Part shown: piece after piece, positions 1 through 28,909 of the stretch
Layout: each line of letters begins with the position of its first letter
How positions within the stretch are numbered: the stretch's first letter is position 1
Virus record (IMG/VR): IMGVR_UViG_3300046009_011196
Coordinates: 1 to 28,909 of that record
DNA from: a virus
Reading direction: 5' to 3' (one strand)
Length of the DNA stretch: 28,909 nucleotides
The notes under the pieces: generated by a model
Told to the model about the DNA's origin: nothing
Seen by the model: only the letters and a program-made list of their open reading frames with translations
The model's database searches: none
Translations under genes and position numbers: made by a program

Positions 1-21
1 AGTACAGGCTTTAATTATACC

Positions 22-47
22 AAAAGCCCCCGCCGGGTGGCAGGGGC
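22..47 (-). terminator. Rho-independent terminator after the leftmost gene
   Basis: On the minus strand a GC-rich hairpin pairs bases 26-30 with 43-47 and 32-34 with 39-41, with one mismatch between. It is followed by four T and an AT-rich stretch. It lies about 45 bases past the stop of the papain-fold gene and probably ends the long leftward transcript. The U-tract is short, so termination may be partial. Confidence 0.6.
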
Positions 48-90
48 AGATGGGAGATCTATTTGCGTGGTTACAAATAATATGGGTCCA

Positions 91-618
91 TTATACCACG
101 GGAGCCAGTAAATACCATAAATCTTCCGGTGTCACGGCGTCGTAGTCGGTTTTCTCTAGCCGCTTCAACACCTCCAAGCCAGCCCCGTCCAGGCAATAGG
201 CCACCGCGCCGCCGCAAATCATGCCCTTACCGTTGCCCGGCCCTGCCACCTGGTCGATCTGCTCCCCCCGAAATTTGTAGGCAAACATCAATAGCAGCTT
301 GCCGATGGGGTAGCGCCCGCCAAACAAACTAAAAGACCACTCTAACACTTGCTCCACCTGGGTAGTGGTCAGCCCACCCGGCCAGCGTCTGACCTCCCAT
401 TCTTTACCTTCCAGGTACTTGGCCGCGTCCACTTCGCCATACCACAGCAAGCCATTGGCCCCGGTGGTGTGGATTTTTCCGTTGCCCACGTACAGGCAGA
501 CGTGCCCGGCGTCGGTGTTGCCTTGAGCAAAGCGGTTAAGCCAGGCCAGAAAGCCCCGGCCTTTGATGAAAATCACGTCGCCCGCCTGCAAGTATCCGTA
601 GGTCGTGGTAGTGGTCAT
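91..618 (-). CDS. Permuted papain-fold (YiiX/NlpC-P60-like) hydrolase
   Basis: A 175-aa protein with the layout of circularly permuted papain-fold enzymes (YiiX/YebB type). An early DVIF strand is followed by an AGHVCLYVGNGKIH segment with candidate catalytic His39, and the candidate nucleophile Cys135 comes later in a MICGGAVAYCL segment. In the permuted family His precedes Cys, which matches. No signal peptide or membrane segment is visible. The start is fixed by a 4-bp ATGA overlap with the methyltransferase stop. It is the last gene of the leftward operon, near the spike and an L,D-transpeptidase-like gene. A role as a cell-wall peptidase or amidase in entry or lysis is likely but inferred; a lipid or protein amide substrate is also possible for this fold. 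Confidence 0.72.
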   Translation of the reverse strand: MTTTTTYGYLQAGDVIFIKGRGFLAWLNRFAQGNTDAGHVCLYVGNGKIHTTGANGLLWYGEVDAAKYLEGKEWEVRRWPGGLTTTQVEQVLEWSFSLFGGRYPIGKLLLMFAYKFRGEQIDQVAGPGNGKGMICGGAVAYCLDGAGLEVLKRLEKTDYDAVTPEDLWYLLAPVV

Positions 619-1433
619 GGCAACACCTTCAATTGCTCGTACCCTTCAGGGACAAAGTTTGTCCAAACGCATTCAACCCGCTTGGTCCTCACGTTTTTAG
701 CCGCGCTACAGGTAGCGTCAATTGTCACCAGGTGCCAATCATCGGACATGTTGTCTTGCATGTAATTGCTCAGCACAAAGCGCCCTTTGATGTCTTTTAA
801 ACCCTCAAGCAACTGGTAAAAGTCTGCCAGCGTGTAGCCGCTATAATGGCCACAATTTGTTGTTGGGTAATGCGGGTCAACGTAAAAAAGCGTGTCTGGG
901 CTGTCCCATCGCTTGATAAACGCCAGCGCGTCACTGTTTTCTACATACACTTTTTGCAAACGCTGCGCCTGATCGTGCAAACGCTTTTTTTTATTGATAA
1001 ACGTTTCAGGATTATTTTCAGACTTTATGCCAAAAGCCCATCCTTTGCTTATGCCGTTTGCAAAGCTGCAATTTGTCTGAATAAACAGCGCCCATGCACG
1101 TTCAATGTCACTGTATTGTTCTGGGTGGTTGTATATTTCCGCAGCTTGTTTATGCTCGTCTCGTGCGTAGGGCGTCCACTCCAGTAGACGTATCAGTTCC
1201 ACGCTTTTGTCAGGGTCGCGTAGCACCCGAAAAAAGTTCACAACTTCCCCGTTTTTGTCGTTGATGGCTTCGCGGTAATGGTTATTATTGCTCACTTCGG
1301 GATAACCCTTGGCAAACAGCACCGCCGCGCCCCCACAAAACGGCTCGGCGTAAACCTTGTGAGGGGGGAAAAGGTTAATAATTTTACTGGCAATTCGTTG
1401 CTTACCGCCGTAATAGCTGATCGGGGTTTTCAC
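615..1433 (-). CDS. D12-class N6-adenine DNA methyltransferase (Dam-like)
   Basis: A 272-aa protein with the D12/Dam signature. It has YYGGK at residues 7-11, the SAM-binding motif AEPFCGG at 29-35, and the catalytic tetrapeptide position read as DPHY at about 186-189. The family's usual motif there is DPPY, so His replaces the second Pro. The family transfers a methyl group from SAM to the N6 of adenine in a short DNA target. A longer in-frame start exists upstream at 1448, but GTG at 1433 overlaps the preceding stop as GTGA, the pattern seen throughout this operon, so it is preferred. No cognate restriction enzyme is visible, which suggests an orphan enzyme for protection from host restriction. 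The recognition site cannot be read from sequence. Its place between cell-wall enzymes suggests late expression. Confidence 0.87.
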   Translation of the reverse strand: MKTPISYYGGKQRIASKIINLFPPHKVYAEPFCGGAAVLFAKGYPEVSNNNHYREAINDKNGEVVNFFRVLRDPDKSVELIRLLEWTPYARDEHKQAAEIYNHPEQYSDIERAWALFIQTNCSFANGISKGWAFGIKSENNPETFINKKKRLHDQAQRLQKVYVENSDALAFIKRWDSPDTLFYVDPHYPTTNCGHYSGYTLADFYQLLEGLKDIKGRFVLSNYMQDNMSDDWHLVTIDATCSAAKNVRTKRVECVWTNFVPEGYEQLKVLP

Positions 1434-1597
1434 GCCAATTCCTCGCAAGTCGTTCGGTCGCTGTCACACACCGGGCAATAAGCTTGTTTCCACCATCGCA
1501 AGTAACGGGGTGCAAGGCCCACTTCACGCAGGCCACACCCCCAGCAGGTCAGCAAAAAATAGTCATACAAGCCGTTGCCAAGCTTGGCGCGTTTCAC
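1430..1597 (-). CDS. Small zinc-ribbon protein (55 aa)
   Basis: A 55-aa protein with two Cys pairs, CWGC and CPVC, about 20 residues apart, typical of a zinc ribbon, and a further Cys close to the C-terminus. The open frame extends upstream to 1705, but GTG at 1597 overlaps the stop of the upstream gene as GTGA, and the stop overlaps the next GTG the same way, so this short version is preferred. The extra N-terminal residues of the long version lie inside the preceding gene and look like an antisense-free frame shadow. Small zinc-ribbon proteins are common in phages and may bind nucleic acid or partner proteins; the function is unknown. Confidence 0.62.
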   Translation of the reverse strand: MKRAKLGNGLYDYFLLTCWGCGLREVGLAPRYLRWWKQAYCPVCDSDRTTCEELA

Positions 1598-2052
1598 AGG
1601 ACGGTTAACCTCAAAAACGCCTGATTCAGCGCGTGCAGCTTGTCGGTGATGCGTGCCCAGTCGTCTCGGCGCACAATGACAATACACCCTGCGGACCCCG
1701 GCCACTGGTTTTCCGGGTGTAAGCCAATGTGTTTGCGCATCTGGCCCGCTGGCCCGGTAATCGTGTGCCGGTCGCCCACGTCGTTGCTAATCGGGAAAAA
1801 TTCCCCAATGCCGTCAGTGTCACTCCACTGCCCCTGCTTCAAGCTGGCGGTAAATAGCAGATGATCGCCGTAAGGAATCGGTGACTTGCCCCGGTGCCAG
1901 TCGGTGCGGGTGTGCTCGGCTTGCCCGCTGCGGGCGGCTACACGCACAATGGAGCGCGCTGAAATGACCCGGCCCTTATCGTCGTACTCGTGCAGGGTGA
2001 ACAACCCGTCTACGCGGTCAGGGTAACGCTTGTAAAAGGCGCGGATGGTCAT
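1594..2052 (-). CDS. L,D-transpeptidase-like (YkuD-fold) protein
   Basis: A 152-aa protein whose C-terminal half carries the sequence IGLHPENQWPGSAGCIVI, matching the YkuD catalytic pattern of His (H112), then S/T-x-G-C with Ser120 and nucleophile Cys123. A YkuD domain makes or exchanges L,D cross-links between peptidoglycan stem peptides. No signal peptide is seen, so it would need another route to the periplasm or could be a virion component. The N-terminal part (FYKRYPDR, DDKGRVISARS) fits the start of a beta-rich YkuD domain. It starts with ATGA overlapping the spike gene stop, so the two are probably translated together. It may be a wall-remodelling or lysis factor; whether it cuts or links peptidoglycan cannot be told from sequence. 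Confidence 0.72.
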   Translation of the reverse strand: MTIRAFYKRYPDRVDGLFTLHEYDDKGRVISARSIVRVAARSGQAEHTRTDWHRGKSPIPYGDHLLFTASLKQGQWSDTDGIGEFFPISNDVGDRHTITGPAGQMRKHIGLHPENQWPGSAGCIVIVRRDDWARITDKLHALNQAFLRLTVL

Positions 2053-3749
2053 GCGGATAGATCTGCTACGGCGTCAATTCCAGACTTCAGAAGAGGCGCA
2101 TACAGCGCAATGCCAGACGCACTTGGGTGAAAGTTATCCGGTGCATAAGGAGACGCATTGTTCAGATAAAACGTGCTGTTAAACGGATTATTCATATTGA
2201 ACAAGCTGTGGGTACCTGAACCGGCGTCGGTAATGTCCACCTTATTGGTTCCCGCAATAGCGTCAGCATTTGACGTGTGGAGCGTTACGTTTAAACCACT
2301 GCGGTTAGCGAAGTATATTGTTGAAGTGCTTGTGCCAGCCGGTACGGTGCCGGTGCTATCAATGCGAACACGATCCCCAGTGGTTAAACCCGTCACGCTG
2401 TTCATAACCAAGGTGTCAGTACTTGTATCAACACTGGCCACATTACCCACTAACGGACAATCCAATTGTGGCGCGTTTAAACGCACATCTACAAGCTGAT
2501 CAATACTGCCGGGGGTCGCTTTAAGGTTGTTATAAATGGTTCGCATCGTACGCTCAGCGGCGGCGCTTGTGCCTTGGCCAGCAGTCCCGAAAGGCAACAT
2601 CCAAACAACACGGTTCCATCCAGCGGTTTTACGGGCAGCCGCATACGTTTCAATGTCGGCGGTAATTTGAGCGGACGTCCGCCCCTGACTCATATCGTTA
2701 TAACCAAAATTGCTCATAACAATTCGACGGTTACAAAGCGGAGGCGATAACAGGGGATCGATCCGTGTTCCTGCTTCCGTTAAGGCATGAGGCGTATTAA
2801 AACCGGCGCTTAAGCCTTTCCCGGATGTAGCCTCGTTTCTAACGAGGAATTTATTTGAAGGAGACAGCAAACGCTGAATCACCCGTCTAGGGCGCTGGAA
2901 TTCATTTAATACCGTAAATTCAGCGGGCCGCATGTCAAAGAAGCTATCACCATGCATCACCACAAAGTTACGCACCGGGAAAGCACGCCGTAAAATGGAC
3001 TGAATATGGGCACGCTCATGTGTAGTTGTTAAGCGGCTAATCGCACCAAATGCGGCAATTTGGCCAGTGAAGTAGTTAGCCGTTCCGCCTATTGAACCGA
3101 TCTGCGAATCATTAAGCGCCACAGCCGGTTCCAGTGTGGCGTTAGGGGTGTTAAAAGCCAATGTCTGAGTAGTATTATCAAGCGTTACTGTGGCATTACC
3201 TGTAACAGGATCGACTTGAACGATCAGCAAATGCCAGCGGCGAACCGTGGCAATACAGGAGGTGTAGGTAACAGTAGCCAATGAATTGGCATCCAAAATT
3301 CGACCCGATAATTGAATTTGACCTGAGTTAGAAAGTTGCGCGGTTATAAAAGTTTTACTCGTCGGGAACCGTAAGTTAAAGATCGTTTCCGGGGCCCCGG
3401 AGAAATCCGTACACCGAAAGACCGTAAAGTAAGTTACCCCCGTTGCCGACAGATGATGACGGGCAAACTTGGCGTTCTGAAGGCTTAAGGTGTGGGCAGT
3501 TCCATTAAAGTCGGCTACACGTGTGGCATTATCACCACATAAAGCAACCGTGGGCTGGTTAGAGGACCCTTGTGCTGTAAAATCAGTGCCATCGCGACTT
3601 GCCCAAAGACTAATAGCGTCTCCGGCATTGCCTAAAATACCGTTTGGAAATAAACAATGAACCAGGTTATTTGAAAAAAGCGTTAACAGGTCATTTTCAG
3701 CTTTTACAAAATTAATATCTAATGTGCTTGCGGCCGTCCAAAAGCTCAT
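2049..3749 (-). CDS. Tail spike with LamG-like and SGNH/GDSL esterase domains
   Basis: A 566-aa protein. Residues about 60-250 look like a concanavalin A/LamG-like beta-sandwich. The remainder is an SGNH hydrolase: block I HGDS with nucleophile Ser269, block III GYND with Asn351, and block V DNFHP with Asp538 and His541. Between blocks III and V an inserted module (about 437-515) runs from VASVDTSTDTLV to ITDAGSGTHS. It resembles a module in the protein encoded at 8338-9117. SGNH enzymes in phage tails typically remove O-acetyl groups from capsule, O-antigen or other surface glycans during adsorption. Together with its position after the fibre genes, this makes a receptor-modifying spike the best call. 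No N-terminal virion-anchoring domain was recognised. Confidence 0.82.
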   Translation of the reverse strand: MSFWTAASTLDINFVKAENDLLTLFSNNLVHCLFPNGILGNAGDAISLWASRDGTDFTAQGSSNQPTVALCGDNATRVADFNGTAHTLSLQNAKFARHHLSATGVTYFTVFRCTDFSGAPETIFNLRFPTSKTFITAQLSNSGQIQLSGRILDANSLATVTYTSCIATVRRWHLLIVQVDPVTGNATVTLDNTTQTLAFNTPNATLEPAVALNDSQIGSIGGTANYFTGQIAAFGAISRLTTTHERAHIQSILRRAFPVRNFVVMHGDSFFDMRPAEFTVLNEFQRPRRVIQRLLSPSNKFLVRNEATSGKGLSAGFNTPHALTEAGTRIDPLLSPPLCNRRIVMSNFGYNDMSQGRTSAQITADIETYAAARKTAGWNRVVWMLPFGTAGQGTSAAAERTMRTIYNNLKATPGSIDQLVDVRLNAPQLDCPLVGNVASVDTSTDTLVMNSVTGLTTGDRVRIDSTGTVPAGTSTSTIYFANRSGLNVTLHTSNADAIAGTNKVDITDAGSGTHSLFNMNNPFNSTFYLNNASPYAPDNFHPSASGIALYAPLLKSGIDAVADLSA

Positions 3750-4120
3750 CGTTTTATCTCCACGCCTTCAACTACGTACAGCATCAAGCTGAGGATAATC
3801 ATACTGGCTTGCGCGATCAGCGCTTCTCCTGGTTTGGTCACAAATATCCAATGGTTTTCAGCGGGAACCAGCATGCCCTGGTTTGCGCTTAGCTCCAGCG
3901 TGTGGGTATACGTGCTGCCTGATTTTAACAACAGGTTTCCGCTGTTGGTTTCACTCATAAATGCCCCGACCACAAACACGCGGTTGCCTGCTGCTGGGGT
4001 ACGAATAGTCAAATCATCACCAGTGGTGTCAATTTCTACATGGTAGACATGCACGGGGCCGTTGGGACTGTGGCCGGTGCCGTTTAACACGGTGTCACGT
4101 AGTGTTGCGGTATTTGCCAT
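3746..4120 (-). CDS. Spike-associated structural protein (unknown)
   Basis: A 124-aa protein of mostly beta character, with short Gly/Asn turns and no Cys. No known family was recognised. It has an AAGGA Shine-Dalgarno site at good spacing and lies just past a hairpin terminator, so it may head its own transcript or be expressed at reduced level by readthrough. It is coupled by ATGA overlap to the esterase spike. A role as spike base, chaperone or small virion decoration is inferred from position only. Confidence 0.6.
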   Translation of the reverse strand: MANTATLRDTVLNGTGHSPNGPVHVYHVEIDTTGDDLTIRTPAAGNRVFVVGAFMSETNSGNLLLKSGSTYTHTLELSANQGMLVPAENHWIFVTKPGEALIAQASMIILSLMLYVVEGVEIKR

Positions 4121-4137
4121 CTTGGTTCCTTTTCAAT

Positions 4138-4158
4138 AAAAAAGCCCCTTGCGGGGCT
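4138..4158 (-). terminator. Terminator between membrane protein and spike genes
   Basis: On the minus strand the hairpin AGCCCC-GCAA-GGGGCT (4143-4158) is followed by six T. It separates the upstream small membrane protein gene from the spike-associated gene. The stem is short but GC-only, so partial termination is likely. Confidence 0.72.
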
Positions 4159-4179
4159 GATGGAAGTGAGGAGAAAGGG

Positions 4180-4407
4180 TTACTTGCTTTTGAGGGAATC
4201 CACTTGGTTGATCAGCTTTTCGATTTTTGTTTCCAGCTTGTCCAGTTGGGCGATTATTTCGGTTTTTTGGGCATACCGCAAGGCAATCTCTGCCTTTAGG
4301 TCGGCTACATCTGCCTTGGTAGCAAAAATGCCCAGGTTAATAATGGCCCCCACGACCAGGCCCACCATGCCGCCGGTGCCATATTTGCTTAAATCTTTTT
4401 CAACCAT
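4180..4407 (-). CDS. Small membrane protein with coiled coil
   Basis: A 75-aa protein with one hydrophobic segment at residues about 13-31 (GGMVGLVVGAIINLGIFA) and then a regular coiled coil to the C-terminus, rich in Leu, Ile, Lys and Glu (DLKAE, AQLDKLETKIEKLINQVDSL). The start has an AGGGG site 8 bases upstream. Single-pass membrane proteins of this size near phage wall-hydrolase genes are often holin-like or spanin-like lysis proteins, and this is one candidate for that role. It lacks the two or three membrane segments of class I or II holins and the lipobox of an o-spanin, so the assignment is tentative. Confidence 0.62.
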   Translation of the reverse strand: MVEKDLSKYGTGGMVGLVVGAIINLGIFATKADVADLKAEIALRYAQKTEIIAQLDKLETKIEKLINQVDSLKSK

Positions 4408-4412
4408 TCAGC

Positions 4413-4688
4413 TTACCCCTCTGGCTGAATTAACTGAAAACCGCCATCAGCAGTCACAGCTTGGCCAATCAATTGAAAAACCGATTCTCTAAAAACATCT
4501 GAGACATTTAAAACGTAATATTCTCTTACCACTAAAGGCTTTCCTGTAAGAAATTCAGCTTCTTGTTTCGTTCTAAATAGCTGGACGGTGGCAACAAGCT
4601 TGTCGTCTTGTTCTTGCCAGCTAATGGCACTTATACGTCCATACAATTCTGAAATTGGTGTTTCTGCCTGAATTTTAAAAATGTTCAC
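4413..4688 (-). CDS. Hypothetical protein between fibre and membrane protein
   Basis: A 91-aa protein starting at GTG with a GGGGG-type ribosome site. No known family was recognised. It has alternating hydrophobic residues (LVATVQLF, PLVVREYYVLNV), suggesting a small beta-rich domain, and no Cys or membrane segment. It is packed between the collar fibre and the membrane protein gene, so it is probably co-expressed with the tail tip. Confidence 0.55.
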   Translation of the reverse strand: MNIFKIQAETPISELYGRISAISWQEQDDKLVATVQLFRTKQEAEFLTGKPLVVREYYVLNVSDVFRESVFQLIGQAVTADGGFQLIQPEG

Positions 4689-4697
4689 GGCACCCCC

Positions 4698-5468
4698 TTA
4701 TAGTTTAATTATTTTTCTGATAAACAAACTTGGTTGCATGTTGTTATGCGCCTGCCCACTTCCCGCCGATCCAGTGCTTCCGCTGTTAGCTGTGCCAATT
4801 ACCCCTGCCCCTGCCGTTGGGTTCACTGTTGTCAATGACCCAGAAGGGCCATAAGTGTGCGTGTGAGCGGGCATTTGGCCAGCGGTTAGCGTGTGGGTTT
4901 CAGCCCCACCTGTTTCCCCTGGCGTGCTTGCACCTGTTCCGCCTGTTGACGCACTGGTAACTCGGTTGGCTGCCGTTCCGCCCATGTTGTCTAAACCTAC
5001 AGTGACTCGACCCCGTAAATCGGGCAGGGGCAACCGGCGATTTGCTATAAAGTCCGCTGCTGCAGAAATTCCACGGGAACCAACGGCGACACCACTACTA
5101 TCTTGGAGGGGCAGAACGGTGTTATCCCAACTGTTCCATAGTAGGGTAAAAAGCGCTTGTGTATCTGAATTGGCCCGTCCAGTTGCTCCAGATGTAGGGT
5201 TGCCAATGGTTTGCCCGCTGCACAAAAGCCACCCTGTGGGTGCGGATGTTCCCACATAATCTAAAATCATCCCTGTTAAATTAGTGCTGGCTTGTAAATC
5301 GGTAATGTCAGATTCAGCCGTGTTTAGGTCCGTTTCCACGGTGTTTAACAGCGTGGCAATGGCCACGTCATTGTTGTAAAGCTCGGTGTAGTTGGCTTCA
5401 ACGGGGGTGGCGTCTAAAGGATTGCCGTTGGCAATCACCCGCGTCTTGACGGTTGGTGTTACAGGCAT
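4698..5468 (-). CDS. Tail fibre with phage collar domain
   Basis: A 256-aa protein with a clear Phage Tail Collar domain. It has the GWLLCSGQ motif at residues 79-86, LPDLRGR at 148-154, then a Gly/Thr/Ser-rich segment with the family's GETGGAETHTLT and MPAHTHT pattern, ending in MQPSLFIRKIIKL. Such proteins form trimeric fibre tips; in related folds the HxH motifs in the Gly-rich tail bind metal along the trimer axis. The N-terminal 60 residues contain a short predicted coiled coil (LLNTVETDLNTAESDITDLQ) that could drive trimerisation. It is the distal fibre candidate for this phage, next to a separate esterase spike. Confidence 0.85.
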   Translation of the reverse strand: MPVTPTVKTRVIANGNPLDATPVEANYTELYNNDVAIATLLNTVETDLNTAESDITDLQASTNLTGMILDYVGTSAPTGWLLCSGQTIGNPTSGATGRANSDTQALFTLLWNSWDNTVLPLQDSSGVAVGSRGISAAADFIANRRLPLPDLRGRVTVGLDNMGGTAANRVTSASTGGTGASTPGETGGAETHTLTAGQMPAHTHTYGPSGSLTTVNPTAGAGVIGTANSGSTGSAGSGQAHNNMQPSLFIRKIIKL

Positions 5469-5477
5469 GGGCGTTCT

Positions 5478-7004
5478 CTATGTCTGGCTGGTGTAAACGA
5501 TGTCAAAATGCAGTTCAAACAAATCAATGGGCTCATCCACCCCGGCGTTGGTGTAGGTAAACTGGATTTGCCGAAAGTACCCACTCGGGTGAAAGCGTCG
5601 GGTCACAATGGGCGCGGCCCCCCAGGTCAGGCCACTGCCGCCCCATGTCAAGCCCGTGCCCCCCCAGTTTGTGCTAGAGCCCGCTGTTATTACCTGGTTG
5701 CTTTTGTTGGATCGCGCCCCGTAGTCCAACACGCTCGACACCCCCACGGCATAGCTGCCATTTCCCCGAATGACGGTAGACGCTTCCCGGCATTGTTTGC
5801 GTTGGCTGGGGGAGCCAAACGACAGAAACGGGGTTTTGATAAAAGCGTTAATCGGGTCGCCGTGGAAGCTGTGCAGGTCGTCCTGGTGCTTCATGATGCG
5901 CCCCAGGCTGTCTCCGTGGTACCAGGTGCCGTCGTCATCGATTAACACGGCGGTGCAATCGTGGTCCCCACGCCAGCGCTCTTTGTACCAGCAATCCAGC
6001 GCCACATCGTAAAACCAAATCACGTTATTGGTGCTGCTGCCATTCTCGGTACACGCCACGCCCAGGCGGCGGCGCAAAGTGTCATAAAACATAATGGCCT
6101 TGTGTCGCTGAGTTTGCGCCAGGTCTAAAAACGCACTGCGCACCTTTTCACTGATATAACGCCACACCAGGTTGACGTCGGTCACATCCGTTTTGTAACT
6201 GGTCACACCCTTGGGGGTCAGGTAGGCGACATCACTGCCAAACTGTGCCAACTGCCGGAATCCTGGCACCCCCGCATCTTCATTGATGCGCACCCAGGCA
6301 TACGGGTTGCTGGTGCTGCCATCCCCAATAATCAGGCCCACGCTGCGTTCTTTGGTCACAACCATCACCGTGCCAAATTCGCCCGGAATAAACACCGGCA
6401 TCATGCTGGTAATTTTTTGGCCGTCGTTGACATCGCAATTGACAAAGTTGACTGACAAGCCCGCGTCTAAGGTCAATGGGTCGGAATAATAGACCAGGCT
6501 GGGGTTGGAGGTGTTGCCGAAATACCACACCCGGTTCTGGTGATACGCAGTCATTCGGCTGGCGGCGGCTTCCGCTTGGCTAATGCTGCTGGCCGTGGCC
6601 CCGTCCCACGTTTGCGGGGCAGAGACGCCATCACAGATAATCAGGGTATCCTTGGCGGTGGTGAAATGGGTGAGCGCCCCATTGCTCAGGGTCACGCCCA
6701 GGTCGGTGCTGGTGGTAAAATCCGTGTGATACGCCTTGGTGCCAGCGGTATAAATAAAGTACCGGGTATTGCTGGCCTTAATGTATCGGTGCAAGCCGGT
6801 AATGGCGGCGGTGCCGGTGTCTTGCATCATCGTAAAGCCTTTGGCCTTGCTCAGGCCGCCCCGGTTAATGGGCGCAAAGTTTTCAATGTCTCGAAACTCG
6901 CTTTGCACCGCTTTGCGCTCGCCAAAGAACTCCAAGGCGTTTTCTTCAGCGGTCAAATTAATGCCCCCCGTTAAGCTGGATGCGGTAAACCGTTTTTGGG
7001 TCAT
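5478..7004 (-). CDS. Tail nozzle / tubular protein (beta-propeller)
   Basis: A 508-aa protein with the style of podovirus nozzle or DNA-stabilisation proteins (T7 gp12, P22 gp10 classes). Repeated propeller-like blades include LIICDGVSAPQTW, VWYFGNTSNPSLVYYSDP and NVIWFYDVALDCWYKERW, and a short GGTGLTWGGSGLTWG repeat lies near the C-terminus. It begins with a TAATG overlap to the adaptor gene stop, the order expected for adaptor then nozzle. It would sit below the adaptor ring and plug or guide the DNA exit. The assignment rests on blade pattern, length and order, not on a specific catalytic motif. Confidence 0.72.
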   Translation of the reverse strand: MTQKRFTASSLTGGINLTAEENALEFFGERKAVQSEFRDIENFAPINRGGLSKAKGFTMMQDTGTAAITGLHRYIKASNTRYFIYTAGTKAYHTDFTTSTDLGVTLSNGALTHFTTAKDTLIICDGVSAPQTWDGATASSISQAEAAASRMTAYHQNRVWYFGNTSNPSLVYYSDPLTLDAGLSVNFVNCDVNDGQKITSMMPVFIPGEFGTVMVVTKERSVGLIIGDGSTSNPYAWVRINEDAGVPGFRQLAQFGSDVAYLTPKGVTSYKTDVTDVNLVWRYISEKVRSAFLDLAQTQRHKAIMFYDTLRRRLGVACTENGSSTNNVIWFYDVALDCWYKERWRGDHDCTAVLIDDDGTWYHGDSLGRIMKHQDDLHSFHGDPINAFIKTPFLSFGSPSQRKQCREASTVIRGNGSYAVGVSSVLDYGARSNKSNQVITAGSSTNWGGTGLTWGGSGLTWGAAPIVTRRFHPSGYFRQIQFTYTNAGVDEPIDLFELHFDIVYTSQT

Positions 7005-7657
7005 TAGAAATTGGCTGGCATTTGACGCGGCAAGCCCATGTCTTGCTTCATGTCGGCCAGCAAGCTCCGCGATTTTTCAATGAATTGTGTGTAATAGTTG
7101 CCCCAATCTGGGCGGCCCATCGCCTGCAACAGCTTGGCGTGTACCCCGTCAATAATCACGTCTTCGTCTGCGTCCGGTATCAATAACGTGTCTGTGGTAG
7201 CACTCAGCTTGGGCATGTCTCGCAGGTGGTACACTTTGAGCGTGTAGTCCTGGTCAGGGATGCAGTTTAGCTCCAGATGCCCGCCGTATTTGCTGAACAC
7301 GCTGGGCACGGTGGTCAGTAACGCAGAGCGCCGATAGGTCTGTTGAAAGCGCCGCCAGTTCCATTGCTCCAATTCCCCGGCCTGTGTCACGCTTTCACGC
7401 CGGACCCGTAAAATCTTTTGCGGGTCAATGTTGAGCGCACTCAGATTGTACTGATACACGCCAGGGGAATACGTCAGGTTAGTTGTGGTTTCGGTGAACC
7501 AGTAGGCCCCCAGGCGGTTCATTTCCTGAATAACGGCATTCAGGAAATACAGGGCGTTGTTATAGGGGAACTCCTGGGTTGTGGCAAAGCTGGTCAATTC
7601 CTGATCCAGGTTGGCCAGGCGGTACGCGGCGGCGCACAATTCAACAGCGGTAGACAT
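7004..7657 (-). CDS. Head-to-tail adaptor (T7 gp11-like tubular protein A)
   Basis: A 217-aa protein with features of podovirus tail tubular protein A. It has an N-terminal helical segment (ELCAAAYRLANLDQELTSF), a NALYFLNAVIQEMNRLG helix, a tryptophan-rich strand region, and a C-terminal helix pair around VIIDGVHAKLLQAMGRPDW. Length is close to T7 gp11 (about 196 aa). Such proteins form a dodecameric ring under the portal. Order portal, scaffold, capsid, adaptor, nozzle supports the call. Confidence 0.75.
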   Translation of the reverse strand: MSTAVELCAAAYRLANLDQELTSFATTQEFPYNNALYFLNAVIQEMNRLGAYWFTETTTNLTYSPGVYQYNLSALNIDPQKILRVRRESVTQAGELEQWNWRRFQQTYRRSALLTTVPSVFSKYGGHLELNCIPDQDYTLKVYHLRDMPKLSATTDTLLIPDADEDVIIDGVHAKLLQAMGRPDWGNYYTQFIEKSRSLLADMKQDMGLPRQMPANF

Positions 7658-7659
7658 AA

Positions 7660-7929
7660 TCAGGCTTTTTGCTTAATGCTGGCAACGTACTGATTGACTT
7701 GTGTGGCCACGGCTTCGGGCACTTCGGTCATCTTGCCGCACTCAATTTCAAACTTTTGGGTGGGCCCCAATCCGGACGTGATTTGCACCGTATGGAAGTG
7801 TTTTTTCACCCCGTCCACCATGCGGCATTCGGTTTCAATCTGTGGCAACAGGGGAATAAACACGCTGGCTGTGTCTTTGGGCGCTTCTTTTTCTTTCTTG
7901 GGCGCTTTGGGTTCTTTTAGCTCGTCCAT
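7660..7929 (-). CDS. Small hypothetical structural-module protein (89 aa)
   Basis: An 89-aa protein with a Lys/Glu/Pro-rich N-terminal tail of about 20 residues (KEPKAPKKEKEAPKD), then a compact domain ending in EAVATQVNQYVASI. No known family was recognised. It starts with an AGGTG site right after the preceding stop and sits between capsid-associated genes and the adaptor, a position often held by small virion or assembly proteins. Confidence 0.6.
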   Translation of the reverse strand: MDELKEPKAPKKEKEAPKDTASVFIPLLPQIETECRMVDGVKKHFHTVQITSGLGPTQKFEIECGKMTEVPEAVATQVNQYVASIKQKA

Positions 7930-7932
7930 GGG

Positions 7933-8268
7933 TTACACCTCAATTAAACGCGCTTGGTATTTGGCGCGTTGTTCTGCTTCGTAAATCGCGGTCTCGTGGC
8001 CGTAAATCATGTCCGCCACTTGTAAGGGCACTTTCACCCGGCGTTGTACGGGTATACGGAAATATGCTCCGTTAATCCCCACGTTGTAGGCCACCCGTGT
8101 AATGCTCCCGTCCGGGTTGTGAACAAAAAAATCTCGCTTGTCATCTGGCAAGAACGGGCCTACGTCTACCGTGGGCTGGGTTTCCAGTTCGTTTAAGAAA
8201 TCCCGAAACTCGTTGAGCGGCATGGACTGATTGACGATCATGTCCACGTCGGTAATGCGCTCTTTCAA
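7933..8268 (-). CDS. Hypothetical capsid/tail-module protein, TTG start
   Basis: A 111-aa protein starting LKERITDVDMIVNQSM. The longest frame begins at ATG 8283, but that ATG touches the U-tract of the terminator and has no ribosome site. A perfect AGGAG lies inside the frame 7 bases before TTG at 8268, so TTG is the more likely start. No known family was recognised. A DGSITRVAYNVGINGAYFRIPVQRR segment suggests a small beta domain, followed by a C-terminal helix. It is probably a minor virion or assembly protein. Confidence 0.6.
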   Translation of the reverse strand: MKERITDVDMIVNQSMPLNEFRDFLNELETQPTVDVGPFLPDDKRDFFVHNPDGSITRVAYNVGINGAYFRIPVQRRVKVPLQVADMIYGHETAIYEAEQRAKYQARLIEV

Positions 8269-8283
8269 GGCTTGTCTCCTCAT

Positions 8284-8315
8284 AAAAAAGCCCCACCCCT
8301 CGTAAGGGGCAGGGC
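8284..8315 (-). terminator. Hairpin terminator inside the capsid operon
   Basis: On the minus strand the arms CCCCT and AGGGG (8296-8300, 8305-8309) are extended by a second helix GCCC/GGGC (8290-8293, 8312-8315) with a two-base mismatch between. Six T follow. It lies after the 8338-9117 gene. Almost the same two-helix plan recurs at 9135-9166, suggesting duplication or shared selection. Confidence 0.85.
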
Positions 8316-8337
8316 CGGGGTGATTGGCTGTTGGGTG

Positions 8338-9117
8338 TTAAACTCGCTCGTAGAATGCGATTGCGTCGTGAACGCGCACCACGGTGCTTGCACCGGCGGG
8401 TATGGTCAGCACGGCCACATAACTGTGGGCGTCCATCAGGGGGCGTTGAATCAGGTTTTCAAACGCTGGGGTGGTCACGTTCAGTTCCACGCTGCGAATG
8501 GTCGAACTGAAGCCCACTTGGTCCCCGGCCAGGGTGTGGGTAATGGCTTCAGCGTCAATCGCGTTGACCGTGATGGTCTGCGTACCCGAACCGGCGCTGG
8601 TGATGCTCACGGCTCCGCTGGTGGTGGATACGTCCCCGGCCAAAGCAGCGGCGCGGGTGGTGTACAGTTTGCAGCGTAAACCGTTGACGGCACCGACAAA
8701 GTAGGTTGTCACGGCAGCCAGGCCGCCTGGTAACGCGCTGGAGGTGGACACCTGCACGGCAATACCGGAGGGCAGGGCGCGGGTGGCCAAAATCAGTTCT
8801 TCACTGAGGGTGTCAACCGTGAAGGTCTGAGACGGCACGGGTTGCGCACGCCAGGTGTTGAACTTGTGCAAGGTGGTGGTGATTGCGCCTGACAAGTTGG
8901 CCGTTCCTACCAGGGTAGGCACTTCCAAGCGCAACAACTTAGCCCCGTAATTGTCCGCGTCGGCGTTTAAGCCAAAGGGAATGGTGACGGTACTAGTTTC
9001 AGCGGTCGCGGTTTTGCCTTGGTAGCCGAGGGCGGTTGTGGTGGGGGCTGTATAGGCCCAGGTGCCGGTGGCAAACGTCATGCGTTGCACCGGAATCGTT
9101 TCGCGGTAAATTCCCAT
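8338..9117 (-). CDS. Capsid-adjacent virion protein with inserted beta module
   Basis: A 259-aa Thr/Ala/Gly-rich protein encoded directly after the major capsid gene, the usual place for a decoration or minor head protein. N- and C-terminal parts (TGTWAYTAPTTTALGYQG; TIPAGASTVVRVHDAI) look like one beta domain. Between them residues about 99-184 form a module with LPSGIAVQVS, AVTTYFVGAVNGLRCKLYTT and SITSAGSGTQTITV. A related module is in the esterase spike. The start has an AGGA site 9 bases upstream, just beyond a terminator. Location supports a head surface protein. Function is not proven. Confidence 0.68.
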   Translation of the reverse strand: MGIYRETIPVQRMTFATGTWAYTAPTTTALGYQGKTATAETSTVTIPFGLNADADNYGAKLLRLEVPTLVGTANLSGAITTTLHKFNTWRAQPVPSQTFTVDTLSEELILATRALPSGIAVQVSTSSALPGGLAAVTTYFVGAVNGLRCKLYTTRAAALAGDVSTTSGAVSITSAGSGTQTITVNAIDAEAITHTLAGDQVGFSSTIRSVELNVTTPAFENLIQRPLMDAHSYVAVLTIPAGASTVVRVHDAIAFYERV

Positions 9118-9134
9118 TTTTCAAAATCCTCATG

Positions 9135-9166
9135 AAAAAGCCCCACCCCCAGGCAGGGGGCAGGGC
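9135..9166 (-). terminator. Hairpin terminator after major capsid gene
   Basis: On the minus strand an inner helix of five G-C pairs (9146-9150 with 9156-9160) and an outer helix GCCC/GGGC (9140-9143 with 9163-9166) are separated by a two-base mismatch. Five T follow. It ends the major capsid transcript, probably allowing the capsid gene to be expressed above its downstream neighbours. Confidence 0.85.
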
Positions 9167-9186
9167 GTTTCTAACTGTGTTGTGGC

Positions 9187-10140
9187 TTAGCCGACGGTGC
9201 AGCCCACTTCAATGCGAATCATGAAGTTGTTGTTCAGAATCAGCGGGGCTTGGTAGGCTTTCCAGCCAATGGTGGCCCGTTGGTTCAAGGGGTCAGACGT
9301 CCCGCCAGAACCCAGGGCTTTTACGATGGCTTCCATTTTGCCCTTGCCCGCCACGTCCACAATGCCAAAGGCGTGTTGCGCCACCAGCAAGCAGGGGTAA
9401 ACGTTGGCCCCGCCAGAACCTTGCCCGGTGTAGGTCGGCACCAGGGTCGATTTCATGATCTGGCAACCATGAATTTCCCCGACGTAACCCTTTTGCAGGA
9501 TTTTGTTGTTGGCGTTGTACTGCATCAGGGTTTTGAGTTCGGTGTCATTCAACAAGTCAAACTCAACGTTTGGATGGATGAACATCATGTAGCCGCTGAG
9601 GTCAATCTCGCTGTTTTCCATCGGCTTTCCGAAGGGTTGGGCGTTGTTGTTGCTCAGGTTGGTAATGGCACGACGTAACAACGACAGGGTGAACGGGTTG
9701 GAAGCGCTGATCGCACTGCGGGCGCTGCCGGTCGCGTATAACACGTTGGTGCCGGAGAAAATCACATCGGCAATGTAGCTTTCAACGGATTCACCGCCTT
9801 GCTGGCCCATCACGTCGGTGGATTCGGTAATCACCGGGTCAATGCCCATCAAGTCCAAGGCGTCGGACACGGTGACATAATCCCCAAGCTGCACAACAGA
9901 GGTGCGCACTTCGGTGACAGACAGGTTGGTGCCCGCAGGGGTTACGCCTTCGGCCAAAGGGGTTTTGTTGACCGGCAGCGCATTAAACCGACGCCAAGAA
10001 ACGCTGTTTCCTTCGCGCGAAGCCAGGGAGTTCTTTTTGCCTGCTTTGTAGAAAATCTGCGCTTGGCGGGCCCGGTATAAGAGGTTACGGTCGTAAAACT
10101 CTTTAGCCTCTACGCTTAAAGAAGAAAGGGTATCTACCAT
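9187..10140 (-). CDS. Major capsid protein, N4-gp56 family
   Basis: A 317-aa protein that closely follows the N4-gp56-type major capsid pattern. The start region reads AKEFYDRNLLYRARQA, then SWRRFNALPVNKTPLAEGV, VTPAGTNLSVTEV, QLGDYVTVSDALDLMGIDPV, and a C-terminal region ending NNNFMIRIEVGCTV. It builds the icosahedral shell in an HK97-like fold. An AAGGA site lies 9 bases before ATG. It is preceded by the scaffold gene and followed by a strong terminator, the expected setting for a highly expressed capsid gene. This is one of the most secure assignments in the window. Confidence 0.93.
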   Translation of the reverse strand: MVDTLSSLSVEAKEFYDRNLLYRARQAQIFYKAGKKNSLASREGNSVSWRRFNALPVNKTPLAEGVTPAGTNLSVTEVRTSVVQLGDYVTVSDALDLMGIDPVITESTDVMGQQGGESVESYIADVIFSGTNVLYATGSARSAISASNPFTLSLLRRAITNLSNNNAQPFGKPMENSEIDLSGYMMFIHPNVEFDLLNDTELKTLMQYNANNKILQKGYVGEIHGCQIMKSTLVPTYTGQGSGGANVYPCLLVAQHAFGIVDVAGKGKMEAIVKALGSGGTSDPLNQRATIGWKAYQAPLILNNNFMIRIEVGCTVG

Positions 10141-10152
10141 GATCTAAATTCC

Positions 10153-10779
10153 TTATGTATCAAGCCCCATCTGGCGACGGAGTTGAGCAAACTTACGGTC
10201 ATCGTTGCCAATGGCTTGCAGCGCACTTCCCAGGCCAGGGCTTTTTGGCACCTGTGTTCCGGGTTGCAGTTGAATGGCGTTTTGCTTCATAAACTGCTGC
10301 TGCTGCTGTTGGCTTTTGGTTTTGGTAAGGCCTTCCAGTTTGGTTTGAAATTGTTTGACGGCTTCTTCAACGGCGATCCGGTCGTCCAGTAGTTGCCCGC
10401 GCTGCTGTGCGTCGTATTTGATGTTGTTGGCAAGCATGCCAATCTCAGTTTCAAAGGGCACTAAGTCGGGGTATTTCTGGGCGTATTCGCTGCGCAGTTG
10501 CGCCCCTTGTGCGTACTGTTGCACCGCTTGCAAGGCGACGTTTTCCACAAACGCATGGGGGTTTTTGGTGAACTGCTCCACCGGGTCCACTGGCTGTTGC
10601 GGGTTAAACACCTGCTGAAACCGGGCCATCAGCGCTTGGTTTTGCTGGGCCAGGGCAGCGGCGGCGTCCGCTTTTTTTTCGGCCTCGCTCAGCTTGGTCT
10701 GAAGCTCGGTCACTTCAGGCGCAGGCGTGGGCGTTTCAGCTGGCGGGTTTAAAAACTCGTCAAAATTAAACTCATCCAT
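10153..10779 (-). CDS. Capsid scaffolding protein
   Basis: A 208-aa acidic, low-aromatic protein. It has an acidic N-terminus (MDEFNFDEFLNPP), a Pro-rich linker, a coiled coil (residues about 24-60, ELQTKLSEAEKKADAAAALA), a second helical region, a run of Gln (residues 163-168) and a basic C-terminal tail (DDRKFAQLRRQMGLD) of the type that contacts the capsid shell. This composition and its place between portal and major capsid identify it as the assembly scaffold. AGGAG lies 8 bases before the ATG. Sequence-level family membership was not verified. Confidence 0.85.
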   Translation of the reverse strand: MDEFNFDEFLNPPAETPTPAPEVTELQTKLSEAEKKADAAAALAQQNQALMARFQQVFNPQQPVDPVEQFTKNPHAFVENVALQAVQQYAQGAQLRSEYAQKYPDLVPFETEIGMLANNIKYDAQQRGQLLDDRIAVEEAVKQFQTKLEGLTKTKSQQQQQQFMKQNAIQLQPGTQVPKSPGLGSALQAIGNDDRKFAQLRRQMGLDT

Positions 10780-10905
10780 GGGAAAGGCTCCTACTGTTGG
10801 CTATTCACCCTTTCGCAGGTGTCGCGGGCGCGTTAAAACGACGGCCAGCAGGTCCAGCATGTCGGCTCTGGTAGCGGCCCCTGTCCGGTGGCATGGGTCC
10901 CGGCC

Positions 10906-11148
10906 TTAACTCTCCGGGCGGAGTGTAGGGAATTCTCTGGCCAAGCGTTCAATCTTGGCTTTCAGGTGATTGAGCGCGTCCTGTCGGCCTTGCTCTCTGG
11001 CCGCCTGAAACGCGCTGTTTAAGTCTAAAATCTGGATTTCAGTTCTGGCCGGGGTCAGTTCCGGGGTCAGAAGCTCCGTCCACAGGGGGCTGTGCACCAA
11101 TTCCCATGCTTGCTTGCGCTGCAAGTAAGGCTTGCTGTCTCTCTGCAT
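10906..11148 (-). CDS. Small protein overlapping the portal gene end
   Basis: An 80-aa protein, mainly helical and charged (QAAREQGRQDALNHLKAKIERLAREF). Its first 110 bases lie inside the 3' end of the portal gene in another frame. A GAGGAG site 5 bases before ATG 11148 strongly supports that start and hence the overlap. Downstream in the transcript, 126 bases separate it from the scaffold gene. No known family was recognised. Small helical proteins between portal and scaffold are common in podoviruses and may help assembly; that is inference. Confidence 0.72.
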   Translation of the reverse strand: MQRDSKPYLQRKQAWELVHSPLWTELLTPELTPARTEIQILDLNSAFQAAREQGRQDALNHLKAKIERLAREFPTLRPES

Positions 11149-13051
11149 TGAATCTCCTCAACACCTCTTGGATTAAATCGGGGGTGTTCCGAATGCCTTG
11201 CAGTTTGCCAATCTCTTTCAAGAACGGCTCGTAAATGCCAATCATCTCTGGCGGCACGTTAAAGATTTGGCTTAAGCCTTCCACTTGGGCAGCCTTGCTT
11301 TGTGCGGGGTTGATGCCCACCATTTCCACGGTGTATTCGCCGCTTGCCAGTAAGCTCATGTCAATTTCTTGGAACTGGCGCTCCCCGGTCATCGGGTCTT
11401 CGTAATCAATGCTGATGGGTTCTTCGTAAAAGCGGCCTGCTAAAATCATCAGGCGGCCCATCACGCGCTGAATGCCCATGTTGTTCATGTGTTCCACCAC
11501 TTCACGGGAAATGGACATGTTGTTTTCTTGCAGCACCTGAATTTCAGTGGCTGTCTTCTTAAAATCAATGTTGGACGCGCCCTGAAACGGGGCATTGCCG
11601 CCGGACACAATCTGCGCTTCGGCTTTCAGGGTGCCGATGCTGTCTTGCAGCATTTGGGGCTCGATGTAATCCCCACTCACAGCGGCAAAGTGTTGGTTCA
11701 CCGGGTGCGGCGCGGTCACAATCCCCCCGGCCACGCCAAACAGGTTTTCAATGTTGGCTTGTTCGCTGGCGATAAAGCGGTTGCCATTACGGGCCATCGT
11801 CTCCAACATGTAGTTCTGCATGATGTTGATGGTCTTCTGGATGTCGGCCATGTCCTCAATCGGGCCAGTGCCGTACGGGCTCCCTCGGTCCGGCATCCAG
11901 TCGTAAAACACCACGGGGTTAATCCCCTTGGGCAGCAAGTTGGGCTTAAATTCGACCAGGTATTTATTCCCGGCAATCCCCACAATAATGTTGCGGTATT
12001 CCCGCTCCTGGGTTTTCAGGTGGGGAAAATAGTACAGGTCGTACTCGCAATGCTCTTCGTGGTGGGTGATTTGATTCAACACCCGGTCAGCATCATTGAC
12101 AGACAACAAGTCTTGGTTTTGCTGGCGGTTATACAGGTTTTTGTCATTCAGCGTGTCCAGCTTATCGGCGTTCATAATACCGGGGCGCTCGCGCAGTTCT
12201 TGCACGCGAATTTGCGTAAAATATCCCCACCCGGCGCGTTCTGGGTCGCTGGCGCTGGGGTCTACGTGCAGCCACAACGGGTTCCACACATCCACGTCAA
12301 TTTTGCGCTCGGTTATTTGCACCGGCCCGTATGATGGGGGCCCCTCGGTGTCTGGGGTCATCATGGGCTGGCCCAGTTCGTCCAAAACCGGTTGGCCCAT
12401 CTCGTCCAAGACCGGTTCCCCAGGGATAATCTCACCGGGCATGGGTTGCCATTCCCAATAGGTGTTTTCTTTCACGCAGGGGTACACGCCGCTAAACCCG
12501 GCCCAGATGCAGTCCAGCAGACTCATGCCCAGCTTTTCGCTGATCTGGTTTTCCCGCAGCATGAATTTAAACGCTTCTGTCAGTTGGTGCTCCAGGTCCA
12601 CATAGGTGAGTGGCCTGGGGGCAGGCGGCAGCATTTCCACGGGCAAGCCCATCATTTGGACGCTTTTGGCCAGTTGCTCATAAATTAGCAAGTGCTGCTG
12701 GTATTGCTCAGGCAAAGGCTTGTTGCTTTTGGCTCGAATGCGCACAAAGTCCGTGTCATTCGGGAACAGCGTTTGCTTGATACCGCTGTAAAGCAACTTG
12801 GCTTGTTGACGAGACACGGGAATAAAGACCTGTGGGCGGCCTGTGTTGGCGTCATTGTCCTGGCCTTGTGACTTGGGCAAGGGCAGCAAGTCGTCGGTGT
12901 CCAACTTGTTTTTCAGGTAGTTGTAACACTTGGCCATGACGGCTTTTTTCTCTTTGCCGTGCAAGGTCAGTTGCTGCTTAAAGGCGTTGGCAATCCGCAC
13001 AATGTCGGTTTGCTCAGCTTCCGGCAAATTGGGAACGGGAATATCGTACAT
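11039..13051 (-). CDS. Portal protein
   Basis: A 670-aa protein with podovirus portal features. It has an N-terminal helical clip region, GRPQVFIPVSRQQAKLLYSGIKQTLFP, a Trp-rich wing segment (DVDVWNPLWLHVDPSA), and the highly typical YGTGPIEDMADIQKTINIMQ followed by a helical crown and a Pro/Gly/Asp-rich tail (QPPVDGASDPGTDPGQN). The portal forms the dodecameric ring at one capsid vertex through which DNA enters and leaves. A tandem VLDEMGQP/VLDELGQP repeat is at residues about 214-230. No good ribosome site is visible upstream of the chosen ATG, so the start is less certain than the body. Confidence 0.9.
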   Translation of the reverse strand: MYDIPVPNLPEAEQTDIVRIANAFKQQLTLHGKEKKAVMAKCYNYLKNKLDTDDLLPLPKSQGQDNDANTGRPQVFIPVSRQQAKLLYSGIKQTLFPNDTDFVRIRAKSNKPLPEQYQQHLLIYEQLAKSVQMMGLPVEMLPPAPRPLTYVDLEHQLTEAFKFMLRENQISEKLGMSLLDCIWAGFSGVYPCVKENTYWEWQPMPGEIIPGEPVLDEMGQPVLDELGQPMMTPDTEGPPSYGPVQITERKIDVDVWNPLWLHVDPSASDPERAGWGYFTQIRVQELRERPGIMNADKLDTLNDKNLYNRQQNQDLLSVNDADRVLNQITHHEEHCEYDLYYFPHLKTQEREYRNIIVGIAGNKYLVEFKPNLLPKGINPVVFYDWMPDRGSPYGTGPIEDMADIQKTINIMQNYMLETMARNGNRFIASEQANIENLFGVAGGIVTAPHPVNQHFAAVSGDYIEPQMLQDSIGTLKAEAQIVSGGNAPFQGASNIDFKKTATEIQVLQENNMSISREVVEHMNNMGIQRVMGRLMILAGRFYEEPISIDYEDPMTGERQFQEIDMSLLASGEYTVEMVGINPAQSKAAQVEGLSQIFNVPPEMIGIYEPFLKEIGKLQGIRNTPDLIQEVLRRFNAERQQALLAAQASMGIGAQPPVDGASDPGTDPGQN
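12369..12416 (-). repeat. 24-bp tandem repeat within the portal gene
   Basis: Two adjacent 24-base units differ at three or four bases and keep the reading frame, giving VLDEMGQP followed by VLDELGQP in the portal. This is an in-frame duplication in a variable acidic loop; copy number may differ between relatives. Confidence 0.8.
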
Positions 13052-13063
13052 TCAGGCGCTCAT

Positions 13064-13101
13064 AAAAAAGCGCAAAGCCCACACGGTGGCGGGCTCTGCG
13101 C
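13064..13101 (-). terminator. Terminator upstream of the portal gene
   Basis: On the minus strand two stacked helices, GCGCA/TGCGC and AGCCC/GGGCT (13070-13080 with 13091-13101, one mismatch between), are followed by six T. It would end the transcript that comes through the ejection protein genes and runs antisense across the plus-strand gene at 13148. The portal ATG lies only 13 bases beyond the U-tract, so portal expression would need readthrough, or a promoter that was not found. Confidence 0.85.
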
Positions 13102-13132
13102 GTTGTCTGTAAGGAGGAAGGGTAACTTGGTG

Positions 13133-13141
13133 TGATATACT
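13133..13141 (+). promoter_or_regulatory. Extended -10 promoter for the antisense membrane gene
   Basis: TGATATACT matches an extended -10 element (TGn plus TATACT, five of six bases of TATAAT). No acceptable -35 lies 17 bases upstream, which is allowed for extended -10 promoters. Transcription would begin about 7 bases downstream, at or next to the A of ATG 13148, giving a leaderless mRNA. An AAGGAGG at 13111-13117 is too far from the start to serve it. Confidence 0.5.
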
Positions 13142-13147
13142 CGGTTA

Positions 13148-13582
13148 ATGTTATTGACTGGAAACGTATCGCGCTTTTGGGCGGCGGTTCATTGGTTTGT
13201 GGACGTTGCCGCTGTGTTGGTGCCCCCCTTGGCGGTCATTCAGCATGATTGCTGGCTGGCCTGGCTGGGGCTGGGGTGCTTGCTGTGGTCTTTGACAAAA
13301 AGCCCTAAAACGTTTCAAGTCACCTTAACGGAGCGGGTGTTGCCGGTCTGGGGGGTGTTTTTATTGTTGGCATTCTTGGTCACGCTGTCGCCGTCAGTAG
13401 AATTACAAACCCGTAATGTACGGATGTTTGAAAATATTCACCAAGAATTACGTGGCGTGAATGCGCAACTTGTTGAAACCCGTAAAGCCGTTGATCCAGT
13501 TTTCAAAAAATACAACGATGCCTTTTCTGATTTGACCTTTAACGACGATTCGGTTCAGCCTTCTGATGCGGTTGTCTTTTAA
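13148..13582 (+). CDS. Lone antisense membrane protein (moron-like)
   Basis: A 144-aa protein on the strand opposite to its neighbours. Three hydrophobic segments are visible at residues about 10-31, 36-49 and 64-81, followed by a soluble helical, charged tail (LQTRNVRMFENIHQELRGVNAQ) and an Asp-rich end. No minus-strand gene covers 13052-13538, so it is not a shadow of one. Its last 44 bases overlap the convergent end of the 1137-aa gene. The promoter-like TGATATACT suggests autonomous expression. A single reversed membrane gene in a late operon is typical of accessory 'moron' genes for superinfection exclusion or host alteration; a holin is another possibility. No family was recognised. Confidence 0.68.
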   Translation: MLLTGNVSRFWAAVHWFVDVAAVLVPPLAVIQHDCWLAWLGLGCLLWSLTKSPKTFQVTLTERVLPVWGVFLLLAFLVTLSPSVELQTRNVRMFENIHQELRGVNAQLVETRKAVDPVFKKYNDAFSDLTFNDDSVQPSDAVVF

Positions 13583-16500
13583 GGTTGGGGTTTTTATTGT
13601 GTTTCAGGTAAAAGCGTTTTTCGCTGTCTCTCTGTTGAATGGCTTGATACATTGCAATCGCTTGCTGGTCTGGCCGTTTTGGGCTATGCCCAAACAGATA
13701 GGCTTTGGTGGCGCTGTTGGCCGCAGACGCAACCCCAGCCATGTATTTGATTTTGGCCTCATCTGACAAGGCTTGAAACTGTGGCTTTTGTACGGCCTGG
13801 TCCAACCCCGCTTTAATGGTTTTACCCATCACCCGTTGGTAATCGCTACGCTCTTGATTGCTCAGCTTGTAGCTGGCTTCTTTGCCGTTCATTGATAATT
13901 GAACTGTTTTCCCAACCACGCTAGGCGCTTGCCGAACTTCCCCGGTGCGGGCATACAGCTTTAACACCTCTTGGGCGACAGGATCGGCTTTGGCCTTGCT
14001 GGCAAATGACGGGTTTAGAAAGACGTTAAACGGATTGTTTCCACCATCTTGATACCGCTCTTGTGCTTCACCAAAGGCATCTCGCCGTTCTGGCAACATC
14101 TGCGCCAAAAAAGGTATCTTGGCTTGAATCTGATTAATGGCTTGTGACACTGGCCCTGTGGCGGTCGTGTCTCGTACCGTGTTATCTGCCAACTGGTTTA
14201 CTTGGTTTAACGCTGTCGGCACAAAACCAGACGCCCCAGACAGGGCTGTGCTTGCAACGCCTGACACCAAACCTTCACGGTTTTTAGCCACTTGCTGAAT
14301 GCCTTGCAACACAGGCTGTTCTACCAGTGTGTTTGCCCCTTGTGTTAGTGTGGCGGCTACTTCATCCAATAAGGCCACTGCTTGTTCTTCGCCTTTTTTG
14401 CCCTGGTTGTCGGCTAGATTGGCCCCGGCTGCCAAGGCAATGGAAGACGGTTGCGCCCAATCATAAGTCACCAGCGTGTCGCCGGGTTTTACCTGGGCGT
14501 CTAAAGGGTTAAGCGTGGTCGTAAAACGCTTTAAGGCAGAAACATTGATGCGGTATTGCCCGGCCCCTTGGGTTTGCTGCACATTGGCAATGTCGTTGTC
14601 CTCATTGCGATCAGCCGTCACAATGCCCAGCTTGCGCAAATAATACCCTGCGGCCATGCCCGACGTACCAACCGTGGCCCGGCCAAACTGTTGAACAAAC
14701 TCACGCTGATTAAACTCTTTCCCCCGAACCAGCTTTGATAGTTCATACATGCTTTTCGCAAAACCCACAGGGCTGTAATCCAGGCCACGGGCCAACAGGT
14801 TGCCAGGGGTTTTCGGGTACTTTAACAGCAGTTCGCCCAAGCCAAAGCCCTGAACGCCGACCTTGTTTAAGCCGTTCTTAACGAACATCAGGGTTTGAGC
14901 GGCTAAGGATTCATCTTGAAAAGTGCGATACATCGCCTCTTGGTAGGCAGTCAAACGCATTTCTGGCGTGATGCGCGGGTTCTTTTGGCCGCTTTTTTTG
15001 GTTGCGCCTAACTGGTTCATCAGGCTTTCGCGGTAGGTGGCTTCATAGTAGGCCCGGTCGGTGGCCCTGAGCGTAAAACCAAGCCCTTTTTCCAGCTTGG
15101 CCATCACCCCAGATTGAAAGGTCTGGCTAGTGCCCATGTCAAACTGGGTCTTGTTACCGCTGGTGTCGATGTTGTCGGCCACATCCCCAACGCCTTGCAG
15201 CAAGCCGCGTACTTTGCCAGTCACGGCGGTTTTGTACTGCGGCAAAACTTTGGTTCGTTTGCCGGTAAACACGCCAACCAGCTTATCGGCCAGCACCGCC
15301 ACATGGTCAGATACCAATTCAGCGGCACCAAACAGTTCGTTGCCCCCCAAGTTACGGATCGTGGTTTTGGGGTTTAACAGTTGGGCAATGGTTTGATACG
15401 CGGCCAGTTTTTGTCCGGCTGTTTTGGGGGCAAGGTTGTCAATCATACTCACCAGCTTGGCGGTTTCGGCGCTTTTCGCGTGACCGGTGGCTTGTTGAAC
15501 CTTTTCGGCTTGGGTCCGCACTTTCACGGCCTGCTCACGGCTCATTTTGAGGCCGCGCTGCATCATCACCTTATTGGCCCAATAGACCGCCCCATCTGGG
15601 GTGAGCTTGTTCCACAGTGTAGCCGCTTGAATGGTCTGTCCGGCCTTACTCAGCTTCAATGACAGTTTTGAAAGAATATCAATCGCTTCTTCAAAACGCC
15701 CTTGCTGTTGGGCAAAGGAGGCCAGCATCTGCCCATCCACCACGGTCTGGTCATCCAGCAAGTTTAAATCATTGACGCGGCGCAACACGTCGTTAGGGTC
15801 ATCGGCAATGTTTTTGCTGGCCTGCTCTAACCGCGCTTGGTTGCTGGTAGGGGTATACTGGGCGTTAATATTATCGGCCACATCTGGGGCCGTGTTGGGG
15901 CTGTCTGTAACCGTGTTGGTGGCAAAGCGGGAATCTTTCGACCCAGTGGAAATGACCGGCGGGGCAGCGTCAACGGGGGCCAATGCGGTTGATTGGCGAA
16001 GGGCATCAAAAGCCGTGTCTTGGTTGCTGATACGCCCTTGCAGCATTTTGGGCTGTGTGGGGAATGATGGCATGTCCACCGGCGGCAACGCGTCTGGCGG
16101 CTGAACAGGCAGGGCACGCACTGGCTTAGGGGCAAACTTTTTGCGGTTGGCCTGTTGATACGCCTGTTGCAGCATCGGGGTACTGCGGGCAATGGTGGCC
16201 GGGGCAGCGCCTAAACCTGCACCGGTGGCGGCCACCTGTATTGTTCGCATCGGGTCAAACCCACGACCTTCTGCGCCTTGAATGGCGGCATCAGTGGCCC
16301 CAGCACCCAACGCGCCTAAACTGGCATCAGTCACAACTTGCTGTAAAAACGGGGCTCCCGCTTGGGTTAACCGACGCCCCAGGGCAGGCATTGCCACGTT
16401 TGCAGCGCCCGACAAGCCCACGGCAAACGGGTTTGCTTGCACCCCTGCATTGCGGTAAGCATCAAACTGACTGGCTGCACCGCCAGCAAACAGCCCCAGC

Positions 16501-16952
16501 CCTGCGCCAATCCCTGCACCTGCGGCGGCGCCCAGGCCTGGTATAAATGAGCCAATGCCAGCCCCAACGGCTGCACCGGTTAACGGGTTGCTAATGCCCC
16601 CAAAAATGTTGCCCCCAAACTGGCCGACTTGCTCAGCCATCGTTTGCGGCGCGGGTGCGTTATAGCCTTGAAAGGTGGCTTGGGCCAGTCCTTCTTGGGC
16701 AAAACCTTTGAGCGCGTCCAGCGGGTTAAGCTGGTTGCGGGGCGGTTGAAGCTGGTTGCGGGGCGGTTGAAGCTGGTACTTGCTTAGAAAGTTTTGATAA
16801 TCAGCGGCCTGGTCTTCAGGCGTGCCTTTTTGAAACGCTTCTTGGGTTTTAACGTTCGCGTCAAACCACTCTGAGGCAATGTTAAACCGTTCTTCTGGCG
16901 CACGTTGTGCCCAGGCCTGGTCTGTTTGAATAACGGCTTCAAAGGTGGCCAT
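13539..16952 (-). CDS. Large internal virion / DNA ejection protein
   Basis: A 1137-aa protein, the largest in the window. The N-terminal 70 residues are helical and end in a duplicated LQPPRNQ. Residues about 115-165 form a Gly/Ala-rich membrane-active stretch (TGAAVGAGIGSFIPG, AGAGIGAGLGLFAGG). A Pro-rich linker lies near 275-300, and the rest is mostly helical with a basic C-terminus (KHNKNPNLKRQPHQKAEPNRR). This design fits ejection proteins that leave the head and help DNA cross the host envelope (T7 gp15/gp16 class by role). No transglycosylase motif was seen. It begins with a TAATG overlap to the upstream gene. The function is inferred from size, composition and neighbours. Confidence 0.72.
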   Translation of the reverse strand: MATFEAVIQTDQAWAQRAPEERFNIASEWFDANVKTQEAFQKGTPEDQAADYQNFLSKYQLQPPRNQLQPPRNQLNPLDALKGFAQEGLAQATFQGYNAPAPQTMAEQVGQFGGNIFGGISNPLTGAAVGAGIGSFIPGLGAAAGAGIGAGLGLFAGGAASQFDAYRNAGVQANPFAVGLSGAANVAMPALGRRLTQAGAPFLQQVVTDASLGALGAGATDAAIQGAEGRGFDPMRTIQVAATGAGLGAAPATIARSTPMLQQAYQQANRKKFAPKPVRALPVQPPDALPPVDMPSFPTQPKMLQGRISNQDTAFDALRQSTALAPVDAAPPVISTGSKDSRFATNTVTDSPNTAPDVADNINAQYTPTSNQARLEQASKNIADDPNDVLRRVNDLNLLDDQTVVDGQMLASFAQQQGRFEEAIDILSKLSLKLSKAGQTIQAATLWNKLTPDGAVYWANKVMMQRGLKMSREQAVKVRTQAEKVQQATGHAKSAETAKLVSMIDNLAPKTAGQKLAAYQTIAQLLNPKTTIRNLGGNELFGAAELVSDHVAVLADKLVGVFTGKRTKVLPQYKTAVTGKVRGLLQGVGDVADNIDTSGNKTQFDMGTSQTFQSGVMAKLEKGLGFTLRATDRAYYEATYRESLMNQLGATKKSGQKNPRITPEMRLTAYQEAMYRTFQDESLAAQTLMFVKNGLNKVGVQGFGLGELLLKYPKTPGNLLARGLDYSPVGFAKSMYELSKLVRGKEFNQREFVQQFGRATVGTSGMAAGYYLRKLGIVTADRNEDNDIANVQQTQGAGQYRINVSALKRFTTTLNPLDAQVKPGDTLVTYDWAQPSSIALAAGANLADNQGKKGEEQAVALLDEVAATLTQGANTLVEQPVLQGIQQVAKNREGLVSGVASTALSGASGFVPTALNQVNQLADNTVRDTTATGPVSQAINQIQAKIPFLAQMLPERRDAFGEAQERYQDGGNNPFNVFLNPSFASKAKADPVAQEVLKLYARTGEVRQAPSVVGKTVQLSMNGKEASYKLSNQERSDYQRVMGKTIKAGLDQAVQKPQFQALSDEAKIKYMAGVASAANSATKAYLFGHSPKRPDQQAIAMYQAIQQRDSEKRFYLKHNKNPNLKRQPHQKAEPNRR
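16730..16771 (-). repeat. 21-bp tandem repeat in the ejection protein gene
   Basis: Two identical adjacent 21-base units encode the repeated heptad LQPPRNQ near the N-terminus of the 1137-aa protein, with a short partial third copy. An in-frame expansion in a flexible linker is the simplest reading. Confidence 0.85.
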
Positions 16953-18061
16953 TAGAAGCTAGCGCCTGTTCCTTTACCAGGGCTTACTGTGGGAACACCA
17001 AACCCAAAACCGCCGACCTGTGACCGGCCCGCGCTTAAGGCTTCTAAAATCCGGCTTGCGGTGACTTCATCGCCACGGGCTTTGGCGCCCATGTACTGCA
17101 TCCTCAACATTGTATCGTTTGGCGCTGGCGGGTTCGGGGCATAGTTCCCACGCCCTGGCCCACGTCGCCATGCATCGGCAGACGCTCTGCGCTCCTCAGC
17201 CAGCGCCTTTTCAGACACCACCTGCGCTTGTCTCAGCAACCCCAGCGCGTCTTGTGCCCGGCCTTCTGCGGCGGCTTTGCTGGCCTCGGCGCGTAGCTTG
17301 TCCACGTCAGCTTGTCGCTTGGGCGCTTCGGCGTTGAACTCGCCCGCCTGACGGCCTTGCTCTTGGCTTTTGCTATAAAGGTTGCCAAACTGCGCCATAA
17401 GGTGACCTGCTGTCTCAGGGCTCATCATTGTCGGCAACTGTCCCGCAAACTGCATGGGTTGCATTTGGCCTTGGGCAGACACGCCCCCAGCAAGTCCTTG
17501 GCCTTGGTCTGACCCGGCCATTCCTGCACCAATACCACCCATTCCGTCAGACATGCCGACTCTGCCCATGTTGGCTGCGTTTTGGGTATACCAGTTGGCG
17601 GTTTCCGCCGACGTGCCGTAGTTAATCGACGGCAGTATCACGTCTTTGAACTCGTTGTTTAGGGCCGTGCGCTGGTCGCCGTACCATTTCTGAACTTCCA
17701 TTTGCCGTTCGCGCTGGTTGATGCCCCCTAACAGTGGCAACGCAAGGCCGACTGGGCCCATTGCTGCAAACCCACCTAAAGCGCTAAGGATCGGGTGTTT
17801 TTTGAAAACTCCTGCCGTGTTGGCCATCATCGCATCGCGCTGGTTGTCCAGGCCGCTAATGCGATCCATGTACTGCTGTGGCAAGTAGTTTTGCGGCGTC
17901 TGCGGGGCCTGCTGCTGCGGCATTGCAGGCTGTTGGGCTTCCAGTCCGCTCATCCAGTTATCAATGGGCGGCAAGGCGTTTGGATCCACGGGCGGCTGTT
18001 GCGCTTGCATGGGGCCATTCATTTGCACGGTAGGCCCAAAAATGTTTTGATTACGTCTCAT
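16952..18061 (-). CDS. Internal virion protein candidate, Gln/Met-rich
   Basis: A 369-aa protein with a Gln/Pro-rich N-terminus, a hydrophobic Gly/Ala segment at residues about 88-113 (HPILSALGGFAAMGPVGLAL), a Gly/Met-rich low-complexity region near 165-200, a helical charged region (KRQADVDKLRAEASKAAAE) and a Gly-rich C-terminus. It lies between two other putative ejection proteins, its ATG follows directly on the preceding stop, and it overlaps the next gene by one base. No family was recognised; an ejection or internal core protein is the best inference. Confidence 0.68.
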   Translation of the reverse strand: MRRNQNIFGPTVQMNGPMQAQQPPVDPNALPPIDNWMSGLEAQQPAMPQQQAPQTPQNYLPQQYMDRISGLDNQRDAMMANTAGVFKKHPILSALGGFAAMGPVGLALPLLGGINQRERQMEVQKWYGDQRTALNNEFKDVILPSINYGTSAETANWYTQNAANMGRVGMSDGMGGIGAGMAGSDQGQGLAGGVSAQGQMQPMQFAGQLPTMMSPETAGHLMAQFGNLYSKSQEQGRQAGEFNAEAPKRQADVDKLRAEASKAAAEGRAQDALGLLRQAQVVSEKALAEERRASADAWRRGPGRGNYAPNPPAPNDTMLRMQYMGAKARGDEVTASRILEALSAGRSQVGGFGFGVPTVSPGKGTGASF

Positions 18062-18850
18062 TTAGCCCCCTTTTGCCAGCTTGGCACCAAGGCCTTGCGA
18101 TAAGCCACCGACAGCGGCTTTTGTTAATTCGTAACCACGCTCAAACATGGTTGGTTGACTGCCCTGATACCCCATCAACGCCTGCGTTCCGGGGTTGGTG
18201 CCAGACTGAATCGCGCCCCACGCCTGCAACGGTCGGTAAATCTGATCCAACAGTATCGCCCGGTTGTTCAGGCTACCACCCTGCATGGATAGCAAGTTGT
18301 TGCCATACCCTTGCGCCATCTGTGCCCGTTGCGCCAATTGGGCAATCAACTGCTGGTAGGCATCCGCACTGGCGAAAATGGACTGGTTGCGGGCGTCGCT
18401 CAACTGGCCGTCACGCTGACGCATCAACTGGTTACGCATCATCGCGTCGTAACTGCCCCCCGACAGCCCACGGGCGTTGAGGTTATTGGCCATATCACGC
18501 TCATCGCGCTCATACTGGCTGAAAATAGGCCGCGTGTACAGGTCTTCAGCCGCACCCCTGAACTTGTTGTTGAACAGGTCATCCACGGTCAGGTTACGCG
18601 AGGCGCTCAGGTAATCGTCCATGGTGCCGCGCATCTGGCCTGAACGCATAAAATTGCCCAACTCCGTGCCAAACATGTCGGCGTTGTTGTTGGTGGAATC
18701 CAGCATGTGCGTCTGTGCGCGTGACAGGGCAGGCGTGAACGTAAAATCCTTGCCCCGGTTCGACACCCCGCCGAACATGTCGTTATACCGCGCCGGTGCC
18801 CCAGCGCTTTTGACTTTATCTTCCCGGCGACCGCCGCCCATTGTGCTCAT
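18062..18850 (-). CDS. Internal virion protein candidate (262 aa)
   Basis: A 262-aa protein rich in Asn, Gln, Met, Arg and Gly, mostly helical. A notable segment is NNLNARGLSGGSYDAMMRNQLMRQRDGQL, resembling the repetitive helical segments of podovirus internal proteins, and the C-terminus ends with a Gly-rich GGLSQGLGAKLAKGG. It starts with an ATGA overlap to the GNAT-like gene. Grouping with the next two large genes suggests a set of three ejection proteins. No family-level assignment can be made. Confidence 0.66.
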   Translation of the reverse strand: MSTMGGGRREDKVKSAGAPARYNDMFGGVSNRGKDFTFTPALSRAQTHMLDSTNNNADMFGTELGNFMRSGQMRGTMDDYLSASRNLTVDDLFNNKFRGAAEDLYTRPIFSQYERDERDMANNLNARGLSGGSYDAMMRNQLMRQRDGQLSDARNQSIFASADAYQQLIAQLAQRAQMAQGYGNNLLSMQGGSLNNRAILLDQIYRPLQAWGAIQSGTNPGTQALMGYQGSQPTMFERGYELTKAAVGGLSQGLGAKLAKGG

Positions 18851-19380
18851 GCGCGTTTTTCCCAGTATTTTTTGGTCATTTCAAATAGCAATCGGTTGGT
18901 CAGCCGCCCGTTAAACGGCGCTTCGTCCACTTCTTTTCCCACAAACCGAAACTGCAAGCGGGTAATAAGCTTTCGTGCGGTGTGCTGATGCGCAAACGGC
19001 CTGGCTTTCAGCTTGTTGAGGGTCTTAAACTGCTCAGTGATAAACGCTTGAATCACCCCAGCCCGCAACACGGCGCGTAACTGGTTGGGGTGGCACAAAA
19101 AGTGAATCTCGGCATTGTCTCCCACAAAGTCAGACAGCATCAAAAAGCCAATGGGCACGCCGTAACGCTCGATAATGGTGAACTCAAGCTGGTTTTGGCG
19201 CACCAAGCCAAGCAAATAGGCCATGCCTTCGCGGCTGCTGGGCTTGAGCTCGTTATCAGGCACCATCTGCGCCTCGTACTGAGCGCCCAACGCAAAGCAG
19301 AACTGGTAGTCCTCTTTGGTCTTAGCGGGTCGGCACGTAGGGAGCGGCGACGACTCGGTGATTGGGTCTGACGTGTTCAT
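18847..19380 (-). CDS. GNAT-like protein (possible T7 gp13-type role)
   Basis: About 177 aa from ATG 19380. The core (FTIIERYGVPIGFLMLSDFVGDNAEIHFLCHPNQLRAV, then a helix and KLITRLQFRFVGKEVDE) has the strand-helix order of GCN5-type acetyltransferases, but the acetyl-CoA loop Q/RxxGxG/A is not clear, so catalysis is uncertain. The longer frame starts at TTG 19443, deeper inside the terminase gene; neither start has a clear ribosome site, and ATG is chosen. T7 internal protein gp13 also has a GNAT-like fold and sits with ejection proteins, so a virion assembly role is attractive. That link is inference from position and fold. Confidence 0.65.
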   Translation of the reverse strand: MNTSDPITESSPLPTCRPAKTKEDYQFCFALGAQYEAQMVPDNELKPSSREGMAYLLGLVRQNQLEFTIIERYGVPIGFLMLSDFVGDNAEIHFLCHPNQLRAVLRAGVIQAFITEQFKTLNKLKARPFAHQHTARKLITRLQFRFVGKEVDEAPFNGRLTNRLLFEMTKKYWEKRA

Positions 19381-20701
19381 TAAGCTTGATGGGGTCATAT
19401 CGATAAGTGAGGTAACTGGCAGCGTCCCAAACGTGTTTAACAAACTTGAGCTTGCTGTCTGCCTCGATTTGCTTGCGGGTCGGTTCCCAAATTTCAGACG
19501 CCCCTGGCACGTAGCGCAAGTTTCGGCAATTGTCTATCAGCCACTTGCACCGGGGGTTAATTTTGATGCGGCGCACGCCTTCGGTGTTGGCTGTAAGTGC
19601 GTTCCACGCTTGGGTGCGCAGGTCCACAAACGGGTTATGACTGGGTAAATCTACGTGTACGCTGCGCATCCCCAACGATGACAGGCGGTTGCGTATCACG
19701 TTGTAGTTGGTGTCCAGCAACGTCGCTTGCTCCACCCGTCGGGCATCCCCGGAGGCGTCCCCGGTCAGGATAACGCCTGCCCCGTGCTCCCCGTAGCGCC
19801 GGTAAAACTCTTCGGCTGCTTGTACCGTCGTGGTGTTTTCAATCACCAACTCGTCGATAAAGTGATACTCACCGTTAAACCGATGCGCTACCACCCACGA
19901 CATGGGGTCGACGTTAAAATCGCAACTCAGGTAGAGTTTTAGCTCTGGCCTGTAGTCGGTGTCGTCAATGTTGGCCTCGGTGAAGTTGTAACAAACAAGC
20001 CCCTTGGTGTAGTCTCTGTCTTCGCCCAACACTAAAATCCGGTAAAGCTCATCGTCATAACTGGCCTGCATCGCGGCGATAAAGGCGTCGGACACGTGCG
20101 GGTTGTCCAACGTGGCCGCAATCACCCGGCGACGGTTAAACCGAACGTTTTTCCCGCGCACCTTTTCAACCGTAACCCCGGCCCGCTCCACAAAGTGGGC
20201 ATACAACCAGCCACGGGTCATCTGTGGGTTGGTCGTCAATATCACCCGGATGGCGTCGTCGTTGCCCGCTTGGCGCAACCGGCCCAACAACTCTAAATAA
20301 GCCGACTCACTGAGCAGTGACGCCTCCTCGATGTGTGCCCCGATGCCGTTGACAGAGCGCAAGCTGAGCGGGTCGTCTAAGCCCTTAAAAATGGCCTTGC
20401 TGTTGCCCCACCCTGGCACGGTAATCACGTGGTCGGTCTTGTTGGCCTTGTGCTTTATGCCCGCGTCGGTTAAAAGCTCTCGATACGTCTCCCAGGTTGT
20501 CAGGTTGAGACGGCTGTAAGTGTCGGCCACCACCAACCAGGTACACCCAGGGTTGCTGGCCATCGTTGACAGCCCTAAAAGCGCGCCTAAAAACGTCTTG
20601 CCGCTGCCAAACCCGCCTTGGTATAGCGCAATGTCGTAATCAGCCCCTTCAGCAGGCGAAAACACCTCCCACTGCTTGGGGAGGAGGTCCACGTTATGCA
20701 C
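19322..20701 (-). CDS. Terminase large subunit
   Basis: A 459-aa packaging motor protein with all core motifs. Walker A is GGFGSGKT at 29-36, the Walker B-region acidic pair is Glu125-Glu126 (AHIEEAS), and coupling motif TTNP is at 156-159. The C-terminal RNase H-like nuclease has acidic residues Asp261/Asp265 (CDFNVDP), Asp315 (TGDASG) and Asp426 (HVWDAASY). It pumps DNA into the prohead through the portal and cuts concatemers. The first codon is GTG at 20701; there is no in-frame ATG close by and the ribosome site is weak, so coupling to the 72-aa gene 3 bases upstream is likely. Packaging mode cannot be inferred without relatives. Confidence 0.93.
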   Translation of the reverse strand: MHNVDLLPKQWEVFSPAEGADYDIALYQGGFGSGKTFLGALLGLSTMASNPGCTWLVVADTYSRLNLTTWETYRELLTDAGIKHKANKTDHVITVPGWGNSKAIFKGLDDPLSLRSVNGIGAHIEEASLLSESAYLELLGRLRQAGNDDAIRVILTTNPQMTRGWLYAHFVERAGVTVEKVRGKNVRFNRRRVIAATLDNPHVSDAFIAAMQASYDDELYRILVLGEDRDYTKGLVCYNFTEANIDDTDYRPELKLYLSCDFNVDPMSWVVAHRFNGEYHFIDELVIENTTTVQAAEEFYRRYGEHGAGVILTGDASGDARRVEQATLLDTNYNVIRNRLSSLGMRSVHVDLPSHNPFVDLRTQAWNALTANTEGVRRIKINPRCKWLIDNCRNLRYVPGASEIWEPTRKQIEADSKLKFVKHVWDAASYLTYRYDPIKLNEHVRPNHRVVAAPYVPTR

Positions 20702-20704
20702 GAT

Positions 20705-20923
20705 TTACGCGGCGTCTAGCGCCTTGATCGCCCACCCCAAATGTACGTTGAGCGCTTCAACCGCCTTTGGCACCGGCAACGTCTCATTGACCGGCAAGTG
20801 CATCCCATAACCCGTGGGCCAATGTCGCAAAATACCCGGCTCAAACGGGGGTAACCAACTGTCCGCCAGTGGCTTTAAGCCGATGCGTTGCGCATAATCA
20901 ATGCATCGCTGAAGATAACTCAC
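20705..20923 (-). CDS. 72-aa protein between terminase subunits
   Basis: A 72-aa protein (SYLQRCIDYAQRIGLKPLADSWLPPFEPG...) with two short helices and a Pro-rich turn. No family was recognised. It starts with a GTGA overlap to the small terminase stop and ends three bases before the large terminase start, so all three are probably translated as one unit. A packaging accessory role is possible from position alone. Confidence 0.65.
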   Translation of the reverse strand: MSYLQRCIDYAQRIGLKPLADSWLPPFEPGILRHWPTGYGMHLPVNETLPVPKAVEALNVHLGWAIKALDAA

Positions 20924-21279
20924 TTTTTTTTGTCCGGTTTAGGCGCATTAACCACAAAGCCTGGCTTGGGCGCGTCGTTGTCAGTGTCACCTTTGGGCTC
21001 AACCCAACCGTGACAGCAAGCCATAAAACGCAACCACAGCGGGGTGTTAAATTTGTTATTGCCCCAATTCTCACGCCCAGCACGGGCACCAAACGCCTCT
21101 GAGTATTGCCGGGCCATTTTAAGCGCCTCGTCAAACTCTGGATGCTGCTTGCTCCAGTTTTGCAGATTTTGGCGCAAAACGCCCAAATCACAAGCCATCT
21201 CTGCCAATGATAAGCCTTGCTTGCCAAGCTCAATCACCTGGTCGCAAAACTCAGGCTTATATTTATTTGGTTTACCCAT
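20920..21279 (-). CDS. Terminase small subunit
   Basis: A 119-aa protein. Its N-terminal 60 residues form the helix-turn-helix typical of small terminases (KPEFCDQVIELGKQGLSLAE, then CDLGVLRQNLQNWSKQHPEFDEALKMAR). The middle contains a Trp-rich segment (ENWGNNKFNTPLWLRFMACCHGW) and the C-terminus is Lys-rich. This protein recognises the packaging site and regulates the large subunit. Two genes upstream of the large subunit and coupled to the 72-aa gene is a natural arrangement. Confidence 0.85.
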   Translation of the reverse strand: MGKPNKYKPEFCDQVIELGKQGLSLAEMACDLGVLRQNLQNWSKQHPEFDEALKMARQYSEAFGARAGRENWGNNKFNTPLWLRFMACCHGWVEPKGDTDNDAPKPGFVVNAPKPDKKK

Positions 21280-21282
21280 AAC

Positions 21283-21540
21283 TTAAATCGCGTAATAACC
21301 GCTGTGGCGCCTGTCGTCGTAGACCAAATACCCAATGCGCACGGCTCGACTCCCTCTATCGCCTTTGTGGTGGCCATCCCGCATCCCCGGCACAAAGGTG
21401 TTGGTCTCATTCGGCGGTCCCAGCACTTGCAACAGGTTTTCAACCCGGCCGCCTATAAAGCAACGCCCGTAACGGCCCAGCGGGCACTGGTCACAGGCTT
21501 GCTTAAGCCGGTAACACTCTACGCTGTCAGGGGTCCACAT
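21283..21540 (-). CDS. Small Cys-containing protein
   Basis: An 85-aa protein with four Cys near the N-terminus (Cys at 9, then CDQCP and RC), a possible metal site, and an Arg/Gly-rich C-terminal half. It overlaps the preceding gene by 14 bases and ends three bases before the small terminase start. A competing frame at 21234-21443 looks less protein-like and lacks a fitting junction. The Cys pattern loosely recalls the CGQCP...C segment of the 147-aa protein at 23347. No family was recognised. Confidence 0.55.
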   Translation of the reverse strand: MWTPDSVECYRLKQACDQCPLGRYGRCFIGGRVENLLQVLGPPNETNTFVPGMRDGHHKGDRGSRAVRIGYLVYDDRRHSGYYAI

Positions 21541-21760
21541 GGTCGGTCAGGCTGTGGGTGGGCTGGTAAGCTGCTAAAAGCCGCTCTGTCAATATGCGCT
21601 GGCTTGGGTTGTCGTAACTGTTATCAATTACAAGCTTGTTTAACCTTTTGGCCGAAAACTCACTTAAAGGCTTGTTGTATGGCTTCGGCTTAAAGCTTTC
21701 TGACTCGCTGCGCCTGTGTATGGCCGCTTGAAAGGCTTCGAGCTCTTGAATGTCATCCAT
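21527..21760 (-). CDS. Hypothetical protein (77 aa)
   Basis: A 77-aa charged, helical protein (DDIQELEAFQAAIHRRSESESF, later RILTERLLAAYQ). The start overlaps the end of the preceding gene by 8 bases, with a GGGAG-like site upstream. No family recognised; it is part of the leading packaging operon. Confidence 0.55.
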   Translation of the reverse strand: MDDIQELEAFQAAIHRRSESESFKPKPYNKPLSEFSAKRLNKLVIDNSYDNPSQRILTERLLAAYQPTHSLTDHVDP

Positions 21761-22232
21761 TCTCCCGCGCCTCTAACTCTCTATCCTGCAACGCCCGTAG
21801 CTCTCTCAACTTGTCAAACCCGTCTGGCTGGCTCAGTAAGCCCTTTAGCCAGTTAATAACGCCCATCTCCTCGGTCCCCGCTCGTTTTATCACCTGGTCG
21901 TAAACGCCCGCCGTGTCTCGGCTGATCATTAACGTGTAATCGCTTGCGTGCAGCTTGAAGCCTGTCTCTGAACCGGGCTCAACCAGATCGGTTTTTAGTC
22001 GGGCCCGCCATGCGCCACGGTCTTTCAGTTTAATTGAATGCACCGGCCCGGCCCCGTTGGTGTCTGTATGCCCCTGCCAGTACCATAACTCCTGCTGGCA
22101 AGCCGGACACCGCACAATAATCAATTCCTGCCAACGGTAGCGCTTTGATTCCACTAAAACCGCCGTCAGATAATAACTTTCACCCTTTTTTTTAATCAGC
22201 AAATTGCAATGTTCAACCGCAAAACTGCCCAA
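21753..22232 (-). CDS. Hypothetical protein with zinc knuckle, first gene of late operon
   Basis: A 159-aa protein starting at TTG with a perfect GGAGG seven bases upstream. A CPACQQELWYW segment (residues about 42-52) could be half of a zinc site. The middle has a beta region (GFKLHASDYTLMISRDTAG) and the C-terminus is helical and charged (KLRELRALQDRELEARENG). No family recognised. It is the first minus-strand gene after the divergent intergenic region and so is the first gene of the packaging/virion transcript. Confidence 0.62.
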   Translation of the reverse strand: MGSFAVEHCNLLIKKKGESYYLTAVLVESKRYRWQELIIVRCPACQQELWYWQGHTDTNGAGPVHSIKLKDRGAWRARLKTDLVEPGSETGFKLHASDYTLMISRDTAGVYDQVIKRAGTEEMGVINWLKGLLSQPDGFDKLRELRALQDRELEARENG

Positions 22233-22427
22233 GCCTCGCCCTCCCTGGCCCTCCGTCCTCAGTTACACCTACGCGACGGGTTGTCATGCCTCCCACGCAT
22301 TTAAGCGCTTACTTTAATAATAAGCCGCATACACACAAACCAGGAAGCCACTGGCTTACAAATTAACGCTTGACTTTAATGTTGTGGTCCGCTATGATGA
22401 ATCTGTCAGTTAAAGGAGTTCCAAAAA
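22233..22427. promoter_or_regulatory. Divergent regulatory region with two palindromes
   Basis: A 195-base gap between the divergent minus- and plus-strand operons. It contains the perfect palindrome TAAGCGCTTA (22302-22311) and the inverted repeat AAGCCA-C-TGGCTT (22345-22357). The second lies 12 bases upstream of the plus-strand -35. A minus-strand TATTAT (22317-22322) could be a -10 for the late operon but has no good -35. These are candidate operator sites for the switch between the two directions; the binding protein is unknown. Confidence 0.5.
22370..22398 (+). promoter_or_regulatory. Sigma70-type promoter of the plus-strand cassette
   Basis: TTGACT (22370-22375), a 17-base spacer and TATGAT (22393-22398) closely match the host housekeeping consensus. 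Transcription would start near 22405, just before the AAAGGAG ribosome site at 22412-22418. It is the best host-type promoter seen in the window, fitting early expression. Confidence 0.8.
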
Positions 22428-23069
22428 ATGTTTATTCCCAAAATCCAAGACAAAGAAGCTATTTCCATTTTCAACAATCGCACAATCCGCGTTACTCGTG
22501 GGGTACACGGGTTTGTATTGGAAGACGTGACCCACGCAGGCAAAAAAGGCAAACTTTGCGCACGTGTGTCTGTGCAACATGAAAACTTTGGTGGTTTTTA
22601 TCAAGTTGATGGGCTTTTGGAGGAAGCTTTAAGCTTGCTCTCTTTGGCCGCTGATTTGGCTGATGATGGCGCTTGGCAAGAACATGAAAACAGACGCGAC
22701 AGTTTTGATGAATACGAGATTTACACGAGTGTTAAAAAATCGATCCGCGTTTGGCCTGCTGACTTGGAAGTCATTAAACCGCTGAAAGAAATGCCTAAGC
22801 GTTGGAATCTAGAAACCGCGATACGCGCCTTGGTAAACGGTCAGTTTAAATCTAATACCGTGAAATGCACAGGTTATTACACAGATGACTATCATGGCGA
22901 TGCCGCACGCAATTACGAAAAAGGGGCTATTGATGCCCTTAACCTTGCTCGTGAAGTGTTCACAAGTCCGTCGGGGTGGTGGTCTTCTGTAAATAAAGAA
23001 AACCGCGTTTTTCTCTGCTGCCATTCGTTTAACAATAATGAGTTTGTTCTTGATTTAAACGCAGCCTAA
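22428..23069 (+). CDS. Plus-strand protein of unknown function (213 aa)
   Basis: A 213-aa protein with an excellent expression signal: TTGACT-17-TATGAT and AAAGGAG 9 bases before ATG. The N-terminus looks beta-rich (RTIRVTRGVHGFVLEDVTH), the centre has an acidic helix (DLADDGAWQEHENRRDSFDEYE), and a tandem of basic and Cys residues appears late (KCTGYYTDDYHGDAARNYE, VFLCCHSFNNNEF). No membrane segment or family was recognised. It opposes both flanking blocks, suggesting an early-expressed accessory or takeover protein. That role is inference. Confidence 0.72.
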   Translation: MFIPKIQDKEAISIFNNRTIRVTRGVHGFVLEDVTHAGKKGKLCARVSVQHENFGGFYQVDGLLEEALSLLSLAADLADDGAWQEHENRRDSFDEYEIYTSVKKSIRVWPADLEVIKPLKEMPKRWNLETAIRALVNGQFKSNTVKCTGYYTDDYHGDAARNYEKGAIDALNLAREVFTSPSGWWSSVNKENRVFLCCHSFNNNEFVLDLNAA

Positions 23070-23076
23070 CCCCACT

Positions 23077-23106
23077 AAAAAACCCCCTGGCCTAAGCCGG
23101 GGGGTT
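23077..23106 (-). terminator. Hairpin between the two plus-strand genes
   Basis: A perfect 11-bp stem (23081-23091 with 23096-23106, loop CTAA). Its strong T-tract (six T) lies on the minus strand, so it mainly stops leftward transcription from the replication block, protecting the cassette promoter. In the plus direction only TTGT follows, so it may attenuate but not fully end the cassette transcript. Confidence 0.78.
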
Positions 23107-23141
23107 GTCCCATTAATGTCAGTTAAAGGAACCAAACCATA

Positions 23142-23297
23142 ATGACCGAAGACAAGCGCAAAAACAACCACCGCCCCCACAAGTACGATGAACCCAAAAC
23201 CGTGCGCATAGCGGCCAAGCTGACCCCCACAGGCTACGCTTTTTTTAAACAACTAGGGGGCTGGGACTGGATAGAGAAACAAGCCAGGAATATGTAA
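23142..23297 (+). CDS. Small basic plus-strand protein (51 aa)
   Basis: A 51-aa protein, MTEDKRKNNHRPHKYDEPKT at the start and AKLTPTGYAFFKQLGGWDW further on, ending in IEKQARNM. A basic tail followed by a short strand (TVRIAAKL) and a helix is a layout seen in ribbon-helix-helix type DNA-binding proteins, but the match is weak. Its leader carries the same 14-base TGTCAGTTAAAGGA found before the 213-aa gene, which includes the ribosome site. It is probably the second gene of the cassette. Role unknown; a small regulator is possible. Confidence 0.6.
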   Translation: MTEDKRKNNHRPHKYDEPKTVRIAAKLTPTGYAFFKQLGGWDWIEKQARNM

Positions 23298-23316
23298 CAT
23301 GCTTGTTTCTTTTGAA

Positions 23317-23348
23317 AAGCCCCCGGTTTAACTCAGGGGCCTTTTTTT
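23317..23348 (+). terminator. Bidirectional terminator between convergent genes
   Basis: Arms AGCCCC (23318-23323) and GGGGC (23336-23340) with seven T after the right arm on the plus strand, and four T on the minus strand. It ends the plus-strand cassette and could also stop the minus-strand replication transcript that ends at 23347. Confidence 0.82.
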
Positions 23349-23790
23349 ATTCGGTTATTAACTCCGGTTGCTCAAAGACCTTATGCTTTGGCAATGGCAA
23401 CCCGTATGCCACCATCTTGTCCACCGCGTCCGGCATCTTGCACCATTGGCTGATTTGATACGCTTGATTGGTGGGGCACTGGCCGCAATTGCTGTTTGAA
23501 TTGTGGCAGTACATGGCGTCCGTACTCCACCGCTTGTAAATGGTTGACAAGGTTTTAAAACAGTTCTGACAGTTAACTTGACCGTGACGTTCCGGGGTAA
23601 ATGGTTCTTTGCATTGGTTACAGGGCATGAGCTTAAGATTCTTCAATTTTTTTGCGTCTCTCTCTTCTTGACGTTTCTGTTTTTTGATCACATACCCGGC
23701 TTTGCGCTTGCAGATTTGGCAGCAATACACTTGGTTAATGTAATAGGCTGTAAACTCCTCATGGCAGTATGGGCACACTTTCCGTTTCAT
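23347..23790 (-). CDS. Zinc-finger protein with multiple Cys pairs
   Basis: A 147-aa protein with at least three Cys-pair sites: CPYC/CCQIC near residues 6-27, CNQC/CQNC near 57-78, and CHNSNSNCGQC with a later C about residues 95-117. Such multi-ribbon proteins bind zinc and often nucleic acid. A basic linker (KKQKRQEERDAKKLKNLK) joins the first two ribbons. It overlaps the preceding gene by ATGA. It is the last gene of the replication block. A DNA-binding or recombination-associated role is possible but not shown. Confidence 0.7.
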   Translation of the reverse strand: MKRKVCPYCHEEFTAYYINQVYCCQICKRKAGYVIKKQKRQEERDAKKLKNLKLMPCNQCKEPFTPERHGQVNCQNCFKTLSTIYKRWSTDAMYCHNSNSNCGQCPTNQAYQISQWCKMPDAVDKMVAYGLPLPKHKVFEQPELITE

Positions 23791-23972
23791 GGCCCGCCCC
23801 CTTCAACCCCAATGGTTTTGGCCAAACGCTCAACACTCATGCAGCGATCAATTAACAGGGCACTTAAACGGCTTCCAAACTCAATTGCCCAGGCGTCTTT
23901 CATCCTGGGTTTACGCTGTGTGGCTATCAGTAAATCAACCATTCCGCCCCACAGTTGTTGTGTTGCATTCAA
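23787..23972 (-). CDS. Small helical protein (61 aa)
   Basis: A 61-aa helical protein from TTG 23972 (alternative ATG at codon 11), rich in Arg and Leu (RLSALLIDRCMSVERLAKTIG). A GGGGGG stretch upstream is the only ribosome-site candidate. It overlaps the zinc-finger gene by ATGA. No family recognised. Confidence 0.5.
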   Translation of the reverse strand: MNATQQLWGGMVDLLIATQRKPRMKDAWAIEFGSRLSALLIDRCMSVERLAKTIGVEGGGP

Positions 23973-24007
23973 GATAACATCCCCCCTAAATGTCTCTTTA
24001 TATACAG

Positions 24008-24436
24008 TTATAAATACCGTTGATACTTATCAATCAGGCCAATGGCCCACCGGTTGGCCGTGCCCCGGTCTTCTACCAGCAACACGTGCACCCCATACTT
24101 CAGTGGGACCGATTGCAGAAACCCACAGACAGCATCCGGGTTGGCCTTTCGGTGTGGGTCATTGCGCAGCCTTAAAACCGTCGATTCAATCAATAAAAAC
24201 GCTTTTTTAAATGCGGCCAGGCGGTCCAGCTCGCGCTTGAACCGGTCGGTGTGCCAGCACCCCATAAAATCTTGATGGCTCTTGCGCTCAATTGCAAAGC
24301 GGTCTTCATGCCCCAGCAGTGAGTAATCACCACTGTTTAACGCCTTGCATAACACCCCCCAACTGTCAGGGAAGGTGTAAGGCAGTTGCTCGCGGGTGTC
24401 GATGATGACAACCGGCTGGCTGTTGTTAGCGCTCAT
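24008..24436 (-). CDS. ERCC4-type (XPF-like) DNA nuclease
   Basis: A 142-aa single-domain nuclease. The family signature is nearly complete: IIDTREQ at 11-17, GDYSL at 36-40, and AIERKSHQDF at 48-57 supplying the ERKxxxD active site. KREL and FLLIES helices follow. Members cut branched or 3'-flap DNA and act in replication or recombination. No helix-hairpin-helix or helicase part is attached, so it probably works with a partner. It lies in the replication block with the primase. Confidence 0.82.
   Translation of the reverse strand: MSANNSQPVVIIDTREQLPYTFPDSWGVLCKALNSGDYSLLGHEDRFAIERKSHQDFMGCWHTDRFKRELDRLAAFKKAFLLIESTVLRLRNDPHRKANPDAVCGFLQSVPLKYGVHVLLVEDRGTANRWAIGLIDKYQRYL
24020..24033. promoter_or_regulatory. 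Inverted repeat with weak minus-strand promoter match
   Basis: TTGATA-CT-TATCAA is a perfect inverted repeat at the end of the ERCC4 gene. On the minus strand the left arm could serve as a -35 and TATAAC 15 bases on as a poor -10, upstream of the 61-aa gene. The spacing is short, so this is only a candidate operator or promoter. Confidence 0.25.
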
Positions 24437-24797
24437 GTCCAGCCACCTGGGCGCTAATCACCTGAATGACAGCCCCCTTGCCGCTTTCTTCGACAATATT
24501 CAGGGTGATCAGTTCGGTGGCGTAACTATGCGTAGTCAATGTGGCGTTACCGTCTGAATCCACTTCAAAAACAATTTTCCCAACAACGGCTTGGTTGCAC
24601 CCAGCCTCCTCAAGCTTCATTAACAGAATGCGGTTCTGAAGCCCCTTCAGGTCCATCCTTTCCCGAAGCGCTTCATTCTCTTTTTCCAGAAACTTCATTG
24701 CTTCCAGTTTTAAATATTTACGGTCAAGCAACACACTCACAGCAACAATGGCCACAATGCCCAATAAGGCCAGCAGAATAAACAGGTCAAAAACCAT
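24426..24797 (-). CDS. Single-pass membrane protein with coiled coil
   Basis: A 123-aa protein with an N-terminal hydrophobic segment (residues about 4-24, FILLALLGIVAIVAVSVLL), a charged coiled coil (residues about 26-66) and a small C-terminal domain (AVVGKIVFEVDSDGNATLT). GGAGG lies 9 bases before ATG, which overlaps the upstream stop as TAATG. No family recognised. In a replication block it could tether replication or interact with the host membrane; that is inference. Confidence 0.66.
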   Translation of the reverse strand: MVFDLFILLALLGIVAIVAVSVLLDRKYLKLEAMKFLEKENEALRERMDLKGLQNRILLMKLEEAGCNQAVVGKIVFEVDSDGNATLTTHSYATELITLNIVEESGKGAVIQVISAQVAGHER

Positions 24798-25243
24798 TAG
24801 TTATTTCCTCCAGCGCAAGCAACACAACAAACAAACCTGGCTTGTTCATATTTTTGGGCGTACAAACTTCTAAGGGGCTTTAGAAGCCTTTCCGGCTGAT
24901 CGGACTCTCTGCCAACCAACCCCTTAATCACAATGCCCACCCCAAACATCTCGCACCGGCAACAAATCTCTTCAATCAACCCTTTGATGTAGTCGTATTC
25001 ATTCATTGAAGAAACATCCCCGCCGCCACGGGCTTCAGGGTTAAGCAGTGCTGTGCCCAACACCCTGACCCACATCCTAATAGCGCCTTTTTCGTGACTT
25101 GAAAGCCGTTTTACGGTTTCCCGGTAAGCTTTCACCAGCGCTTTGACCTCTGGGGGCCAGGGCTTTACCGTTGCCACTGGCAAGGGGATAACTTGCCCGT
25201 TTAAGGGCTCAACAGGCTTTTGTATATATTTCAGATTCCACAT
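24797..25243 (-). CDS. Hypothetical protein (148 aa)
   Basis: A 148-aa protein with a helix-rich middle (PEVKALVKAYRETVKRLSSHEKGAIRMWVRVLG), a CCRC cluster near residues 94-97, and a Cys-rich end (FVCCVACAGG). ATG 25243 has a CAGGAG site seven bases upstream, just beyond the T17/hairpin tract. No family recognised. It is the first gene read after the putative origin on the minus strand. Confidence 0.62.
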   Translation of the reverse strand: MWNLKYIQKPVEPLNGQVIPLPVATVKPWPPEVKALVKAYRETVKRLSSHEKGAIRMWVRVLGTALLNPEARGGGDVSSMNEYDYIKGLIEEICCRCEMFGVGIVIKGLVGRESDQPERLLKPLRSLYAQKYEQARFVCCVACAGGNN

Positions 25244-25259
25244 CGTATTTACTCCTGAA

Positions 25260-25298
25260 TTTTTTTTTTTTTTTTTGGGAGGGGGGTACCTACCCCCC
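25260..25298. other. 17-T tract followed by G-rich hairpin
   Basis: Seventeen T (25260-25276) run directly into GGGAGGGGGG and then an 18-base hairpin GGGGGGTA-CC-TACCCCCC (25281-25298). In neither direction does a T-tract follow the hairpin, so it is not an intrinsic terminator. It borders the iteron array and is a plausible DNA-melting or origin-associated element. Such long homopolymers are also prone to sequencing length errors. Confidence 0.6.
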
Positions 25299-25313
25299 AG
25301 ATTTTTGAAAAAA

Positions 25314-25468
25314 CGTGAACCTTTTTTGCCTAAACCTTTTGCAAGACTAACGTTTTAACCGATTTAAAAACGTGAACCAAACGTGAACTTTTCGGAAAAA
25401 ACGTGAACTTTTCGGAAAAAACGTGAACTTTTCGGAAAAAACGTGAACTTTTCGGAAAAAACGTGAAC
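25314..25468. repeat. Iteron array, candidate replication origin
   Basis: The heptamer CGTGAAC occurs seven times: at 25314, 25371, then 25382, 25402, 25422, 25442 and 25462, the last five at an exact 20-base step. Four full units of the form ACGTGAACTTTTCGGAAAAA fill 25381-25460, each holding the small palindrome TTTTC-G-GAAAA. The array is AT-rich and ends exactly at the primase stop codon. Helical-repeat-phased copies next to a primase-ATPase gene resemble iteron origins that bind an initiator. Which protein binds is not known. Confidence 0.7.
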
Positions 25469-28104
25469 TAACTCAGTGCCTCCAATGACCGAAGCAAAGC
25501 GTCCTCGCACAAGTAAACACACAGAGTTGTTTTCTTTCCTTCATAAAGTTTTATATTCCGCTTCCCCTCTTTTCCGCTGGGGATGGCCTGGGCTTCACGG
25601 AGCATGCGCCCCAGCCGGTTCGGGGTGATGTCAAACGCTAATCGGGCGTCTTCACGAATTTTGCCCGTCACCTTTTTGGCCGTGCTGCCCAAGGGATACC
25701 ATTCCGGGTGGCCTGGCATCGGCTTGAGGTCGCCCGTTTGAATCAGTTCCAGAATGGCATCCAGAATTCGGCGCGTGTTTTCATCCGATTGGCCAAAGCC
25801 GTTTTTTTCCTCGCCCTTTTCCAGCGCCAGCGCCTGCAAGCGCACCAGAAAGCTATCCTGGGGGAAGCCGTCGTCTTCATCGGCCATGTAAGCCAGCGTT
25901 AACAGTGGCGTCCACAATTCGCCTTCGCGGTTGTAGAGCCCGTCAAAACTGGGGGACTGCACATAGTTTTTGTGAATGCGGTCAAACTGGGTGAGTAGCC
26001 ACACGTAAATCAGATCGCGAATCTCGGCGCATTCACGCTCCCATTCGGCCCTTGTTTTGGCCATGTCCAGAATGGTCGCCGCTGTCTCCTGACTGCACCG
26101 CAACGACTCAATAATGATTGAGCGGTCCAGTAGCGTTTGATTCGACAAGCCCATGCCGCCGAAAATCTTGGGCGAAAACACCTCAAAATCACGACTTTCA
26201 TAGTCCTGAACCCCATCACGTTTAACGGCCTGGTTTCGCCATGCGCCTGAACCCAACTTGTACCCACTCAGGGCAATCTGAAAGGCTTCTTGGTTATGCT
26301 CGTCAATTTTGTTAAAGCTTTGCGCCTCGTCAAAGAAGACAGTGCAGCCAGACGATTCCACCAGCCGAAACATCACGCTGGGGGTGATGCTAATGCTGGC
26401 CAAACTGTTGTAACAGAGGTGTTGCATCAACTCCATGCTGTTGCTTTTCCCGCTGCGCTTCATCCCGGTAAAACACAAATACGGATACACCCCGAAAATC
26501 CACGCGGCATAAGTCCCCAGCGCGTAAAAGCCCATCAGGTCATAATCGGCGGTGTTTTGGTGCCAGACGTATTTTTTCGTCATCGCCACAATGCGCCGAA
26601 TGATATCGCCTGTTTTGGGCACTTCCGCCGCCCCCCTCAAAAAGCGATCCACCGACCGGCCCGACCAGGCCCCGCCCCGTGATTTGATAATGCCCAGGTG
26701 TGGGGGGTCGCCTGTCAGTTCGTCGGGGGATCCGACCAACTGCTTTTCAGGGCTGTAGCCCGCCTGCCCTAACTTAACGGTCGATTTAATCAGCACGGGT
26801 TCAACGCCCTTGACCTGTTCCCCTTCTTTGTTCGCCCGCACCGTGTGGCCATAGATACAAACGTGGGCAGTTGACTGGTCAGCGCCAAAGGTAAACCCGC
26901 AATGCAGCCGTTTCACTTCTTCAAGCTCAAACGACACATCCACCAGGTCAAAGTTTTCTGGGGCGGCCTTGGCTACGGCCTGCCTGTCTTTCAGCCACCG
27001 GCTAAACTCTTGCCTTACCGTGGTGCCAGGAATCCCTAGCCGGTCTTTTACGCGCCGAAACGGTTCCTCGCGCTGCGTTTCGGTCAACGGTTGCAAATAA
27101 GGCCACAACCCTTCCAGGTCCGCCGCGCTGGTCAGCCGGTCAATCTTCCAGTTTATGGGCGGCTTGGCCCCATTGCGCAGCGCGTCAAAGGCCCCTTGAA
27201 GCCCCTCGCCCCGGTTGGCCAAAAACCACTCGTTAAAGTCCTTCACCCCGGCGGGCAGGCTTACCAGCAAAATGTCGGCTTTCACCCCAGCCCCCAGCAT
27301 CGCCGCCACCCACTTTTCAGCGGCCTTGGCCCCAGCCGGGTCATTATCCGGGCAAATGTAAATTTGCTTGCAGCGCTTGAAACGCTCCGGGTGCTGCATG
27401 CCGCTGGTGCCCACCACCCCCACAGCTGGCAGGCCAATTTCTACCCCGGAAAGGGTATCCGGGTGGCCTTCGAATACCCAAATGGTGTCAGTGATGGCAT
27501 CCTGATTGTAGAAGTGGGCAACGTCCACCCCCTTCAGGTGCAAATACTTCTGCGGGCTGGGGTTCCAAGGCGCCAGCCGTCCGCTTATCTGCTCTACCCG
27601 GCCCCGAATCACCATGGGAAAAATGAACCGGCTGTCAAAGTAGCTGTTCCCCTCAAAGCGGTTGCTGGCATCAGCGTAGCCAACGTGCATCTCACGCAGC
27701 GTCTTTTCACTGAACCCGCGCCCCATCAGGGTGCCCAGGGCTTGCTGGTGCTGGAACAGCGTCTCTTGATAATGCCGCACCATGGCCCACCGTTGCGCCT
27801 GAATCTGCTCCTCTAGCGTGCGGGCTTGTTCGGCATCGGCCTGGGCTTGGGGGGTCAGTGCCACCCCGGCCCGGTTGGCCAGTTCTTTCAGGGCTTCGGC
27901 GCGGCTTAACCCGTCACGCTGTTCCAACAGGCTGAATACGTCTCCGCCCGCGTCGCAGGCCTTGCAGTGCCACAAATTCAAATCATGATCCAGGTCACAA
28001 CTGGGGTGATTGTCCTGGTGAACCGGGCAACGGATCCGCTTTTCGGTCGTGCCCAGCAAGTCGGCAAGCGTCACCCGCCGTTTAATGTCATCAAAAATTG
28101 TCAT
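25468..28104 (-). CDS. Fused primase-ATPase replication protein
   Basis: An 878-aa protein. Residues 26-50 form a CHC2 zinc ribbon (Cys26, His29, Cys47, Cys50). A TOPRIM domain follows with Glu212 in VFEGHPD and the DND motif at 253-255 in ICPDNDPAGAK. The C-terminal half carries a P-loop GMKRSGKS (547-554) and Walker B VFFDEA (589-594), an AAA-like arrangement rather than the RecA-type helicase of T7 gp4. Primase fused to an ATPase would make primers and possibly unwind DNA or act as initiator. The stop codon lies at the end of the iteron array. A weak AAGAG ribosome site lies 7 bases upstream of ATG. The final helical domain is unassigned. Confidence 0.88.
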   Translation of the reverse strand: MTIFDDIKRRVTLADLLGTTEKRIRCPVHQDNHPSCDLDHDLNLWHCKACDAGGDVFSLLEQRDGLSRAEALKELANRAGVALTPQAQADAEQARTLEEQIQAQRWAMVRHYQETLFQHQQALGTLMGRGFSEKTLREMHVGYADASNRFEGNSYFDSRFIFPMVIRGRVEQISGRLAPWNPSPQKYLHLKGVDVAHFYNQDAITDTIWVFEGHPDTLSGVEIGLPAVGVVGTSGMQHPERFKRCKQIYICPDNDPAGAKAAEKWVAAMLGAGVKADILLVSLPAGVKDFNEWFLANRGEGLQGAFDALRNGAKPPINWKIDRLTSAADLEGLWPYLQPLTETQREEPFRRVKDRLGIPGTTVRQEFSRWLKDRQAVAKAAPENFDLVDVSFELEEVKRLHCGFTFGADQSTAHVCIYGHTVRANKEGEQVKGVEPVLIKSTVKLGQAGYSPEKQLVGSPDELTGDPPHLGIIKSRGGAWSGRSVDRFLRGAAEVPKTGDIIRRIVAMTKKYVWHQNTADYDLMGFYALGTYAAWIFGVYPYLCFTGMKRSGKSNSMELMQHLCYNSLASISITPSVMFRLVESSGCTVFFDEAQSFNKIDEHNQEAFQIALSGYKLGSGAWRNQAVKRDGVQDYESRDFEVFSPKIFGGMGLSNQTLLDRSIIIESLRCSQETAATILDMAKTRAEWERECAEIRDLIYVWLLTQFDRIHKNYVQSPSFDGLYNREGELWTPLLTLAYMADEDDGFPQDSFLVRLQALALEKGEEKNGFGQSDENTRRILDAILELIQTGDLKPMPGHPEWYPLGSTAKKVTGKIREDARLAFDITPNRLGRMLREAQAIPSGKEGKRNIKLYEGKKTTLCVYLCEDALLRSLEALS

Positions 28105-28167
28105 GCGCTAACTCTTCTATCCCTGCTCGCCGCAGCGGCTTCCTCTTATCTTGCTATCACCTTGTTA

Positions 28168-28362
28168 TTAATTGGGCGCTGCCAGCACACACTCTTTGCA
28201 GCGCCAGCCCTTTAACCGGCCATCCCCGCAAACTTCACACACGGGCCTGGCTTCCCAGCAATCCCAATGGTGGGTGGCGATTCCTTCCACTGTCCGCACT
28301 TCCCCGCCTAGGGGGTCGCCACAGAATGGGCAGATAACCGGGTAAGCCAGGCGGGGCCTCAT
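28168..28362 (-). CDS. Small zinc-finger protein (64 aa)
   Basis: A 64-aa protein with CPFCG near the start, HHWDC, CEVCG and CKEC, enough for two zinc sites. It starts with an ATGA overlap to the preceding gene. Such mini zinc proteins are common in phage early regions; it may aid nucleic acid or protein binding. No family recognised. A 63-base gap follows before the primase start. Confidence 0.68.
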   Translation of the reverse strand: MRPRLAYPVICPFCGDPLGGEVRTVEGIATHHWDCWEARPVCEVCGDGRLKGWRCKECVLAAPN

Positions 28363-28499
28363 TGTTGCGCAACCCCTTCCCGTATCAACTCAACTATCGC
28401 TACCACCGTTTCGACAAACTCCGCCTGTGGCACTTGGCGCAAAGTGGCCAGGTACTCTGCAATGGCTTCAGGGCTGGCTGTTCGTGGATCCAGGTTCAC
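28359..28499 (-). CDS. Small helical protein (46 aa), GTG start
   Basis: A 46-aa protein from GTG 28499, which forms a GTGA overlap with the preceding stop. The longer frame to 28562 would overlap the preceding gene by 67 bases and add a Ser-rich, unconvincing leader. The body is helical and acidic (EAIAEYLATLRQVPQAEFVETVVAIVELIRE). No family recognised. Confidence 0.6.
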   Translation of the reverse strand: MNLDPRTASPEAIAEYLATLRQVPQAEFVETVVAIVELIREGVAQQ

Positions 28500-28687
28500 C
28501 CTGTCACCTCCGGCGGATTTACTGGGTTCGCTTGCCGCAAAGCTGCGGCTCGTTGCATCCAAATAATTAGCTCAATTTGTAGCTTCACAGATTCGTCGTA
28601 GCGCCCTCTGTAAGGGTGGGTATATTTGCGCTGAATATAATCTGCGGCTTCAAGTGGCGTCATACGCATAAAGTCACCTCTATTCAC
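28496..28687 (-). CDS. Small helical protein (63 aa)
   Basis: A 63-aa protein with a start at GTG 28687 (GGAGG seven bases upstream). A second start at ATG 28669 has AGGTG five bases before it; both are possible. The protein is basic and helical (EAADYIQRKYTHPYRGRYDESVKLQIELIIWMQ). No family recognised. A 10-codon reading frame sits between this gene and the repeat protein upstream, linked by overlaps. Confidence 0.58.
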   Translation of the reverse strand: MNRGDFMRMTPLEAADYIQRKYTHPYRGRYDESVKLQIELIIWMQRAAALRQANPVNPPEVTG

Positions 28688-28712
28688 GGCGTGGCCTCCG
28701 GCGTTTTAGTGC

Positions 28713-28909
28713 TCATCCTTCACCGCATTCCAGGGCTTCAATATGCTCAATTGTTTTGAGTAATCGTTGTCCTAGTTCCACCATCGCAGCAGCCCTCGCA
28801 GCAGCCCACGCAGCAGCAGCCCACGCAGCAGCCCACGCAGCAGCCCACCCAGCAGCCCACACAGCATCCGCAGCAGCAGCCCAAGCAGCATCCGCAGCAG
28901 CAGCCCAAG
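28713..28909 (-). CDS. Ala/Trp-repeat protein, 5' end cut by window
   Basis: An open minus-strand frame reaching the window edge. It encodes repeats of W followed by Ala runs (WAAAAD, WAAAW, WAAAR), with W every 4 or 8 residues, ending in MVELGQRLLKTIEHIEALEC. The codons are mostly GCT and GCG. The 4-residue spacing would place Trp on one face of a helix. The other open frame in this DNA is a Leu/Gly-rich one that ends at a stop without a sensible tail, so this frame is preferred. It is probably a long low-complexity helical protein; function unknown. The start lies outside the window. Confidence 0.6.
   Translation of the reverse strand, partial: WAAAADAAWAAAADAVWAAGWAAAWAAAWAAAAWAAARAAAMVELGQRLLKTIEHIEALECGEG

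Follow-up and report, generated by a model that had tools for sequence, protein, structure and literature searches.

In the window (the whole stretch of DNA analysed, 28,909 bp, i.e. an entire IMG/VR virus record, classed as linear), a phased array of seven identical octamers lies at the 3′ end of a gene encoding a primase fused to an ATPase (P0001). The array is probably the iteron part of the phage replication origin, read by P0001 itself. The broader reading has about an even chance of being right: a DnaG-type primase joined to a RepAM-type ATPase, reading phased iterons at the 3′ end of its own gene, would be an undescribed one-protein replication starter in a tailed temperate phage. It would be one of a wide and mostly undescribed group of DUF3631 replicons (plasmids, integrative elements, phages) that have a 3′-end origin and whose initiator and site diverge together.

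The repeat array

The array comprises the following elements (coordinates, strand, description, source).

25313–25320, +: iteron copy 1, ACGTGAAC, isolated (sequence count)
25370–25377, +: iteron copy 2, ACGTGAAC, 11 bp before copy 3 (sequence count)
25381–25468, +: iteron copies 3 to 7, exact 20-bp period, the first four each followed by TTTTCGGAAAA (TRF, sequence count)

Copies of ACGTGAAC start at 25313, 25370, 25381, 25401, 25421, 25441 and 25461, all on the + strand. All the copies found in the 28,909-bp record are located within 25313–25468 (seven observed, 0.87 expected; seven was reached in 0 of 100 shuffles). A 9-mer search of the record allowing one mismatch gives the same seven sites and nothing further. 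The footprint is thus one 156-bp stretch with a single orientation and a 20-bp rhythm. TRF reports a perfect 20-bp unit, repeated 4.6 times, at 25379–25469; four of the units are identical to each other.

The earlier note, made from the sequence alone, had counted seven copies of CGTGAAC, five of them at an exact 20-base period. Both counts are exact: the heptamer is found at 25314, 25371, 25382, 25402, 25422, 25442 and 25462 (+), and the period is that of the last five. A palindrome had also been assigned to each copy; it follows the four copies from 25382 to 25442, but TTTTCGGAAAA is absent after those at 25314, 25371 and 25462. The array had been described as ending at the stop codon of the gene, which is right as to position; more precisely, the array and the P0001 TAG stop share their last base, 25468, and the last copy overlaps this codon.

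The four identical 20-bp units are what recent slippage would give, as in a functionless, neutral minisatellite produced during replication. Two extra copies of ACGTGAAC with unrelated flanks are found outside the tandem unit, however, so that the core is kept where the 20-bp unit is not. Furthermore, other lineages have repeats of unrelated sequence in the same place relative to a RepAM-like gene, at its 3′ end (see below). A minisatellite is therefore very unlikely.

The exact array was not found in the other sequences searched. Arrays of CGTGAAC in other viral contigs are mostly coding repeats; a few are located inside replication-like genes, one of which has a weak HTH_36 match.

The primase-ATPase P0001

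The gene and the regions of its product are as follows.

25468–28104, −: P0001, 878 aa, fusion of a DnaG-type primase with a DUF3631/RepAM-like ATPase; candidate for the roles of initiator, helicase and primase (Pfam, profile comparisons)
27853–28032, −: CHC2 zinc-finger domain, residues 25–84 (Pfam)
27223–27480, −: TOPRIM domain, residues 209–294 (Pfam)
25873–26607, −: RepAM-like ATPase region, residues 500–744 (profile search, hhalign)
25471–25872, −: C-terminal 134 residues, putative iteron-binding domain (no significant match)

The CHC2-TOPRIM-ATPase gene proposed in the earlier note is borne out by Pfam matches to CHC2 (E 1.6e-10) and TOPRIM (3e-9) and by a Walker-type ATPase half (Walker A, GMKRSGKS at 547; Walker B, VFFDE at 589). 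By its domain content, the N-terminal third is a DnaG-type primase. A PADLOC scan matches this primase half to a reverse-transcriptase defence model, in the DnaG-like portion of that model; the match probably reflects general DnaG similarity.

DUF3631 corresponds to RepAM, the replication initiator of actinomycete pMEA300-type elements (PMC3218068). A database search with the C-terminal half of P0001 gives weak matches to DUF3631 proteins and plasmid proteins. Eight DUF3631 proteins were made into a RepAM profile, which matches residues 500–744 of P0001 with 66.6 bits (8e-21, hmmsearch), and none of 999 shuffled versions of P0001 scores. The hhalign comparison of the ATPase with RepAM gives a probability of 97.7% over 227 columns. 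The Pfam DUF3631 model itself reaches 16.0 bits (E 0.014), below its curated cut-off of 24. Judged from these profiles, the ATPase half is a distant relative of the DUF3631/RepAM initiators, far from the DUF3631 core.

A comparison of the C-terminal 134 residues with the RepAM C-terminus, based on an alignment of only eight sequences, gives no significant match. Structure predictions made without an alignment have pLDDT values of 35 and 41 (41 for the C-terminal 134 residues).

Repeat clusters at the 3′ ends of DUF3631 genes

The loci compared are actinobacterial and phage DUF3631 loci, plus ten gammaproteobacterial genomes that were found by a family search and extended. The most repeated 8-mer was counted per sliding 250-bp segment, strands merged, and each gene was scored for a cluster around its own 3′ end. 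Controls (n = 112) are other gene ends from the same DUF3631 loci and from the window. A cluster of at least four copies is found at 11 of the 18 testable DUF3631 loci and at 2 of the 112 control gene ends (Fisher 8e-10, a value to be taken loosely because the threshold of four was chosen once the data had been inspected and related Streptomyces elements make up four of the 11 loci). The P0001 locus has the same feature, with seven copies.

The clusters straddle the 3′ ends of the DUF3631 genes. Their octamers are CCGCTACC in the Streptomyces loci, AGCCGTAA in the Nonomuraea locus, GTTCCGGA, CGGTCACA and AACGCTAC in the gammaproteobacterial loci and ATCCGCGA in the locus of Pseudomonas phage Phipami28; ACGGATCG is a further one. 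These differences between lineages argue against simple descent of the clusters and are the outcome expected from a co-evolving initiator and site. The apparent rule is that a DUF3631-type initiator gene has the repeats at its own 3′ end. The cluster is mostly absent in distant relatives of the ATPase (Pseudorhodobacter, methanogen virus PhiF3, Sulfolobus pXZ1 and three of four Acinetobacter plasmids).

DNA flanking the array

Three features are found on the side of the array away from P0001.

25217–25276, no strand: the 60 bp of lowest stability in the entire record, including T17 at 25260–25276; candidate DNA-unwinding element (stability scan)
25281–25298, no strand: perfect G6/C6 hairpin GGGGGGTACCTACCCCCC, between the T tract and the array (sequence)
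24797–25243, −: next downstream gene, 148 aa, no family match, starting 70 bp beyond the array (gene call, family scan)

The locus has the general layout of an iteron origin, with several sites of the same motif beside a putative initiator gene and an AT-rich candidate unwinding region. No DnaA box was found near the array, as expected for a self-sufficient initiator. The initiator-type origin proposed in the earlier note is supported by the RepAM-like ATPase next to the array and by the 3′-end clusters of the family, but not by the GC skew. A turn of the cumulative skew at the array, which that note had put forward as a check, is absent: the skew falls steadily through the array, in a test that is weak because the record is incomplete and its genes nearly all have the same orientation.

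The 224-bp gap that contains the array is upstream of the next gene (from 25243), which has the same direction as P0001. This position would also suit an operator array, i.e. repeats on which a phage repressor or activator controls the downstream genes. Simple operators usually need fewer than five strictly phased copies. In addition, a search of the array region for sigma-70-like promoters gave none, with fewer candidates than in shuffles, and the copies of ACGTGAAC are all at one place, with none near other genes. An operator is accordingly improbable. The hairpin GGGGGGTACCTACCCCCC is terminator-like for + strand transcripts only; on minus-strand transcripts it is followed by A, not U.

An Rfam scan gave no match, and DNA folding of the array is not better than that of shuffles. 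RNA folding has a z-score of −2.1, in part owed to the GC hairpin. A-tract phasing is moderate (R 0.58–0.81 according to the helical repeat assumed) and is only suggestive of bending.

The phage and its relatives

Nearly all genes are on the minus strand. The exceptions are two small genes without family match (23142–23297 and 22428–23069). Among the recognised genes are those for the small and large terminase subunits, a portal/head-tail adaptor, a major head protein and tail proteins, as well as for an ERCC4-type nuclease, a D12 methyltransferase and an amidase-like protein. An ORF at the contig end (28713–28909) contains a repeated WAAAADAAWAAAADA-like sequence (12-bp-type DNA repeat). No replication initiator other than the candidate P0001 was recognised in the sequence examined.

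Two near-identical contigs (99.96% and 99.99%) overlap the record; the array is outside both. One of them continues for 1.7 kb beyond window position 1 (its positions 17434–19108) and encodes a tyrosine integrase. The presence of this integrase beside the window suggests that the phage is temperate. The integrase gene stands behind about 560 bp of mostly non-coding DNA.

Contigs with 58–61% identical terminases lack the primase-ATPase. No close relative of P0001, and no relative with the array, was found in viral and genome contigs; a wider genome scan gave only relatives of the N-terminal primase and one known Acinetobacter plasmid. None of the other primase phages inspected has a clear array at the primase gene.

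A temperate phage could also use direct repeats as a partition centromere (parS-like), bound by a phage ParB, the prophage being kept as a low-copy plasmid. The parS of RedRock has the same format as the array (one-directional direct repeats of an 8-bp motif), and a parS-type centromere is located immediately downstream of repA in mycobacteriophages Miko and Rachaly (PMC7157519). However, scans of window proteins and of the adjoining 1.7 kb (of an incomplete genome) gave no ParA or ParB family, the tyrosine integrase points to integration rather than plasmid upkeep, and the family pattern ties the 3′ clusters to the initiator gene. A centromere is thus unlikely.

Proposed mechanism

If the array is an origin read by P0001, the protein would bind the seven same-oriented ACGTGAAC sites, probably via its C-terminal domain. 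The ATPase would then assemble as a helicase ring on the AT-rich T17 region (25217–25276) and unwind this flank. The CHC2-TOPRIM half would lay primers, and the circle would be copied by a DNA polymerase, presumably that of the host.

Comparison with known replicons

The proposed replicon brings together an uncharacterised DUF3631-like ATPase family and a repeat array in a testable form. It suggests a rule for finding origins in the DUF3631 family, i.e. inspection of the 3′ end of the gene. It would also connect the replicons of phages, plasmids and integrative elements by way of an initiator ATPase associated with varying primases (Prim-Pol in actinomycetes, DnaG-type in P0001).

Origins located directly behind a helicase gene are already known (SaPI, SCCmec, P4). 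In SGI1, oriV is immediately downstream of rep (PMC7433901), and the origin of pRN1 is downstream of the replication gene (PMC4234260). For the helicases SaPI Rep and SCCmec Cch2, the origin that each recognises consists of direct repeats just downstream of its own gene (PMC7581432). The repeats are thus immediately 3′ of the helicase gene, as at P0001, but these helicases belong to another family and work with separate primases; binding is demonstrated for them and inferred for P0001. A lambda-O-type origin inside the gene is rejected because the array is outside the coding sequence.

In satellite phage P4, the primase, ATPase and repeats adjoin in one module, as at P0001, and crr is directly 3′ of the alpha gene, like the present array. 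Both proteins have a CHC2/TOPRIM-type primase N-terminus (24% identical in this region). The P4 type 1 repeat TGTTCACC and the minus-strand iteron AGTTCACG have GTTCAC in common, which may be due to chance (one comparison, short words). The P4 repeats are found in both orientations at two sites, whereas the present array has one orientation and one place; P4 is a satellite, whereas the present phage encodes its virion. P4 alpha carries D5_N, DUF5906 and Pox_D5, none of which is found in P0001 (E up to 5), and it does not match the RepAM profile (probability 2%). Membership of P0001 in the P4-alpha group is rejected because of these different helicase domains (no D5/SF3 and origin-binding domain).

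In Acinetobacter plasmids of 8.9–20 kb, the same fusion of TOPRIM with a RepAM-like ATPase is encoded (about 22% identical to P0001 over its full length). It is the product of the largest gene on small plasmids without other recognised rep gene. Their TGACAYGC repeats are located between par and rep, whereas the P0001 array is at the 3′ end of the gene.

RepAM (DUF3631, PF12307; integrative elements, e.g. pMEA300) has an ATPase core homologous to that of P0001, including Walker A and B, and its gene, like that of P0001, has a cluster of repeats at the 3′ end. Unlike P0001, in which the ATPase is joined to a DnaG-type primase, RepAM is a protein on its own, in some cases encoded beside a Prim-Pol gene (PMC3218068 and the loci examined here). 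The RepAM-family clusters are octamers mostly in both orientations with irregular spacing, whereas the P0001 array is one-directional with a 20-bp phase.
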